64,000 nucleotides of DNA from Leucobacter salsicius M1-8 (GTDB lineage: Bacteria > Actinomycetota > Actinomycetes > Actinomycetales > Microbacteriaceae): assembly GCF_000350525.1 (NCBI RefSeq), contig NZ_AOCN01000015.1, positions 1 through 64,000 of the forward strand, given 5' to 3'. Shown here in pieces: positions 1-64,000 of the stretch (position 1 is its first letter; every line of letters starts with the position of its first letter). The notes under the pieces were generated by a model. The model was not told the DNA's origin and did not search any database. It saw only the letters and a program-made list of their open reading frames with translations. Position numbers and translations under genes: made by a program.

Positions 1-926
1 CGCTCGGCATTCACTCACTGTCGAAATCGCAGGTCTCTCGCATGGCCACTGATCTCGACGAACACGTCACCGAGTTCCGCACCCGACCGCTCAGCGATGC
101 CGGCCCGTTCACGTTCGTCGCGTGTGACGCCCTCACCATGAAAGTACGTGAGGGCGGGCGAGTGATCAACACGGTCGTGCTCGTCGCGACCGGCGTCAAC
201 GCCGATGGGCATCGTGAAGTGCTCGGCATGCAGGTCGCGACGAGCGAGACCGGGGCGGCGTGGAACATGTTCTTCGCGGACCTCGTCGCGAGAGGACTGA
301 CCGGAGTGCAGCTCATCACGTCAGACGCACACGCTGGCCTGGTCGAGGCCATGCGGGCCAACTTTCCCGGCACCAGTTGGCAGCGTTGCCGCACCCACTA
401 CGCCGCGAACCTCATGTCGGCCTGCCCGAAGCAGATGTGGCCTGCCGTGAAAGCAATGCTGCATTCCGTCTATGACCAGCCCGACGTTGCAGCTGTCGAG
501 GCACAGTTCGACCGGCTCCTGGACTACGTCGGCGAGAAACTGCCTGGCGTGCACGATCATCTCGATGCTGCCCGCGCCGATATCCTCGCATTCACGGCGT
601 TCCCGAAAGATGTGTGGCAGCAGATCTGGTCGAACAATCCCAACGAACGTCTCAACAAAGAAATCAGACGTCGCACTGACGTTGTCGGTATTTTCCCGAA
701 TCGAGACGCGATCACCCGGCTCGTTGGAGCGGTCCTGGCAGAGCAATCTGACGAGTGGGCGGAGGGCCGCCGATACCTCGGACTCGAGGTGTTGGCTCGT
801 TGCAGGGTTCGCCTCATCACGGACAACGTTGCTGAGGAGGTGGCTGTGGAACTACCCCTCACGTTGACTGCGTAGCCAAGCTCATTCTCGAAGAATGTTC
901 GTTACACCACTCCACGGGACTTGACC
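1..926 (+). mobile_element. IS256-family insertion sequence, 3' portion only
   Basis: This is the right-hand part of an IS256-family element whose left end lies before the window. The transposase reading frame enters at base 3 and stops at 875. The segment 901-926, ending ACGGGACTTGACC, looks like the terminal inverted repeat, because IS256 elements of actinobacteria often end in a similar ACCACTTC..GGGAC..GACC sequence. The exact end is estimated from the point where McrC homology begins (about 927). The left repeat and target duplication cannot be seen here. Confidence 0.75.
3..875 (+). CDS. IS256-family transposase, 5' end outside window
   Basis: This is the C-terminal roughly 290 residues of a mutator-type (IS256) DDE transposase. 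The frame is open to the window edge and the peptide LGIHSLSKSQVSRM, typical of the family, precedes the first in-window ATG at 42, so that ATG is internal. Catalytic-type residues are visible: D in ACDALTMKVREGG, D in TSDAHAGL, and E in NNPNERLNKEIRRR. The conserved W-Q-R-C-R-T-H-Y block follows the second Asp. It catalyses cut-and-paste or copy-type movement of its own element. The C-terminus appears complete, so the copy may be intact if the upstream part is. Confidence 0.93.
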   Translation, partial: LGIHSLSKSQVSRMATDLDEHVTEFRTRPLSDAGPFTFVACDALTMKVREGGRVINTVVLVATGVNADGHREVLGMQVATSETGAAWNMFFADLVARGLTGVQLITSDAHAGLVEAMRANFPGTSWQRCRTHYAANLMSACPKQMWPAVKAMLHSVYDQPDVAAVEAQFDRLLDYVGEKLPGVHDHLDAARADILAFTAFPKDVWQQIWSNNPNERLNKEIRRRTDVVGIFPNRDAITRLVGAVLAEQSDEWAEGRRYLGLEVLARCRVRLITDNVAEEVAVELPLTLTA

Positions 927-1648
927 GAGCAGGACCTACTGAGTCCGAACAGGCCAGAGAACCGACTGCTCAAATCAACGCTCATGCTGCTACGTGCGAC
1001 GACTCGAGTGAGCCGTAACAAGATGCTCGCGAGCCAGTTGCTTGCTCACTTCGAGGGCGTGCCGCACTCCGCGAACTACACCCTCGACTTTCGCGACTGT
1101 AACGTGACGCGAGGCATGAAGCACTACCAGCGTGCGCTCGGGTGGAGCAGAATTTTTCTGAATCGGTCAAGCTTTACTGTCTTTGCTGGGTCTGAGGCTG
1201 CAGTCGCGATCCTGTTCCCGATGGAGAAGATCTTTGAAAGCTATGTTGCGGCCAAGCTGCGCGTGCTTGCTCCAAAGCATGTGTCGGTGAAAACACAAGA
1301 CCGCACGCACACCCTCTTTACCCTTCCTCACCCGACGTTCTCCCTGCGGCCCGACGTTGTGCTCGAGAGCACACACCAGACGGTGGTGATAGACACGAAG
1401 TGGAAGATGCTCGCAAAGGGCTCACGAATCTACGGCATCTCGCAAGGCGACATGTATCAAATGTATGCCTACGCAAAAAGTATGATGCAGGGCAGGTGCT
1501 ACTGCTCTACCCGCAGACGGATGAGATCACTGAGGGAGTACCACCGTTCGTCTCTGCGGACGGCGTCACGGTTGCGGTGGAGTTTGTGGATCTGCGGGAT
1601 CCAATTGAAAGCCTTCGCAGAATTTGTACTGACCACCTGCCAGCGTAG
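927..1648 (+). pseudogene. mcrC: McrC-family restriction subunit, truncated by IS256 and frameshifted
   Basis: The translated fragment resembles the McrC subunit of McrBC-type modification-dependent restriction systems: PENRLLKSTL, then PMEKIFESYVA, SLRPDVVL, VIDTKWK and YGISQGDMYQMYAYAK. The D-x-D/TKWK part is the PD-(D/E)XK-like nuclease core. The N-terminal part is absent because the IS256 end abuts the frame; the TTG at 921 lies in the IS end and is not a genuine start. At 1475-1479 a run of five A breaks the frame. With six A the protein would read YAKKYDAGQVLLLYPQTDEI and continue to the stop at 1646-1648. McrB is not in the window. The gene is almost certainly inactive. Confidence 0.85.
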
Positions 1649-1743
1649 GCAGACTGTGGCGGAACTGCCATGAAGTAGTGAATTGCTCTGAGTCTTCATG
1701 AAACCTAGAGGGCCTTGCTGCCACAACCTGCCAAACTAGACCC

Positions 1744-2700
1744 ATGACAGCGTCGTTCACACTCGTCCAACTGCGCTATTTCGCGACCGTCGCCAGGCTC
1801 GAGAACATGACGGCGGCTGCCGCCGAGCTCAACGTCACCCAGTCCACCCTGTCGAGCGCAATCAGCCAGCTTGAGCGCGAGCTGGGGGTTGAGCTCTTCA
1901 CGAGAATCCCGAGGATCGGCCTCAACCTCACCGACTCGGGCACCGCGCTGCTCGCCCGCAGCGCCGCCTTTCTTGAAGACGCCGACCAGCTCGCGCGCGA
2001 GGCGCAGCAGGCGAATGCCGCACTCAAGGGTGCCATCTCGGTCGGCATCTACGCTCCGCTCGCCCCGTTTCAGGCGCCCGAGATTCTGCAGCAGTTCGAA
2101 GAGCGCTTCCCCGAGGTTTCGGTGACGTTCGTCGAGGGCGACCAAGACACCCTGCAAAAGGAGATCTACGACGGGCGCTGCGAGATCGCCCTCATGTACG
2201 ACCTTGGCGTCGACGATCGATTCGACCGCACCGTGATTGACCGGGTGCCTGCGCACGTGATCGTCGCAGAAAGCCACCCCCTCGCCATCCAGGGCCAAAG
2301 CGAAGTCCACCTGGACGAACTCAAAGACGACCCCCTCGTGCTGCTCGATCTGCCGTACACGCGCGAGTACTACCTCGGCTTGTTTCGGCAGCTCGGCATC
2401 AAGCCGCGCGTGCGGCACGTCTCCCTCGGCTACGAAACCGTGCGCTCGTTCGTGGCCCGCGGTCACGGCTATTCCGTGCTGAATCAGTGGGTGGGGCACG
2501 GCATGACCTATTCGGGCTCCCGGGTGGTCCCGATCCGGCTCCTGGATGAGCTCCAGCCCATGGAGGCCTCGCTCGTGAGCCGCCGCGGCATCGCTCCCAC
2601 CCGGAAGGCCCGGGCCTTCGCCGAGGTCTGCACGGAGCTGATGGCCCAGAACCGTCAAGAATCGATTTTCTCGATCGGTGACAACGAAATAACTCGTTAG
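1744..2700 (+). CDS. LysR-family transcriptional regulator
   Basis: A 318-residue protein of usual LysR length. The N-terminal winged HTH (residues about 4-63) contains AELNVTQSTLSSAISQLE and ELGVELFTR, the LysR signature. Residues 90-300 fit the type 2 periplasmic-binding-like effector domain. It lies 102 bp upstream of, and in the same direction as, a transporter-hydrolase-amidase cluster, which makes it the probable local regulator, although most LysR genes are divergent from their targets. No Shine-Dalgarno is evident and CAAACT sits 6 nt before the ATG, so a leaderless message is possible. The inducer cannot be deduced. Confidence 0.92.
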   Translation: MTASFTLVQLRYFATVARLENMTAAAAELNVTQSTLSSAISQLERELGVELFTRIPRIGLNLTDSGTALLARSAAFLEDADQLAREAQQANAALKGAISVGIYAPLAPFQAPEILQQFEERFPEVSVTFVEGDQDTLQKEIYDGRCEIALMYDLGVDDRFDRTVIDRVPAHVIVAESHPLAIQGQSEVHLDELKDDPLVLLDLPYTREYYLGLFRQLGIKPRVRHVSLGYETVRSFVARGHGYSVLNQWVGHGMTYSGSRVVPIRLLDELQPMEASLVSRRGIAPTRKARAFAEVCTELMAQNRQESIFSIGDNEITR

Positions 2701-2802
2701 ACGCGATCACACAGTACGACCAACACTAGAGGGACGAGCCTCGCACGCAGCCGGTAATGACGCCGACTGGATAGGTGCGGGGCACCCACTCAGGAGGACG
2801 CA

Positions 2803-4245
2803 ATGACGCCGCAATCCGACGACACAGCCACAGCCATCGCTGCGAGACCAGCGCCCCAAGCTACGACACCCAACGTGAACCCGCACACTGATCCGGTCAA
2901 TCTGCCGACCGGGCCCATCTCGGTCGCCGAGCGCCGCACCCTCACCAGGGATCGCCGCCGCGTGCTACTCGCAGGCAGCGTCGGGCAATTCATTGAGTTC
3001 TACGACTTCACCCTTTACGGGCTTTCCGCCCTGACGCTCTCTGCCCTGTTCTTCCCCTCGGTTGACCCGGCACTCGCGCTGCTCTCGACCTTCGCCGCAT
3101 TTGGCGTCGCATTCTTCGTGCGTCCCCTTGGCGGACTCTTCTTCGGGGCGCTGGGAGACAAGTACGGCCGCCGCCCGGTGCTGTATGTCACGCTGCTCAC
3201 GATCGGCATCGCCACCACCGCGATCGGTCTGCTCCCCACATACGCACAGATCGGCATGGCCGCGCCTGCGCTCCTCGTGCTGTGCCGGCTGCTGCAGGGC
3301 TTCTCGGCCGGCGGCGAGTCCGTGGGCGCCCCCGCGTTCGTGTTCGAACACGCCCCCAAGAACCGCCGCGGCATGTGGCTCAACATCACCCTCGCCGCGA
3401 CCGCGATGCCCTCGGTCATCGGCGGCACCCTGATCCTCCTGCTCTCACAGAACATGTCGGCCGCCTCCTTCGAATCCTGGGGCTGGCGCATCCCGTTCCT
3501 CATCGCGCTGCCGCTCGCGCTCTTCGGTCTCTGGATCCGGGCCCACACCGAGGAATCCGAGGCCTTCAAGCAGGTGCAGCAGAAGCAGCAGGCCCAGAAG
3601 GAACAGCACACCCCGATCCGGGACGCCTTCCGTGAGAACTGGCGCCAGATGCTGCAGGTGGTACTCGTCATGGGGCTCACCGCCATGGGCTTCTACTTCC
3701 TCTCGGGCTACTTCGTCGCCTATGTCCAGACCGCGGGCGACCTCAGCCGCGAAGCCGCGCTACTCGCCAACGCGGCCGCGATGCTGCTCTACACGCTCGT
3801 GCTCCCCCTCACCGGCATGCTGGGCGATCGCTTCGGCCGCAAACCGATGCTCATCGCCGGCGCCCTCGTCATCGCTGTCATCTCGGTCCCAGCCTTCATG
3901 CTGGTGACCTCGGGCAGCTTCGGGCTCGCGCTGCTCGGCCAATTCATCTTCGTGATCGCGGTCTGCATCTACGGCGGCGGCTGCTACACCTTCTTCGTCG
4001 AAATCTTCACCACGCGCACCCGCTTCACCTCGGCCGCCGTCAGCTACAACGTGGGCTACGCGATCTTCGGCGGCACGGCCCCGTTCGTCGGCACCTGGCT
4101 CGTCGGCGCCACGGGCTACGGTGCTAGCCCCGGCGTCTATATGGCCATCGCCGGCGCCATCGTCTTCCTCGTGTTGGTCTTCACCAGCATCCCCGAAACC
4201 CACCCGCTCAAGAAGCACGCCCGCACGACAGGAGCCACCAAGTGA
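2803..4245 (+). CDS. MFS transporter, metabolite:H+ symporter (MHS) type
   Basis: A 480-residue integral membrane protein with about 12 hydrophobic segments after a hydrophilic N-terminal extension of roughly 45 residues. The opening GQFIEFYDFTLYG and the MFS loop motifs GDKYGRRP (about residue 119) and GDRFGRKP (about 340) fit the metabolite:proton symporter family (ShiA, PcaK-like, KgtP relatives). AGGAGG lies 5-6 nt before the ATG. It overlaps the next gene by 4 nt, so import and hydrolysis are translationally coupled. The substrate is probably an organic acid, N-carbamoyl or amide compound; this rests only on the neighbours. Confidence 0.92.
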   Translation: MTPQSDDTATAIAARPAPQATTPNVNPHTDPVNLPTGPISVAERRTLTRDRRRVLLAGSVGQFIEFYDFTLYGLSALTLSALFFPSVDPALALLSTFAAFGVAFFVRPLGGLFFGALGDKYGRRPVLYVTLLTIGIATTAIGLLPTYAQIGMAAPALLVLCRLLQGFSAGGESVGAPAFVFEHAPKNRRGMWLNITLAATAMPSVIGGTLILLLSQNMSAASFESWGWRIPFLIALPLALFGLWIRAHTEESEAFKQVQQKQQAQKEQHTPIRDAFRENWRQMLQVVLVMGLTAMGFYFLSGYFVAYVQTAGDLSREAALLANAAAMLLYTLVLPLTGMLGDRFGRKPMLIAGALVIAVISVPAFMLVTSGSFGLALLGQFIFVIAVCIYGGGCYTFFVEIFTTRTRFTSAAVSYNVGYAIFGGTAPFVGTWLVGATGYGASPGVYMAIAGAIVFLVLVFTSIPETHPLKKHARTTGATK

Positions 4246-5531
4246 CTACCGACACCTTCCTCACCGACTTCCATGAGGTCGCCCAGATCGGCGCGACTCC
4301 CAACAACGGGGTCGACCGGCAGGCCGCCACGGCCGAGGACCGCGAGACGCGTGAGTGGTTTCGTGCCTTCGCGAAGGAGCGGGGCTGGGAACTGCGGGTC
4401 GACGGCATCGGCAATCAGCTCGCACTGATCGAGCTGCGCCCCGGATCCCCCTACGTGCTGCTGGGGTCCCATCTCGATTCGCAACCGCTCGGGGGCCGCT
4501 TCGATGGCGCCTACGGCGTCATCGCGGGGCTGCACGCTGCCGACCGGATCGCCCGCCGTGTGGCTGCGGATGCCGCCGAGGGCGGTGCCGCGCCGCAGTT
4601 TAACCTCGCCGTCGTGAACTGGTTCAACGAGGAGGGCGGCCGCTTCGCCCCGTCCATCATGGGCAGCTCGGTGTTTGCGGGGCTCATGAACGAGGACGAG
4701 ATGCTCGACGTGCGCGATCTGCGCGGGGTGTCCGTGCGCGAGGCGCTTGGCGAGATCGGCTACCTCGGCACCGACGAACGCCCCGAGATCGCCGCGTACG
4801 CCGAGATCCATATTGAGCAGGGCCGCATCCTCGAGCGCGAGGGCATCGCGATCGGTGCGGTCGATCGGTCCTGGTACACGCAGAAGCTCGACATCGAGGT
4901 CTTGGGTGAGCAGTCACACACCGGCGCGACCCTCATGTCGGATCGCCATGACGCGCTGCTCGGTGCGGCCAAGGTGATCCAGCGGGTGCACGAGGTCACC
5001 GACCTGTTCGAGCCCGAGACCCTCGTCTCCTCGGTGGGGCAGATGACGCTCGAACCCAACTCCCCCATCGTCGTCGCGCGCCGCGTGCACCTCGTCGCCG
5101 ACCTGCGTGCCGACGACCGCGAGGTCGTGCTCCGGGCCCGTGACCAGATCCTCGCCGACATTCGCGAGATCGAGGCAGAGCACGGCCTCGTCATCAACGC
5201 ACGTGACTTCGACGTGCGCGACAACCAGCACTACCCCGAGCAGGGGCTCGAGCTCGCCGACCAGGTCGCCTTGGATCTTGGCCTCGGCTCCCGCCGCATT
5301 CGCACGATGGCGGGCCACGACTCAGTCGCCATGAATCGCATCGCCCCGACCGTGATGCTGTTCATTCCCTCCGTCGACGGCGTCAGCCACTGCGAGCGAG
5401 AGTTCTCGCGCGACGAAGACATGGTCGCCGGCGTCGAGATGCTCGCCGAGGTGGGGTGGCGCCTCGTGCACGGGGCGCTCGCTTCTGATGCCGACGCCGC
5501 AGATCCGGTGCCCGCGCACGCATTCGCGTAG
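4242..5531 (+). CDS. M20-family amidohydrolase (N-carbamoyl-L-amino acid hydrolase / allantoate amidohydrolase type)
   Basis: A 429-residue zinc-dependent hydrolase starting at a GTG that overlaps the transporter stop. The metal-site motifs are in order: GSHLDSQPLGGRFDG (about 76-90), NEEGGRF (about 129), EIHIEQG (about 188-194), AGHDSVAMN (about 357) and SHCERE near the end. The HIEQG and AGHD motifs distinguish the ureidopropionase / N-carbamoyl amino acid / allantoate branch from M20 peptidases. The reaction is expected to release an amine, ammonia and CO2, or an acid, from an N-carbamoyl or ureido substrate in the cytoplasm. The exact substrate is not determinable. Confidence 0.9.
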   Translation: MTTDTFLTDFHEVAQIGATPNNGVDRQAATAEDRETREWFRAFAKERGWELRVDGIGNQLALIELRPGSPYVLLGSHLDSQPLGGRFDGAYGVIAGLHAADRIARRVAADAAEGGAAPQFNLAVVNWFNEEGGRFAPSIMGSSVFAGLMNEDEMLDVRDLRGVSVREALGEIGYLGTDERPEIAAYAEIHIEQGRILEREGIAIGAVDRSWYTQKLDIEVLGEQSHTGATLMSDRHDALLGAAKVIQRVHEVTDLFEPETLVSSVGQMTLEPNSPIVVARRVHLVADLRADDREVVLRARDQILADIREIEAEHGLVINARDFDVRDNQHYPEQGLELADQVALDLGLGSRRIRTMAGHDSVAMNRIAPTVMLFIPSVDGVSHCEREFSRDEDMVAGVEMLAEVGWRLVHGALASDADAADPVPAHAFA

Positions 5532-5547
5532 GTTACAGGGAAAATCG

Positions 5548-7047
5548 ATGCTCACCAGCCAGCACACCTCACCGCTCACCCAGCTCAATGCGCAGGCCGC
5601 CCGCGCCCTGTTCAAGGCGGGCAAGCTCGAGCCGAGCGAGCTGTTGGAGGCGACCCTCGACCGCATTGACGAGGTGAACGGGGACCGCGAGCGGGGCATC
5701 AACGCATTCACCGAGGTGCTAGCCGAGGAGGCGCGTGCCGCCGCCCGGGCCGCCGATGCGGCCTGGGCGGCGGCACGCCGATCCGGCATCGAACCACCCG
5801 CATTGCTCGGCATCCCGGTCGCGACCAAAGAAAAGCACGGCCTCGCCGGTCGCAGCCTGGAGCAGGGGCTCGCGTCGCAGCGGGGTGTGCTGGCCGCGGC
5901 ACACCACCCGGTGGTGGAGCGGATCCTGGCCGCGGGCGGCATCATTCACGCCCGCACCACCTCGCCCGAATTCTCCTGCGCCACCGTCACGCACTCACCC
6001 GCGTGGGGCGTCACGCGCAACCCGTGGAACCTCGAGGCGTCACCCGGCGGCTCCTCGGGAGGGGCGGGGGCCGCGCTCGCCGCCGGAATGGCGACGCTCG
6101 CGACGGCCTCGGACATCGCGGGCAGCACGCGCATTCCGGCGGGCTTCACTGGCACCGTCGGGTACAAGGCACCGTATGGGCGCATTCCGGGGCTGCCGCC
6201 GCTTTCGGCCGACTGGTACCGGGGTGACGGACCGATGGCGCGCACCGTGGCAGACACGGCGCTGCTCGCAGAGGTGATGAGCGGGGTGCATCCGCTGGAT
6301 CACGGGTCGGTGGGAGTTGTCGGTGCTGGTGAGTTACTGCGGCCGCTTGACCGGATTGCCGAAGCCCAATTGAGTGGTTCGCTGAAGGGGCGACGTGTCG
6401 GCCTCTCCATGATCCTCGGGGACTACCCGATTGCGTCCAGCGTGCGCGAGAACACCGAGCGCGTGGCGGCTTTACTTGAGGCGGCTGGCGCGACGATCGT
6501 GCCGGTCACGCTGCCGTGGACGACGGAGCGCATCACCGCCACCACCTTCGCGCACTTCGGCCACATTCTCGGCCCCGCCATGGCGCAGCTCACGGCGGGC
6601 ACCGAGTCGGAGCCCGCCGCGTACACCCGCCAGTTCATTGCGGACGCGGCCCGTGCTGCTGCGGGCGTGAGTCTTCCTGAGTCGATGGCGCTCGACGCCC
6701 AGCTGCAGCAGGAGCTGGCTGTTGCAATGGACGGGCTGGACGCGCTGCTCGCCCCCACGCAGGGCATCGAGATGCTCGATGCGGCCGGCGACTACCTCTC
6801 GGGGGTTCGCGTGCTTGATGCTGATGGCGAGCTTGTTCAGCTGGGGCACTACTGGGAGGCGCACCTGACGAGCCCCTTCAACGTGGCGAACCGCTGCCCG
6901 GTGCTCGCGGTGCCGAGCGGCATCTCGTCGGTGGGCGTTCCCACGAGCGTGCAGGTCGTGGGTCACCCGTGGGACGAGGGCATGGTGTTCGAGATCGGCG
7001 CGGTGATTGAGCAAGTTGTTAAGATGCCGGAGTTTCCGGGGTTGTGA
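5548..7047 (+). CDS. Amidase-signature family amidase
   Basis: A 499-residue amidase-signature enzyme. The catalytic Lys-cisSer-Ser set is represented by VATKEKHGLAG (about 90), the Gly/Ser-rich SPGGSSGGAGAALAAG (about 163-178) and SDIAGSTRIPAGFTG with the nucleophilic Ser. An in-frame start at 5488 would overlap the previous gene by 44 nt; ATG 5548, 16 nt after the M20 stop, gives the normal N-terminus. It hydrolyses a carboxamide to acid plus ammonia. As third gene of the LysR-linked cluster it probably acts before or after the M20 hydrolase on the same imported compound. Confidence 0.9.
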   Translation: MLTSQHTSPLTQLNAQAARALFKAGKLEPSELLEATLDRIDEVNGDRERGINAFTEVLAEEARAAARAADAAWAAARRSGIEPPALLGIPVATKEKHGLAGRSLEQGLASQRGVLAAAHHPVVERILAAGGIIHARTTSPEFSCATVTHSPAWGVTRNPWNLEASPGGSSGGAGAALAAGMATLATASDIAGSTRIPAGFTGTVGYKAPYGRIPGLPPLSADWYRGDGPMARTVADTALLAEVMSGVHPLDHGSVGVVGAGELLRPLDRIAEAQLSGSLKGRRVGLSMILGDYPIASSVRENTERVAALLEAAGATIVPVTLPWTTERITATTFAHFGHILGPAMAQLTAGTESEPAAYTRQFIADAARAAAGVSLPESMALDAQLQQELAVAMDGLDALLAPTQGIEMLDAAGDYLSGVRVLDADGELVQLGHYWEAHLTSPFNVANRCPVLAVPSGISSVGVPTSVQVVGHPWDEGMVFEIGAVIEQVVKMPEFPGL

Positions 7048-7350
7048 ACTGCGCATTGTGGCCGTCCCCCGCGACGTGACACGTGATTGTGCCACCCCGC
7101 GCTACGCTCCCGGTCACAAGGTAGACGAAAGCCAAATTTAATTTGACTGTCATCCCGGTGTAAGGAATACTTTTACGTGTGCACCACAGGTGTGCAGGGG
7201 AAGCACTCTTAACGAGAGGCCATTTTTCGTCGATGAAAAGTGTGCCTCGGCTGGTTTTGATTGATCTTTGGGCGAGCAATCCCGAGATGGCAGAGCTTAG
7301 GTTCGGTGGATTTTGTGCTTCCTGCTTTTCTATTGAAGAAGGATTCACCC
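7048..7350 (+). promoter_or_regulatory. Promoter and long leader of the LRR surface-protein gene
   Basis: This 303-base gap has no convincing gene. TTGACT (7143-7148), 17 bases, then AATACT (7166-7171) is a good vegetative-type promoter. It gives a leader of roughly 170 nt before the GTG at 7351, unusually long in a genome with many leaderless genes. AGAAGGA about 8 nt before 7351 sets the start. I recognise no known riboswitch fold in the leader. Confidence 0.55.
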
Positions 7351-10215
7351 GTGACTACAGCCCCCTGTACCCAAGCAGCGCGCGTCAGGCAAAGCCGAAG
7401 CGTGCGAATCACGATAGCCCTTGTCGCAGCTGTGAGTCTCATGGTGGCGTTCATGGGCCCCCCAGTTGCCGCGTTTGCTCTCGATGACCCACCCCGTGTG
7501 ACCTCTGACGGTCTCATTTTCGACTTGGATGAGGTGGCAGGCACCGCCGAGGTGTATCGCCGTTCAGACGCCTCGCTTGAAGTGCACATCCCAGAAACGG
7601 TCATGGCCGATGGGCGCACATACACTGTGACGAGTATCGGATGGGGCGCTTTTCACTCAGCAGGGCTCACCTCCGTGACGATGCCAAACACAATCACAGT
7701 CATTGACGTGGGTGCTTTCTATAAGAACGAGATTGAGCATATTCAACTTTCGTCATCGCTCAAGACCATCAATAGGCAAGCATTCAGAGAATCCGGGCTG
7801 ACAAGTCTCGAACTGCCTGACTCGCTTGTGAGTATCGGGGATACCGCCTTTTATGGGACATCGCTTGGTGCCGTTGCCCTGCCCGATTCCCTTCAGACGC
7901 TCGAAGACGCCAGTTTTCGTGATGCCGGCATCACAAGTCTCGTGCTTCCTGAAAGCCTCACAATAATTCCATTCAATGCATTCGCCGACAACCGTCTCAC
8001 CAATTTAGTGCTACCCGATACGGTCACAGCTGTTGGTGATCATGCCTTTATTCGCAACCCGTTGACCTCCCTTAAGCTTTCGACTTCCCTCAAGACACTT
8101 GGGTGGAATGTGTTCTACGACAATAAACTTACTTCGGTGACGGTGCCGCGATCAGTAACCGTGATTGAGAAGTTTGCTTTTACAACAGTCCATGAAACCC
8201 TGCGCACCATTCACTTCGAGGGCAACGCACCGACTGTCTCTGTGGGTGGTCAATGGGGCGCGTCTTTGGGCTATGGGAGCGACCTGCGTGTGACCTATAA
8301 CTACGGGGCTGCAGGGTTCAAGAGCCCGGTGTGGCAAGGGTATGCTGCTGAGCCCCTCAGCACGGAAGTTACATTTGATTCTCGGGAGGGAACAGCCGTC
8401 GTTCCCGTAGTTGTGCCGCTTGGGGTGACGTTGGTGAATCCAGCGCCGCCCACCCGAACGGGTTACACCTTTAACGGGTGGTACACCGAGGACACTGTGG
8501 CCACCCCTTACGACTTCGCTGCCCCAGTCACCGGACCCCTCACGCTGTACGCGGGTTGGACCGCAGACGCTTACACTGTGACCTGGCACGAGAACTTGCC
8601 GGGGTCAGGTGCTCCCACCGTCGAAGTAGTTAATGGCCAAAAGCTCACTGCATTGCCCGAGCCCGCCGCCGCGGGCTGGGTCATTAGCGGCTGGAATACC
8701 CGACCCGACGGGACTGGTAAGACAGTAAACACAGATACGCTACTCGGCTCGGTAGCCTCAGGGGCAGATCTGGCGCTCTACGCAATCTGGGAGAAGCGTG
8801 CACTGTCGCTCACGTTCGCGCCGGGGAGCGCCACGTCGACGACGGCGACCGCCGGCGATACTGTGACCTTGACGGCCACCGCAAACGGGGCATTTGGGAG
8901 CACGCTTGACGTGTCCGATGAGGTTCGGATTGTGTCGACGGTAGCGAGTGATGTCGTTTCGAAGACCCAGGTGGTGGTGACCTCTGCCGGCTCGCGTTCT
9001 TTGACCGGAACATTTGACGGTGCCTCGGCGGCAGTGGAACTCAATGTGGTTGCAGGCCCCCTGGGGACCCTCGCACTGACATCGTCATCGGGCACGATTG
9101 AGCAAGGTGGCACGCTCGAATTCACTGTGACGGGTGCTGACGCTTCTGGAAACCCAGTGGCAGTGGATGCCGCGAACGTGACGCTCACGAGCAACGTCAC
9201 GGGCGACGTGGTGGATGGCACAGAGATAGAGTTTCCAACGGCTGGAGTGCGCCAAATTACCGCGACCGTTTTGGGTGTTTCTGCCGCACCAGTAACCATC
9301 GATATCACCGTGTCACCAAGATACGTCGTGGCCTGGAACGAGAACTGGCCAGATGCGGGCGCCCCAACGACTGGGGTGGTGAATGCTGACCGGTTGAGCG
9401 AGCTCCCTGACCCGTCCGCAGCCGGATGGGTGATCTCCAACTGGAACACGAGGCCAGATGGCTCAGGAACCCCCGTTGACACGGGCACCCTGCTCCAATC
9501 GGTGGCCTCAGGGCCCAACCTGACCCTGTATGCGATTTGGGAGAAACGCACACTGAGCCTGACCGTACCGGCGGCCAAGGCGGCGTCGGGTACCGCAGTC
9601 GAACTGACCGCACTTGCGAATGCGGCCTTTGGTAAATCTGTCGATGTGACCGCTGAAGTTCAATTGGTGTCGTCTGAAGATAGCGACAAAGTTACTGGTG
9701 CGACGGTGCTTGTTACGAAACCCGGACCGCGCACGTTCACTGCGACGTATGACGGGGCGACCGCCACGGCAAACCTGGACGTTGTTGTGGGCGCGCTCGC
9801 GAATCTCACGCTGACGCCCTCGTCATCAACGGTAGCGCGCGGTGGCTCGCTCGAGTTCGCCGTGTCGGGTGTTGATGCCGCGGGAAATCCACTCCGGATC
9901 GACCCGGCTGACGTAACGCTTTCTAGCGACGTTGCAACTGATGTGGTGAGCGGCCTGACCGTCACCTTCCCCACTGCAAGCCCGCACCGAATTACGGCAA
10001 CTGTTCAAGGTATCGAGGCGACTGTGACCATCGAAGTGCAGGGTGACGACGCCACAATCCCGGTTGACCCCACAGAGTCTGGAAAACCCACTCCGCAGCC
10101 GAACTTGGCAGCCACTGGTAGTCCGCTCAGCACCGAACTCGCAATTGTTGCCGCCCTCCTGGTTGCGCTTGGCGCACTCGTTGTCGGCAGGCGGAGGAGG
10201 CTAGACGCGAAGTAG
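7351..10215 (+). CDS. BspA-type leucine-rich-repeat surface protein with LAATG sorting signal
   Basis: A 954-residue secreted protein. GTG 7351 is chosen because AGAAGGA precedes it and it yields an Arg-rich n-region followed by a hydrophobic signal segment (IALVAAVSLMVAFMGPP). Residues about 75-295 are BspA/LRR_5 repeats (LTSLELPDSLVSIGDTAF and variants, about nine units). An InlB-B-like repeat follows (TRTGYTFNGWYTE, ending LYAGW), then two long copies of a module (AAGWVIS.WNTRPDG.G...LYAIWEKR plus two Ig-like beta domains). The C-terminus has LAATG, a hydrophobic span and RRRR, a class E-type sortase signal. It is probably a wall-anchored adhesin. Base composition is less GC-rich than the core genes, suggesting transfer. 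Confidence 0.88.
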   Translation: MTTAPCTQAARVRQSRSVRITIALVAAVSLMVAFMGPPVAAFALDDPPRVTSDGLIFDLDEVAGTAEVYRRSDASLEVHIPETVMADGRTYTVTSIGWGAFHSAGLTSVTMPNTITVIDVGAFYKNEIEHIQLSSSLKTINRQAFRESGLTSLELPDSLVSIGDTAFYGTSLGAVALPDSLQTLEDASFRDAGITSLVLPESLTIIPFNAFADNRLTNLVLPDTVTAVGDHAFIRNPLTSLKLSTSLKTLGWNVFYDNKLTSVTVPRSVTVIEKFAFTTVHETLRTIHFEGNAPTVSVGGQWGASLGYGSDLRVTYNYGAAGFKSPVWQGYAAEPLSTEVTFDSREGTAVVPVVVPLGVTLVNPAPPTRTGYTFNGWYTEDTVATPYDFAAPVTGPLTLYAGWTADAYTVTWHENLPGSGAPTVEVVNGQKLTALPEPAAAGWVISGWNTRPDGTGKTVNTDTLLGSVASGADLALYAIWEKRALSLTFAPGSATSTTATAGDTVTLTATANGAFGSTLDVSDEVRIVSTVASDVVSKTQVVVTSAGSRSLTGTFDGASAAVELNVVAGPLGTLALTSSSGTIEQGGTLEFTVTGADASGNPVAVDAANVTLTSNVTGDVVDGTEIEFPTAGVRQITATVLGVSAAPVTIDITVSPRYVVAWNENWPDAGAPTTGVVNADRLSELPDPSAAGWVISNWNTRPDGSGTPVDTGTLLQSVASGPNLTLYAIWEKRTLSLTVPAAKAASGTAVELTALANAAFGKSVDVTAEVQLVSSEDSDKVTGATVLVTKPGPRTFTATYDGATATANLDVVVGALANLTLTPSSSTVARGGSLEFAVSGVDAAGNPLRIDPADVTLSSDVATDVVSGLTVTFPTASPHRITATVQGIEATVTIEVQGDDATIPVDPTESGKPTPQPNLAATGSPLSTELAIVAALLVALGALVVGRRRRLDAK

Positions 10216-10266
10216 GGTCGCGGACTAGCGAGTAAGGATCCCGGTGACGACCCCCAGGAATGCAAA

Positions 10267-10305
10267 GATCCCCCTCGCTCAGCAACCAGCTGAGCGAGGG
10301 GGATC
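10267..10305. terminator. Hairpin terminator with TCGCTCAG core (copy 1)
   Basis: Perfect 17-bp arms (10267-10283 and 10289-10305) with a 5-nt loop; the left arm is GATCCCCCTCGCTCAGC. It lies 51 bp after the LRR gene. The same hairpin follows trxA at 22236-22271, and together with the downstream trxA-like sequence it seems to be part of a duplicated trxA 3' region. Confidence 0.8.
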
Positions 10306-10388
10306 CGGCGCAGTCAGCGCATAATTCCTTTCAGGTGATGCGGCACTTGGTCGCGAGGTTGGAGTTCTCGCCGATGTCGGCTTCAGGG
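10306..10388 (-). pseudogene. Decayed 3' fragment of trxA with internal deletion
   Basis: On the minus strand this reads DIGENSNLATKCRIT, matching NIDENPNLAAKYRIT of the intact thioredoxin (22294-22617). It then jumps to a sequence matching the last codons (H-L-K-G-I). The join is GGTGATGCGG. In the intact gene GAGGTGAT occurs at 22309-22316 and 22397-22404, exactly 88 bp apart, so one 88-bp deletion between these 8-bp repeats explains the fragment. The downstream bases (GGATCCGGCGCAGTCAGCGC) and the hairpin also match the trxA downstream region. No promoter or start remains. Confidence 0.82.
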
Positions 10389-10450
10389 CGTAGATTCGAA
10401 CCTAGAACAAAGGTTGCGCTCACCATCACTCGTACTGGCATACTGCAAAC

Positions 10451-10984
10451 ATGAGCAAGAACCACAAACCCGACGGCGCGAAGGGCAACTCCCCGAAGCG
10501 ATCGGCCGATCAACAGTGGTCTGTGATGCTTGACGACATTGACGAACAACTCCTCCTCATGCTCGAGCGTGATGGCCGCACCAGCTACGCCGACCTCGCC
10601 GATGCGGTCGGGCTGACACCGGGCGGCGCCCGGGCTCGGGTCAAGCGCCTGCAAGATCAGCACGTCGTCAAGGTCATCGGCGTGACGAACCCCCACGCCG
10701 TCGGCTTGCATTCGGTCGCCTCGCTGCAGATCGAGGTATCTGGCGACATTCGCCCGGTGGCCGACCGCCTCAGCGAGTTTGAAGGTGTGCGCTATGTTGT
10801 GCTGGGTTCGGGCCGGTTCAGCATTCTTGCCGAGGTGTATGCAGAAACACCCCAGGCGCTATTCGCGCTGATCAATAATGAACTGCGCGAAGTGCCCGGG
10901 GTGTTCCGCATCGAGACTTTCATCTTCAACTCAGTGCATACGCACCATCCGATCTTTCCGCTTACTGAGGTGCCGGATCAGTAA
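10451..10984 (+). CDS. Lrp/AsnC-family transcriptional regulator
   Basis: A 177-residue regulator. An N-terminal charged tail of about 25 residues precedes the AsnC-type HTH (DIDEQLLLMLERDGRTSYADLADAVGLTPGGARARVKRL, read in two parts, about 30-70). A C-terminal RAM ligand-binding domain follows (about 85-160, including VRYVVLGSGRFSILAEVYA). It is convergent with the HDAC-like gene and their ends overlap by 23 bp. With the ABC operon beyond, it is the obvious candidate regulator of the deacylase/importer pair. Lrp proteins bind small molecules such as amino acids; the ligand here is unknown. Confidence 0.92.
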   Translation: MSKNHKPDGAKGNSPKRSADQQWSVMLDDIDEQLLLMLERDGRTSYADLADAVGLTPGGARARVKRLQDQHVVKVIGVTNPHAVGLHSVASLQIEVSGDIRPVADRLSEFEGVRYVVLGSGRFSILAEVYAETPQALFALINNELREVPGVFRIETFIFNSVHTHHPIFPLTEVPDQ

Positions 10985-12098
10985 TGACCATTCCTAGTGC
11001 CTTCGCCAATTCAGCGGAGTGCGCGATGATCTCGTCTTGCCAGGGGTAGAGCTCCCGCGTCGGTGAGTCCCCCACACTGAAGTTGACGGGATCCTGCACA
11101 TCGGTGCGGGTGTCGCTGAGTGCCTCCAATACGGCGATGCCGCAGAAGGGCACGTGGACGGGCGAGTAGCCGCCCTCGTGTGAGAACACGATCTTGCCGC
11201 CGCAGACGTCTTCTGCGAGTGACACCAGGCGCTCCGCCATGCCGCGGAAGCCTTCGGAGGTCACGCTCATGCGCCCCAGCGGGTCGTAGGCTGATGGGTC
11301 GAAACCACTCGAGACGATGATGAGATCGGGCTTGAACGCAGTGATGGCCGGGATCGCGACTTCGTCAACGACCTTCCAGTAGGCGCCGTCGCCCGAACCA
11401 GCCGGCAGCGGCACGTTGATGTTGGTGCCGAAGCCGGCACCGCCGCCGCGCTCGTCGGCCATGCCGGAGTCGAGGGGGAAGAGCCGGTCCTGGTGCACCG
11501 AGATGGTGAGCACGTTGGGGTCTTCCCAATAAATCTTCTGTGCGCCGTTGCCGTGGTGCACGTCGTAGTCGAAGATGGCGACCCGTTCGACGAGCCCGCG
11601 TGCGCGCAAGCTTTCGATCGTGATGGGCACATTTGCGAAGAGGCAATAACCGCGGCCCTCGTCGGGCTCGGCGTGGTGGCCGGGCGGGCGCACGAGTGCG
11701 TACGCGTTATCCACCTTGCCTGCGAGAACCGCCTCGGCAGCCGCCAGTGTGCCGCCGGCCGCCAACTTGGCCAGTTCAAATGCGCCGCGGCCGAAAGGTG
11801 AGAAGCCGTCGCCCGCGTCGCCGCCGGTGGCGTCAGACTGGGAACGAATCGAGTCGACGTGGCGCTGGGTGTGCACGCGGAGCAGGTCTTCGTCAGTCAC
11901 CGGAGTAGCCGGGATCCGGGTGAGGTTGTTGATCATGCCTGATACCTCGATGAGGCCGGCCATGCGCGCCTTAGATTCTGGGCTCTCAAAGTTGGCGAGC
12001 GGCTGAATGTATCCGCCAGAGGGGAACACTCCTGCGTGGGTTCCGGTGTCGTGCCAGGCGTACTGCTCGTGCCAGATGTATCCAGTGTTTCGCGACAT
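10962..12098 (-). CDS. Class II histone-deacetylase-like zinc deacylase (acetylpolyamine amidohydrolase / AcuC superfamily)
   Basis: 378 residues from ATG 12098, chosen because AAAGGGA sits 6-7 nt upstream; a longer frame to 12116 would encode the ribosome site. Arginase/deacetylase-fold motifs are present: RPPGHHAEPDEGRGYCLFAN (the His pair of the charge relay), FDYDVHHGNGAQKIYW (Asp and His zinc ligands) and SSGFDPSAYDPLGRM (Asp zinc ligand). The enzyme should remove acetyl or acyl groups from a small amine or amide. It is divergent from the CUT2 importer, which may supply the substrate. Neither polyamine nor any other substrate is proven. Confidence 0.9.
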   Translation of the reverse strand: MSRNTGYIWHEQYAWHDTGTHAGVFPSGGYIQPLANFESPESKARMAGLIEVSGMINNLTRIPATPVTDEDLLRVHTQRHVDSIRSQSDATGGDAGDGFSPFGRGAFELAKLAAGGTLAAAEAVLAGKVDNAYALVRPPGHHAEPDEGRGYCLFANVPITIESLRARGLVERVAIFDYDVHHGNGAQKIYWEDPNVLTISVHQDRLFPLDSGMADERGGGAGFGTNINVPLPAGSGDGAYWKVVDEVAIPAITAFKPDLIIVSSGFDPSAYDPLGRMSVTSEGFRGMAERLVSLAEDVCGGKIVFSHEGGYSPVHVPFCGIAVLEALSDTRTDVQDPVNFSVGDSPTRELYPWQDEIIAHSAELAKALGMVITDPAPQ

Positions 12099-12345
12099 TG
12101 CGATTCCCTTTCCCAAAACGTGAATGGTTGCGGTTGAACTGCATTGCTCAGCCGGTGCGCATAACGATAACTCAGAATCATTGATTATTCACAAATCAAA
12201 TCTGGCATCTTGGTAACGATTAAGAATTCAGAGTCGTAATTTATTGACCAATCGATGATCTGTGTGGTCTTATTGGGGCATCTGGTTTGGGCTCACTTCG
12301 ACGTGACTCAGACAGTTATCCATCACAGACAAAGGAGTCACTGAG
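12099..12345. promoter_or_regulatory. AT-rich divergent promoter region with inverted repeat
   Basis: This 247-bp gap between the deacylase and ABC operons is clearly more AT-rich than its surroundings. It contains an inverted repeat, TTGATT-N7-AATCAA (12181-12199), of the size used by Lrp-type regulators. It probably carries both divergent promoters and the operator for the neighbouring Lrp regulator. AAAGGAG (12331-12337) is the ribosome site for the gene at 12346. Confidence 0.5.
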
Positions 12346-13329
12346 ATGAACCCCATGAAGAAGATCTTCGCCTCGATTGCCATTGCCTCGACAGCTGCAC
12401 TCGTGCTCGCTGGCTGCACCACGGGAGCAGACGACAGCGGGTCGGGTGACGCCAGCTCCAAGGGCGCCGTTGCCATGAGCTTTGCTGGCCTGGACATCCA
12501 GATTTGGAACGACATGCTTCCGATGATGGAGGAGGTCGTCACCGAGGCGGGATACGACTTCGTCACCGACGACCCGAAGTGGAATGCCCAAACCCAGGTG
12601 CAGGACTGGGAGTCGTGGATCGTGCGTGGTGACATCAAGGCCATCACGGGATACCCGGTGCAGTCGGACGCCATGATCGCGGTGACGCAGCAAGCAAACG
12701 ACATGGGCATTCCAGTGCTGGGCTACGGCAGCACCTGGGACGGCGTGGCTGCTGCTGTCGTCTTTGACCACAAGAAGGATGGATTCGCCGCCGGCGAAGA
12801 AGCCGCAAAGTGGATCAAGGAAAAGTATGGCAATGAGAAGGTGGACGTCGGGTTCTTGGGCTACCCCGACACCGACCTGGGGCGCTTGCGGGGCGAGGGC
12901 ATGATGGAGGCGCTTGACCAGGCGAATCTCAACCTCAACATCAACGAGCATTCGGTGCTCAACCTTGACGACGGTTACGCGGCCGTGCAGAACCAGTTGA
13001 ACGCATTCCCCAACACCAAGGTGTGGCTCGCGATTGCGGGTGACCCCGCCATGGGCGCGTACCAGGCACTCACCGACTCGGGCGTCTCCCCCACCGACGA
13101 CAGCATCCTGCTCGGCAACCTTGACGTGACCGACACCGAGCTTGAAGTGATTGGTCAAGAGGGATCGTTCTGGCGCTTCAGCTTCGGCACCAACTCCCGT
13201 GAGCTCGCCGGCTCCATTGCCAACATGATGGTGGCCGCGGCTAATGGCGAGCCCGTCTCTGACGAGGTTGTCGATGTTCGCCTCGTCACGAGCGAAAACG
13301 CTGACGACTACCTGCTCGCCAACCAGTAA
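12346..13329 (+). CDS. Sugar-type ABC transporter substrate-binding lipoprotein (CUT2/RbsB family)
   Basis: 327 residues. A lipoprotein signal with the lipobox VLAGC (Cys about residue 25) is followed by a Ser/Gly/Asp-rich linker and a type 1 periplasmic-binding fold: MSFAGLDIQIWNDM, then DIKAITGYPVQSDAMIAVTQQAN, typical of the RbsB-like Periplasmic_binding_4 family. AAAGGAG 8 nt before ATG 12346 fixes the start. It heads a three-gene importer operon divergent from the deacylase. Family members bind ribose, xylose, inositol, autoinducer-2 and others; I cannot name this ligand. Confidence 0.9.
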   Translation: MNPMKKIFASIAIASTAALVLAGCTTGADDSGSGDASSKGAVAMSFAGLDIQIWNDMLPMMEEVVTEAGYDFVTDDPKWNAQTQVQDWESWIVRGDIKAITGYPVQSDAMIAVTQQANDMGIPVLGYGSTWDGVAAAVVFDHKKDGFAAGEEAAKWIKEKYGNEKVDVGFLGYPDTDLGRLRGEGMMEALDQANLNLNINEHSVLNLDDGYAAVQNQLNAFPNTKVWLAIAGDPAMGAYQALTDSGVSPTDDSILLGNLDVTDTELEVIGQEGSFWRFSFGTNSRELAGSIANMMVAAANGEPVSDEVVDVRLVTSENADDYLLANQ

Positions 13330-13355
13330 CAGGTAGGTCGGCGAAAGGAATCAGT

Positions 13356-14855
13356 ATGGTGCAATCAGCATCTCGGATCGCCTTCGATGGCGTCACGGTA
13401 GATTTCGGTGCCACGCGGGCGCTCGAGGACGTCACCTTCGCAGTGCAGCCCGGCGAAATCGTGGGGCTCCTGGGGCACAACGGAGCGGGCAAAAGCACGC
13501 TCTTCAACGTCACGACCGGCGTCATTCCCGCTACGAGCGGCGGCTACTCCATCGACGGCGTCCGGGTCACGGACAAGCTGAGCCCCCGTGTCGCCGCGCA
13601 GCTCGGTATCACGGTGATCTACCAAGAGCCCGCGCTCGCACCAAACATGACGGTGCTAGAAAACCTCTTCCTTGCGCGCCCAACACTGGGCGCGGCTGAG
13701 CAGCGAAAGCGCGCCGCAGAAGCCCTGCGCACGGTGGGCGCGGACCTTCCGCTGGACATGCCGGTGGAATCGTTGGGTCTCGGTGAACGGCAGCTGGTCG
13801 ATCTGGCCCGAGGCCTGCTGGCCGGCGAGATGAAGGTGCTGCTGCTCGATGAGCCCACGGCGGCACTGGGCAAAGCTGAGACCGACGCGCTGCACCTCCT
13901 GATCCGGAGCTTCGCGGCGCAGGGAGTCGCGGTCCTCTACGTATCGCACCGCCTCCCCGACATTATGGAGGTGTGTACACGGGTCGTGGTGCTGCGCGGC
14001 GGTCGACTCGTCGTTGACGCCCCCAGCGCAGATTTCACGCCCGCGAAGCTCGCAGAAGCGCTCGTCCCCGACCTGCGTTCGCTCGACTTTGAGCATGTCA
14101 CACCCGGCGAGGAGATCCTTAGTGTGGATACAGCGGGCGGGACCCTCCAAGCACGTGCTGGCGAGGTCGTAGGTCTCTTTGGCATGGCAGGCGGCGAACA
14201 GTTTGAGCTCGCTGCCCAGCTTGCCGGCGCATCACCAGGAGCTACCCAGCCGTACCGACTGGTCGGCAAGCCGGTCCACTTCGCCAATACGGCGAGCGCC
14301 ATCTCGCAGCACGTCTTTTTTGTGCCCCCGGATCGAGACACCGATGGTCTCATTGGCTCCGAGACCGGAATCGATAATGTCATGCTGCCCTGGTACGGAC
14401 ACACGCGATCGCGCGGCTGGTGGGTTTCGGGAAAATCGGGGGCGGACATCTACGCCAAAGCGAGAAAGGCCCTCGACATTCGAGGGCCGCTCGGCGAAGC
14501 CGAGGTGTCACAGTTCTCGGGAGGTAACCGGCAAAAGCATCTGTTGGCACGCTGGCTATACCCGGCCCGGCCGAAGCTGCTCATCCTGTCGCAACCCACC
14601 CAGGGCGTTGACGTCGGCGCCAAGCTCGACATCGTCGAAGCGGCCCGCGCGGCGGCGGCCCAGGGGGCTGCCGTGGTGGTCGCTTCGAGCGAGTCTGACG
14701 AGATTGCGTCGATGTGTGACCGCTCCTACACGCTGCTGGGCGGAAACGTCACCGAAGTGGCTCGCTCAGAAAACTTCAATGAAGAACTCCTCACCTCGCT
14801 GCTCGAACTCGGCGTGAGCGCACGAGGTATAGAAGAAATGACACCTGCACAATGA
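13356..14855 (+). CDS. CUT2-type ABC transporter ATPase with two ABC domains (RbsA family)
   Basis: 499 residues with two tandem nucleotide-binding domains. The first is canonical: Walker A GHNGAGKST (about 38), signature region LGLGERQLVDLARGL and Walker B VLLLDEPTAAL. The second has a degenerate Walker A (VGLFGMAGGEQFEL) but keeps SQFSGGNRQKHLLARWL and LLILSQPTQGVDVG, the asymmetry usual in RbsA/XylG/MglA proteins. It energises import with the permease encoded next, whose ATG overlaps this stop (ATGA). Confidence 0.93.
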   Translation: MVQSASRIAFDGVTVDFGATRALEDVTFAVQPGEIVGLLGHNGAGKSTLFNVTTGVIPATSGGYSIDGVRVTDKLSPRVAAQLGITVIYQEPALAPNMTVLENLFLARPTLGAAEQRKRAAEALRTVGADLPLDMPVESLGLGERQLVDLARGLLAGEMKVLLLDEPTAALGKAETDALHLLIRSFAAQGVAVLYVSHRLPDIMEVCTRVVVLRGGRLVVDAPSADFTPAKLAEALVPDLRSLDFEHVTPGEEILSVDTAGGTLQARAGEVVGLFGMAGGEQFELAAQLAGASPGATQPYRLVGKPVHFANTASAISQHVFFVPPDRDTDGLIGSETGIDNVMLPWYGHTRSRGWWVSGKSGADIYAKARKALDIRGPLGEAEVSQFSGGNRQKHLLARWLYPARPKLLILSQPTQGVDVGAKLDIVEAARAAAAQGAAVVVASSESDEIASMCDRSYTLLGGNVTEVARSENFNEELLTSLLELGVSARGIEEMTPAQ

Positions 14856-15871
14856 ACACTGAACGCCTGAAAATCTTCGCGGCGAAGAACGGCATTTTTC
14901 TCGCCCTCGTCGTGCTGATCGCGATCTTTTCGATCCTGCGCCCCAACTTCTTTGGGTTCGCGAACGGCCAGACCATCCTGCTGCAGGCCGCAGAGCTGGG
15001 CCTGATCGCAATTCCCGCTGCATTTCTCATCATGTCGGGCACGATCGATCTCTCGGTGGGGTCGATTGCTTCTGCGGCGGGCATCATGGGCGGGCTCACC
15101 ATGGCCAACACCGGATCCACACTGTTGGGCTTCGCGGCCGCCATTGTCACCGGCATCGTTGCCGGTGCGCTCAACGGATTCCTTATCTCCTACCTCGGGC
15201 TGAACTCGTTCGTCGTGACCCTCGGTGCGCTGAGTGTGTGGGGCGGATTCGCACTGCTTGCCTCGGGTGGGCGAACGATCCCCCGGGCCGACCTGCCGGA
15301 GTCCTTCCGCGCGATCGGTACGATGAAATTCGGTGTCATCCCGGTGCAGATCGTCTTGCTCATCATCGTGGTGGCGCTCGGTTGGTATGTGCTTAACCAC
15401 ACGAAGTTTGGTAAAGAGATCAAGGCCATCGGTGGCAACCAGCGCGCAGCCCGTCTGATGGGCGTGCGAGTGGAGCGTTCGCGCTTCTTGCTCTTTGTCG
15501 CGAGCGGTGCCTTTGCAGCGCTCGCGGGCATGATGCTCTCGGCAAAGGTGCAGTCGGCCAACCCCAGTATCGGCAGCGGGCTCGAGCTCGAAGCGCTCAC
15601 CGTCGTGTTGCTCGGTGGCGTCGCCTTCGAGGGCGGCGTCGGCCGCATCAGTGGCGTTGTCGCCGGCCTGCTCTTCTTCCGAGTGCTGCGTGCCGGTCTG
15701 GTCTTCCTCCAGGCATCGCCCTTCCTGCAGACCATCCTTGTGGGTGCAACGCTCATCATCGCGGTGGCACTCGACAGCTCGATTCAGAAGATGATTCGTA
15801 AGTCGTGGGCAAGGCTCGGCAAGAATGCGGTGCAAGACCCGCAGAAGGAACCCGCCAGCGTCGGTAGTTGA
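14852..15871 (+). CDS. CUT2-type ABC transporter permease (RbsC family)
   Basis: 339 residues with about 8-10 hydrophobic segments. The RbsC-family blocks are IMSGTIDLSVGSIASAAGIM and LGGVAFEGGVGRISGVVAG. Only one permease gene is present, so it probably forms a homodimer as in ribose systems. The start overlaps the ATPase stop by 4 nt. The operon ends at the hairpin 15938-15986. Confidence 0.93.
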   Translation: MNTERLKIFAAKNGIFLALVVLIAIFSILRPNFFGFANGQTILLQAAELGLIAIPAAFLIMSGTIDLSVGSIASAAGIMGGLTMANTGSTLLGFAAAIVTGIVAGALNGFLISYLGLNSFVVTLGALSVWGGFALLASGGRTIPRADLPESFRAIGTMKFGVIPVQIVLLIIVVALGWYVLNHTKFGKEIKAIGGNQRAARLMGVRVERSRFLLFVASGAFAALAGMMLSAKVQSANPSIGSGLELEALTVVLLGGVAFEGGVGRISGVVAGLLFFRVLRAGLVFLQASPFLQTILVGATLIIAVALDSSIQKMIRKSWARLGKNAVQDPQKEPASVGS

Positions 15872-15937
15872 GTGGGGCCGATGCCAAAGAGTCTCCAGCA
15901 AAGACGACGATGAAGAGCTTGGCTCCCAGGCCAAGCA

Positions 15938-15986
15938 CACCGGATCCCGTTCGCTCAGTAAGCAACTGAGCGAACGGGATCCGGTG
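15938..15986. terminator. Bidirectional hairpin terminator with TCGCTCAG core (copy 2)
   Basis: Perfect 22-bp arms (15938-15959 and 15965-15986) with a 5-nt loop lie between the convergent ABC operon and nuclease gene. The core (GGATCC..TCGCTCAG) is shared with the hairpins at 10267 and 22236. Confidence 0.85.
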
Positions 15987-16012
15987 CAGCAATCACCAAG
16001 GGCGAAAGACCC

Positions 16013-17029
16013 CTAAATCTCCGTGCTCGGGTGCATGTCCTTGGCACTTTGCGCCTCATCAAACAAACGCTGAACCCGGTGCGCAAATGCCTCGGCAAGT
16101 GCCTTATCGCTGGCGCTCCAGGGGAGACCTAAATCTTCTACTTCGATTCGCTTGTAATCGCGCTCCGGGTACACCTGCACGTAGATCGTCGGGAGGGTCG
16201 GCCTTGTGGTGAGTTTCAGTTCAATCGACCAGTTGATCGAAGGGAAATGGTAGGCGTTCCACACGTCGTCCGGGCTGCCGCCGTGGGCTTGCCAGCCTGG
16301 TTCGAATCCCTTCTCGTCAAGCCACGCGCCAATCAGTGGATCAAGCCGTTTGTTACGAGCCTGGATCAGTTTGCGCATGTCTGACTGTGCTCGCTGAAAA
16401 GCGTCAAGAGCGTCTTGGTGCGCACGCAAGTGGTCGCGCCACGTCGTAAGTCGTGCTTCTTCGTTTGCAAGATCTGACACCTTAGGGCCTCCGCTCCTAG
16501 CCTCGAAAAATTGCTGCAGTAGGTCAAGACTGCGTCGCTGGTCGATATCGACTGGAGCGAGTAAATGTTCAAGCAGCTCTGGAGCTTGCTTGACCGTCGT
16601 GCTCAACATCTCGTATGTGATGCTTGCAGATAGCCACTGAGTGAGGCCGGTAGGCGCATCGCGAGTCTCCGGTGCTAGCACCGCAACAATTACTTGCGAA
16701 ACTCCATCGGAGAGGGCGGTCTCGGCGTACTTCTTGAGCGGGTTATTGAGTTCATGGCCGATCTTGTTCTCCAGCACGATCGCTAGATCGAGTTCACGGT
16801 TCAGCGCATAGACATCGATGAACTCAACTTGCGTCCCGATCTCCCATTCCGAGGAGCCAATCACATCTTCGGCGTTGAGCCTCTCGCCGTTGGTGCCTTC
16901 AGAGCCGATGAGTGGAGCCTCGTCAAGATTGCGTAGGAGCGCGTCTATGACCAGGGTGCCAAGGCCGTGACGTTCATTGGGGTCGAGGAAGAACTGAAGG
17001 GTCATATCTACCCTTGTCTCGCGCCAACT
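16013..17029 (-). pseudogene. PD-(D/E)XK nuclease-family gene, 3' part (split by IS21-family element)
   Basis: This part encodes DPNERHGLG, the catalytic-type stretch IDVYALNRELDLAIVLENKIG (given here as two blocks, Asp then E-x-K) and a C-terminal domain to residue I before the stop at 16013. This is the arrangement of the PDDEXK_4-like nuclease family. The open frame from ATG 17005 gives 330 residues. Upstream of it, in frame, are eight codons (SWRETRVD) up to the IS21 end at 17030. They join in frame to the 5' part at 19687-19811, restoring a 378-residue protein. The nuclease core is intact, so a shortened product could still be made from 17005 if transcribed. It is AT-richer than the core genes. 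Confidence 0.82.
17025..17029. repeat. Left target-site duplication of IS21-family element
   Basis: CAACT immediately before the TGTTTAG terminus, repeated after the right terminus at 19687-19691. IS21 elements make duplications of about 4-8 bp. Confidence 0.9.
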
Positions 17030-17170
17030 TGTTTAGAAGGCGCTTCGGAAAGCGCGTGTGCAACGATCGGAAAGCATTGATGTAAGCATCGGGTAGCGCT
17101 CTCGATGGCTTCTGGCTGAGGATGGCTCTTACCCTGGCGACGAGTGTTCGCTGGGGCGAGAGGAATTCTA

Positions 17171-18823
17171 ATGACGGATTATCGGCAGCTGATGCTGCTT
17201 TTGATAGAAAAACGCTCTTACCGGGAGATTGCTACGCGGCTGGGCTGCTCGCAGCGCACGATCGCTAAGGTACGCCGCGTGCTCGACGAGCAGCAACTCG
17301 TCGGCAGTGAACAGGTTGCGGCGTTGGCGCTGGAAGAAATCGACGGGCTCTTCTCCGACGGACGCAAGAGCGCAGCGGACGGGTTTGTGCCAGTGGACAT
17401 CGACAAGGTGGTCCAGTCGAGGTTAGGGCGGAAGAAACCGCCGTTGAAAGTACTCTGGGCCAAATACCTGCAAACAGATGCTCCTGCTGGGGTACGCCAT
17501 TACGGGTACGAGCGGTTCTGCCAGATTATTGCTGAGTATGTACGCGTGAGAGACCTCACCGCCCCGATCAAGCATGTGCCCGGGCATACGATGCAAGTCG
17601 ATTGGGCGGGCACCCGCATGCAGATCATCGACCCGATCAGTCGAGCAACCACCCCGGTGTCGGTGTTCGTCGCGTCACTGCCGTACTCCGGACTCGTGTT
17701 CGCGTATGGCTACCTCGATGAGAAACAACCTGCCTGGCATGACGCTCACCGACGCGCATTCGAGTACGTGAACGGTGTCACCCTGCTGGTCGTGCCCGAC
17801 AACGCTTCGACGGCATCGAACCAGATCAGCAAGGCCTCGCGTGCTCGTGACGTGAACGGCTCCTATGCGGAGTTTCTCGAGCATTACCGGACCGCTGCTG
17901 TTCCCACGAGGTCAGCTGCTCCAAGAGATAAAGGGAACGTCGAAGCTGGGGTGAAAGTCGTCACGAATTGGGTCATTCACTACCTCAATGATCAAGTGTT
18001 CGCGTCACTCGATGATCTCAACGGAGCAGTCGCAGAGCGTGTGGAATGGATCAACCGCAGGATCCCGTTCCGGGGTGAACAGCGCAGCCGGATGGACTGG
18101 TTTGAGGAGGCCGAGAGGACGGGTCTCCTCGAGTTGCCAGCTCAGAGATGGGAGCCGGTGGTGTGGCGCAAAGCAAAAGTACATCGCGACTGGCATGTCC
18201 AGATCGACACCATCAAGTACTCAGTTCCGTACGAGTTCGCTGGCCTGAACGTCGACGTGCGTATCGTCGGCGAACAACTCGATGTGCTTGCTGATGGCGC
18301 AGTGATTGCGACGCATCAGCGCGGCAGCCATCGGAACGGGTATGTCACCGATGCTGAACATGCGCCCGCCTATCTGGAAGAAACGGCGGGGCTCTGGACG
18401 CGCGCCTATTTTCTCAGACAGGCCGCGAAAGTAGGGCCCGGAACGGTCGCCGCGCTCACGAGGCTGCTCGATGGGAAGAAGATCGAGGCACAAGGGTTCC
18501 GGTCATGCATGAACATCCTCGATCTCGGGAAGCGGGGCAGCCGGCAGCAGCTCGAACGCGCCTGCAAACAGCTCACCGATAACGACGCACACAGGCAGAT
18601 CAGTTATACCGCCGTGAAACACGCGCTGGCAGTTGTCAGAGCTGAGCAAGACGAGCGCCCCCAAATCATACGATCAGGTGCGAGGACAACGGGGACCGAA
18701 TCTCCTCACTCGCGTCGAATCGCTGGCCGCGACACGAGCGGCGCGCATCTGGCAGGGCCCGGGGCGTTCAGCCTCGAAGCACTCACCGGCATCCAGCCAG
18801 GAGCGGAGGGGGCCGATGTTTGA
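17171..18823 (+). CDS. istA: IS21-family transposase IstA
   Basis: 550 residues from ATG 17171, which has GAGAGG 7 nt upstream; an upstream GTG at 17144 gives an unlikely extension. The N-terminal HTH (YREIATRLGCSQRTIAKVRR) is followed by the DDE integrase core: MQVDWAGTRM (first Asp), LVVPDNAS (second Asp) and DKGNVEAGV (Glu). A C-terminal beta-barrel-like Mu-transposase domain follows. It acts with IstB to cut and join the element ends. The stop overlaps the istB start by 8 nt, the usual coupling in this family. Confidence 0.95.
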   Translation: MTDYRQLMLLLIEKRSYREIATRLGCSQRTIAKVRRVLDEQQLVGSEQVAALALEEIDGLFSDGRKSAADGFVPVDIDKVVQSRLGRKKPPLKVLWAKYLQTDAPAGVRHYGYERFCQIIAEYVRVRDLTAPIKHVPGHTMQVDWAGTRMQIIDPISRATTPVSVFVASLPYSGLVFAYGYLDEKQPAWHDAHRRAFEYVNGVTLLVVPDNASTASNQISKASRARDVNGSYAEFLEHYRTAAVPTRSAAPRDKGNVEAGVKVVTNWVIHYLNDQVFASLDDLNGAVAERVEWINRRIPFRGEQRSRMDWFEEAERTGLLELPAQRWEPVVWRKAKVHRDWHVQIDTIKYSVPYEFAGLNVDVRIVGEQLDVLADGAVIATHQRGSHRNGYVTDAEHAPAYLEETAGLWTRAYFLRQAAKVGPGTVAALTRLLDGKKIEAQGFRSCMNILDLGKRGSRQQLERACKQLTDNDAHRQISYTAVKHALAVVRAEQDERPQIIRSGARTTGTESPHSRRIAGRDTSGAHLAGPGAFSLEALTGIQPGAEGADV

Positions 18824-19589
18824 GCAGCACCTCACTGAGGACGACATGCCCCTGTTCACCAAACTGCGATTGACAGCATTTGGTGAAACCGTCATTAACA
18901 TCGCGAACGATCCCTCGTTTGATGAGTGGTCGTTCTCGCAGAAGATCAGGCACGCGCTGAATCAAGAGACCGAGGCTCGGGGTGAGCGTCGTATGTTGAA
19001 ACTGTTGAAAGCGTCGCGCACCCCGAACCCTGCCGCCTGTGTCGAGGACATCCACTACCTCGACGGCCGCTCGTTACACCGTGAAGTAATTGCCAGACTT
19101 GCTGCATGTAGATGGGTAGATCACTGCACAAACCTTGTCATTCTCGGGTCATCGAGCGTGGGAAAATCATACCTCGCGCAAGCAATGGTGAATGCAGCCT
19201 GCCGCCGTGATTACACGGCAAGGTATTACCGGTTGGATGACCTCGCGAACCAGCTCGCGGTCTATCACCACACCGATCCAGCCAGGTTGAAGTTCTTACA
19301 AGACCTCCATGCCTGCGACGCGTTAGTCCTGGATGACTTTCTCACGACGCCGATCAGTAGTGAGACCGCTGCCGAGGTCCTCAATATTCTCGCCGCGAGG
19401 GAGGGCCGGGGCGCGACCGTGGTGACGAGTCAGTTCGATCCCGAGGACTGGTACAAATCACTTCATGATGCAGTGGTCGCGGAGTCAATATTGAATCGGA
19501 TCGTGTCGAACGCAGAGATCGTGCAGTTGGCCGGCCCGAACATGCGTAGGCACACGGTCACTGGCATCGATAGCGGGCTTGAGGTATAG
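18816..19589 (+). CDS. istB: IS21-family helper ATPase IstB
   Basis: 257 residues from ATG 18816, preceded by GGAGCGGAGGGGG. It is a DnaC/IstB-type AAA+ ATPase with Walker A LGSSSVGKSYLAQAM, Walker B ALVLDDFLT and a sensor-1-like VVTSQFDPEDWY. IstB assembles on DNA and activates IstA for target capture. The longer frame from 18633 lies inside istA and is rejected. Confidence 0.95.
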   Translation: MFEQHLTEDDMPLFTKLRLTAFGETVINIANDPSFDEWSFSQKIRHALNQETEARGERRMLKLLKASRTPNPAACVEDIHYLDGRSLHREVIARLAACRWVDHCTNLVILGSSSVGKSYLAQAMVNAACRRDYTARYYRLDDLANQLAVYHHTDPARLKFLQDLHACDALVLDDFLTTPISSETAAEVLNILAAREGRGATVVTSQFDPEDWYKSLHDAVVAESILNRIVSNAEIVQLAGPNMRRHTVTGIDSGLEV

Positions 19590-19686
19590 CTCAAGGGTCA
19601 TGCGTGGGTGCAGCGAGCACTTTACGGTCGTTGCACCCACGCTTTCCGATCGTTACACACGCGCTTTCCGAAACGTCGACTAAACA

Positions 19687-19811
19687 CAACTATCCCTGAG
19701 GATCTCGTAGACATTCACTGGTCGCTTGGGTGATGTAGCAGGTGGGAGAGCGACGTCCAAGAATGAATAATCCAGGTTGCCGACAGTTGCGATTTCAACC
19801 GGACCGTTCAT
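19687..19811 (-). pseudogene. PD-(D/E)XK nuclease-family gene, 5' part (split by IS21-family element)
   Basis: From ATG 19811 the minus strand encodes about 40 residues including GNLDYSFLDV and NVYEILRD, then meets the IS end. After removing the element and one CAACT copy it joins in frame to SWRETRVDM at 17029, giving NVYEILRD-SWRETRVDM-TLQFFLDPN. This is a believable N-terminus for PDDEXK_4-type nucleases. The start is 38 bp after the methyltransferase stop, in the same direction. The start codon lacks a clear ribosome site and the frame stays open further upstream, so the true start is uncertain. Confidence 0.78.
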
Positions 19812-19849
19812 GATGACCAATGTAGCAATGCGTGAATCAATGGGACCAC

Positions 19850-20725
19850 TTACAGCACGCTCACAATGAACTGCCCGATCTCATACTGAGACTTAGCGAA
19901 TTCAGTTGCGGTTCTGAAGGACTGTGTGGCGAGGGGCATGTCTAGATCCTGTGTTGGGCTGTTTGCCCCCGGACGATAGTGCATGAGGAGCACATTCCGT
20001 TTTGAACGATCGCGGAGTTCTTGAGTGTCTGCCGGGCTGAGATAAGAGGCGGATCCACCGAGCGCGAGTACGGTATCAAATCTGGTGCCGCAGAGCACCT
20101 TGCTGACGGTTGCCTGCTCGAAGGTCATCGGGTGCACTCCGGCTAGAAGGGGATGTTTGGCAACGAGGCAGTTCAGCATCGCGGTGGAGGAGTCGATTCC
20201 GACATAGCGCACCGACTCGACAAGACCTGCATCGAGCGGAAACCCGGTACCGCAGCCAACGTCGAGAGTGCGCCACAGGTTGTCACCGAATACTGCGCGG
20301 ATGAGCTCGGAGGTAGAAGCTTTCTCTGCAGTAGTCATGCCCCACTGTTTGTCCCATGTGGTGGCGAGAGCATCGTAGCCAGACTCGAGGCCAGTGGAGG
20401 TGATGGGGGCGTTCTGTGCGCCATAGACGTGGTGAGCAGCTCCGCGATTCACCAGGCCCACCTCTTCGAGACTCGAATCCATCGTCCAGTGCCGCCAACC
20501 CATTGGGGTCGTCAGATAGATACGAGTCGTCTTGTAGAACTTTTGAGGTTCTCCAAAAGTACGAATTACGTGAGCGGCTCGCACGAAGTCTTCTTTAGTT
20601 AGACCTTCAGTTCTGCCAAGCGCAACGTACTCGTGCGGTGCGCCCTCCGCATACGTTGTTGCGAACTGCCAATCAAGCTCGGCTTCTTTTTCATACCACC
20701 AATGCAGATCCTGCTTTGTGATCAT
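19850..20725 (-). CDS. Class I SAM-dependent methyltransferase, target unknown
   Basis: 291 residues from ATG 20725, with GAGAGGG about 8 nt upstream. The N-terminal half (WWYEKEAELDWQFATTY, TPMGWRHWTMD) is not one I recognise. The C-terminal half is a Rossmann methyltransferase: TLDVGCGTGFPLD (motif I), YVGIDSSTAML (motif II region) and FDTVLALGGSASYLSP. There is no DPPY or NPPF motif, so it is probably not an N6-adenine or N4-cytosine DNA methylase; a protein or small-molecule target is more likely. It lies in one minus-strand operon with the two genes upstream and the split nuclease downstream. Confidence 0.82.
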   Translation of the reverse strand: MITKQDLHWWYEKEAELDWQFATTYAEGAPHEYVALGRTEGLTKEDFVRAAHVIRTFGEPQKFYKTTRIYLTTPMGWRHWTMDSSLEEVGLVNRGAAHHVYGAQNAPITSTGLESGYDALATTWDKQWGMTTAEKASTSELIRAVFGDNLWRTLDVGCGTGFPLDAGLVESVRYVGIDSSTAMLNCLVAKHPLLAGVHPMTFEQATVSKVLCGTRFDTVLALGGSASYLSPADTQELRDRSKRNVLLMHYRPGANSPTQDLDMPLATQSFRTATEFAKSQYEIGQFIVSVL

Positions 20726-20736
20726 TGCTTGACCCT

Positions 20737-20774
20737 CTCTCGGTGAGGGGCGCACATCTGCCCCTCACCGAGAG
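20737..20774. promoter_or_regulatory. Hairpin overlapping the methyltransferase ribosome site
   Basis: Perfect 14-bp arms (20737-20750, 20761-20774) with a 10-nt loop. On the minus-strand message it lies just before the start at 20725, and its 3' arm adjoins and partly covers the GAGAGGG ribosome site. There is no T-run, so it is not a standard terminator; translational control or RNA stability is more plausible. Confidence 0.6.
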
Positions 20775-20803
20775 CGTCACATAGACCTCGGACATGCCAG
20801 AAC

Positions 20804-21214
20804 CTAGTCGCAGTTTCCGCACACTCCTGACAAAGCCATCAGCGTGAAACAAAGGGGACAGGGATCCTGCTGTCGTGATTGGTGCGTTCTAGCATTCTCG
20901 GATCGGTAAGCCCCATGATCTGGGTGAGTCACGCCCCAGGCGCCTTCAAACCGTTGGCTGGGCCAACGCTCAACGTCACCGAACGTGCGAATGATCTCTT
21001 CTTCTGAACGAAACCCGTTCGTGTAACCAGAGTGAATCTGGAGCGCACCGCCGCCTGAGTGACGCGTGACCTTGATGTAGGTCCCTCGCAGGAGGCACTC
21101 CGAGACGTCGATGTTTTCATCGAGTTCACCAAGGAATACTTGATTGCGGAGCGAAAGGCCGCCGCGTTGCAAGGCCACGCGCAATGGCAGTGATTCTGGT
21201 GCTATTTCAGTCAT
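20804..21214 (-). CDS. Small protein with C-terminal zinc ribbon, function unknown
   Basis: 136 residues. The N-terminal 100 residues contain no family motif I know. The end has two Cys pairs, CPLC and CGNC, about 10 residues apart: a short zinc-ribbon knuckle. It starts 9 nt after the upstream gene's stop and is 78 bp from the methyltransferase start, with the hairpin between. Phrases such as HSGYTNGFRSEEEIIRTFGD and FEGAWGVTHPD suggest a folded globular domain. The equivalent FVRAAHVIRTFGEPQ stretch in the methyltransferase hints at shared recognition, which is weak inference. Confidence 0.75.
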   Translation of the reverse strand: MTEIAPESLPLRVALQRGGLSLRNQVFLGELDENIDVSECLLRGTYIKVTRHSGGGALQIHSGYTNGFRSEEEIIRTFGDVERWPSQRFEGAWGVTHPDHGAYRSENARTHQSRQQDPCPLCFTLMALSGVCGNCD

Positions 21215-21223
21215 GCCGGGACT

Positions 21224-22045
21224 CTACTTCAGCTCGATGAGTCGATCGAGAATCTGCTTCTCCAGGTCCTTCTGTTGTGTGGCAGTAAGGTGCTCAGAGG
21301 TGCGGATCACAGTGGTGCCGTAAACCTTGTGGGAGCCGGGGTTAAAGACTCCCGGGCCATCAAAGTTGGCGAGATATGCGTCTCGCTTCTCGGCGTCTTC
21401 AACTGTCGGGTACACCTCGACGCAACCACCACCGGAGACTCCTCTATCGACGATGTCCACGCCAGAGACTTCCGCAGCAACCTGGCTATCGGTGAAATAG
21501 ACTGAGGCGGTATAGCCGCCTGGCTTGTTTAGGTTTCCGTTCGGATCATTGTTTTCAGTGACGGCCTGGACTCCCGTTGCCGACGATACCTTGGTGAGCC
21601 GCTCAACCACAAAACTCTCGTTCGGCACAGTGATCTGTTCCTGCTGCCTTACGCTGCCCCTGTAAGCCTCAATGGCTTCGTTAAGTGCTGTGGACTCGGC
21701 AGCCGAATTCACGGGTGCAACCAGCACCTCTGCAGACTTGAGAATATCGGCAGTCTTGTCGGGCAGAGCGGGGATCTGAACAAGCACTGTTTCGGCGGCA
21801 GAGGCGGTGGCCTCCAGAGTTTCGAATGTCGCCTGGTCGAAGGGAGTAGCTTTTGCCTTGAGAAGACCATTTGCTTCATCGACCTTAACTTGCAGGTCCT
21901 TGTTTGCTGATTCCGCATCAGATTTCGCGGCCTCAAACTGAGCGACCGCGTTCTCATAGGGCTGATGCACGCCGAAGTAGTAGTAGCCACCGCCTAGGAC
22001 AGCAACGAGCGCCACAGCAGTAGCAATGAGGAGGGGTTTCTTCAA
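21224..22045 (-). CDS. Membrane-anchored extracytoplasmic coiled-coil protein, function unknown
   Basis: 273 residues from a TTG at 22045 (no better in-frame start; the nearest ATG is out of frame). The N-terminus KKPLLIATAVALVAVLGGGYYYF is one membrane anchor or signal, read here in two pieces: KKPLLIATAV then ALVAVLGGGYYYF. Ala/Glu-rich helices (about 30-140) likely form a coiled coil. The C-terminal domain (about 150-270) contains GCVEVYPTVEDAEKRDAYLA, similar in style to conserved secreted proteins of actinobacteria. It is first in an operon with the zinc-ribbon protein. Confidence 0.78.
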   Translation of the reverse strand: MKKPLLIATAVALVAVLGGGYYYFGVHQPYENAVAQFEAAKSDAESANKDLQVKVDEANGLLKAKATPFDQATFETLEATASAAETVLVQIPALPDKTADILKSAEVLVAPVNSAAESTALNEAIEAYRGSVRQQEQITVPNESFVVERLTKVSSATGVQAVTENNDPNGNLNKPGGYTASVYFTDSQVAAEVSGVDIVDRGVSGGGCVEVYPTVEDAEKRDAYLANFDGPGVFNPGSHKVYGTTVIRTSEHLTATQQKDLEKQILDRLIELK

Positions 22046-22235
22046 CGCGATTCCATTCGATCTGATGACTTAGTTGTCAGCGGCAGTTTACTGAGAACTT
22101 CACAGGCTCTTCTCCAGCGGTTCGAAGTGGCCTGGATGCTGCGACTCCTTCGTCGCGCAGCATGACAAGAAGGGGGAACGCGACGCACGGATTGAGAATG
22201 GCGTGGTGCGGCGACTGCCCCCCAGAAACACAAGA
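22046..22235. repeat. Intergenic DNA with REP-like CTGCGACTC hairpin
   Basis: No gene is seen. The hairpin 22136-22163 (ATGCTGCGAC ... GTCGCGCAGCAT) belongs to the CTGCGACTC family also found at 44618 and 60890. The remaining bases presumably carry the promoter for the gene starting at 22045. Confidence 0.55.
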
Positions 22236-22271
22236 ATCCCCCTCGCTCAGCATGTAGCTGAGCGAGGGGAT
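22236..22271 (-). terminator. trxA terminator, TCGCTCAG core (copy 3)
   Basis: The hairpin arms ATCCCCCTCGCTCAG / CTGAGCGAGGGGAT have one bulged base. On the minus strand it follows the trxA stop by 23 nt and is followed by ATTCTTGTGTTTCT, so it is an intrinsic terminator for trxBA. Confidence 0.85.
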
Positions 22272-22293
22272 CCGGCGCATTCAGCGCAGAGGA

Positions 22294-22617
22294 TTAAATA
22301 ATCCCCTTGAGGTGATCTTCGATCATGGGCTTGGGCATTGCGCCGATGATCTCGCGCACCTCTTCGCCGCCCTTGAAGACCTTCATGGCGGGGATCGAGG
22401 TGATGCGGTACTTGGCCGCGAGGTTGGGGTTCTCGTCGATGTTGAGCTTCACGATGCGCAGCTTGCCATCCTGCTCAGCAGCGATCTTGTCGAGCACCGG
22501 CGCGACCTGGCGGCACGGGCCGCACCAGGCTGCCCAGAAGTCGACCAGTACGGGGATCTCGCTCTCGAGCACGACCTTGTCGAACGTCTGCTCATCTACG
22601 TTAATTGCGACACTCAT
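22294..22617 (-). CDS. trxA: Thioredoxin
   Basis: 107 residues, standard thioredoxin length. The active site WCGPC is in DFWAAWCGPCRQVAP (about residue 31-35). The cis-Pro region TSIPAMKVFKGGE and the C-terminal helix are complete. It is a cytoplasmic disulfide reductase recycled by the reductase encoded 44 bp upstream in the same operon. In most actinobacteria parB/parA follow soon after; here an unrelated operon follows. Confidence 0.97.
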   Translation of the reverse strand: MSVAINVDEQTFDKVVLESEIPVLVDFWAAWCGPCRQVAPVLDKIAAEQDGKLRIVKLNIDENPNLAAKYRITSIPAMKVFKGGEEVREIIGAMPKPMIEDHLKGII

Positions 22618-22661
22618 GGTGACCTCCTCGGTCTAGGTAAAGCGAAATGTGAAAGTGAAAA

Positions 22662-23615
22662 CTAGGCTGAAGCGCCGACCGAAACCGCAGCCTGCTCGCG
22701 GGCCGCGAGGTAGTGCTCGGCGTCGAGCGCCGCTACGGTGCCCGAGCCGGCGGCCGTGATGGCCTGGCGGTAAGTGGGGTCGATCACGTCGCCCGCGGCG
22801 AAAACGCCCTCGACCGAAGTGCGCGACGAGCGGCCGTCGACGGCGATCGTGCCGACGTCGGTGAGATCGAGCTTGCCGTGCACGAGGTGCGTGCGCGGGT
22901 CGTTGCCGATCGCGACGAAGACGCCGGTGACGTCCAAGTTGCTCTCAGTGCCGTCGACGGTGCTGCGCAGCGTCATGCCGGTCACGCCCGACTCGCCCTC
23001 AATGGAGGCGACCTCGGAGTTCCAGATGAACTCAATCTTCTCGTTGTCGAAGGCACGCTGCTGCATGATCTTCGACGCCTTGAGCTCGTCGCGGCGGTGA
23101 ATTACGTACACCTTCGACGCGAAGCGCGTGAGGAACGTCGCCTCCTCCATCGCCGAGTCGCCGCCGCCGACCACGGCGATGGTCTGCTCGCGGAAGAAGA
23201 AGCCGTCGCACGTCGCGCACGACGAGACGCCGTGGCCGGTGAGCTTCTCCTCGCCGGGGGCGCCGATCTTGCGGTATGCCGAGCCGGTTGCGTAGATCAC
23301 TGCGGCGGCCTCGTGCACGACGCCGTCACTCGAGGTGACGCGCTTCACGTCGCCGTCAAGATCAAGGTCGGTGACGTCGTCGTAGACGACCTCGGTGCCA
23401 AACTTCTCGGCCTGCTCCTGCATCTTCTGCATCAGCTCGGGGCCCTGAATGCCCTCGGGGAACCCGGGGAAGTTCTCGACCTCGGTCGTGTTCATCAGCT
23501 CGCCGCCGATTCCCACGGAACTGGCGAACATCAGCGGCTCGAGGCCCGCGCGTGCAGCGTAAATAGCGGCGGTGAACCCGGCGGGACCGGAACCGATGAT
23601 GATGATCTGGCGCAT
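22662..23615 (-). CDS. trxB: Thioredoxin-disulfide reductase
   Basis: 317 residues from ATG 23615 (GAGGAG about 6 nt upstream; the longer frame to 23822 runs into the next gene). FAD-binding IIGSGPAGFTAAIYAARAG opens the protein. The redox pair is CATC in SSCATCDGFFF (about 135), the NADPH site is VVGGGDSAMEEA and the C-terminal FAD motif is GVFAAGDVIDPTYRQAITA. It transfers electrons from NADPH to TrxA. Confidence 0.97.
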   Translation of the reverse strand: MRQIIIIGSGPAGFTAAIYAARAGLEPLMFASSVGIGGELMNTTEVENFPGFPEGIQGPELMQKMQEQAEKFGTEVVYDDVTDLDLDGDVKRVTSSDGVVHEAAAVIYATGSAYRKIGAPGEEKLTGHGVSSCATCDGFFFREQTIAVVGGGDSAMEEATFLTRFASKVYVIHRRDELKASKIMQQRAFDNEKIEFIWNSEVASIEGESGVTGMTLRSTVDGTESNLDVTGVFVAIGNDPRTHLVHGKLDLTDVGTIAVDGRSSRTSVEGVFAAGDVIDPTYRQAITAAGSGTVAALDAEHYLAAREQAAVSVGASA

Positions 23616-23697
23616 ATGGCTCCTCGATGACGAAACAACGAAACTGTGGCGACGCCTAAGTGCCGTCGCCTTCGATATAACCCATCCTAGGCGCGCA

Positions 23698-26043
23698 CTA
23701 TTCCGCTGAGCTTGACGACTCCTCAGTAGCGCCCGACTCATCGCCCTGGGATGACCCCTCAGCCGCGGCCTTCGCCGCATGCTTGCGCCGCTTCTTGAGA
23801 CTGCGGAAAATACCGGCGACAAACAATACGACCGCGCCCACGCCCAGCACCCACAGCCCCACGGTCTCCACCGTTGTGCTGATCGAGAGCTCGAGTGTGC
23901 CGGTAAACACGGTCGGATTGCCGCTCGTGGCGCTCACGGTCACCACGATGCCAGATACCCCCGACGTCACGCGGCTGTGCACCGGCACGAGCACGCGCTC
24001 ATTGCCCTCGGCGGCCACGCGCACGTCATCGAACACGCGCTCCTCCACGTCAATGGCGGCCGACACGGGCTCCGCCGTCACCTTCACGATCGCATCGAAC
24101 GGCAGCGAATTGTGCAGCTGCACGGGCACGCTCGTCGACACCCCCACGAGCTGCGTGTGCTCGGTGCTAATCACCTGCACGCCCTCGAGCAGCTCGGCAT
24201 CCCGGGCGCGATACTTCGTCGCGGCGGCGTCAAATCCCGCGTCGGCTGGCGCATACCGCGTCGCAAACAACTGCAGCAGCCGGGTGCGCTGATACCCGCT
24301 CAAATACTGGGGATGCTCGAGCACCGCCCCCACCTCGTTCACGGCCGCCTCGCGATTCGCCGCCGATCGCAACAGCGCGAGCCGATCCTCCAACGCCCCC
24401 GCGCCCTTCAGCGCGGCCGTGCCGGCCTCCTGATCGGACACGCGGGTAGCGCGCACAAAATCAAGCTCGGCAAGCGCGGCAAGTATCCGCTCCGGATCCT
24501 CCACATCAGCCACCACCGCGCGGTCGAGCCCGATCGCCACCCCGGGGCCGCCGGCCTGTGCGCGCACGGCGAGCTCGCCGGCCAGCTGCGCGAGGCCCGC
24601 GGCCTGGTCGGTGGCGGTGGTGCCCGCGAGTGCCTGGGACGCCGCCTGGCCGAGCCCTGCGTCGGTGACGACGACGGTGCCGTTCGGCAGGTCGGCGCGC
24701 GGGCCGCCCGAGTGCTTCACGTTGCCCGAGTCGAGCACGACCGCCGGAATGTTCGAGACCTTCAATAGGTCGATCGTGCCCTGGTCGACGTTGCCCTCGG
24801 CGGGCCAGGCGGCGACGTCGCCGTTCCACTTCAGCAGTTCGGTGAGGGTGGGTGGGGCCACCGTGGCCTCGGCACCCTCGGTGGCGTCCGCGGACGGCTT
24901 GGTATCGGGGGTGCCGTTAGCGCCGTCGGCATTCGCGTCGACGGCACCAGCGTCGGCTGAAGCGTCGGCTGAAGAGTCGGCCTGCGGGTCAGACGCAGAG
25001 TCAGTCGCGGACGCGCTTGATCCGGCGCCGTTCGCCGCACCTTCACCCGCGGGCGCCTCGAACTCTCCGAAGCGCGTGACGAACTCGAGGCTCGAGGGGC
25101 TCATGAGCGAGGTGAAGCCGAGCGCGGCCTGCGCGGCGACGTCGGCGTCACCAAACTGCAGCAGAAAGCTCGGGCTCGTGGTCGCCTCGAGGCGCGTGAG
25201 CAGGTCGCGCGCCGCCTCGGGAGCGTTTACGCCGTAGCTGCGAATGCCCGCGATGATGCGCGGATCGATCGCGAGCGTCGCCTTCGCGGCCTCGGCGCCG
25301 GTGAGCAGCCGGTCCCAGCCGGGCGTGAGCTCGCCGAGCTGCGCGCGCGTGGGCATGGTCTGCACATTCGCGGGCAGCACGAACGGCACGATCATACTCA
25401 GGGCGATCTTGTGCTCTCCGGATCCGCGCCACACGAGCGGGGTCGTCGCCGTGGCGGCGGGGGCGTCGGCACCCTCGGCCGTGTAGCTCGCACGCAACAC
25501 ATAGGTGCCGGGGGCGGTGGTGTTCGTGAACGGCAACTCGGCCGCGGTCACCTCGACGGAGGCGCGCTGCTCGCCGGGATCGATGACGGGTAGAGCGGGG
25601 GTGTCGCCATTGGCGGGTGCGTCGCCGGCGGTAGTGCCCGCTGCGGTTTGGTCAGGCATGTCAGCGGTGTCGGCCGGGCCGCCCGCCGCCTTCGTGGTGC
25701 CGAGCTCGCTCGTGGCGAGCTTTGAGTAGGTGAGGCCGTCGGGGCTATCGAGCGCGTCCACGCTCTTGACCGGGGCGACGCTGAGTTCGAGCAGCAGCTC
25801 CCCCGCCGCCAATTCGGTGTCGCTCGGGTTGCGCAGCAGGGCATCGACAGTGAGTGGACCGTTCGGGTCGGTGAGCACCGGCTCCCCCGGTGCCACGACG
25901 AGCGTCGGCTCCGGCGCGGGCTCGCTGGCAGCAGTGGTGTCGGTGGTGTCGGTGGTGTTCACCTTGGGCAGCGCGCCCCCCAATGCCAACGCGAGCGACA
26001 GCACGCCTGACGAAGCGGCAGCAATAAGGGAGCGAATGCGCAT
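23698..26043 (-). CDS. DUF6049-type large extracytoplasmic membrane protein
   Basis: 781 residues: an N-terminal signal (LIAAASSGVLSLALALGGAL), a long Ala-rich extracytoplasmic region with a low-complexity Asp/Ala/Ser insert at about residues 345-395, one C-terminal transmembrane span (VGLWVLGVGAVVLFVAGIF) and a basic then Ser/Glu-rich cytoplasmic tail. The position, divergent from the CCA-adding gene and on the trxB side, matches the Rv3909-type protein of mycobacteria. That protein normally precedes murJ, which is missing here: trxB begins 82 bp after this stop. The biochemical role is unknown; an envelope role is assumed from the neighbourhood in other genomes. Confidence 0.85.
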   Translation of the reverse strand: MRIRSLIAAASSGVLSLALALGGALPKVNTTDTTDTTAASEPAPEPTLVVAPGEPVLTDPNGPLTVDALLRNPSDTELAAGELLLELSVAPVKSVDALDSPDGLTYSKLATSELGTTKAAGGPADTADMPDQTAAGTTAGDAPANGDTPALPVIDPGEQRASVEVTAAELPFTNTTAPGTYVLRASYTAEGADAPAATATTPLVWRGSGEHKIALSMIVPFVLPANVQTMPTRAQLGELTPGWDRLLTGAEAAKATLAIDPRIIAGIRSYGVNAPEAARDLLTRLEATTSPSFLLQFGDADVAAQAALGFTSLMSPSSLEFVTRFGEFEAPAGEGAANGAGSSASATDSASDPQADSSADASADAGAVDANADGANGTPDTKPSADATEGAEATVAPPTLTELLKWNGDVAAWPAEGNVDQGTIDLLKVSNIPAVVLDSGNVKHSGGPRADLPNGTVVVTDAGLGQAASQALAGTTATDQAAGLAQLAGELAVRAQAGGPGVAIGLDRAVVADVEDPERILAALAELDFVRATRVSDQEAGTAALKGAGALEDRLALLRSAANREAAVNEVGAVLEHPQYLSGYQRTRLLQLFATRYAPADAGFDAAATKYRARDAELLEGVQVISTEHTQLVGVSTSVPVQLHNSLPFDAIVKVTAEPVSAAIDVEERVFDDVRVAAEGNERVLVPVHSRVTSGVSGIVVTVSATSGNPTVFTGTLELSISTTVETVGLWVLGVGAVVLFVAGIFRSLKKRRKHAAKAAAEGSSQGDESGATEESSSSAE

Positions 26044-26095
26044 GCATCAAGTGTAGGGAGCGTTCACCCCCAGGGCCCCCAGGTACGATTGACGG
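26044..26095. promoter_or_regulatory. Divergent leaderless promoters of DUF6049 gene and cca
   Basis: TACGAT (26084-26089) lies 6 nt before the cca ATG. TACACT on the minus strand (26050-26055) lies 6 nt before the DUF6049 ATG. Neither gene has a Shine-Dalgarno, so both messages are probably leaderless. Confidence 0.65.
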
Positions 26096-27571
26096 ATGCC
26101 ATCTGTCGCCGATTCCATGGTCGCGCTGCGCGAGATCGCCGCGGCCCCCGCCGTCGCCACCCTCGCCGAAGCCTTCGCCCGCGCCGGGCACGAGTTCGCC
26201 CTCGTCGGCGGCCCCGTGCGCGATGCAATGCTGGGCCGCCCGGTCACCGACCTCGACTTCACCACCTCGGCCAGACCCGAGGAGACGCGCGCCATCCTCG
26301 AGGCGCTCGGCGCGAAGATCTGGGATGTGGGCCGCGACTTCGGCACGATCGCCGCGCGCGTGCACAGCGAAACCGTCGAGATCACGACCTACCGGGCCGA
26401 GATCTACCGCGACGACTCCCGCAAGCCCGAGGTCACCTTCGGCGACACGATCGAGGGCGACCTCGTGCGCCGCGACTTCACGATCAACGCGCTCGCGCTG
26501 ATGCTGCCCGAGCTGAAGCTCGTCGACGTATCGGGCGGCGTCGAGGATCTGGTCGCGGGCAAGATCCGCACACCGGGAGCCCCCGAGGCGTCGTTCACCG
26601 ACGACCCGCTGCGCATGTTGCGCGCCGCCCGCTTCGCCGCGCAGCTCGGCTTCGAGGTCGTACCCGACACCCAAGAGGCCATGGTGCGCCTCGCCGACCG
26701 GCTCGACATTATCTCGGCCGAGCGCATTCGCGACGAGCTCGTGAAGCTGCTCAGCGCGAACGATCCGGTGCCCGGCATTCGGTTGCTCGTCGACACGGGC
26801 CTCGCCGAGCGGTTCCTCCCCGAGCTCACGGCGCTGCTCGAGACGCAAGACGATCACGGCCGCCACAAGGACGTCTACGAGCACAGCCTCACCGTGCTGC
26901 GTCAGGCGATCGAGCTGGAGAGCGTGCGCAAGACCGGCCCCGACGGCGACCCCGATATCGTGCTGCGCCTCGCTTCGCTGCTGCACGACATCGGCAAGCC
27001 CGCCACCCGCCGCTTCGAGCCCACCGGCGTCACCTTTCACCACCACGACGTCGTGGGTGCCAAGCTGGCGAGGAAGCGGCTGCGCGAGCTGCGCTTCGAC
27101 AACGACACCATCAAGCGGGTCGCCCGCCTCATCGAGCTGCACCTGCGCTTCTTTGGCTACAGCGACCAGTCCTGGACCGACTCGGCCGTGCGCCGCTACG
27201 TGCGCGACGCGGGCGGCGAGCTCGCCCAGCTGCACATCCTCACGCGCGCCGACGTCACGACCCGCAACCGCCGCAAGGCGGAGCGGCTCGAGCACGCCTA
27301 CGACGATGTCGAGCGCCGGATCGAGGAGCTTGCTGAGGCTGAGGAGCTTGCGGCGGTGCGCCCCGAGCTCGACGGCGAACAGATCATGGCGCTGCTCGGT
27401 GTGAAGCCGGGCCCCGTGATCGGCCGGGCCTACAAGTTCTTGCTCGAGCTACGCCTCGACGAGGGCCCCGTCGGTGAGGAGGCCGCGACCGAGCGGCTGC
27501 TCGCCTGGTGGAACGCGCAGCAGAACGAACAACAGACCCAGAACGCAGAAGGAACCCCGAGCGATGCCTAA
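26096..27571 (+). CDS. cca: CCA tRNA nucleotidyltransferase
   Basis: 491 residues. Class II polymerase-beta-like head: LVGGPVRDAMLGR, then DLDFTTSARPEE with the catalytic Asp pair. RNA-binding RRDFTINALAL and DDPLRMLRAARFAAQLGF are family signatures. A C-terminal HD domain (SLLHDIGKPATRRF, FHHHDVVGA) follows, usual in actinobacterial forms. It adds or repairs the 3' CCA of tRNAs. Its end overlaps the next gene by 8 nt. Confidence 0.96.
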   Translation: MPSVADSMVALREIAAAPAVATLAEAFARAGHEFALVGGPVRDAMLGRPVTDLDFTTSARPEETRAILEALGAKIWDVGRDFGTIAARVHSETVEITTYRAEIYRDDSRKPEVTFGDTIEGDLVRRDFTINALALMLPELKLVDVSGGVEDLVAGKIRTPGAPEASFTDDPLRMLRAARFAAQLGFEVVPDTQEAMVRLADRLDIISAERIRDELVKLLSANDPVPGIRLLVDTGLAERFLPELTALLETQDDHGRHKDVYEHSLTVLRQAIELESVRKTGPDGDPDIVLRLASLLHDIGKPATRRFEPTGVTFHHHDVVGAKLARKRLRELRFDNDTIKRVARLIELHLRFFGYSDQSWTDSAVRRYVRDAGGELAQLHILTRADVTTRNRRKAERLEHAYDDVERRIEELAEAEELAAVRPELDGEQIMALLGVKPGPVIGRAYKFLLELRLDEGPVGEEAATERLLAWWNAQQNEQQTQNAEGTPSDA

Positions 27572-28394
27572 CGAGACGCCCGACGCGACCCCCACCGACC
27601 TGACCGACGTTGCGAACTGGTTCGACGGCCGCGCCCGCGTGCTGTTCGTGCACGCCCACCCCGACGACGAGACGATCACCACGGGCGGCACCCTCGCCGC
27701 GCTCTCCGAGGCCGGCCGCGAGCCGCTGCTCGTCACGATGACCCGCGGCGAACGCGGCGAGGTCATGGCGGGGCCGCTGCAGGCGCTCGCCGCCCCCCAC
27801 GGCCTCGCGGTCGCCCGCCAGAACGAGCTGCGCACCGCGATCGGCATGCTCGGTCTCGGGCGCCACGTCTTCCTAGGCGTCGAGCCCGCACGCGCCGAAG
27901 GCCACCCGCCCACCATCTATGAGGACTCGGGCATGGCCTGGGGCGAAGACGGCCGCGCCACCGCGGGCCCCGACGCCGGCATCGACGCGCTCACGAGCGT
28001 GCCCGTCGTCGAGCCCCTCACCGACCTGCTCGCCGCCGCGCAGCAGTCGGGCGCGCAGGCCATCGTCAGCTACGACGACGGGGGCGGCTACGGCCACCCC
28101 GACCATGTCCTCTCCCACCGTCTCGCCCGCGCCGTCGCGCAGGCCCTCATGATCCCGTTCTGGGAAGTTACGACCGCAGAGGCCCAGGCCGCCGCGGGCG
28201 ATGATCCGGATCATGTTTACGAAGCACACGATGTCGCCCCGTGGCTCGATCGCAAGATCGCGGCCTTGCGCGCGCACGCCACCCAGGTCTTTGTCGATGG
28301 AGACGAGCTGGAGCACGTGGGCGGTCAGCGCGAGCCGATTCGCGCCGTGGAAGTATTTCGCCGAGTCGTGCCAGAAACCTTGCCCAATGAGTAG
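27564..28394 (+). CDS. PIG-L family deacetylase (MshB/LmbE-like)
   Basis: 276 residues from ATG 27564 (AGAAGGA about 9 nt upstream); the longer frame is antisense-like extension inside cca. The zinc motif HAHPDDE (about 29-35) and the second His motif GYGHPDHV identify the PIG-L/LmbE fold. MTRGERGEVM also matches. The family includes MshB, which deacetylates GlcNAc-inositol in mycothiol synthesis, and mycothiol conjugate amidase. An MshA-like gene lies at 55210, which supports a mycothiol role, but LmbE paralogues are common. Confidence 0.88.
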   Translation: MPNETPDATPTDLTDVANWFDGRARVLFVHAHPDDETITTGGTLAALSEAGREPLLVTMTRGERGEVMAGPLQALAAPHGLAVARQNELRTAIGMLGLGRHVFLGVEPARAEGHPPTIYEDSGMAWGEDGRATAGPDAGIDALTSVPVVEPLTDLLAAAQQSGAQAIVSYDDGGGYGHPDHVLSHRLARAVAQALMIPFWEVTTAEAQAAAGDDPDHVYEAHDVAPWLDRKIAALRAHATQVFVDGDELEHVGGQREPIRAVEVFRRVVPETLPNE

Positions 28395-28531
28395 GGCCCT
28401 GCCCATATCAGTGGTAAGCTAGTTAAGTTGTCTGTGCGTGGCTACCCTTGTCGCGCGTGGGCACGATGCAAATACACCCTCCTGTCACAGAAATCCTGTG
28501 GCCGTGAAGTCCGAAGGAGGTGGGTCAGTAC
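28395..28531 (+). promoter_or_regulatory. Leader of the rpsF operon
   Basis: 137 bp. A small hairpin CACAG-AAATC-CTGTG (28486-28500) followed by GCCG lies before the strong GGAGG (28516-28520). rpsF leaders in many bacteria bind S6:S18 through a stem with a conserved CCG; this could be one, but the match is by eye and weak. Confidence 0.35.
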
Positions 28532-28894
28532 ATGCATCCGTACGAACTCATGGTGATCCTCGATCCGGGTATCGACGAGCGTACCGTGGCTCCCAGCATG
28601 GAGAAGTTCCTCTCCGTCATCAGCAAGGCTGAAGGCGTAGTAGAGAACGTCGACATCTGGGGCAAGCGTCGCCTCGCATACGAGATCAAGAAGCAGACCG
28701 AGGGCATCTACGTTGTGGTGAACTTCACCGCTTCGCACGAAGCCACTGCAGAGCTCGATCGTCAGCTGGGCCTTTCCGAGGCCGTGCTGCGCACGAAGGT
28801 GCTCCGCACCGACGAGATCAACGCTCAGCGTGCCGCTCAGGCTAAGCGCGACGAAGCTAAGGCTGCTCGCGCAGCTGCTAAGGCTGGCGCGTAA
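28532..28894 (+). CDS. rpsF: 30S ribosomal protein S6
   Basis: 120 residues from ATG 28532, giving [23 protein letters not shown] at 28520 directly abuts GGAGG and is too close. The signature [19 protein letters not shown] is complete; the C-terminus is an Ala/Lys-rich tail. S6 binds 16S rRNA with S18, encoded two genes on. It heads the rpsF-ssb-rpsR-rplI operon. Confidence 0.96.
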
Positions 28895-28897
28895 CCC

Positions 28898-29449
28898 ATG
28901 GCCGGAGAGCCGCTAGTCACAGTCGTCGGTAACCTCGTTGCCGATCCCGAGGCCCGCGTAAGCCAGGCCGGTAAGTCGTGGGTTACGTTCCGTATCGCCT
29001 CGACCCCGCGCGTGCGTGATCGCCAGTCGGGCGACTGGTCTGACGGCGAACCGCTGTGGCTCGGATGCCGCGCGTACGGCGAATACGCCGACAACATCGC
29101 GGCATCGCTCACGAAGGGTATGCGGGTAATTGTGCAGGGTCGTCTGACTCAGCGCAGCTACACCGACAACCAGGGGCAGCAGCGCACCTCACTCGACCTT
29201 GAGGTCGAAGAGGTGGGCCCGTCGCTTCGCTTTGCTACAGCACAGGTTTCACGCGGTCAAGCGCGTGGCCAGGTGGGTGGCTTTGGCGGCGGCGGAAGCG
29301 CGCAGCCCGCGGGTCAGCCGAGCTGGGGACAGCCGGCTGCCGCACCGCAGCAGCCTCAGACGCAGCAGGACAACCCCTGGACCAGTTCTGGTCAGGGTGG
29401 GTCGGGCGGCGGCTTTGGTGGCGGCTTCGACGACGAGCAGCCCTTCTAG
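28898..29449 (+). CDS. ssb: Single-stranded DNA-binding protein
   Basis: 183 residues. The N-terminal OB fold (about 1-110) includes [20 protein letters not shown] and [20 protein letters not shown] Gly/Gln-rich disordered linker follows and the acidic protein-interaction tip ends DDEQPF (canonical DDDIPF; the final Pro-Phe is kept). It coats ssDNA and recruits repair and replication proteins. It starts 3 nt after rpsF. The location between rpsF and rpsR marks the main replicative SSB. Confidence 0.97.
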
Positions 29450-29511
29450 GGCGCGAGCTTCGATTTACTTCTTGTTCCGTTTCTCGGAACGCATCACGAA
29501 AAGAGACCACA

Positions 29512-29772
29512 ATGGCAGGCAAGTCCAGCGGCGCAGGCCGCAAGCCGGGTCGCGGTAAGAACGCAAAGACCGTCGCCCCCGCTAAGAAGCAGACCGTCGG
29601 CGTCATCGACTACAAGGATGTCGCGACGCTGCGGAAGTTCATCTCTGAGCGCGGCAAGATCCGCGCACGCCGGATCACCGGCGTGTCCGTTCAGGAGCAG
29701 CGACTGATCGCGAAGGCCGTGAAGAACGCCCGCGAGATGGCACTCCTCCCCTACGCCGGCTCCGGCCGCTAA
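29512..29772 (+). CDS. rpsR: 30S ribosomal protein S18
   Basis: 86 residues. The S18 core is [19 protein letters not shown] and [14 protein letters not shown], then [16 protein letters not shown]. The N-terminus is Lys/Gly-rich. There are no Cys residues, so it is the zinc-independent form. It is co-transcribed with ssb and rplI. Confidence 0.97.
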
Positions 29773-29792
29773 GCCGCGAAGGAGAGCACATC

Positions 29793-30242
29793 ATGGCGAA
29801 GGTAATTCTCACTCACGAGGTCGTTGGCCTCGGATCCGCCGGTGACGTCGTAGACGTCAAGACCGGTTACGCACGTAACTACCTGGTGCCCCAGGGCTAC
29901 GGTGTCCACTGGACCCGTGGCGGCGAGGCTCAGGTTGCGCAGCTGCGCGCAGCTCGCGACGCACGTGCACTCGCTTCGGTCGAGGACGCTCAGGCGCTCC
30001 GCGACAAGCTGCAGGCAAGCAAGGTTCGCCTGTTCGCTAAGACCGGCACCGGTGGACGCCTCTTCGGCTCCATCAAGGGCGCTGCAGTTGCTGCAGCTGT
30101 CGCTGAGGCCGGCATGGGCGAGATCGACAAGCGTAAGGTCGTGCTTCCCGCGATCAAGACGACCGGTGAGTACAAGGCTGTCGTGCACCTGCACGAGGGC
30201 GTTGACGCTCGCATCACGCTCCAGGTTATTGCCCAGCGCTAA
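29793..30242 (+). CDS. rplI: 50S ribosomal protein L9
   Basis: 149 residues. The N-terminal domain has [20 protein letters not shown] and [13 protein letters not shown], followed by the long helix ([18 protein letters not shown]) and the C-terminal rRNA-binding domain ([18 protein letters not shown]). AAGGAGA precedes the ATG. It is the last gene of the operon and is followed by a terminator. Confidence 0.97.
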
Positions 30243-30260
30243 AGCTTGGTAGTTGCCTTG

Positions 30261-30294
30261 CGGGGCGGTGGTTCCTCACGGAGCCGCCGCCCCG
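30261..30294 (+). terminator. Terminator of the rpsF-ssb-rpsR-rplI operon
   Basis: The stem CGGGGCGGTGGTTCC / GGAGCCGCCGCCCCG (two G-U pairs) has a short loop and is followed by TTTGCGTTTTCTT. Confidence 0.8.
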
Positions 30295-30727
30295 TTTGCG
30301 TTTTCTTGGACTGGTTTCTTGGACTGGTTTCTTGTGGCGGTTTTGGTGAATCGCGCGTAAATTGCGGGTGTCGCCGTATGCGCTTCCGGGCGTGGCGTCA
30401 ATCGAAAATTCGTACGAGTTCTCCACAGCGTGCCGCTGTAGGCTGAGACTCAACCCCGACCTGAAGGTTGAATAACTTTCCACCTGTGGAAAGTGTAAAG
30501 CCCAGGTCACGGGCCTCTTTGTGTTAACAGCATGGATTCCATCCACAGGTTATCCCCAGAGGTGTGGAGAAACTCCCGCACAAACTCGCGAGTTTTGCAC
30601 ATAGTTATCCACAGGTCAATTTGACCGATATTGCCCCCGTGTGCGCGGCCGCCTAGCGTGAACGCGAGGCGTAGTAGTTTCCCGGCGCTGGTCGCCTTAG
30701 TTTTTGCAGTAGTTAAGGAGTAGTCGC
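30295..30727 (+). promoter_or_regulatory. DnaA-box-rich region upstream of dnaB
   Basis: The gap contains no gene but has a cluster of DnaA-box-like 9-mers: TTCTCCACA (30419-30427), TTATCCCCA (30550-30558), TTCTCCACA on the minus strand (30563-30571), TTATCCACA, perfect (30605-30613), plus weaker CTTTCCACA (minus, 30485-30493) and CCATCCACA (30539-30547). CTTTCCAC-CT-GTGGAAAG (30476-30493) is a perfect palindrome. AAGGAG at 30715-30720 is the dnaB ribosome site. Possible roles are DnaA control of dnaB, DnaA titration, or an auxiliary origin element. Confidence 0.6.
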
Positions 30728-32107
30728 GTGTCGATTGCACACCTCGGTATCCCCGACGAGTTTGAGCAGGAGGGGTCGTCGCGCGGCTTTGAGCGCACGC
30801 CGCCCTACGACCTGCTCGCGGAGCAGAGCGCCCTTGGTGGCATGCTGCTGTCGAAGGACGCTGTGGCAGACGTCACGGGTATTCTCACCGGCGGCGACTT
30901 CTATGTGCCCAAGCACGAGGTGATCTACGAGGCGGTGCTGTCGCTCTACTCGCGCGGCGAGCCCACCGACGTCATCACCATCACCGATGAGCTGACGAAG
31001 CTCGGCGAGCTGCAGCGTGCCGGCGGCGTCGACTACTTGCACAGCGTCACGAGTATCGTGCCGACCGCCGCCAATGCCAGCTTCTACGCTGAGATCGTCG
31101 CCGAGAAGGCGCTGCTGCGTCGGCTTGTTGAGGCGGGCACCCGCATCGTGCAGATGGGCTACGCCGGCGAGGGTGAGGCGATTGACCTTGTCAACGTCGC
31201 GCAGTCCGAGATCTACGGCGTTACTGGTGAGTCGCAGGGCGAGGACTACGTGCCGCTCTCGCTCGCCGTCGACGCCGCCCTCGAAGAGATCAGCAAGGCC
31301 AGCAACTCCACCGGCGGCATGATGGGCGTGCCCACCGGCTTCACCGAGCTCGATGCCCTCACCAATGGTTTCGCTGGTGGCCAGATGATCATCATCGCGG
31401 CCCGACCCGCAATGGGTAAGTCGACGCTCGCGCTCGACGTGGCCCGCAACGCGTCGGTGCACGCCGACGCCCCCACCGTCTTCTTCTCACTCGAGATGGG
31501 CCGCGCCGAGATCGCAATGCGACTCCTGGCCGCCGAGGCTACGATCCCGATGCAGACGCTGCGTAAGGGCACCCTCGACAATCGCGACTTCCAGAAGCTC
31601 GCCGCCACGCAAGCGCGCATCGCCGAGAAGCCGCTCTTCATCGATGACAGCCCCAACCTGACGCTCGTGGAGATTCGTGCCAAGTGCCGCCGACTCAAGC
31701 AGCAGCACGGGCTGCGCATGGTCGTCATCGACTACCTGCAGCTGCTCTCGAGCGGCAAGAAGGTCGAGAGCCGTCAGCAAGAGGTCAGTGAGTTCTCGCG
31801 AGCCCTCAAGCTGCTCTCCAAAGAGCTCGACGTGCCCGTGATCGCGCTGTCACAGCTGAACCGTGCGTCGGAACAGCGTGCCGACAAGATGCCCGCGATC
31901 AGCGACCTGCGTGAGTCGGGTTCGCTGGAGCAGGACGCCGATATGGTGATCCTGCTGCACCGCGAGGCCGTGGGAGACCGCGACAGCCCGCGTGCGGGTG
32001 AGGCCGACTTCATCCTCGCGAAGCAGCGTAACGGCCCCACGGGCACCGTCACCGTTGCGTTCCAGGGCCACTACTCGCGCTTTGCTGACATGCCGAGCGG
32101 GGTGTAG
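30728..32107 (+). CDS. dnaB: Replicative DNA helicase DnaB
   Basis: 459 residues from GTG 30728 with AAGGAG 7 nt upstream. The N-terminal DnaG-interacting domain (PPYDLLAEQSALGGMLLSKDA) is followed by a RecA-like helicase core: Walker A ARPAMGKSTLALDVARNAS, Walker B VVIDYLQLLSS, and SQLNRASEQRADKMPAISDL. There is no intein, in contrast to several actinobacterial dnaB genes. It unwinds DNA at the replication fork. Confidence 0.98.
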   Translation: MSIAHLGIPDEFEQEGSSRGFERTPPYDLLAEQSALGGMLLSKDAVADVTGILTGGDFYVPKHEVIYEAVLSLYSRGEPTDVITITDELTKLGELQRAGGVDYLHSVTSIVPTAANASFYAEIVAEKALLRRLVEAGTRIVQMGYAGEGEAIDLVNVAQSEIYGVTGESQGEDYVPLSLAVDAALEEISKASNSTGGMMGVPTGFTELDALTNGFAGGQMIIIAARPAMGKSTLALDVARNASVHADAPTVFFSLEMGRAEIAMRLLAAEATIPMQTLRKGTLDNRDFQKLAATQARIAEKPLFIDDSPNLTLVEIRAKCRRLKQQHGLRMVVIDYLQLLSSGKKVESRQQEVSEFSRALKLLSKELDVPVIALSQLNRASEQRADKMPAISDLRESGSLEQDADMVILLHREAVGDRDSPRAGEADFILAKQRNGPTGTVTVAFQGHYSRFADMPSGV

Positions 32108-32240
32108 CGGAGGCTTCGCCCTGATCGCACGGCTGCCTTGCTGAGTGTCTTGCCGGGTGTCTTGTCGGGCGCCCCGCAGGGCACTCAGGCATGCCCAGAA
32201 CGGCGCGATAGACTGGTTGGGTTACTTCGAGGGGAGCACT

Positions 32241-32852
32241 ATGACTGCGGCAAACATGCAAGCGGCCGAAGCGGTGACCCCTCCCGTGCAGGTGTCCCGC
32301 GCCATTCGGTTGGTGCGCGTGATCGTGTTGATCGTCGCCGGTCTCGCGGTGGCATTCACGGCTCCCATGCACGAGCAGATCGGCTTTGACCAAACACTGC
32401 TGTGCATCTCGCTCGCCGGCCTCGGTATCGCCCACCTGCTGCATGCCTTGGCTGCACGTGGCCGCGGTGGTTCTCCGATCGCGCTCATGCTCGGCATCGT
32501 GGCGATCGCCGCCGCCGTGCTGGTTCCGCTGAGCGGCATGGCCTCGCCCGATCTCGGCGTCACCACGCTCGTCTCGATCACGCTGGCCGTATGGGCGCTC
32601 GTGAGCGGGCTGCTCGAGTTCATCTGTGCCTTCGTGCAGCCGGGCTCCCGTCAGGATGCGCTGCTGCTCGGCGCACTGGGCGTGCTGCTGTCCATGCTGA
32701 TCCTCGTGTTCCGCAATGATCCGGTCGCCGTGATTGGCTTCTTCGGGGCATACGCGGTGCTCGCAGGTGTCTTCCTCGGCATCTCAGCGTTCGACAACCG
32801 CGCTGCCGGTGCTGCTGCCGCTGTCACGGCCGCGAACGCCCAGCCGCAGTAA
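32241..32852 (+). CDS. HdeD/DUF308-like membrane protein
   Basis: 203 residues from ATG 32241 (GAGGGGAG 4-5 nt upstream). Six hydrophobic segments occur in pairs, e.g. VIVLIVAGLAVAFTAP, GIVAIAAAVLVPLSGM and GFFGAYAVLAGVFLGISAF, fitting the HdeD/DUF308 repeat pattern. HdeD is linked to acid stress in enterobacteria; in actinobacteria the function is unknown. It stands alone after dnaB. Confidence 0.75.
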   Translation: MTAANMQAAEAVTPPVQVSRAIRLVRVIVLIVAGLAVAFTAPMHEQIGFDQTLLCISLAGLGIAHLLHALAARGRGGSPIALMLGIVAIAAAVLVPLSGMASPDLGVTTLVSITLAVWALVSGLLEFICAFVQPGSRQDALLLGALGVLLSMLILVFRNDPVAVIGFFGAYAVLAGVFLGISAFDNRAAGAAAAVTAANAQPQ

Positions 32853-32902
32853 CCGCTGCCACACTCTTCGCTCGTATTTCCAAGCTCTAACGAAAGCACA
32901 CG

Positions 32903-33184
32903 ATGTCTAAGTCTGACTCTGCCAAGCACGATCCAGTGACCCCGTCGCGCAGGGACCGGCTGCGCCCGCTTGAGCTGGTTGGCTTCTCGGCCGTCCTCGC
33001 TATTTTTGCCGGCCTGGTCGTCATGCTCACGACGCGCGACTGGGTACTTGCACTTATCTTTCTCGGCGTCGCATTCATCGTTTCGGTGATGATGGTCGCG
33101 CTCATCGGGCTCGGTGGCAAGCCGAGTGACGAGGACGACGAGGCTCGCAAGGACCTGCAGAGCCCCGACGACGTCTGGCACTAA
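32903..33184 (+). CDS. Small two-span membrane protein, function unknown
   Basis: 93 residues: a basic, hydrophilic N-terminus, two transmembrane helices (VGFSAVLAIFAGLVVMLTT and LALIFLGVAFIVSVMMVALI) and an acidic tail ending SPDDVWH. It follows the HdeD-like gene by 50 bp and ends at a convergent terminator. Similar proteins are common next to dnaB in Microbacteriaceae, in my recollection, without assigned function. Confidence 0.78.
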   Translation: MSKSDSAKHDPVTPSRRDRLRPLELVGFSAVLAIFAGLVVMLTTRDWVLALIFLGVAFIVSVMMVALIGLGGKPSDEDDEARKDLQSPDDVWH

Positions 33185-33188
33185 GCCT

Positions 33189-33728
33189 CTACGCCTGAGA
33201 CTCCGAGCTGCCCATGCGGCGGCTCCTTCGACGCCCGCGCGACCACGCGCGGGCGTCTTTGCTTGATAACGCCAGCAGGATCAGGATGTCGAGCGTCACT
33301 GTGAGCAGCGTCGTGCGCACGGTGATCTCCTCGCCCGAGCTAAAGTAGGCGAGTGCTGCCGCCGTGATGCTGAGGGTAGTGCCCGCCATCACGAGCATGC
33401 GGGCCGCGTTGCTGCCGAGAAGCACTAGCCACGCCATGACCGCGAGCAAGATCACCCAGGCGAGATCCACCGTCACCACGATGCCCAGAAGTAAGTCTTG
33501 CTCGTCGCGCGAGAGGTCAATATCGTGAGCAACCTCGGGGAGCGCTCTCGCGAACCCGGCGAGCCACAGTAGGCCGCCTAGCGCACGCAACCATACGAGT
33601 ATGGCTCCGCCCGTGAGCGCCGACGGGCGAGGACCCCGCACCGCGGGATTGACGTCCGTGTGCGTCGCCGAGGCCAGGAGATCGACGGCGTCGCTGGTGA
33701 CGCCGCGCTTTGCGGGGAGCTCAGTCAT
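33189..33728 (-). CDS. Four-span membrane protein, function unknown
   Basis: 179 residues from ATG 33728, which overlaps the stop of the upstream gene by 8 nt. Hydrophobic segments: ILVWLRALGGLLWLAGFA, LLLGIVVTVDLAWVILLAVM, MLVMAGTTLSITAAALAYF and LTVTLDILILLAL. The cytoplasmic C-terminus is strongly basic (RGRRRSRR). It is coupled to the LssY_C-domain gene. The last codons contain a strong hairpin that serves as terminator for the opposite strand. Confidence 0.75.
   Translation of the reverse strand: MTELPAKRGVTSDAVDLLASATHTDVNPAVRGPRPSALTGGAILVWLRALGGLLWLAGFARALPEVAHDIDLSRDEQDLLLGIVVTVDLAWVILLAVMAWLVLLGSNAARMLVMAGTTLSITAAALAYFSSGEEITVRTTLLTVTLDILILLALSSKDARAWSRGRRRSRRMGSSESQA
33230..33257 (+). 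terminator. Terminator for plus-strand transcripts, inside convergent gene
   Basis: Perfect 12-bp arms GACGCCCGCGCG / CGCGCGGGCGTC with a 4-nt loop, followed by TTTGCTTG. It lies within the 3' coding end of the minus-strand gene 33189-33728 and would stop transcripts from dnaB and the two following genes. Confidence 0.8.
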
Positions 33729-34599
33729 TGGTCGTCGCCCCCGTTCTGTGGTCTGTATCGGCCCTGGAGATGTCGTGCCGGTCGATCTCGGCGATTTCGA
33801 TGATGGGCAGGTCGCCGTCGGTGTGCACGCTATCGCCGCCGCCGTTGCGCGAGTGATAACCGGTCGAGAAGTCGGGGAGGTGTACGACTCCCACATGGGG
33901 GCCAGAACCTAGCAGGCTCTGGACCACAAAATCCCGCTCGATGTCGATGTTTGCGTCGATCCGGTGCGTGATTTGGAGGGTGAACAGTGAGAAGCCCACC
34001 GCACGGTCGAACGTGCCCGCGGCGAGCCAGTCGACGCGGGTGCCGCCGGGCAGTAGCCAGCCGTCGGGTGTGCGCCAGAAGCGCACGTGGTGGCGTTTGG
34101 CGGGATTACCCGCGACCTCCTGCTGGTACGCGAAGTCCTGCATGCGGCCGAAGAGAAACAGGGGGCTGACCGGGGCCTCGGGGTAGCTCGAGCGCGACAC
34201 GGTCGAGGTTACGATGCGCAGGCTGGAGCGCAGGGTGACGGGGTCGGCCCGGATCCAGTCGGCGCGCTCCAGGGCCGCGTGCAGTTCGGCCTCGGGGCCG
34301 CGCAACGCGAGGTTCACGGGGTCGCCGAGCAGGCCGTCGCTCGTGCGGGCGCGGCCGATGAAGTAGTCGGGCACGTAGATGCTCGTGAGGATGCGGTGCA
34401 GCCGGGGCAGCGTCAGGTAGGCCAGGATCCCCCAGAACACGAGAAGGTAGGCGATGCCGAACCAGCCGACGCTGAGACTGTCGCCCAGCATGAGCCAGCC
34501 GAGCCAGACGGCGGCGACGCCCGCGAAGATGAAGAAGAACTCGTCGAGCACTGCGGTGAGGGAAACGCGTCGTCGCGCCCGCTGCGGTGAGGTGCCCAT
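33721..34599 (-). CDS. LssY C-terminal-domain membrane protein
   Basis: 292 residues. Two N-terminal transmembrane spans (FFFIFAGVAAVWLGWLML, FGIAYLLVFWGILAYL) are followed by an LssY_C-like domain: ERADWIRADPVTLRSSLRI, SPLFLFGRMQDFAYQQEV and KRHHVRFWRT. The family occurs beside PAP2 phosphatases or on its own; the activity is unproven. It is the first gene of a two-gene minus-strand unit; the long palindrome 34621-34692 lies just upstream. Confidence 0.82.
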   Translation of the reverse strand: MGTSPQRARRRVSLTAVLDEFFFIFAGVAAVWLGWLMLGDSLSVGWFGIAYLLVFWGILAYLTLPRLHRILTSIYVPDYFIGRARTSDGLLGDPVNLALRGPEAELHAALERADWIRADPVTLRSSLRIVTSTVSRSSYPEAPVSPLFLFGRMQDFAYQQEVAGNPAKRHHVRFWRTPDGWLLPGGTRVDWLAAGTFDRAVGFSLFTLQITHRIDANIDIERDFVVQSLLGSGPHVGVVHLPDFSTGYHSRNGGGDSVHTDGDLPIIEIAEIDRHDISRADTDHRTGATTND

Positions 34600-34620
34600 G
34601 GAATCATCGTACCGACCCGT

Positions 34621-34692
34621 GGCCGCGCAGATGCCCTAGTTTGGACGCTTTTCAGGCGTCTAAAGCGTCCAAACTAGGGCATCTGCGCGGCC
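34621..34692. repeat. Long palindrome, AGATGCCCTAGTTTGG family (copy 1)
   Basis: Perfect 31-bp arms (34621-34651, 34662-34692) with a 10-nt loop lie between the LssY_C gene start and the SIP gene stop. It shares CAGATGCCCTAGTTTG with copy 2 at 35753 (one base different). It probably terminates the SIP transcript, but the arm length is far beyond a normal terminator. Confidence 0.85.
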
Positions 34693-34706
34693 TGGCGATG
34701 GTTGGC

Positions 34707-35627
34707 CTACTCGTCGGGGTCCGTCGGGTCGATCGGTGCGTGGTGATCGAACGCCGTGTCGCCGCGTCGCCAGTAGCCCGTGACGGCGTACTGCTCTCGG
34801 GGCAACCCGAGCTCGTGGCGCAGCAGCCTGCGCAGCGGAATGAGCGAGGTCGCCTCACCGGCCACGAACACGTACGTGTCGGCGTCGATGCCAGCCGCCG
34901 TGGCAGCCGCGACGAAACCGTCGGTAGCGGCAGTGACCGGGACATCCCGGCCGCACTGCGCGCGCAGGTACCGCCGAGCGGACTCCGCAGCGTCAGTGAC
35001 CGATCCAGCTACAGAGTCTGCATCAACGTGAGTGTTGGCTCCAGCGTCATGCGTCTCAGCTGCGGCCTCATCAGCATCAACGATCACCCGAACATCGGCA
35101 CTGGCAGGCATCTCCGATACCCAGCGCGCGGCGGCTGGCAGCGCCGTGCCGTCCACGAAGCAGAGCACGCGGGGTGCGTCAGTGGCGACCTCGCGCGAAC
35201 CACGGGGCCCCACGACGACGAGCTGGTCCCCCGGCCGGGCGCCCGCGGCCCACCGTGAGGCGGGGCCGGCGTTGGCGTGCTGCAGGATGTCGAGGTCGAA
35301 GGCGCGCTCGCCGGTCTCGGGCAGCTCGCGCATGTTCATCGGGGTGAAGTCGCGGCCGTGCATCGGCAGGTCGGGGCGCACTATGCCGTCGGTGTCGTGA
35401 CCGGCTGGGGCAGGAGCGTTCAGCACACCGGTGTCGGGATCCGGAAAGAAGACGCGGGCATGGTCCGACGGGCCGGTGCTCGCCCAGTCATGGAGTTCAG
35501 GGCTGGCGAGGCTCACCCGAATGAAGTTTTCGACCTGAGTGACCGCAGCCACGGTCACGGTGCGGGCGGTGAATCGGTGCCGAGTGGTGGGGCGGTTAAA
35601 ATGGGCGAGGAGATCTGCGTTGGTCAC
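34707..35627 (-). CDS. Siderophore-interacting protein (FAD-dependent ferric-siderophore reductase)
   Basis: 306 residues from GTG 35627 (AAAGGA about 6 nt upstream) rather than the ATG at 35654, which would place the ribosome site inside the gene. The ViuB/SIP family is indicated by HRFTARTV, GPRGSREVATDAPRVLCFVD (FAD/NAD-binding hinge), TYVFVAGEATSLIPLRRLL and the terminal GYWRRGD. It reduces ferric siderophores to release iron in the cytoplasm. There is an Ala/Asp-rich insert at about 195-225. No clear DtxR-type iron box is visible upstream. Confidence 0.9.
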   Translation of the reverse strand: MTNADLLAHFNRPTTRHRFTARTVTVAAVTQVENFIRVSLASPELHDWASTGPSDHARVFFPDPDTGVLNAPAPAGHDTDGIVRPDLPMHGRDFTPMNMRELPETGERAFDLDILQHANAGPASRWAAGARPGDQLVVVGPRGSREVATDAPRVLCFVDGTALPAAARWVSEMPASADVRVIVDADEAAAETHDAGANTHVDADSVAGSVTDAAESARRYLRAQCGRDVPVTAATDGFVAAATAAGIDADTYVFVAGEATSLIPLRRLLRHELGLPREQYAVTGYWRRGDTAFDHHAPIDPTDPDE

Positions 35628-35752
35628 GGCCGTCCTTTCATGGAGTACCTCCACTCTGGCCTATCCGCCTGGGTAGTGCCGGGTTGCGGCTGGCGACATA
35701 GCGGTACCCACTTTCCGAGCCCCTTCCAGCCCCGCCCCCCTCCCGGAAACGA

Positions 35753-35812
35753 ACAGATGCCCCAGTTTGTTTGCTTTAGACGGTTCTAAAACAAACAAAC
35801 TGGGGCATCTGT
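35753..35812. repeat. Long palindrome, AGATGCCCCAGTTTGT family (copy 2)
   Basis: The arms ACAGATGCCCCAGTTTGTTT / AAACAAACTGGGGCATCTGT extend inward with one mismatch to a roughly 4-nt loop. It lies between the SIP gene start and the purB stop, so it can serve as the purB terminator. Its core matches the palindrome at 34621, on the other side of the SIP gene. Confidence 0.85.
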
Positions 35813-35827
35813 GGCCGAGCGAACGAA

Positions 35828-37213
35828 CTACCGCTGCAGGAAGTCGACCAGGCGCACCGCGTCGCCAATGTAGGTCGCGGGCGTCAGCGCGAGCAGACGC
35901 TGCTTCGCCTCGTCGCCGATCTCGAGCGCCGACACGAACTCGATGAGATCGGCCTGGCCGATCCGGCGCCCGCGCGTGAGCTCCTTGAGTGCCGCGTACG
36001 GGTCAGAAATCGTCGAACGACCGGCGGTCACCTCAGCGCGAATCACGGTCTGAATCGCCTCGCCGAGCACCTCCCAGTTGTGGTCCAGGTCGTAAGCGAG
36101 CGCCTCGGGTGCCGCATCGATCTGGCCCAGGCCCTTCACGATGTTGTCGAGTGCGAGCACCGAGTGGCCAATGCCCACGCCGATGTTGCGCTGTGCCGAC
36201 GAGTCGGTCAGGTCGCGCTGCCAGCGGCTGGTCACGAGCGTCGCGGCGAGCGAGTCGAGGATCGCGTTCGACAGTTCGAGGTTCGCCTCAGCGTTCTCGA
36301 AGCGGATCGGATTGACCTTGTGTGGCATGGTCGACGAGCCGGTAGCGCCCGCCACGGGGATCTGGCGGAAGTACCCGATGGAGATGTAGCTCCAGATGTC
36401 GGTCGCGAGGTTGTGCAGAATGCGGTTCGCGTGTGCGATGCGCGTGTACAGCTCGGCCTGCCAGTCGTGCGACTCGATCTGCGTGGTCAGCGGGTTCCAA
36501 TCGAGGCCCAGGCCCTCAACGAACTCCTGCGACACCTGCACCCAGTCAACGGCGGGATCGGCAGCGAGGTGCGCGGCAAACGTGCCGGTCGCGCCCGAGA
36601 ACTTGCCCAGGTACTCGATGTCATCGATCTGGTTGAGCTGGCGCTCGAGACGGTACACGAACACGGCGAGCTCGCGGCCCAGCGTCGTGGGCGTCGCGGG
36701 CTGACCGTGCGTGCGGCTCATCATCGGCAGCTCGCGGTACTCCTCGGCCTGGCGTGCGATCTCGGCGATCACCTTGACGAAGCGGGGGCGCCACACATCG
36801 GCGACGGCCTGCTTCACGGTCAGCGCGTACGACAGGTTGTTGATGTCTTCGCTCGTGCAGCACACGTGCGTCAGCTCGGCGAGGTGCCCGAGGCCCTGCT
36901 GCTCGAGGCGTGCGCGCACGAGGTACTCGACGGCCTTCACATCGTGCTGGGTGACGCGCTCGGTCTCAGCGAGCTCGTCGATCTCGGCCTGCCCAAAGTT
37001 CGCGGCCCACTCGCGCAGGCTTGCCAGCTGCTCGGCTGCGATCGGCGTTCCGCCCAGCAGCGAGTGCTCGGTCAGGTAGGCGAGCCACTCGACCTCGACG
37101 TGCACGCGCGCCTTGTTCAGGCCCGCCTCCGAGAGCGTGTTGCCGAGGTCTTGGACCGCGGCGCGGTAGCGGCCATCGAGCGGGCTGATGGGCTGAGGGG
37201 GCAGGGTCGTCAT
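35828..37213 (-). CDS. purB: Adenylosuccinate lyase
   Basis: 461 residues from ATG 37213 (CGGAG 6-8 nt upstream). It starts QPISPLDGRYR, typical of the longer PurB class. Fumarase/aspartase-superfamily signature GSSTMPHKVNPIRFENAEAN (about 300); SRTHGQPATPTTLGRELA and DLTDSSAQRNIGVG are also conserved. It cleaves fumarate from SAICAR and adenylosuccinate in purine synthesis. Confidence 0.96.
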   Translation of the reverse strand: MTTLPPQPISPLDGRYRAAVQDLGNTLSEAGLNKARVHVEVEWLAYLTEHSLLGGTPIAAEQLASLREWAANFGQAEIDELAETERVTQHDVKAVEYLVRARLEQQGLGHLAELTHVCCTSEDINNLSYALTVKQAVADVWRPRFVKVIAEIARQAEEYRELPMMSRTHGQPATPTTLGRELAVFVYRLERQLNQIDDIEYLGKFSGATGTFAAHLAADPAVDWVQVSQEFVEGLGLDWNPLTTQIESHDWQAELYTRIAHANRILHNLATDIWSYISIGYFRQIPVAGATGSSTMPHKVNPIRFENAEANLELSNAILDSLAATLVTSRWQRDLTDSSAQRNIGVGIGHSVLALDNIVKGLGQIDAAPEALAYDLDHNWEVLGEAIQTVIRAEVTAGRSTISDPYAALKELTRGRRIGQADLIEFVSALEIGDEAKQRLLALTPATYIGDAVRLVDFLQR

Positions 37214-37469
37214 GTTGTCTCCGTGCGGTGTCGGCGAATAACGGGCAAATCTCCCACTATTCTCCCATCTATTGCGGCGCCGGATCCCGGCCCGCGAGCA
37301 AGCGGGGTGCACGACGCGGCTGCGGGCCGCTCGTGAGCGGGATCCGGATCAGCCACGGCGCCCGGATCGCAGCGCCTCAGCAGGCTGTTTCACGGGAAAC
37401 ATTGGGGTGTAAGAGCAGTCGTCGTCGGAGGCAGGCGGGGCGTTTCTGGCCGGTTGCTAGGCTCGAGCT
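37214..37469. promoter_or_regulatory. Divergent region between purB and proline-rich gene
   Basis: It holds an imperfect large hairpin whose outer arms are CCGGATCCC / GGGATCCGG (37280-37288, 37339-37347) with an inner GGCCCGC / GCGGGCC. TAGGCT (37458-37463) lies 6 nt before the ATG at 37470, suggesting a leaderless start there. No gene is seen. Confidence 0.45.
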
Positions 37470-38840
37470 ATGACGTTGCCTCCTCCGAATGAGCCCTGGA
37501 ACCCGCCGCTGCCTCCGACCCCTAATGCGGCGGAGTGGCCCGAACCGGGTGACATGGATGAGGCTCCGACTGCGACGTTCGTGGATTCGTCGACGGCGCC
37601 CACGGCGGTGATGCCGCCTCCCCCGCTGCCGGCATCGATGCCTGCGCCTCCGCAGCCGCTGCCGGCTCCGCCCGCTGTTCCGGGAGCGCCGTCTTGGCCA
37701 GCGCCCGCCGCCGCGCCTGTGCCGATGCCTGCACCTCCGGCTCCGACGTTCGGAGCCCCTGTCAGCAATGCGCCGTCCGGAGGGTTCGGCGGCAATGGTG
37801 TTCCCGGGGGTCAGGCGCCTCCGCCGCAGGCTCCCCGCCCGGCCAGGCGCCGTTCCAAACGCCGCACCATCCTCTGGGCGAGCGTGGGCGTGGGCGTCGC
37901 GCTGCTCGCCGGCGGTGCCGCGGTGGCGGTGTCCCTGATCAACGATTCGCGCGATCCGGCGGCCCAGGTTGAGGAGTATCTCGGCCTGCTCGCGAGCGGT
38001 GAGGCCCAGAAGGCCGCGAAGCTCGTCGACCCGGCCGTGGCCGACGCCTCGCTGCTCACCGACGAGGTGCTGGGGGCGGCCGACGAGCGCATCGATGTGG
38101 TTTCGGTCGAGACGGTGGACCGTTCGGGCGAATCTGCGCGTGTGCTGGCGCGCATGTCGCTCGCTGGCGAGGAGTTTGAGCGCGAGTTTACGGTCGATCA
38201 CGGGCCCAACGAGTGGCTCCTCCTCGAGACCTGGGAGCTCAACGAGCCGCTCGTCGTTGAGGCAACGATCTCGCTGACCGGCCCCGTGAGCGCGGGCGAT
38301 ATGCCCGTCGCGGTGCAGGTAGCCGGGGTTGAGACGGTGATCGCCGACACCATGACGGGTGACGACACGGGCACCGTGTATGTCTACCCTGGCGTGTACG
38401 GGGTCGCGGCGGGCGACCTGGGTGCCTATCTCACGAGCGAGGGCGACAGCCTGGTCGCGGGGCACCCCGAAACGTGGCCCGAAGTGCGGCTCGCCGCCGA
38501 GCTCAATGGCGCGTTTGAGGAAGAGGTTCTCGCGCAGGCGGCCGCCTACGCTGACGGCTGCGTGCGGGTGGGCGGCAATGAAGTGGTGTCGAGCAACATG
38601 GACTCCAGCTGCCCCGCGATCACCCGCAACACTCGGCTGTCCGAGCTGAAAGTGTCAAAGTACCCGAAGGCGCTGAGCGACGTGGGCGCCAAGTCGTTTA
38701 GAACCGAGGAGTACGAGTTTGAGGTGCGCAGCAGCTCGGCCTCCGCACGCCTCGACCGGTCAAGCTCGTCGCTCTCGGGCGAGATCAGCTGGAAAAACGG
38801 CAAGCCCAGCGTCATCGACGCCAGCTTCGGCTGGTGGTAG
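37470..38840 (+). CDS. Proline-rich single-span membrane protein with extracytoplasmic domain
   Basis: 456 residues. Residues 1-125 are Pro/Ala-rich and probably disordered in the cytoplasm, then RRRSKRR, one transmembrane span (ILWASVGVGVALLAGGAAVAV) and an extracytoplasmic region. The first outer part (DPAAQVEEYLGLLASGEAQKA onward) looks like a DUF4878/NTF2-type domain. A repeat of this style continues to the C-terminus, with one likely disulfide (Cys in ADGCVRVGG and SSCPAITR). The function is unknown; such architecture is common in actinobacterial envelope proteins. Confidence 0.75.
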   Translation: MTLPPPNEPWNPPLPPTPNAAEWPEPGDMDEAPTATFVDSSTAPTAVMPPPPLPASMPAPPQPLPAPPAVPGAPSWPAPAAAPVPMPAPPAPTFGAPVSNAPSGGFGGNGVPGGQAPPPQAPRPARRRSKRRTILWASVGVGVALLAGGAAVAVSLINDSRDPAAQVEEYLGLLASGEAQKAAKLVDPAVADASLLTDEVLGAADERIDVVSVETVDRSGESARVLARMSLAGEEFEREFTVDHGPNEWLLLETWELNEPLVVEATISLTGPVSAGDMPVAVQVAGVETVIADTMTGDDTGTVYVYPGVYGVAAGDLGAYLTSEGDSLVAGHPETWPEVRLAAELNGAFEEEVLAQAAAYADGCVRVGGNEVVSSNMDSSCPAITRNTRLSELKVSKYPKALSDVGAKSFRTEEYEFEVRSSSASARLDRSSSSLSGEISWKNGKPSVIDASFGWW

Positions 38841-38846
38841 CGGCCG

Positions 38847-39254
38847 TTAGGGCTTCTTCTTCTTGCCGGTGCCGAGCAGTCCGTTCATGATGCCCGAGAG
38901 CACTGACATGACGAGTGCCGCAAGCACGCCCCACCAGAACGTCTCGACCTTCAACCCGAAGCCGGCGAGGTCGGACAACCAGCCCACGAGCGCGAACATG
39001 AGTCCGTTCACGATCAGTCCGAACAGGCCGAGGGTGATGATGTACAGCGGAATGGACACGAACCGCACGACGCGACCGAGTGTGCCATTCACGAGGCCGA
39101 ACGCGAGCGCCACGAGGACGAGTGTGATGAGCGGGGCGTACTCGTCATCGCTGATGGGCACGATCCAGACCCCGTGATCGCCGGTGCCGCCGACGATGAG
39201 CGTGGTGAGCCACAGCGCGAAGGCGCCAACCAATACCCGAATTACAGAACGCAT
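38847..39254 (-). CDS. Phage-holin-4-like membrane protein (PF04020 type)
   Basis: 135 residues from ATG 39254; the frame upstream to 39329 is not supported. Four hydrophobic helices (IRVLVGAFALWLTTLIVGG; LITLVLVALAFGLVNGTLG; IPLYIITLGLFGLIVNGLMF; WWGVLAALVMSVLSGIMNGL) and a GKKKKP tail match the widespread holin-like family. These are chromosomal membrane proteins, not evidence of a prophage. CAGAAT lies 6 nt before the start on the minus strand, so the message may be leaderless. It is divergent from hisC. Confidence 0.85.
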   Translation of the reverse strand: MRSVIRVLVGAFALWLTTLIVGGTGDHGVWIVPISDDEYAPLITLVLVALAFGLVNGTLGRVVRFVSIPLYIITLGLFGLIVNGLMFALVGWLSDLAGFGLKVETFWWGVLAALVMSVLSGIMNGLLGTGKKKKP

Positions 39255-39343
39255 GTGCCAATTCTGGCAGCGGCAAGTGTGATGCTGCCGGGAAGTCGAC
39301 TCCCTGCGTAGCCGTGCCCGCGGCATCACTAGACTGTGTGCTC

Positions 39344-40492
39344 ATGAGCGAACAGGCGACTCCCCCCGTCAAACTCCGCGCAAGCGTGCTGGCCGCGCCC
39401 GCGTACAAGCAGGGGGCCGCGCCCACCAAGCCCGGCTTTAAGCTCTCGAGCAACGAGAATCCGTTCAGCCCGCTGCCCGGCGTGCTCGAGGCCGTCGCCG
39501 CTCGCGCGGCCGACTCCAACCGCTACGCCGGCGCCGCAATGCCCGAGCTGCGCGAGACCATCGGCGCGCTCTTTGGCGTCGGGCCCGATCACGTAGCTCT
39601 CGGTGCCGGATCGGTGACCCTGCTGTTCCAGCTCGTGCATGCCGCGGCGGGCCCGGGCGACGAATACCTGTACGCGTGGCCGAGCTTTGAGGCGTACCCG
39701 TCACTGGGCCTCGCCTCGGGCGCCACCCCCGTGGCCGTGCCGCTCACCGGCACCGCCGAGCACGATCTCGACGCGATGGCCGACCGCATCACCGACGCGA
39801 CCCGCGTGGTGCTGCTGTGCACGCCCAACAACCCGACGGGCCCTGCATTGAAGCGCGACGCGTTCGACCGCTTCATGGCCCGCGTACCCAGCGATACCCT
39901 CGTGGTGCTCGACGAGGCCTACCGAGAGTTCGTCACCGACCCCGGCGCGGTGCGCGGCGAGGACGTGCTCACGCAGTACCCCAACCTCGTCGTGCTGCGC
40001 ACCTTCTCGAAGGCCTACGGGCTCGCGGGGCTGCGCATCGGTTATGGCGTCGGCTCCCCCGCGATTCTGGCGGCCGCCGCAAGCGTCGCGATTCCCCTGT
40101 CAGTGACCGGCGTCGCCGAGTCGGCTGCGCTCGCCTCGCTGGCCCCCGAGGCCACGGTGGTGCACGACGAACGCGTTGCTGAGCTCGTCGCCCGCCGCGA
40201 TGCGCTCGTGTCAGCGCTGCGTGAGCTGGGCCTTGCGGTGCCCGATGCACAAGCGAACTTCGTTTGGATTCCCGAGGTTGCGGCAGGCGCGGCTGCCGCA
40301 GGTCAGGGTGGTTCCGGTCAGGGCGGTACCGAGCTAACCGGTGTGCCGAATGCGCAGGCGCTCGCCGCCGACTTCGTCGAGGCCGGCACGCTCGTGCGCC
40401 CCTTCCCGGGCCACGGCGTGCGCATCTCGGTCGGCGAGGCGGAAAGCCTGCCCGAGGCGCTGCGCATCGTGCACGCGCACCTCGCCGACTAG
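39344..40492 (+). CDS. hisC: Histidinol-phosphate aminotransferase family enzyme
   Basis: 382 residues from ATG 39344; TAGACT at 39330-39335 places the start near the transcription start. It is a fold-type I PLP enzyme: KLSSNENPFSPLPGV, LCTPNNPTGPAL, VVLDEAYREFV and the PLP-Lys motif RTFSKAYGLAGLRIGYG. A Gly/Gln-rich insertion lies at about 316-335. It converts imidazole-acetol phosphate and glutamate to histidinol phosphate. As it is outside a his operon it could also be the aromatic-amino-acid paralogue (Pat). Confidence 0.88.
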   Translation: MSEQATPPVKLRASVLAAPAYKQGAAPTKPGFKLSSNENPFSPLPGVLEAVAARAADSNRYAGAAMPELRETIGALFGVGPDHVALGAGSVTLLFQLVHAAAGPGDEYLYAWPSFEAYPSLGLASGATPVAVPLTGTAEHDLDAMADRITDATRVVLLCTPNNPTGPALKRDAFDRFMARVPSDTLVVLDEAYREFVTDPGAVRGEDVLTQYPNLVVLRTFSKAYGLAGLRIGYGVGSPAILAAAASVAIPLSVTGVAESAALASLAPEATVVHDERVAELVARRDALVSALRELGLAVPDAQANFVWIPEVAAGAAAAGQGGSGQGGTELTGVPNAQALAADFVEAGTLVRPFPGHGVRISVGEAESLPEALRIVHAHLAD

Positions 40493-40881
40493 TCGAGCGC
40501 GTGGCTGGCAGTCCACCCGTCGTGGATTACGCACAGGTGAGCGGCGCAGCCGCGATCCGGATCAAGCCTCCAGCTCACCGGCCCCAGATCACCTCGCCCC
40601 CAAAGGCACCGCCTGTCAAATATGCGCGGGTTCTTCCGCTTTAGAAGGGCCCATAAGCGGAACTTCCCCCGCAGGTTCTTCGGCGGTGAGCCTCACACCA
40701 GGTCCCTGGCGGCTTCGCACTCCCACCGCTGCCAACACTCCGGCTGGGGCCAAATGTGGGGGTTATTGAGCGCCATAACCCCCAAGCGTGGCCCCAGAGG
40801 AAGAGCACGGCCGCCCACGAAATTGCAGTGAAAGCGGCTCATATCCTGTCCCAGTCATGGTGCATGATTACACTGGCATAG
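40493..40881. repeat. Intergenic region with two imperfect palindromes and E1 promoter
   Basis: The first palindrome, 40626-40672, is built on TTCCGCTT / AAGCGGAA. The second, 40744-40797, has two perfect 9-bp stems, CTGGGGCCA / TGGCCCCAG outside and GGGGGTTAT / ATAACCCCC inside, separated by 5-nt internal loops. TACACT (40869-40874) lies 7 nt before the E1-alpha ATG and gives a leaderless-type start. No gene is seen. Confidence 0.6.
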
Positions 40882-42114
40882 ATGACCGAGCAGAACTCTC
40901 CCAGCGCTGTGCGCAGCACCCCTGCGGGCCCCCTGCACACGGGTAGCGATCCTGATCCGATCCGTTTTCTCGACGACGCGGGCGGCTACGCCCCCTCAGC
41001 GACGGCAGCTGAGTTCGCGAGCGAGCTCGAGGGCGTCGGAGTCGAAGACTTCAAGCAGTGGTACGTCGATATGGCGGGCACCCGTGCCTTCGACACCGAG
41101 TGCACACACCTGCAGCGCCAGGGCCAGCTCGCCCTCTGGGTGCCGAGCGTTGGTCAAGAAGGCTGCCAGGTCGGCCTCGCCCACGCGACCGAACCGCAGG
41201 ATCACATCTTCCCCGCCTACCGCGAGCACACCGTCGCGAAGGTGCGCGGCGTACCGTTCGAGCGGGTCGCCTCACTGTTTCGTGGCGTGACCCACGGCGG
41301 TTGGGACATCACTGACCCGGCCAACGGCAACTTTCACCAGTACACGCTCGTGCTCGGCTCACAGACGCAGCACGCCACCGGATACGCGCTCGGGCAGGTG
41401 CTCGACGCAAAGATGCGCGCGCTCGCTGCGGGTGATTCCGCCGGTTCGGTGCTCGACCCCGGCGAGGCAGGCACCGCCACTGGCGAGGCGACCGTCGTGT
41501 TCTACGGTGACGGCACCTCGAGCCAGGGCGACCCCAACGAGGCCATGATCTTCGCCGCGAGCTACCAGACGCCCGAGCTGTTCATGGTGCAGAACAACGG
41601 CTGGGCGATCTCGGTGCCCGTCGAGCGCCAGACGCGCACGCCGCTGTACCGCCGCGCGCTCGGCTTCGGCATTCGTGCCGTGCAGATCGACGGCAACGAT
41701 CCGCTCGCAGCCTACGCCGTGAGCCGCCGCTACCTGCGCCTCGCCCGCGAGGGTGCCGGCCCCGGCTACATCGAGGCGCTCACCTACCGTATCGGCGCAC
41801 ACACGACGAGCGACGATCCTACGCGCTACCGCGAGAACGCCGAGCTCGAGTACTGGCAGCAGCGCGACCCGCTCATGCGACTTGAGGCATATCTTCGCTC
41901 GCTTGGTGTGACCGACGAGTTCTTCGCCGAGACCCACGAGGCCGCAGACCGCGAAGCGAAGCGAGTGCGCGAGGCCATTCTGACGCTCCCAGTGCCTGAC
42001 GCCGATGATATGTTCGCAAACGTATATAGCGAGGTGCACCCGCGCATCGAGGAACAGCGTGAGTGGCTTGCCCGCTACGAAGCATCGTTCGAAGACCAGG
42101 AGGCCGGCGCATGA
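40882..42114 (+). CDS. 2-oxoacid dehydrogenase E1 component, alpha subunit (pyruvate or branched-chain type)
   Basis: 410 residues. The ThDP-binding motif runs from GDGTSSQGDPNEAM to NNGWAIS. The phosphorylation-loop-like region YRIGAHTTSDDPTRYR is typical of alpha subunits. LWVPSVGQEGCQVGLAHA and HIFPAYREH are family blocks. With E1-beta (4-nt overlap) and E2 it forms the E1/E2 core that oxidatively decarboxylates a 2-oxoacid to acyl-CoA; E3 is not encoded here. Pyruvate versus branched-chain substrates cannot be told apart by reading. Confidence 0.92.
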   Translation: MTEQNSPSAVRSTPAGPLHTGSDPDPIRFLDDAGGYAPSATAAEFASELEGVGVEDFKQWYVDMAGTRAFDTECTHLQRQGQLALWVPSVGQEGCQVGLAHATEPQDHIFPAYREHTVAKVRGVPFERVASLFRGVTHGGWDITDPANGNFHQYTLVLGSQTQHATGYALGQVLDAKMRALAAGDSAGSVLDPGEAGTATGEATVVFYGDGTSSQGDPNEAMIFAASYQTPELFMVQNNGWAISVPVERQTRTPLYRRALGFGIRAVQIDGNDPLAAYAVSRRYLRLAREGAGPGYIEALTYRIGAHTTSDDPTRYRENAELEYWQQRDPLMRLEAYLRSLGVTDEFFAETHEAADREAKRVREAILTLPVPDADDMFANVYSEVHPRIEEQREWLARYEASFEDQEAGA

Positions 42115-43127
42115 GTGCGACCATCAGCGTGAACCCAGGCGCGAGCGCAATCTCGCGGCAGCTGCCCATCGCGAAGGCCATTAACGAGGGCCTGCGCGCC
42201 GCGATGACGGCCAACGATCGCGTCATCCTGATGGGTGAGGACATTGGCCCGCTCGGCGGCGTCTTCCGTGTCACCGACAAGCTGCAGGCAGAGTTCGGCT
42301 CGGCCCGCGTGCTCGACACCCCGCTCGCAGAGTCGGGCATCGTCGGCAGTGCGATCGGGCTTGCGATGCGCGGATACCGCCCCGTCGTCGAGATCCAGTT
42401 CGACGGCTTCATCTTCCCCGCCTTCAACCAGATCGTGTCGCAGCTCGCCAAGATTACGAGTCGCCACGACGGCAAGATCCAGATGCCCGTCGTGATCCGG
42501 GTGCCCTACGGCGGGCACATCGGCGCCATCGAGCACCACCAGGAAAGCCCCGAAGCGTACTTCGCGCACACCCCGGGACTGCGCGTCGTCGCACCGTCGA
42601 CTGCGAACGACGCCTACTGGATGATTCAGCAGGCGATCGAATCACCCGATCCGGTGCTGTTTTTCGAGCCCAAGGCGAAGTACTGGCAGAAGGGCGACGT
42701 CAATTTTGACGAGCCCGCGACCGATCTGCATACGACCCGGGTCGCTCGTACCGGCACCGACTGCACCGTCGTCGGCTACGGTGCCATGGTGACCACCCTG
42801 ATGCAGGCCGCCGAGGTCGCCGAAGCAGAGGGCACGAGCATCGAGGTGGTCGACCTGCGCAGCATCTCGCCGATCGACTTCGAGCCGCTGCTCGGGTCGG
42901 TGCGCAAGACGGGCCGCCTCGTCGTCGCCCAGGAGGCCTCGGGCAATGCGAGCGTCGGCAGCGAAATCGCTGCATACGTCGCGGAGCATGCGTTCTACTC
43001 CCTGCAGGCGCCCGTGTTGCGGGCGTCGGGCTACGACGTGCCGTTCCCGCCCGCGCACCTCGAAGGTGTCTTCCTGCCCGATGCGGACCGCGTGCTTGAG
43101 GCCGTCGACCGCACGATGCACTACTAG
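42111..43127 (+). CDS. 2-oxoacid dehydrogenase E1 component, beta subunit
   Basis: 338 residues from ATG 42111, with AGGAGG 7 nt upstream. The transketolase-like pyrimidine domain has [18 protein letters not shown] and [33 protein letters not shown] and RLVVAQEA belong to the C-terminal domain. It pairs with the alpha subunit encoded immediately upstream, forming the ThDP site at the interface. Confidence 0.94.
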
Positions 43128-43151
43128 GCCCAGTACACTTCACCATCACGA

Positions 43152-43175
43152 GGTACCCACCAGATTTTGGGTACC
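43152..43175 (+). promoter_or_regulatory. Hairpin between E1-beta and E2 genes
   Basis: The perfect 7-bp arms GGTACCC / GGGTACC have a 10-nt loop in the 80-bp gap before the E2 ribosome site (AGAAGGAG). It could lower E2 read-through or stabilise an mRNA end. Confidence 0.45.
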
Positions 43176-43207
43176 GCCCCAGGCAGCACCACCCAGAAGG
43201 AGCCGAC

Positions 43208-44545
43208 ATGAGCGAGATGAGCTTCCCCCTCCCCGACGTAGGCGAGGGGCTCACCGAGGCCGAGATCGTCACCTGGTTCGTCGCCCCCGGCGACACCGTG
43301 ACCCTCAACCAGGTGATCTGCGAGATTGAGACCGCCAAGTCGCTCGTCGAGCTACCGTCACCCTTCGCGGGCGTCGTCACCGAGGTGCTCGCCGAGGTCG
43401 GCGACACCGTGCCGGTCGGCGAACCGATCCTGCGGGTGACCGTGGCCGATGGTGCCGGATCGGTGCCCGACGCTGCCGCGCCGGCTGAGACCGTGACTCC
43501 TGCGGCCGCCCCGGCTGCTGCACCCGAAATTGCTGTACCCGTCGAGGCGGCCCCGGCAGAAGAAGCCGGCGGCGCCGTGCTCGTCGGCTATGGCACCGGA
43601 GGTGCCGCGAAGTCGCGTCGCCGTCGCGGGGGAGAGCCGCCGTTGACGGGCACCAAGCCGGCCGTGATTCCTGTGGCGGATGCCTCACCGGTGATTGCAA
43701 AACCCCCGATCCGGAAGCTCGCGAAGGATCTCGGTGTCGACCTCACCCAGATCGAGGGAAGTGGCATCGCGGGCGAGATCTTGCGCGACGACGTCGTGCG
43801 TAACGCGTCGCAGGCGCGCGTGTTCCGCAACATCGAGACGCCCGAGCCGCAGGCGGCACGCGAGGTGCGCGTTCCGCTGAAGGGCGTGCGCAAGCAGATC
43901 GCCAAGGCAATGGCCGCGAGCTCGAACGACGCACCGCACGTGGGCGTCTTCACCGACGTTGACGCGACCCGCACCATGGAGTTCGTGAAGCGACTCAAGG
44001 CTTCGACCGACTTCGCGGGCGTAAAGGTATCGCCGCTGCTGATCTTCGCAAAGGCGATGCTGTGGGCAGTACGCCGCAACCCCGAGATTAACTCGACGTT
44101 CACCGAGACCGAGATCATTCACCACAACTTCGTGAACCTCGGCATCGCCGCGGCCACGCCCCGCGGCCTGATCGTGCCGAACATTAAGGATGCGCAGGAG
44201 CTCAGCCTGCTCGACCTCGCGCGAGCAATCGAGCAGCTGACCCTCACGGCCCGCGATGGCCGTACGCAGCCGGCCGAAATGTCCAACGGCACGATTACGA
44301 TCACGAACATTGGCGTGTTTGGCATGGACTTCGGCACGCCGATCCTGGTGCCCGGTGAGGTTGCGATCATGGCGATGGGCACGATCAAGCTGAAGCCGTG
44401 GGTCGTCGATGGCGAGGTGCGCCCGCGCATGGTTACGACCGTGGGTGGCTCGTTCGACCACCGCGTGGTTGACGGTGACGTGATCTCGCGCTTCGTGGCC
44501 GACGTGGCCTCGGTGCTCGAGGAGCCCGCGCTGCTGCTCGATTAG
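43208..44545 (+). CDS. Dihydrolipoamide acyltransferase (E2) of a 2-oxoacid dehydrogenase complex
   Basis: 445 residues: one N-terminal lipoyl domain ([17 protein letters not shown], lipoyl Lys about 43), an Ala/Pro/Glu linker, an E3/E1-binding domain ([19 protein letters not shown], then GEILRDDV) and the acyltransferase core ([20 protein letters not shown]; catalytic [10 protein letters not shown] near the end). It transfers the acyl group to CoA. The start has AGAAGGAG upstream. It is the last gene of the E1/E2 operon. Confidence 0.94.
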
Positions 44546-44557
44546 CTGTTCTTGCAG

Positions 44558-44592
44558 AACGGGCCGGATCCCCACTGGGGACCCTGCCCGTT
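44558..44592 (+). terminator. Terminator of the E1/E2 operon
   Basis: Outer arms AACGGGC / GCCCGTT and inner CCCC / GGGG lie 12 bp after the E2 stop, followed by TGCGTT. Confidence 0.7.
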
Positions 44593-44617
44593 TGCGTTGG
44601 CTGCTCCAGCCCTCGTC

Positions 44618-44646
44618 ATTCTGCGCGAGCTTGCGAGTCGCAGAAT
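44618..44646. repeat. REP-like hairpin, CTGCGACTC family
   Basis: The arms ATTCTGCG / CGCAGAAT (8 bp) have the loop-side sequence GCGAGT next to the right arm. The same plan occurs at 22136 and 60890. It lies between the convergent E2 and aquaporin genes. Confidence 0.6.
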
Positions 44647-44672
44647 CCAGTCGCTCGCTTCGTGGCTACTGC

Positions 44673-45335
44673 CTACCGCGCAATCTTCGTGCTCTTGGTG
44701 GTCGGCCGCACGAGCTTGTCCTCCTTGTTGAGCGCACCGAACGCGATCGCAGCGAGTGCGGCGCCGACGAGGGGAGCGAGGAAGTACATCCAGAGCGCAC
44801 TCCAGGCGAAGTTGCCGCCAACGGCGAGGCCGAGAGCGACGGCCGGGTTGAAGCTGCCGCCAGAGATGCTACCCACGGTTGAGGCGCCCACGAACACGGT
44901 GGTGCCGATGGCGAGACCATAGAACGAGTTGCCCGTGTGGTCTTTCGAGGTCGCCGTATTGAGCACGACGTAGACGAGCACGAACGTGAAGAGTGCTTTG
45001 ACGAGAAAGGCGGGGCCCATCTCAACCTCGAGGGGGGCGGCGGGGCGGGCAAAGAGCACACCCGCAAGCACGGCACCGAGTGCGCCGCCCACGAGCTGCG
45101 CGATGACATACGCCACCAGGTCTGCAAGTCCCAGCGCACCGCGTAGGTAGGCGCCAAACGAGATCGCAGGGTTGATGTGGCCGCCAGACATATGTCCGGT
45201 TGCGAATACAAGAACCAAGAGCGCGAAGCCAATGGCGAGCGGGGCGAAGTCGCCCGAGTTGTTGATGGCTGCGATGATCGCAAAAACAAACAAGAACGTG
45301 GCGAGGGCCTCGGCCACTGCGTTGCGGATCGACAT
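44673..45335 (-). CDS. Aquaporin (MIP family)
   Basis: 220 residues from ATG 45335 (AGAGG upstream). Six transmembrane segments and two NPA boxes are present: GGHINPAISFGAYLRG and GGSFNPAVALGLAVGG. The residues around the second box (a small residue before NPA and an R-to-V change at the selectivity position, NPAV in place of NPAR) depart from classical AqpZ or GlpF and suggest a widened or altered pore. It is divergent from the Fur gene. Confidence 0.92.
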   Translation of the reverse strand: MSIRNAVAEALATFLFVFAIIAAINNSGDFAPLAIGFALLVLVFATGHMSGGHINPAISFGAYLRGALGLADLVAYVIAQLVGGALGAVLAGVLFARPAAPLEVEMGPAFLVKALFTFVLVYVVLNTATSKDHTGNSFYGLAIGTTVFVGASTVGSISGGSFNPAVALGLAVGGNFAWSALWMYFLAPLVGAALAAIAFGALNKEDKLVRPTTKSTKIAR

Positions 45336-45476
45336 TGCGTACCTCTTCCTTGAGCATGGCAATTAGCGGATTCAGCTTAGTGCCGCGCGAAGAGCGGTCA
45401 CAGGTGTGGTTCAAGGAATCGTCTACTGCACTTGGTGGATCGTTGACCCTACGTTTACCGACACGTGTCATGTTGT

Positions 45477-45508
45477 TATTTTGAGTTACTCAAAATAGAC
45501 GCTATGAT
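45477..45508 (+). promoter_or_regulatory. Fur/PerR-type operator and leaderless promoter of fur-katA
   Basis: A perfect inverted repeat, TATTTTGAG-TTA-CTCAAAATA in three parts, covers 45477-45497. The -10 element TATGAT (45503-45508) follows 5 bp later and lies 8 nt before the ATG at 45517. The operator thus covers the -35 zone, a classic arrangement for autorepression by the adjacent Fur-family protein. Confidence 0.78.
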
Positions 45509-45516
45509 GGGTCCAT

Positions 45517-45957
45517 ATGGAACACACGCTGACCCCACCTACGGACGCCGAACTGCGCGACCGTTTGAAGGCGGCCGGCCTACGTGCGACCACGCCTCGA
45601 GCCGCTGTGATGCGGCTGCTTGGCCGCGGCGGGCACTGGAGTGCAACCGAGGTCTTCGACGAGGTCAAGGTTGAGCTGCCGGGCACCTCTGTGCAGGCTG
45701 TCTACGGAGTGCTTTCGGCTCTGTGCGAGGTGCGCATTCTGCGCAAGATCGAGGCGTCTGCCGGTGCTGCGCTCTACGAAGTGCACCGCGGCGACAATCA
45801 TCACCATCTCGTGTGCGTGATGTGCGGCGATATTCGCGACGTTCCGTGTGCTGTTGGCCAGGCCCCGTGCCTCACGGCGAGCGAAAGCCACGGCTACGAG
45901 ATCTTGGCCGCCGACGTCACGTATCGAGGCGTGTGTCCCGCTTGCGCCACAGTCTGA
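45517..45957 (+). CDS. Fur-family regulator (FurA/PerR-like peroxide sensor)
   Basis: 146 residues. The N-terminal winged HTH ([20 protein letters not shown]) is followed by the metal-binding [19 protein letters not shown] and a second Cys pair, GVCPAC, near the end (structural zinc CXXC pairs). It lies 46 bp upstream of a catalase gene in the same direction. The pattern is that of FurA-KatG or CatR-CatA, where peroxide oxidises the sensor and derepresses catalase and itself. Confidence 0.93.
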
Positions 45958-46003
45958 CATCCAAGTTTTTACTAGCCATTTGTTCACTACCAGGAGAGGT
46001 CTC

Positions 46004-47506
46004 ATGACAGATCAGAAGCTGACCACCACCCAGACCGGTACGCCGATCGCCAACGACGAGCATTCGCTCACCGTCGGCGCCAATGGCCCCACCGTCCTGC
46101 ACGACCGCTACCTCGTTGAGAAGCTCGCCGCGTTCAACCGCGAGCGTGTGCCCGAGCGCAACCCCCACGCAAAGGGCGGCGGCGCATTTGGTGAGTTCGT
46201 CGTCACCGAGGACGTTTCGAAGTACACGCGTGCAGCTGTGTTCCAGCCCGGCGCCAAGGCAGAGACGCTGATCCGTTTCTCGACCGTTGCCGGCGAGCAG
46301 GGTTCGCCTGACACCTGGCGCGACGTGCGCGGCTTCTCGCTGCGTTTCTACACGACCGAGGGCAACCTCGACATCGTGGGCAACAACACCCCCACGTTCT
46401 TCATTCGTGACGGCATCAAGTTCCCCGACTTCATCCACTCGCAGAAGCGCCTGGCTGACTCGGGTCTGCGCGACGCTGACATGCAGTGGGACTTCTGGAC
46501 CCTCTCACCCGAGTCCTCGCACCAGGTGACCTACCTCATGGGTGACCGTGGCCTCCCCGCCAGCTGGCGCGAGGTCAACGGCTATGGCTCGCACACCTAC
46601 CAGTGGATCAACGCTGAGGGCGAGAAGTTCTGGGTCAAGTACCACTTCATGTCGCAGCAGGGCGTCAAGAACATGACCGGCGAAGAAGCAGACGCGCTTG
46701 CGGGCACCGACGCCGATTACCACCGCCGCGACCTGTTCAATGCGATCGCAGACGGCAACTTCCCGTCGTGGGACGTCTACGTGCAGATTATGCCGCACGA
46801 GGAGGCGAAGACGTACCGCTTCAACCCCTTCGATCTCACGAAGACCTGGCCCAAGGCTGACTACCCCCGTATCAAGGTGGGCACGTTCACGCTGAACCGC
46901 AACCCGCAGAACTTCTTCGCCGAGATCGAGCAGGCTGCCTTCTCGCCCGGCAACCAGGTTCCCGGCACCGGCATCTCGCCCGACAAGATGCTCATGGCTC
47001 GCGTGTTCTCGTACCCCGACGCTCAGCGCTACCGCATCGGCACGAACTACAACCAGCTGCCGGTCAACCAGCCGCACGCCACTGAGGCGAACAACTACAT
47101 GCACCAGGGCAACATGCAGTACCACTTCCCCTCGGCTGCACAGCGCGTCTACCACCCCAACTCGTTTGGCGCAGCAGGCGGCCCGGAGGCCAACGCGCAG
47201 GCTGGTGTTGAGGGCAACTGGGAGTCGGACGGCGAGCTCGTGCGCACCGCGTACACGCTGCGCTCGGACGACGGCGACTTCGTGCAGGCAGGCATCCTCT
47301 ACCGCGACGTGTACAACGACGAGGAGAAGGCCCGCTTCCACGCCACGCTCGGTGGTCAGGCGCAGGCCATCACGATCGACGAGATCCGTGAGCGTTTCTT
47401 CCAGTACTGGACGAATGTAGACGCGAACCTCGGCCAGATCCTGCGCGCCGTGTACGCGCAGGGTGCAGGCACCCCTGCAACCGACGTTCACGAGTCGCGC
47501 GTGTAA
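46004..47506 (+). CDS. katA: Monofunctional heme catalase
   Basis: 500 residues from ATG 46004 (CAGGAGAGG upstream). Clade 3 small-subunit catalase: distal His in [14 protein letters not shown], distal Asn in [33 protein letters not shown] (NADPH-binding region), and the proximal Tyr motif [14 protein letters not shown]. It dismutates hydrogen peroxide in the cytoplasm. It is probably co-transcribed with the Fur-family gene and followed by a strong terminator. Confidence 0.97.
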
Positions 47507-47519
47507 CCTACCGGTTGTA

Positions 47520-47568
47520 ACGACTAAGCGGCGCCCCAGGTTCTATGCTCTGGGGCGCCGCTTCGTCG
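47520..47568 (+). terminator. katA terminator
   Basis: The arms AAGCGGCGCCCCAG / CTGGGGCGCCGCTT, extended by ACGAC / GTCGT, are followed by GTTTTATC. It also serves the convergent SDR gene. Confidence 0.88.
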
Positions 47569-47582
47569 TGTTTTATCGGGCG

Positions 47583-48383
47583 TTACTTTGCGTCGTTCCA
47601 CGACCAGATGTCGTCACCGCGCAGTGTCGCGTCGGCGCCACCATCGCAGTAGATGGTTTGCCCGGCGAGGTGTGAGTTCTGCTCACTCGTGAGCCAGATC
47701 AGCAGGTCCGCGATCGAGCGTGCAGGCTGGTGATAGTTGAGCGGCATGGGCACAGAAGCATCCACCATTGCGGCGCCCTCGGGCGATGCCAGTAGCTCCT
47801 CGGTCATCGGCGTGATGACGGTGCCAGGGGCTACCGCGTTGAGCGGAATGCTACTGCCAGCCCACGCCTCGCTGATCGACTCGCGGCGAACCCAGCGTGA
47901 GAGCGCGCGTTTTGACGAGGAGTAGTTGAGGTATCCGGCTTCGGGTCCCTGCTCGGCCAGGGCGGTGCCCACCTCGATGGCTAGAGCTTCATTGCCCGAA
48001 AGGCCCGCCTCAACCAGCTCGGCTGACGGCTGCTGAAGTGATGCCATCGATGACACGACCGCTGCGCGGGGCTTGTCTGAATTGCGCAGGGCCGGCAGCA
48101 TCCCGGTGAGAAATTCGGTCACGCCGAAGAAGTTAATTGAGAACGTCTTCGCGATCGGCGCCGCGATGCCGGCGCACGCGATGACGCCATCAACCTTGCC
48201 GCCTGCCAGTGCGCTGGCGCGCTCTGCGGCGTCTGCCCGCCCCTCGGGGGTCGAGAGGTCTGCGGGCACTTCGACGTCTTTGAGATCGACGCCAATAACG
48301 GTGTGGCCTTGTTCGCGCAGGGCCGCAGCGGTCGTTGCGCCGATGCCTGAGGCTGCGCCAGTCACTACGTAGGTGCGTGTCAT
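47583..48383 (-). CDS. Short-chain dehydrogenase/reductase
   Basis: 266 residues; AGGAG lies about 7 nt before ATG 48383. Rossmann motif TGAASGIGATTAAALREQG, NNAG equivalent ACAGIA, catalytic Tyr-Lys in YSSSKRALSRW, and a C-terminal GQTIYCDGGADATLRG. It resembles the 3-alpha-hydroxysteroid-dehydrogenase-like SDRs of actinobacteria. The substrate is unknown. It is 62 bp downstream of a MarR gene in the same direction, which likely controls it. Confidence 0.9.
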   Translation of the reverse strand: MTRTYVVTGAASGIGATTAAALREQGHTVIGVDLKDVEVPADLSTPEGRADAAERASALAGGKVDGVIACAGIAAPIAKTFSINFFGVTEFLTGMLPALRNSDKPRAAVVSSMASLQQPSAELVEAGLSGNEALAIEVGTALAEQGPEAGYLNYSSSKRALSRWVRRESISEAWAGSSIPLNAVAPGTVITPMTEELLASPEGAAMVDASVPMPLNYHQPARSIADLLIWLTSEQNSHLAGQTIYCDGGADATLRGDDIWSWNDAK

Positions 48384-48445
48384 GTTGGTGCTCCTTATTT
48401 CTCGAGGTAAATGTTGGGGCCAGGGAAGATGACGCGCAGCGGGGG

Positions 48446-48907
48446 CTAGATGGTAGCGCCGAGTGCGCGGGTGAACTGGACGATGGAGTTCGTGTCAATG
48501 CCGGGCGCTAGCCGCAGCGCATCGCGCACCATCGCGGTGCCTGCGTCGATGAGGCCTTGGTACGCGCGTGCCCCCGACGGGGTGAGCGAAATGTCAGTGG
48601 CTCGTCTGTCGCCGGCAACTGCTGTGCGCTCGACGAGGCCTGCCGCGAGTAGTCGCGCGAGGCTCTTGCTCATCGTGGGTCGGCTCAGGTGTAGGTCTAG
48701 TGCGAGCTGTGCCGGGCGAACGCTGCCACCGATCCGGCCGAGGGTGTGGAGTGTGCGCACGTCACCTTCATTGATGTCGAGCCCGGTTTGGCGGGCTATC
48801 TGCCCCTGCACGCGGGGCGATGACCATGCGGAGACCAGCTCGACGAAATTGGCAAGCACCTCCTCGACCTGTTGGTCGGAGGTTGAGCTCGCGGTTGGTG
48901 TCGTCAC
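48446..48907 (-). CDS. MarR-family transcriptional regulator
   Basis: 153 residues from GTG 48907. The MarR winged helix (RPAQLALDLHLSRPTMSKSLARL, split here as LALDLHLSRPTMSKS, then VERTAVAGDRRATDISLT) is clear. There is no Shine-Dalgarno, and TATAGT on the minus strand (48915-48920) lies 7 nt before the start, so the message is likely leaderless. It is expected to repress itself and the SDR until an aromatic or oxidant ligand binds. Confidence 0.9.
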   Translation of the reverse strand: MTTPTASSTSDQQVEEVLANFVELVSAWSSPRVQGQIARQTGLDINEGDVRTLHTLGRIGGSVRPAQLALDLHLSRPTMSKSLARLLAAGLVERTAVAGDRRATDISLTPSGARAYQGLIDAGTAMVRDALRLAPGIDTNSIVQFTRALGATI

Positions 48908-48913
48908 CCTTGT

Positions 48914-48932
48914 AACTATACGCCTTTAGTTT
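48914..48932. promoter_or_regulatory. Candidate MarR operator over its own promoter
   Basis: The inverted repeat AACTA-N8-TAGTT overlaps the -10 (TATAGT, minus strand) and extends upstream, the usual place for MarR autoregulation. Confidence 0.5.
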
Positions 48933-49019
48933 CCAATGGCAACTACTTTGTGAGTTCTCGCTCCCTAGCGACGGGTTCGGGCGCGCGGGCGCAGCGCGCG
49001 CGGCCCGATCCGGACCAGA

Positions 49020-50087
49020 TCATCGGTTCGTGGGGGCGTGCGGAATATGGTGGCTCGCGGGCTCGAGCTGGATCGTCGAGTGCTCGACGTCGAAATGGCT
49101 CGTGAGGCACGCCTTCAGCTCGTCGAGGATCGCGTGGTACCCGCGCTCGTTCCAGGCGTCGTCGGTGACGGTGACGTGTGCCGAAAAGGCGGGCACCCCC
49201 GACGTGATCGTCCAGGCATGCAGGTCGTGCACCTCGGCGACGCCGGGCACCGCGAGCATGTGCCCGCGCGCAACCTCGACGTCGATGTTCTTGGGGGAGG
49301 CCTCGAGTAGCACGTCGACGACCTCGCGCAGCAGGCTGATCGCGCGGGGGAAGATGAGCACCGCGATCAGGATCGAGGCAATCTGGTCGGCGGGATTCCA
49401 ACCCGTGAACATGATCACGAGGCCGGCCGCGATCACGAGCACCGAGCCGAGCAGGTCGCCAAGCACCTCAAGATACGCGCCGCGTACGTTGAGGCTCTCC
49501 TTCTGACCCGCCTGCAGAATGAGCAGCGATACGAGGTTTGCGGCCGCGCCGATGATGGCGGCGATCAGCATCGGGCCCGACTGCACCTCGACCTCGCTAC
49601 CGAAGCGCAGGATCGCCTGTACGAAGATGACCACGGCGATCACGCCGAGGATGATGCCGTTCGCGAGGGCCGCGAGGATCTCGACGCGGAGGTATCCGAA
49701 GGTGCGCTTAGAGGTCGCGGGCAGGGCCGCGATGAGGCTCGCAATGAGGGCGATCGCGACGCCGGTGGCGTCGGTGAGCATGTGTCCGGCATCGGCCAGC
49801 AGCGACAGCGAGCCCGAGATGAATGCGCCGACGACCTGCACCACGAACACGGTCAGCGTGATGGAGAGCACCCAGATGAGTCGTTTGCGGTGCTTGCCGG
49901 TTGCGGTGCCGGCACCCTGTAGGCCGTGATCGTGCGAGTGGCCGCCACCCTTGCTACCCTTTCCGCCTGCGGCGGCCGCAGCCGCTGCCTCATCGTGGGG
50001 GGAGACCGGATGGCCGGCGCTGAACTCGGGCTCACAGCCCTCTTCGTGCGACTCGTGCGGCTCGTGGGAATCGGGCTGCGTGCTCAT
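49020..50087 (-). CDS. Cation diffusion facilitator (CzcD-like metal exporter)
   Basis: 355 residues: a His/Glu-rich cytoplasmic N-terminus (EPHESHEEGCEPE; GGGHSHDHG), six transmembrane segments with the zinc-site motifs LLADAGHMLTDATG (HxxxD, TM2) and LEVLGDLLGSVLV (TM5), and a ferredoxin-like C-terminal domain ending in His-rich SHHIPHAP. It exports Zn, Co or Cd in exchange for protons. It lies 76 bp after copA on the same strand, so metal-efflux genes are clustered. Confidence 0.93.
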   Translation of the reverse strand: MSTQPDSHEPHESHEEGCEPEFSAGHPVSPHDEAAAAAAAGGKGSKGGGHSHDHGLQGAGTATGKHRKRLIWVLSITLTVFVVQVVGAFISGSLSLLADAGHMLTDATGVAIALIASLIAALPATSKRTFGYLRVEILAALANGIILGVIAVVIFVQAILRFGSEVEVQSGPMLIAAIIGAAANLVSLLILQAGQKESLNVRGAYLEVLGDLLGSVLVIAAGLVIMFTGWNPADQIASILIAVLIFPRAISLLREVVDVLLEASPKNIDVEVARGHMLAVPGVAEVHDLHAWTITSGVPAFSAHVTVTDDAWNERGYHAILDELKACLTSHFDVEHSTIQLEPASHHIPHAPTNR

Positions 50088-50163
50088 GCCTGGACCATAC
50101 CAATCTGGGGTGAATCTGACCGTAAACTGACCGAAAAATGTGCCGCGAACCGCGTCATGAAAC

Positions 50164-52479
50164 CTAGCTCGCCACGCTCTTGAAGCGGCGCAGCCGCAGG
50201 CTGTTGCCCACCACGAACACGCTCGAAAACGCCATCGCGGCGCCCGCGATCATCGGGTTCAACAGGCCCAGCGCGGCGAGCGGAATCGCCGCCACGTTGT
50301 ACGCGAACGCCCAGAACAGGTTGCCCTTGATCGTGCTGAGCGTGCGGCGCGAGAGTCGGATCGCGTCGGCCGCACTGCGCAGGTCGCCCCGTACGAGTGT
50401 GATGTCGGCAGCTTCGATCGCGGCGTCGGTTCCCGTGCCCATTGCAAGGCCCAGGTCGGCCTGCGCGAGCGCGGCCGCATCGTTCACGCCGTCGCCGACC
50501 ATCGCGACGACGCGGCCCTCAGCCTGCAGCGCCTTGATGACGTCGACCTTGTCGCTCGGCAGCACCTCGGCGTGCACGTCGCCCGCCGCAATGCCGACCT
50601 CGGCGGCGACCTGTTCGGCCACGGCCCGGTTATCGCCGGTGAGCAGAATCGGGGTGAGCCCCAGCGCCTTGAGCTGCGCGATCGCCTCTGCGCTCGTCGG
50701 CTTCACGGTGTCCGCGACGGCGACGAGCCCGCGGGCCTCGCCGTCCCAGGCGACGTATGCGACGGTGCGGCCCAGCTGCTCGAGGCGCGCAAGCTCCGCG
50801 CGCAGCGCGGGATCCGGATCAATAGCCCAGTCGGCCAGCAGCGACTCACGCCCGACGAGCACCGCATGGCCCTCGACGATGCCCGAGACGCCCTTGCCCG
50901 CCGTGTTCTGGAAGTTCTCGACCGCGGGGAGCTGACCCGGCAGCGAGGATCCGAGCTCAAGCGCGGCACCGCGGGCGATGGCCTGCGCGATCGGGTGTTC
51001 GGAGGCGGCCTCGAGCGCGCCCGCGAGGCGCAGCAACTGGTCGCGTGCGACCCCGTCGGCGGCCACCGCATCGGTGAGCGTCATCTTGCCGCTCGTGACG
51101 GTGCCGGTCTTATCGAGTACGATGGTGTCGACGCGGCGCGTGGACTCGAGCACCTCGGGGCCCTTGATGAGTGTGCCGAGCTGGGCGCCGCGGCCCGTGC
51201 CGACGAGTAGCGCCGTGGGGGTGGCGAGGCCGAGCGCGCAGGGGCACGCGATGATCAGCACCGCGACGGCCGCGGTGAATGCGGCCGCGGGAGGGTTGCC
51301 GAGCGCGAGCCAGGTGACGAGGGTGCCGAGGGCGATGACGATCACGATCGGCACGAAGACGCCCGAGACGCGGTCGGCGAGGCGCTGTACCTCGGCCTTG
51401 CCCGACTGCGCGTCCTCCACCATCTGCGCCATGTGGGCGAGCTGCGTGTCGGCGCCGACTGCGGTGGCGCGTACGGTGATGCGGCCGCTCGTGGAGACGG
51501 TGCCGCCGGTGACCTGGTCACCCGCGGTCGCCTCGACGGGTACCGACTCGCCCGTGAGCATCGACGCGTCGATCGCGGTCGCGCCGTCGACGATCAGGCC
51601 GTCGGTGGCGATCTTTTCGCCGGGGCGCACCACAAACTCGTCGCCGACCGTGAGCTCGGCGACGGGAATGCGGGTTTCGGTGCCATCGCGCAGCACCGCG
51701 ACGTCCTTGGCGCCGACCTCGAGTAGGGCGCGCAGCGCGGCCCCGGCCTGTCGCTTCGAGCACTTCTCGAAGTAGCGGCCCGCGAGCAAGAACATGGTGA
51801 CGCCTGCCGCGACCTCGAGGTAGATGTTGGCGGTGCCGTCGTGACGGTTGATCGACAGCTCGAAGGCGTGCGTCATGCCTTTCTCGCCGGCTGTGCCGAG
51901 GAAGAGCGCGTAGAGCGACCACAGGTACGCGGCGCCCGTGCCGACCGACACGAGGGTGTCCATGGTCGCGGCGCCGTGGCGGGCGTTAATCCAGGCCGCG
52001 CGGTGGAACGGCCACGCCGCCCACACGATCACGGGGGAGCTGAGCGCCAGCACCGCCCACTGCCAGTACGTGAACTGAAAGATCGGAAACATCGAGATCA
52101 GAATCACCGGCACCGACAGCCAGATCGAGCCGATCAGGCGCTGGCGCAGGCTCGTGAGCTCGGAGTCGCTCGCGGCATCACCGCGTGCGGCCCCTGAATT
52201 CGATGCCGGATCGCCCCCCGCCGTGCCGGTCGGGGTTGAAGCCTGTGCCGCGGTCTGCGGGGGCGCGGGGAGCTCGGCGGTGTAGCCGGTCTTCTCGACC
52301 TCGGCGATGAGCAACTGCGGGTCGTACCCCTCGGGGGTATGTACGCGCGCCTTCTCGGTCGCGTAGTTGACCGACGCCTCGATGCCCTCGAGTTTGTTGA
52401 GCTTGCGTTCGATCCGGTTCGCGCAGGAGGCGCACGTCATTCCGCCGATTTCGAGGTCGAAGGTTTGGGGGAGTGACAT
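50164..52479 (-). CDS. copA: Copper-exporting P-type ATPase
   Basis: 771 residues. The N-terminal heavy-metal-binding domain has [13 protein letters not shown]; the transmembrane metal site is [16 protein letters not shown]; the phosphorylation motif is VLDKTGTVT; the nucleotide-binding HP motif is SEHPIAQAI; the hinge is [18 protein letters not shown] identifies a P1B-1 Cu(I) pump. It lies 66 bp downstream of copZ. A CsoR-type half-palindrome also occurs inside its 5' coding region (52325-52339). Confidence 0.96.
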
Positions 52480-52545
52480 GTTGCCTTCCTAACGTGGGAC
52501 GTGTGGGGGTGGGGGATGTGTGGCGGGTGCTCGCCCGCCGGGTGG

Positions 52546-52758
52546 CTAACCGCGTACGGCGGCGTAGCCAGCCTCGTCGACGGCAGCGATAATGGCGGCA
52601 TCGTCGATGGGGGCCTCGTGGGTCACGCTGAGCTTGCCGGTCTTGGAGCTCACGGCGATCTCGGTGACTCCGGCGACCTCGCTCACTTCTTCGCGGACGG
52701 ACATCTCGCAGTGGCCGCACGTCATGCCGGTGACTTGGAATTCGGTGGTGGTGCTCAT
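52546..52758 (-). CDS. copZ: Copper chaperone CopZ (HMA domain)
   Basis: 70 residues, a single HMA fold with the Cu-binding motif GMTCGHCEMSV and the C-terminal VDEAGYAAV. It passes Cu(I) to CopA, encoded next. A CsoR-type operator lies 45-61 bp upstream of its start (minus strand). Confidence 0.95.
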   Translation of the reverse strand: MSTTTEFQVTGMTCGHCEMSVREEVSEVAGVTEIAVSSKTGKLSVTHEAPIDDAAIIAAVDEAGYAAVRG

Positions 52759-52802
52759 GGGGGCGCTCCTTAGGGTCGGATAGGTGCCGTGTGTAATTCA
52801 GC

Positions 52803-52819
52803 ATACCCCCCTGGGGTAT
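52803..52819. promoter_or_regulatory. CsoR-type copper operator
   Basis: ATACCCCCCTGGGGTAT, the G/C-tract-flanked-by-TA palindrome typical of actinobacterial CsoR sites, lies upstream of copZ-copA. No csoR gene is present in this window, so the repressor must be encoded elsewhere. Confidence 0.78.
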
Positions 52820-53005
52820 GTGAGTAAAGCGGAACCCCGACTTTTTGCGATCTCGCGCGTCGCGTCACCAAATTGTGACCATAAATTCCAGATCAATGGG
52901 TGTATCTCGAGGTGCAACTGGTTTTGGCCCCCCGAATTCACTAGCGTGAAGAGTGTTGGATTTGCTCCCCCAGGGCGCTCACGAGGCGTTCGGACAGGAA
53001 AACCC
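52820..53005 (+). promoter_or_regulatory. Upstream region of BCCT transporter gene
   Basis: No gene is recognised. CAGGAA before ATG 53006 is a modest ribosome site; the frame upstream to 52784 crosses the CsoR operator and is not supported. Confidence 0.4.
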
Positions 53006-55174
53006 ATGAAGCGTAAGCGCAGCTCAGACCGCGGCCAGTCACCGAACGGTGCGCCCCAGCCCACGGCCAAAATTCCCATCGGGGGCTTCGCGGGGGATCC
53101 AAATAGCCGCATCAAGCGGGTGATCAAGCGGGCCGCCGTGGTACCCGTTGCCCCGCACCCCGGACTCATCCCCGGCATCGGCGTCGAGCAGACCGGCGTC
53201 AGGTTTCCCACGAACAAGGCGGTCCTGGGCGGGGCCGTGGTGGTAACGCTCGGCGTCATCACGTGGGCATTTGTTGCCCCCGACAGCCTCGCTATCGCCG
53301 GATCCACCTCGCTCGCCTGGGTGACCACGAACTTTGGCTGGCTCTTTGGGGCGCTCGCCGTCGGCATCGCGATCTTCATGCTCGCCGTGGGCTACGGTCG
53401 TACGGGTGGCATTCGCCTGGGCGCCGACGACGAGGAACCCGAGTTCTCGACCACCTCGTGGATCTCGATGCTGTTCGCCGCGGGCCTCGGCATCGGGCTG
53501 TTGTTCTACGGGCCGCTCGAACCGCTGACCTACTATCTCGTCCCGGCACCCGGGCAGAGCGTGGAGGGCGGCACGACCGCGGCGGTGCTGCCCGCCATGG
53601 CGCAGACCATTCTGCACTGGGGCCCCATCGCGTGGGCCTTCTACGCCCTCGTGGGCGGCGCGATTGCCTACAGCGCGTACCGGCGCGGCCGCGCACCCCT
53701 CATCTCGGCGCTGTTCGAACCCGTGTTTCCCGGAGCGACGAACCGGGTGCTGGGCCGCCTGATCGACTTCTTCGCGATTATCGTGACCCTCTTTGGCACC
53801 GCGGTGTCGCTCGGCATCGGTGCGCTGCAGATTCAAAGCGGCTTCATGCTCGTGACCGGCCTGGGCGAACTGGGCAACATGTTTCTCATCGGCTCGATCG
53901 CGGTGCTCACGGCGTGCTTCATCGCCTCGGCGGTCTCGGGGGTCAAACGGGGGATCCGGCTCCTCTCCAATACCAACATGATTCTCACGGGATTCTTGGG
54001 CCTGTTCGTGCTCATTGCCGGGCCCACGGTCTACATCTTGAATTTCATGCCGACCTCGCTGATCGCGTTCTTTCAGGAGCTGGGCGGCATGCTCACACTG
54101 AATGCCAATGACGGCGACGAGGCGGTCGCGTTTCTGGGTTCGTGGACCACCTATTACTGGGCGTGGTGGGTGTCGTGGACCCCGTTCGTGGGCATGTTCA
54201 TCGCCAAGATTTCGCGCGGCCGCACGCTGCGCGAGTTCGTGACCACGGTCGTGCTCGTGCCCTCGGCGATCGTGGTTGCGTGGTTCGTTGTGTACGGCAG
54301 CACCGCGATCTGGCTGACGGCCCAGGGCGAGGATCTGCAGAGTGGCGGCACGAGCGAGGAGGTGCTGTTCCAGATGCTGCAGCGGCTGCCGCTGGGCATG
54401 GTGACCTCGGTGATCGCGATGGTGGCGGTCGTGATCTTCTTCGTCACCGCGGCCGATTCGGCCTCGATCGTGATGGCGTCGATGTCGCAGGGCGGCCGGC
54501 CCGAACCGTCGCGCTGGGTGACGATTCTGTGGGGCGTGCTGCTCGGCACGATCGCGATCGCGCTGCTGCTCGCGGGCGGCAAATCCGCGCTCTCGGGGCT
54601 GCAATCGCTCATGGTCGTGTCGGCGCTACCGTTCGCGTTCATCGTGATCGGCATCATGTATGCATGGGCGCAAGATCTGCGCACCGATCCCTACATCATT
54701 CGGCGCAAGTACGCGCGCGCCGCGATCGCGCAGGGCGTGCGCCGCGGCATCGACGAGTTCGGTGACGACTTCGTGTTTGGCGCGAGCGAGGTGCCGGCCG
54801 ACGAGGGAGCGGGAGCCGGCTTCGACAGCACCGATCCCGCGCTCACCGACTGGTACGTCGATGCCACGACCGGACCGATCGAGAAGGTCACCTCCGAGGA
54901 CGTGCGGCGCACCCTCGAGCCAGGCCATATCCAGCCGCGGGGCGAGCATGTGCCGGATCGCGCCGCCTCTGGCGAGGCGTCGCAGGTCGTGGGCGAGCGG
55001 GTGGTGCGCCCCGAGCCCGTGGTGTCAGAGGCGTCAGATGCTGAGGATCCCGGGGTCGAGCAGTCTGGGCCCGAGGAGCCCGAGTTTGGAACCGCAGGCG
55101 ACACCGAGGCGCCCCGCCGCGCGCCGCGACACGGGGCGGGTGAACCCGATCCCGGAGAGGGGCTACCCGGGTAA
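53006..55174 (+). CDS. BCCT-family transporter (betaine/choline/carnitine)
   Basis: 722 residues from ATG 53006. A basic N-terminus of about 75 residues is followed by twelve transmembrane segments. The glycine-rich AAGLGIGLLFYGPLEPLTYY is the sodium-site/GxGxG region, and TTYYWAWWVSWTPFVGMFIA with KISRGRTLREF is the family signature. A hydrophilic, Glu/Pro-rich C-terminal tail of about 170 residues may sense osmotic state, as in BetP. It imports compatible solutes with Na+ or H+. Confidence 0.93.
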   Translation: MKRKRSSDRGQSPNGAPQPTAKIPIGGFAGDPNSRIKRVIKRAAVVPVAPHPGLIPGIGVEQTGVRFPTNKAVLGGAVVVTLGVITWAFVAPDSLAIAGSTSLAWVTTNFGWLFGALAVGIAIFMLAVGYGRTGGIRLGADDEEPEFSTTSWISMLFAAGLGIGLLFYGPLEPLTYYLVPAPGQSVEGGTTAAVLPAMAQTILHWGPIAWAFYALVGGAIAYSAYRRGRAPLISALFEPVFPGATNRVLGRLIDFFAIIVTLFGTAVSLGIGALQIQSGFMLVTGLGELGNMFLIGSIAVLTACFIASAVSGVKRGIRLLSNTNMILTGFLGLFVLIAGPTVYILNFMPTSLIAFFQELGGMLTLNANDGDEAVAFLGSWTTYYWAWWVSWTPFVGMFIAKISRGRTLREFVTTVVLVPSAIVVAWFVVYGSTAIWLTAQGEDLQSGGTSEEVLFQMLQRLPLGMVTSVIAMVAVVIFFVTAADSASIVMASMSQGGRPEPSRWVTILWGVLLGTIAIALLLAGGKSALSGLQSLMVVSALPFAFIVIGIMYAWAQDLRTDPYIIRRKYARAAIAQGVRRGIDEFGDDFVFGASEVPADEGAGAGFDSTDPALTDWYVDATTGPIEKVTSEDVRRTLEPGHIQPRGEHVPDRAASGEASQVVGERVVRPEPVVSEASDAEDPGVEQSGPEEPEFGTAGDTEAPRRAPRHGAGEPDPGEGLPG

Positions 55175-55209
55175 CGCCCGCCTCTCCCACCACCCGATAC
55201 GCTAGAGCC

Positions 55210-56442
55210 ATGAATACAGCGGCGCTGACCATCGGCTTTGTGATGCTGCACACCTCGCCGCTCGATATCCCGGGCACCAAGGATGCTGGCGGCATGAACG
55301 TGGTCGTGCGTGCGCAGGCCGAGGCGCTTGCGCGCGCTGGCCATGACGTGCGCATCTACACGCGCCGCAGCGACGAGGAGTCGCCCGCGAGGGTCGAGGT
55401 CGAGCCGGGACTCGTGGTCATCCACCTCGACGCCGGCCCCGCGCGGCTGCTCGCAAAGGGTGAGCACGAGGCCGTCATGGACGATTTCGGTCACCGGCTC
55501 GACGAGGCACTCGAGGGCGACTCAGTTGACCTACTGCACGCCGAGCACTGGTTCTCTGGCATTGCCGCCCTGTCGGTGGCGCGCGGACGTGGTATCCCGC
55601 TCGTGCAGAGCTACCACTCAATTGCCGCCGAGCCTGACTCGCCGCTCACCGATGGCGAGCGTCCCGAGTCGCCCGGGCGGCTCGCGGGCGAGAAGCTCCT
55701 CGCCCACGAGGCTGATCTGGTGATCGCGGTGAGCGAGGCCGAGCGGCAGACGGTTATTGAGCGGCTGGGCGGCGATCCGGATCGCATTCGCGTGGTGCCC
55801 CTGGGCGTCGATACCGAGCTGTTCCACCCGTGCGTTACCGAGGAGTGCGCCGATCAGCGTGACTGGATCGGCCGCGGCGGCCGCCCCGAGGTCATCATGG
55901 TCGGTCGACTGCATCCCCTCAAGGGATTCGACCTGATTATTGACGCAATGGCACTGCTGCCCGCGGACGCTCGCCCGGCGCTGCGCGTCGTCGGTGCGCC
56001 GCCGCCCGATGGGGACGCATATGCGCGCGGCCTGCACGAGGCCGCGGCTAACGCCAGCATGCTCGGCACGACCTCGTTTGACGGTGCCCTGCGCCGGTCA
56101 GAGCTGGCCGAGCGTATTCGGGCCGCCGCGCTGATGGTGGTGCCCTCGCACTCCGAGACGTTTGGGCTCGTGGCGCTCGAGGCAGCCGCATCTGGCGTGC
56201 CCGTGATCGCGCGCGCCACCGGAGGCTTGCGTGAGGCCGTCGATGATGGCGTCACGGGCCTACTGATCTCGGGCGACGACCCGCAGGTCTGGGCGACCGC
56301 AATCGCTGAGCTGCTCGCCGACACCGAGCGGCTGGAGCGCATGGGTCGCGCTTCGCGCGAGCACGCCCTCGAAAGCAGCTGGGCGTCGTCTGCCGACCGG
56401 CTCATCGAGGCCTACTCGGTGGCCTGCCGCAACCGGAAGTAG
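55210..56442 (+). CDS. GT4 glycosyltransferase, MshA-like
   Basis: 410 residues. GT-B fold: TSPLDIPGTKDAGGMNVVV and LARAGHDVRIYTR in the acceptor half; VVPLGVDTELFHP, MVGRLHPLKGFDLIIDAM, then PSHSETFGLVALEAAASGVP and GGLREAVDDGVTGLL in the donor half. This is the MshA-type pattern (UDP-GlcNAc to inositol phosphate, first step of mycothiol), but related GT4 enzymes share it. TACGCT 6 nt before the ATG indicates a leaderless start. The adjacent inositol cluster and the PIG-L gene at 27564 fit the mycothiol idea. Confidence 0.85.
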   Translation: MNTAALTIGFVMLHTSPLDIPGTKDAGGMNVVVRAQAEALARAGHDVRIYTRRSDEESPARVEVEPGLVVIHLDAGPARLLAKGEHEAVMDDFGHRLDEALEGDSVDLLHAEHWFSGIAALSVARGRGIPLVQSYHSIAAEPDSPLTDGERPESPGRLAGEKLLAHEADLVIAVSEAERQTVIERLGGDPDRIRVVPLGVDTELFHPCVTEECADQRDWIGRGGRPEVIMVGRLHPLKGFDLIIDAMALLPADARPALRVVGAPPPDGDAYARGLHEAAANASMLGTTSFDGALRRSELAERIRAAALMVVPSHSETFGLVALEAAASGVPVIARATGGLREAVDDGVTGLLISGDDPQVWATAIAELLADTERLERMGRASREHALESSWASSADRLIEAYSVACRNRK

Positions 56443-56462
56443 GAAGCGGCTCGAGGTGACGC

Positions 56463-57221
56463 CTACCGCGCGACGAGCGTGGTCGAGAACGAGTAGAGAT
56501 CCGGGCGATAGCAGTGGTGCCCGGCCTCGATCACGCGACCGCCCTGGTCAAACGCGACGCGATCCATGGTGAGCAGCGGGCTGCCCTTCGGGATATCGAG
56601 GAGCTCGTGCTCGTCGCCCTGGGTGCGCCGCGCTCCGATCGTCTGGTTGGCGATCTTGATGGTGACGCCGCGGGCGCGCAGCATCTCGTAGAGCCCCTTG
56701 TTCTCGAGGTGCTCCGCGGTGATGTCGGCGAACTCGGGGGGCAGCAGGTTCTCGAGCACGGCCATGGGGGTGCCGTCGGCGCTGCGCAGGCGGCGAATGC
56801 GGGTGATCTCGGTGCCCGGATCCACGTTGAGCAACTGCGCAGTCTGCGCATCAGCGGGTACGCGCTCGAGCGAAAGTACGCGGGTAGAGGGCTTGATGCC
56901 GCTGTGGCTGAGGTCCTCGTGCAGGCTCGTGAGCTCGACAGGGCGACTCACGCGCGCCTGCACTACCTGGGTGCCGATGCCGCGGCGGCGCACCAGCAGA
57001 CCCTTGTCGACGAGCTCCTGGATCGCACGGCGCACGGTGGGGCGCGAGAGACCCAATTTCTCGCCGATTGAGATCTCGTTCTCGAGTCGGGCGCCCGAGG
57101 GGATCACTCCCTCGCGGATCGCGCGCTCGAGTCGGCTCGAGATTTGGTAGTAGAGGGGGACCGGACCAGTGCGGTCCAGGTCGGTGAATAGCTCTGCGGG
57201 CCAGACGGGCTCGGTGCTCAT
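56463..57221 (-). CDS. GntR-family regulator (HutC/UTRA subfamily), likely IolR
   Basis: 252 residues; AGGAG lies 7 nt before ATG 57221. The winged HTH (ENEISIGEKLGLSRPTVRRA) occupies about 10-75, followed by a UTRA ligand domain (about 95-240, ending RPDLYSFSTTLVAR). It is divergent from iolC, with two IolR-like boxes between. It probably represses the inositol genes in the absence of inositol or a pathway intermediate. Confidence 0.9.
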   Translation of the reverse strand: MSTEPVWPAELFTDLDRTGPVPLYYQISSRLERAIREGVIPSGARLENEISIGEKLGLSRPTVRRAIQELVDKGLLVRRRGIGTQVVQARVSRPVELTSLHEDLSHSGIKPSTRVLSLERVPADAQTAQLLNVDPGTEITRIRRLRSADGTPMAVLENLLPPEFADITAEHLENKGLYEMLRARGVTIKIANQTIGARRTQGDEHELLDIPKGSPLLTMDRVAFDQGGRVIEAGHHCYRPDLYSFSTTLVAR

Positions 57222-57272
57222 AAAGTGCTCCTAGGGCAAGCAGCACGGCGCCGGGCTGCTCTATTGATGCAA

Positions 57273-57344
57273 TGTGATGACAACATTACAGCCAATCGAG
57301 GAATACCCATGCCCTCACGGCCCCTTCGTGCTATTGTTAGGACA
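57273..57344. promoter_or_regulatory. Two IolR-like operator boxes between gntR and iolC
   Basis: TGTTAGGACA (57335-57344) is TGTCCTAACA on the minus strand, a full match to the KGWCHTRACA motif I recall for IolR of Corynebacterium glutamicum. TGTGATGACA (57273-57282) matches with one mismatch. The first box overlaps a likely iolC -10 (TATTGT). Confidence 0.6.
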
Positions 57345-57395
57345 AATGCAGCGGCGCGTCTGGCGCCGCATCGCGCAAAGAAAGGCGGCGGCTGA

Positions 57396-58355
57396 ATGTC
57401 GGAACAACGGCGTCCTGATGACGTGCTAGTGATGGGGCGCCTCGGCGTCGATGTATACCCGCTGCAGAGCGGTGTGGGGCTCGAGGATGTTACGAGCTTC
57501 GGAAAGTACCTCGGCGGCAGCGCCGCGAACGTGTCAGTCGCCGCGGCGAAGTACGGCCGCAAGAGCGCACTGATCTCACGCGTGGGTGACGACCCCTTCG
57601 GGCGCTACCTGCTGCGCGAGCTCGATCGCCTCGGCGTCGACCCCCGCGAGGTAAAGACCGACCCGCAGTACAAGACACCCATCACGTTCTGCGAGATCTT
57701 CCCGCCCGATGACTTTCCGCTCTATTTCTACCGCGAGCCCAAGGCTCCGGATCTCGAGATCGCTCCCGAGGATCTCGACGAGGAAGCGATTCAGGCCGCC
57801 AAGATCCTGTGGCTCACGGTCACCGGTCTGAGCCAGGAGCCCAGCCGCGCGGCACACCACGCGGCGCTCGCCGCCCGCGGCCGCCGCGCGCACACGATCC
57901 TCGATCTCGACTACCGCCCCATGTTCTGGGAGCACCCCGAAGAGGCGAGCGCCCAGGTGGCCCAGGCGCTTGAGGGTGTCACGGTCGCGGTGGGCAACAA
58001 GGAGGAGTGCGAGGTCGCGGTCGGCGAGACCGATCCGGATCGCGCCGCAGATGCCCTGCTCGAGCGCGGCATCGAACTCGCAATCGTGAAGCAGGGACCC
58101 AAGGGCGTCATGGCGAAGACGCGCGACGAGCGCGTCGAGGTGCCGCCCCACTTTGTTGACGTCGTCAACGGTCTCGGCTCAGGCGATGCCTTCGGCGGCG
58201 CGCTCTGCCACGGACTGCTTGAAGGCTGGGGCCTCGAGCGTATTCTCCAGTTCGCGAACGTGGCTGGCGCGATCGTCGCGACCCGCCTGGAATGCTCGAC
58301 GGCGATGCCCACTGCCGCAGAGATCGAAGAAGTACTGAAGGGATCGGCCGCATGA
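57396..58355 (+). CDS. iolC: 5-dehydro-2-deoxygluconokinase
   Basis: 319 residues. PfkB-family carbohydrate kinase: FGKYLGGSAANVSVAAAKYG near the N-terminus (sugar site) and the C-terminal VNGLGSGDAFGGAL with the catalytic Asp. It phosphorylates 5-dehydro-2-deoxy-D-gluconate in inositol catabolism. It is the first gene of the iol operon and overlaps the next by 4 nt. Confidence 0.93.
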   Translation: MSEQRRPDDVLVMGRLGVDVYPLQSGVGLEDVTSFGKYLGGSAANVSVAAAKYGRKSALISRVGDDPFGRYLLRELDRLGVDPREVKTDPQYKTPITFCEIFPPDDFPLYFYREPKAPDLEIAPEDLDEEAIQAAKILWLTVTGLSQEPSRAAHHAALAARGRRAHTILDLDYRPMFWEHPEEASAQVAQALEGVTVAVGNKEECEVAVGETDPDRAADALLERGIELAIVKQGPKGVMAKTRDERVEVPPHFVDVVNGLGSGDAFGGALCHGLLEGWGLERILQFANVAGAIVATRLECSTAMPTAAEIEEVLKGSAA

Positions 58356-59251
58356 CGCTCGACAGTCCCACCATCGACTTCGCTGCGCTGCGCGACCTGC
58401 GCGCCTCAGCACCCGGCACGATCGCCCAGAAGCTCGCGACGCGTAAGAAGCGCGACGTCATTCAGGGCGACGGCCGCCTCTTCATCGTCGCCGCCGACCA
58501 CCCGGCCCGCGGCGCGATCGCGGTCGGCTCGAACCCCACCGCTATGGCGAACCGTTACGACCTGCTCGAGCGCATGGCAATCGCCCTGTCGCGCCCCGGC
58601 GTCGACGGCGTGCTCGGCACTCCCGACATTATCGACGACCTCGCGGCGCTCGGTCTGCTCGACGACAAGATCGTCGTCGGCTCGATGAACCGCGGCGGCC
58701 TGCGCGGCGCGAGCTTCGAGCTCGACGACCGCTACACCGCCTACGACATCAACTCGATGGTGCGCGACGGTCTCGACTTCGCGAAGACGCTCATTCGCGT
58801 TGACCTGAATGACGCCGGCACCGCGTCAACGCTCGAGGCCACGGCCCGCGCGGTTGACTCAGCCGCGGCGGCCCAGCTGCCCATCATGCTTGAGCCCTTC
58901 ATGAGCCGCCGCGTCGACGGCAAGGTCATTAACGACCTGAGCGCAGAGGCCGTGATCCTCTCGACCGCGATCGCCTCGGGCCTCGGCAACTCGAGCGCCT
59001 ACACGTGGATGAAGCTTCCCGTCGTGCCCGACATGGAGCGCGTCATGGAGGCGACCACGATGCCCACGCTGCTGCTCGGCGGCGACAACGGCGGCGACCC
59101 TGATGAGACCTTCGCGGCCTGGGAAAGCGCGCTCGCGCTGCCAGGCGTGCGCGGCCTCACTGTCGGCCGCACGCTGCTCTACCCCGCCGATGGCGACGTC
59201 GCCCAGGCCGTCGACACCGCGGCACGGCTCGTGCATACTGGCCTGGCCTAA
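58352..59251 (+). CDS. DeoC/LacD-like aldolase of inositol catabolism (Cgl0158 type)
   Basis: 299 residues from ATG 58352 (GAAGGGA upstream). A (beta/alpha)8 protein: LFIVAADHPARGAIAVG, GVDGVLGTPDIIDDLAALG, VVGSMNRGGLRGASFELDD and LLLGGDNGGDPDETFA. Actinobacterial iol operons encode this enzyme where Bacillus has iolJ. It is expected to split 2-deoxy-5-keto-gluconate 6-phosphate into DHAP and malonate semialdehyde; that assignment is from context. Confidence 0.85.
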   Translation: MTLDSPTIDFAALRDLRASAPGTIAQKLATRKKRDVIQGDGRLFIVAADHPARGAIAVGSNPTAMANRYDLLERMAIALSRPGVDGVLGTPDIIDDLAALGLLDDKIVVGSMNRGGLRGASFELDDRYTAYDINSMVRDGLDFAKTLIRVDLNDAGTASTLEATARAVDSAAAAQLPIMLEPFMSRRVDGKVINDLSAEAVILSTAIASGLGNSSAYTWMKLPVVPDMERVMEATTMPTLLLGGDNGGDPDETFAAWESALALPGVRGLTVGRTLLYPADGDVAQAVDTAARLVHTGLA

Positions 59252-59270
59252 GCTCCTTCCTAATTTCTTT

Positions 59271-59317
59271 CCGGATCGCGGCCCGCAGGCGCCCTGCGCC
59301 GTGCGGGCCCGATCCGG
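59271..59317. repeat. Hairpin between aldolase gene and iolA
   Basis: The arms CCGGATCG-C-GGCCCGCA and TGCGGGCCCGATCCGG have one bulged C. They may mark an RNA-processing or partial-termination point inside the operon. Confidence 0.6.
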
Positions 59318-59351
59318 CACCCCACAGATTCACTCGAGAGAGGCAACGAAT

Positions 59352-60881
59352 ATGAGTAACGCAACCACCCCCGTGGTCGGCCACTGGATCGACGGCGCAC
59401 GCAGCGCGTCAACGTCGGGCCGCACCGCCCCCGTACACAACCCCGCCACCGGTGAGGTCATTCGTGAGGTAGCGCTCGCGAACGAGACCGAGATCGCCGC
59501 CGCAATCGCGTCGGCGCAGCAGGGCTACGAGACCTGGAGCGCCATGTCGATGGCGCGTCGCCAGGCCGTCATCTTCAAGTTCCGCGAGCTGCTGAACAAC
59601 AAGAAGACCGAGCTCGCCGCGATCGTCACCGAGGAGCACGGCAAGGTGCTCTCGGACGCGATGGGCGAGATCGCCCGCGGCCAGGAGGTCGTGGAGCTCG
59701 CGACCGGGTTCCCGCACCTCATCAAGGGCGGCTTCTCCGAGAACGTCTCGACCGGCATCGATGTCTACACGCTGAAGCAGCCCCTCGGCGTCGTTGGCGT
59801 CATCTCGCCCTTCAACTTCCCTGTCATGGTGCCGATGTGGTTCTTCCCCATCGCGATCGCCGCGGGCAACGCCGTGATCCTCAAGCCCTCTGAGAAGGAC
59901 CCCTCGGCCGCCATCTGGATGGCCGAGCTGTGGAAGGAAGCCGGTCTTCCCGACGGCGTCTTCACCGTGCTCAACGGTGACAAGCAGGCCGTCGATGGCC
60001 TGCTGAACGCCCCCGAGGTGCAGTCGATCTCGTTCGTCGGCTCGACCCCGATCGCGCAGTACATCTACGAGACCGCGGCCAAGAACGGCAAGCGCGTGCA
60101 GGCACTCGGTGGCGCAAAGAACCACATGCTGGTGCTGCCCGACGCCGACCTCGACCTCGTCGCCGACCAGGCGATCAACGCGGGCTACGGCGCCGCGGGC
60201 GAGCGCTGCATGGCACTCTCGGTCGTGCTGGCGGTCGAGCCCGTCGCAGACGAGCTGATCGAGAAGATCAAGGAACGCATCGGCAACCTGGTGGTCGGCA
60301 ACGGCGCCACGGGCGCCGACGGTACGACGCGGGAGCCGGATCTGGGCCCGCTGATCACTGCCGAGCACCGTGCGAAGGTCTCAAACTACGTCGATATCGC
60401 CGAGGCCGACGGCGGCCGCATTGTCATCGATGGCCGCGACCTCAAGGTCGATGGCCACGAGGACGGCTTCTTCTTCGGCCCCACCCTCATCGACAACCTG
60501 TCGACCGAGTCGCGCGCCTACACCGAGGAGATCTTCGGGCCGGTGTTGCAGGTGATTCGCGTGAAGTCCTTCGAGGAGGGCGTCGAGCTCATCAACTCGG
60601 GCCAGTTTGGCAACGGCACCGCGATCTTCACGAACGACGGTGGCGCCGCGCGTCGCTTCCAGCACGAGATCCACGTGGGCATGGTTGGCATCAACGTGCC
60701 GATCCCCGTGCCGGTCGCTTACCACTCGTTCGGTGGCTGGAAGTCGTCGCTGTTCGGCGACGCGAAGGCCTACGGCGTGCAGGGCTTCGACTTCTTCACC
60801 CGCGAAAAGGCCATCACGAGCCGGTGGCTCGACCCCGCCAAGCACGGCGGCATCAACCTGGGCTTCCCCCAGAACGATTAG
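59352..60881 (+). CDS. iolA: Methylmalonate/malonate-semialdehyde dehydrogenase (CoA-acylating)
   Basis: 509 residues from ATG 59352 (GAGAGG upstream); the longer frame from 59103 lies in the aldolase gene. Aldehyde dehydrogenase fold: GVISPFNFPVMVPMWFFPIA, ALGGAKNHMLVLPDADLD and the catalytic Cys in GAAGERCMALSV. The absence of the usual catalytic Glu motif and the presence of GERCMA fit the MmsA/IolA class. It converts malonate semialdehyde to acetyl-CoA and CO2. Confidence 0.94.
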   Translation: MSNATTPVVGHWIDGARSASTSGRTAPVHNPATGEVIREVALANETEIAAAIASAQQGYETWSAMSMARRQAVIFKFRELLNNKKTELAAIVTEEHGKVLSDAMGEIARGQEVVELATGFPHLIKGGFSENVSTGIDVYTLKQPLGVVGVISPFNFPVMVPMWFFPIAIAAGNAVILKPSEKDPSAAIWMAELWKEAGLPDGVFTVLNGDKQAVDGLLNAPEVQSISFVGSTPIAQYIYETAAKNGKRVQALGGAKNHMLVLPDADLDLVADQAINAGYGAAGERCMALSVVLAVEPVADELIEKIKERIGNLVVGNGATGADGTTREPDLGPLITAEHRAKVSNYVDIAEADGGRIVIDGRDLKVDGHEDGFFFGPTLIDNLSTESRAYTEEIFGPVLQVIRVKSFEEGVELINSGQFGNGTAIFTNDGGAARRFQHEIHVGMVGINVPIPVPVAYHSFGGWKSSLFGDAKAYGVQGFDFFTREKAITSRWLDPAKHGGINLGFPQND

Positions 60882-60889
60882 GCATCACC

Positions 60890-60927
60890 CTGGATCCTGC
60901 GGGAGTGGAGCGAGTCGCAGGATCCAG
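60890..60927. repeat. REP-like hairpin, CTGCGACTC family, inside iol operon
   Basis: Perfect 12-bp arms CTGGATCCTGCG / CGCAGGATCCAG with a 14-nt loop; same family as 44618 and 22136. It lies between iolA and iolB. Confidence 0.75.
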
Positions 60928-60957
60928 CCCAGCAAGCAGTAACGAGAGGTAGAACAC

Positions 60958-61914
60958 ATGACTGAGCAGGCAACGCCGGCCGAGCGCTGGTTTCACCGTC
61001 GCGGCGAACTTGCCGAGGGTGGCTGGGAGACAGTCGTCGACGAAAGCGTTCCCGGCTGGGAGCACACCGGTCTGCGCGTCGCTCGCCTGACCGAGGGCGC
61101 GTCGATCGAGCTCTCGGGCACCGGCGTCGAGCGCCTGGTCGTCCCGCTCTCGGGCTCCTTCGAGGTGGCCCACGACGGAGAGGCAACCGTGCTGAGCGGC
61201 CGCAGCTCTGTTTTCGACGGCCCCACCGATGTGCTCTACCTCTCGGCCGCAAGCGAGGCGACCGTCACGGCTCGTTCCGCAGGCGAGACCCGCTTCCTCG
61301 TCGCCACCTCGCCGACCGACATCGTGCGCCCCTCGGCCTACATGCCGGTCGAGTCGGTGCCTGTCGAGTTGCGCGGTGCAGGTGCCTCGAGTCGCCAGGT
61401 ACACAACTTCGGCCGCAAGGAGTCCCTCGATGCGGCCCGCTTCATTGTCGTCGAGGTAATCACCCCGTCTGAGAACTGGTCCTCGTACCCGCCTCACAAG
61501 CACGACGAGCACCTGCCCGGCCACGAGTCGGAGCTCGAGGAGATCTACTACTTCGAGGTAGCCCCGACAAAGGGCGCCCCTGCAGGGGTGAGCGAGGAGC
61601 ACGCCTTCGGCATGTTCAGCACGTACTCGTCACCAGCGGGCTCCATCGAGATCGATTCGCGGGTGTTCACCGGCGACGTCGCACTCGTGCCCCACGGCTA
61701 TCACGGCCCCGCGGTTGCGGCCCCCGGCTACGACATGTACTACCTCAACGTGATGGCCGGCCCCGATCCCGAGCGCAGCTGGCTCATCAGCGATGACCCC
61801 GCCCACGGCTGGGTGCGCGAAACCTGGGACGGCCAAGAGTTTGACTCCCGCCTGCCTTACACAAACGCTCGATCGACCGCCGACGCTTCGACCACCACCG
61901 AGGAGACCCGATGA
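60958..61914 (+). CDS. iolB: 5-deoxy-glucuronate isomerase
   Basis: 318 residues, a double cupin. ENWSSYPPHKHDEHLPGHES and EEIYYFEVAPTKG give the metal-binding His/Glu set of the second half; VALVPHGYHGPAVAAPGYDM supplies the last His. It isomerises 5-deoxy-D-glucuronate to 5-dehydro-2-deoxy-gluconate. It overlaps iolD by 4 nt. Confidence 0.94.
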   Translation: MTEQATPAERWFHRRGELAEGGWETVVDESVPGWEHTGLRVARLTEGASIELSGTGVERLVVPLSGSFEVAHDGEATVLSGRSSVFDGPTDVLYLSAASEATVTARSAGETRFLVATSPTDIVRPSAYMPVESVPVELRGAGASSRQVHNFGRKESLDAARFIVVEVITPSENWSSYPPHKHDEHLPGHESELEEIYYFEVAPTKGAPAGVSEEHAFGMFSTYSSPAGSIEIDSRVFTGDVALVPHGYHGPAVAAPGYDMYYLNVMAGPDPERSWLISDDPAHGWVRETWDGQEFDSRLPYTNARSTADASTTTEETR

Positions 61915-63851
61915 ACACCCGCCGCATGACGGTCAGCCAGGCGCTGGTCGAATTTCTCGCCAACCAGTGGACGGTCGACCGCGACGCGAACGGCCAGGAA
62001 GTTCGTGAGCGCACGATCCCCGGCATGTTCGGCATCTTCGGCCACGGCAACGTGGCAGGCATCGGCCAGGCACTGAAGCAGGCCAACGTCGAAAACCCCG
62101 ATCTGATGCCCTACTTCCAGGCGCGCAACGAGCAGGCAATGGTGCATCAGGCCGTCGGCTACGCCCGCATGCACCGCCGCCGCGGCACCTATGCCGCCGC
62201 GGCCTCGGTTGGCCCGGGCGCCACGAACATGCTCACGGGTGCGGCGCTCGCCACCACGAACCGCCTGCCCGCGCTGCTGCTGCCGAGCGACACCTTCGCG
62301 ACCCGCGTCGCCGATCCGGTGCTGCAGCAGCTCGAACAGCCGCACGATATTGGCCTCACCGTCAACGACGCGTTCCGCCCCGTCTCCAAGTTCTTTGACC
62401 GCGTGCAGCGCCCCGAGCAGCTGTTCTCGATCGCGCTCGCGGCAATGCGCGTGCTCACGGATCCGGCAGAGACCGGCGCCGTTACGATCGCGCTCCCCGA
62501 GGACGTCCAGGCCGAGGCCATGGACGTGCCGCTCGAGTTCCTCGCGCCGCGGGAATGGCGGATCCGGCGCCCACGGCCCGAACGCGACGCGCTCGCGCTC
62601 GCCATCGAGGCCCTCCGTGGGGCAAAGCGTCCCATGATCATTGCGGGTGGCGGCGTGCTGTACTCCGACGCCGAGGAGCAGCTGCGCCAGTTCGCCGAGG
62701 CCACCGGAATCCCGGTCGGCACCTCGCAGGCCGGCGGCGGCGTGCTCACCTGGGACCACCCGCAGAACCTCGGCGGCGTGGGCGCGACCGGCACCCTCGC
62801 GGCCAACAAGATCGCGGCAGAGGCCGACGTCATCATCGGCATCGGTACCCGCTACAGCGACTTCACGACCGCCTCGCGCACCGCGTTCCAGCACCCCGGT
62901 GTGAAGTTCGTGAACATCAACGTCGCGTCGTTCGACGCGTACAAGCACGGCACGCAGATCGCCGTGATCGCCGACGCCCGCGAGACGCTCCTGGAGCTGC
63001 TCGACGCCCACGGAAACGGGGCACTCGGCGAGCTGCGTGTCGATACCGCCTACGCCGAGCGCATCGCCGCGCTAAAAGCGGAGTGGGACGCCTCGGTGGA
63101 CGCGGCCTTCGAGCCCTCGGGGCTCGACCTGCCGGGCCAGACCGAAATCATCGGTGCCGTGCAGCGGTCCTCCGACCCGAAGGATGTCATTGTGCAGGCG
63201 GCGGGATCGCTGCCCGGTGACCTGCACAAGCTGTGGCGCGTGCGTGACGCGCTCGGCTACCACGTCGAGTACGCCTTCTCGTGCATGGGCTACGAGATCG
63301 CCGGCGGCATGGGCGCGAAGCGCGGCCTCGTCGATGCAGGCGACGACCGCGACGTCATCGTGATGGTCGGCGACGGTTCGTACCTGATGCTCAACACCGA
63401 GCTCGTGACCGCGGTCGCCGAGGGCATTAAGATCATCGTCGTGCTGATCCAGAACCACGGCTACGCGTCGATCGGGCACCTGTCAGAGACGGTCGGATCC
63501 GAGCGCTTCGGCACCTGGTACCGCGCCTACGATCCCGAGACGAAGAACTTCCAGGGCGAAGACATTCTGCCCGTCGACCTCGCGATGAATGCCCGCAGCT
63601 ACGGCATGGACGTCATCGAGGTCGAGCCGGGGGCCTCGGCGATCACCGATCTCGAGGCGGCCATGGCCGTCGCGAAGGCCTCGGATCGCTCGACCTTCAT
63701 TCACATCAACAGCAATCCGCTGATCTACTCACCCGATGGCGCGGGTTGGTGGGACGTACCGGTGCCCCAGGTTTCCGAGCTCGAGGCCACGCAGCGCGCC
63801 CGCGCCGAGTATGTTGCGCAGCAGGCGGCACAGAAGCCGCTGCTGGGCTAG
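61911..63851 (+). CDS. iolD: 3D-(3,5/4)-trihydroxycyclohexane-1,2-dione hydrolase
   Basis: 646 residues, a ThDP-dependent enzyme of the acetolactate-synthase fold. N-terminal GIFGHGNVAGIGQALKQ and ARNEQAMVHQAVGYARM (conserved Glu), a central FAD-like domain and the C-terminal ThDP motif VGDGSYLMLNTELVTA through QNHGYASIG. It opens the inositol-derived ring to 5-deoxy-glucuronate, the substrate of IolB. It is the last gene of the visible operon; iolG/iolE-type genes are not in the window. Confidence 0.95.
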   Translation: MNTRRMTVSQALVEFLANQWTVDRDANGQEVRERTIPGMFGIFGHGNVAGIGQALKQANVENPDLMPYFQARNEQAMVHQAVGYARMHRRRGTYAAAASVGPGATNMLTGAALATTNRLPALLLPSDTFATRVADPVLQQLEQPHDIGLTVNDAFRPVSKFFDRVQRPEQLFSIALAAMRVLTDPAETGAVTIALPEDVQAEAMDVPLEFLAPREWRIRRPRPERDALALAIEALRGAKRPMIIAGGGVLYSDAEEQLRQFAEATGIPVGTSQAGGGVLTWDHPQNLGGVGATGTLAANKIAAEADVIIGIGTRYSDFTTASRTAFQHPGVKFVNINVASFDAYKHGTQIAVIADARETLLELLDAHGNGALGELRVDTAYAERIAALKAEWDASVDAAFEPSGLDLPGQTEIIGAVQRSSDPKDVIVQAAGSLPGDLHKLWRVRDALGYHVEYAFSCMGYEIAGGMGAKRGLVDAGDDRDVIVMVGDGSYLMLNTELVTAVAEGIKIIVVLIQNHGYASIGHLSETVGSERFGTWYRAYDPETKNFQGEDILPVDLAMNARSYGMDVIEVEPGASAITDLEAAMAVAKASDRSTFIHINSNPLIYSPDGAGWWDVPVPQVSELEATQRARAEYVAQQAAQKPLLG

Positions 63852-63886
63852 CTCTTGTGAGCAGCTTGGATTGATCCGGATCAAAT

Positions 63887-63926
63887 AGAACGGGCGTGCG
63901 AGGGAACTTCCTCGCACGCCCGTTCT
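63887..63926. terminator. Bidirectional terminator after iolD
   Basis: Perfect 17-bp arms (63887-63903, 63910-63926) with a 6-nt loop lie between iolD and a convergent minus-strand gene. Confidence 0.88.
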
Positions 63927-63938
63927 GTTCGGTCGATG

Positions 63939-64000
63939 TTAGGCGAACATCGTGTAGACCTTCTTGAGGTGCTCAGTGACGGTCCAGAAGCCGGCCCAGC
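63939..64000 (-). CDS. 3' end of an unidentified minus-strand gene
   Basis: The last 19 codons read WAGFWTVTEHLKKVYTMFA followed by TAA at 63939-63941, 12 bp from the terminator. The frame is in register to the window edge and the terminator position supports a real gene end. Too little is present for identification; an inositol-related gene is possible from its location. Confidence 0.6.
   Translation of the reverse strand, partial: WAGFWTVTEHLKKVYTMFA

Follow-up and report, generated by a model that had tools for sequence, protein, structure and literature searches.

A probable DnaA-controlled regulatory region with a head-to-tail array of DnaA boxes upstream of dnaB in Leucobacter

Description

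Here, we describe the region upstream of the replicative helicase gene dnaB in a Leucobacter genome of 3.19 Mb. The window, meaning the whole stretch of 64,000 nucleotides that was analysed, corresponds to positions 1 to 64000 of contig 15 (C15:1-64000), and the closest relatives of its DnaB protein (93 per cent) are also from Leucobacter. Gene order around the feature is ssb, rpsR, rplI, a 485-bp gap and dnaB, with the genes presumed to be rpsF and rpsR named from the usual operon and the open reading frames. The gap has the length given in a preliminary description of this DNA (rplI ends at 30242 and dnaB starts at 30728), and it also contains a likely terminator of rplI. Terminator-like sites number 2 in the region against 0.8 in shuffled sequence, and the one that opens the gap likely sets transcription of dnaB apart from the rpsF-ssb-rpsR-rplI operon, so that dnaB probably has a promoter of its own. 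The features of the region are as follows.

29793-30242, + strand: rplI (ribosomal protein L9), the upstream neighbour; open reading frame, TIGR00158 above cut-off
30260-30295, + strand: likely intrinsic terminator of the rpsF-ssb-rpsR-rplI operon; 16-pair stem, pattern match only
30419-30427, + strand: distal DnaA box TTCTCCACA, kept in the genus as TTnTCCACA
30450-30471: imperfect dyad TCAACC...GGTTGA, kept in the genus (33 distinct sequences, by eye)
30475-30494: inverted repeat ACTTTCCAC-CT-GTGGAAAGT
30485-30493, - strand: two-mismatch DnaA box inside the right arm of the inverted repeat
30503-30509, + strand: CAGGTCA, one version of the motif C[AT]G[AG]TCA, which is enriched upstream of dnaB in the class and at many origins
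30539-30547, + strand: weak DnaA box CCATCCACA, two mismatches; the next box lies 2 bp further
30550-30558, + strand: DnaA box TTATCCCCA, one mismatch
30563-30571, - strand: DnaA box TTCTCCACA on the opposite strand, one mismatch
30593-30601, + strand: weak DnaA box TTTTGCACA, two mismatches; the proximal box lies 12 bp on
30605-30613, + strand: proximal DnaA box TTATCCACA, perfect
30631-30659, + strand: predicted dnaB core promoter TTGCCC-N17-TAGCGT (TTGCCC at 30631, TAGCGT at 30654)
30715-30720, + strand: AAGGAG, likely ribosome-binding site
30728-32107, + strand: dnaB, replicative DNA helicase, GTG start, 459 amino acids; open reading frame, TIGR00665 above cut-off

The preliminary description reported one perfect and three one-mismatch DnaA boxes before dnaB, weaker relatives on both strands and a palindrome of the TTTCCAC type, and all of these were recovered. 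Scored against TTATCCACA, the four stronger boxes start at 30419 (+), 30550 (+), 30563 (-) and 30605 (+), and two-mismatch boxes start at 30485 (-), 30539 (+) and 30593 (+), giving seven boxes (≤2 mismatches) within 195 bp (30419-30613). The palindrome (30475-30494) consists of two inverted 9-bp arms around a 2-bp centre. Dinucleotide-shuffled versions of the gap hold a mean of 0.06 sites at ≤1 mismatch, and 0/2000 of them reach the 4 sites observed, while half of the window's sites at this threshold (4/8) fall in these 195 bp.

Conservation was assessed in the best 80 of 589 relatives, mostly Microbacteriaceae, of which L090 and L097 were left out of the counts for having too little upstream DNA and 16/80, having no rplI match (tblastn) or upstream DNA, were entered by distance to dnaB only. 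Together with the window, 77/79 sequences carry a box (≤1 mismatch) in the 400 bp upstream of dnaB, 70/79 carry two or more and 63/79 carry a perfect one, counts that are not independent because the sequences compared are related; L064 and L074 have no box at this threshold in those 400 bp. Of the sites in the window and 80 relatives, 229/258 sit upstream of dnaB, between 400 and 101 bp ahead of where its match begins, control 400-mers from the dnaB start onward contain at least one site in only 8/638 cases, and an unguided k-mer count upstream of dnaB ranks CTGTGGA and ATCCACA at the top. Alignment of 33 distinct Leucobacter sequences brings the boxes into register, with AGTTATCCACAGG (30603-30615) as the best-kept block. 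In the wider class, a sample of 66 of 97 other genomes, picked to cover families (31 in all), contains at least one box within 600 bp upstream of dnaB in 62/66 and two or more in 55/66, with 205 sites compared with 20 for the reversed pattern; four of the 66 have no box in those 600 bp. The signal is weaker in other classes of the phylum (34 of 55 same-phylum genomes), with at least one box in 17/34 and 29 sites against 7 reversed. Neither outcome that the preliminary description named as refuting the cluster, a box count within that of shuffled sequence or a lack of the boxes in close relatives, was obtained.

Distances between boxes on the same strand form a comb at 11-12, 21-23, 32-34, 43-45, 53-57, 64-68, 75-78 and 87-90 bp. 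The best period is 11.10 bp in 31 Microbacteriaceae (R 0.68) and 10.85 bp when one sequence is taken from each of 30 other families (R 0.63; null 0.14, 0/200). In other classes, the ladder is not significant when one mismatch is allowed (135/200) and is significant when two are allowed (0/200). As given in the available text of one report, E. coli DnaA favours double boxes 2-3 bp apart, or 11-12 bp start to start, which is also the commonest same-strand spacing here, although the E. coli boxes belong to a different regulon and the register upstream of dnaB continues to about 90 bp (PMC11317965).

The predicted dnaB promoter lies just downstream of the array, its -35 element starting 17 bp past the proximal box. 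A strict TTGACA/TATAAT scan of the region found no promoter, and the predicted one follows a loose pattern. Counting only sequences with a box, TTG-N16..19-TAnnnT is found ≤45 bp after a box in 32/33 Leucobacter, 54/61 other Microbacteriaceae and 30/68 sequences from other families, compared with 11, 5 and 5 per cent in block shuffles; the remaining 38/68 from other families have no such promoter within 45 bp. Gaps between box and promoter are quantised. For + strand boxes, the modal gap per genus is 7-8 bp in 21 genera, 18-20 bp in 14, 28-31 bp in 5 and 40 bp in 1 (41 genera, labelled by record title with some hand splits for named loci and by numbers for others), and for - strand boxes it is 4-5 bp in 6 genera. 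A uniform null reproduces this phasing in 0/5000 trials, and in 0/20000 when only gaps above 12 bp are used. The commonest gap is 17-18 bp in Leucobacter and 7-8 bp in other Microbacteriaceae; a gap of 39 bp in L022 reflects a wrong promoter choice by the script and was kept in the count. Among 22 sequences with gaps of 16 bp or more, 7 have a degenerate box at the 7-8 position. The best gap period, 11.5 bp, is longer than 10.5 bp, which makes the box ladder itself a possible source of the quantisation. A count of 511 boxes, which took only promoters with a box ≤60 bp upstream and thus favours upstream boxes, places 498 upstream of the predicted -35 or core, 7 overlapping the core and 6 downstream. 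The boxes adjoin the predicted promoter of dnaB, as expected of a member of the DnaA regulon.

Many Leucobacter relatives, as distinct from the window, also have TTGACA about 17-18 bp ahead of a TAGTTCT or TAGTTG that runs into the distal box (by eye, around 30388-30427), possibly a second, DnaA-covered promoter.

From its sequence and conservation, the 195-bp segment is quite probably an upstream regulatory region through which DnaA controls dnaB, built as a head-to-tail DnaA array. DnaA would bind the strong proximal box (30605) first and then co-operatively fill the weaker boxes about 11 bp apart (9 bp of box and 2-3 bp of spacer), building an oligomer beside the -35 element of the dnaB promoter. 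What the sequence itself shows are the boxes, their conservation, the ladder and its relation to a predicted promoter; binding in Leucobacter and its co-operativity are deduced. The oligomer would most likely activate the promoter by contacting RNA polymerase, and dnaB transcription would then track active DnaA, coupling helicase supply to initiation. At the origin, DnaB is recruited by DnaA. Were DnaA to govern dnaB transcription as well, through an array that the whole class keeps, initiator activity and helicase supply would belong to a single circuit, and the quantised spacing offers a direct way of testing this.

Precedents exist for parts of this arrangement. According to the available text of PMC7738170, the segment upstream of dnaB is one of the five regions that M. 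tuberculosis DnaA binds most strongly in vitro, and ChIP-seq in M. smegmatis recovers the homologous regions in vivo; the M. tuberculosis mutant I282T, in which 113 genes are altered, binds the dnaB upstream region less and under-expresses dnaB. DnaA boxes thus precede dnaB in another actinomycete (the Rv0057 region of M. tuberculosis and its M. smegmatis homologue), as they do here, although the family is a different one and the part of that report available to us describes no box ladder, fixed promoter link or class-wide conservation (PMC7738170). In Caulobacter crescentus, whose lineage is unrelated to Leucobacter, dnaB likewise has predicted upstream DnaA boxes, responds to DnaA supply and belongs to the DnaA regulon, as stated in the available text of PMC8203912. 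Published work thus already covers DnaA binding ahead of dnaB (mycobacteria, PMC7738170) and control of dnaB by DnaA (Caulobacter, PMC8203912), and it is the regularity and wide conservation of the dnaB array that stand out among related cases. We found no description of a dnaB ladder, of its fixed placement relative to the promoter or of the motif common to oriC (below) in the open-licence PMC literature, which does not prove that none exists. Control of helicase supply by DnaA, one of three roles offered in the preliminary description, is accordingly the one favoured by conservation (77/79 and 62/66), by a predicted promoter at quantised distances and by the mycobacterial binding data in the accessible part of PMC7738170.

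As to the sign of regulation, activation is somewhat the better supported, with repression or dose-dependent switching accounting for the rest; it is favoured because the boxes lie upstream of the promoter and because mutant I282T under-expresses dnaB. Autorepression of dnaA occurs in some bacteria, and repression of dnaB by DnaA from the array is a minority reading that nonetheless carries some weight. DnaA can repress or activate depending on its nucleotide state and level, as the available text of PMC8203912 has it, and 7/511 boxes overlap the core promoter; in the window, however, no box at ≤2 mismatches overlaps the core (30631-30659), and the less-binding M. tuberculosis mutant makes less dnaB mRNA rather than more, in a background of 113 changed genes (PMC7738170, available text).

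The distribution of boxes over the genome bears on a second alternative, DnaA titration. TTNTCCMCA as such is not enriched in the genome (65 sites in 3.19 Mb against 58 for the reversed control pattern), while perfect boxes number 20 against 3 for the reversed pattern. Four TTNTCCMCA sites per 200 bp occur only at oriC (C14:18722-18921) and upstream of dnaB. Among the one-mismatch matches listed (100 of 185 places, so that later contigs may hold more clusters) is a third cluster at C15:152157-152717, with nine sites at ≤1 mismatch in 561 bp, denser than the dnaB cluster. It lies 88 kb past the window (about 5158-5718 of L102), flanked by genes for a threonine-aldolase-like protein (-) and an ABC-transporter ATPase (+), both named by eye from open reading frames. 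Its DNA is matched in 5/41 Leucobacter genomes including its own and, beyond its own, over more than 50 bp only in G157. With so little of it kept in the genus (4/40 other genomes), the idea of a conserved titration site there was rejected.

Box clusters such as datA and those of Bacillus subtilis have been proposed as DnaA titration sites. The dnaB array could similarly soak up DnaA on boxes duplicated early near the origin, its place before dnaB being secondary, and it is indeed a dense box cluster outside oriC. It would also double soon after initiation, since the dnaB start lies 14.2-18.7 kb from dnaA in 7 single-contig Leucobacter genomes (G156, G157, G158, G169, G180, G184, G186); in 3 others, dnaA is at the start of a contig and dnaB near the end of that contig, and in the genome described here the two genes are on separate contigs. 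Titration needs no fixed spot ahead of a promoter, yet the boxes are kept at that spot across the class, and the denser cluster elsewhere on the contig consists of DNA that is hardly conserved. Titration, also raised in the preliminary description, hence leaves the link to dnaB and its promoter unexplained and is improbable as the main role, while it may occur as a side effect of DnaA control of dnaB.

Comparison with origins addresses the third suggested role, a secondary origin element. The dnaA-dnaN interval is the usual place of oriC in actinomycetes, and the earlier statement that it lies outside the window holds, with dnaA and dnaN located on contig 14. Origin regions of 38 of the 97 class genomes were retrieved, giving 39 for the ladder comparison. 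These show the comb as well, 3' of dnaA (R 0.49 at 10.85 bp), though less sharply than the dnaB regions in 35 of these genomes (R 0.66 at 10.75 bp); because oriC has the ladder too, it is a general trait of DnaA arrays and not a mark of promoter control. Origin and dnaB regions resemble each other in this ladder of about 11 bp and, in many genomes, in the presence of CAGGTCA, and differ in that oriC boxes use both strands (73 +, 95 -) whereas dnaB boxes use mainly one (79 +, 26 -). They differ further in DnaA-trio runs, seen at some origins (6/39 by a strict pattern, 11/39 by a looser one) and at 0/67 and 4/67 dnaB regions, respectively, a comparison that is silent for Leucobacter itself, whose own oriC has neither the strict nor the looser pattern. 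The 60-bp AT maximum is 0.55 at the dnaB array and 0.63 in the genome's own oriC, a weak argument since the medians for the class are close to each other (0.48 and 0.50). A secondary origin or oriC element, for which the oriC-like spacing and the CAGGTCA common to many origins would speak, is thus very improbable with dnaA, dnaN and oriC on contig 14 and with no strict DnaA-trio among the 67 dnaB regions.

Equally improbable is that the DNA ahead of dnaB encodes a small RNA or a structured leader, a reading of the repeats at about 30450-30494 (30450-30471 and 30475-30494, where single sequences fold into hairpins) that was rejected on finding no Rfam family at gathering score, no consensus structure by RNAalifold (58 sequences), no clean helix in an ungapped covariation screen, and mean folding z values nearly equal on the two strands (-1.10 on + and -1.08 on -), as for a DNA dyad.

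The CAGGTCA motif may point to a further partner of the DnaA boxes. Outside Microbacteriaceae, GCAGGTCA is found in 27/75 dnaB upstream regions against 1.3 in shuffles, and forms of it are found in 36/77 dnaB upstream regions. CAGGTCA is present in 21/38 oriC regions (L240-L277) against 3.3 in shuffles, with some copies inside dnaN and 14 copies on the dnaN-to-dnaA strand behind a box pair (by eye). It often takes the form GTTTCCGCAGGTCAG behind DnaA boxes. The genome's own oriC lacks the motif, and TTNCGCAGGTCA also occurs beyond oriC and dnaB (89 places across 12 genomes, compared with 27 for the reversed control), although in G041 oriC and the dnaB region account for two of its three places. 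For CAGGTCAG at oriC, the open-licence PMC literature gave no on-topic account judging by titles, with a Streptomyces plasmid paper (PMC3583192) as a possible exception. We tentatively propose, as an idea more doubtful than DnaA control of dnaB itself, that the dnaB promoter of Actinomycetes may carry a module resembling oriC, in which an 11-bp ladder at fixed distances from the promoter is joined by a CAGGTCA/GTTTCCGCAGGTCAG partner site that recurs next to boxes at oriC, and that a partner factor, or DnaA in another mode, may operate at oriC and dnaB alike and so link origin firing with helicase synthesis. A motif common to oriC and the dnaB region would hint at a possible missing regulator of actinobacterial replication.

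Several minor features were also seen. The TCAAC...GTTGA dyad was rejected as a class-wide element and is a local feature, as a regular-expression search matched only 3/60 other Microbacteriaceae loci (L030, L031, L078). In many genomes of the class (e.g. G040, G058, G097), the dnaB match is divided into blocks within one long open frame, which looks like the work of inteins; dnaB in the window has no such split. In Microbacteriaceae outside Leucobacter, CGGCGTTT occurs in 42/62 upstream regions (L028-L087) against 1 for the reversed control, and GGCGTTT starts 27 bp ahead of the proximal box in 28/49 loci with a promoter-linked box.
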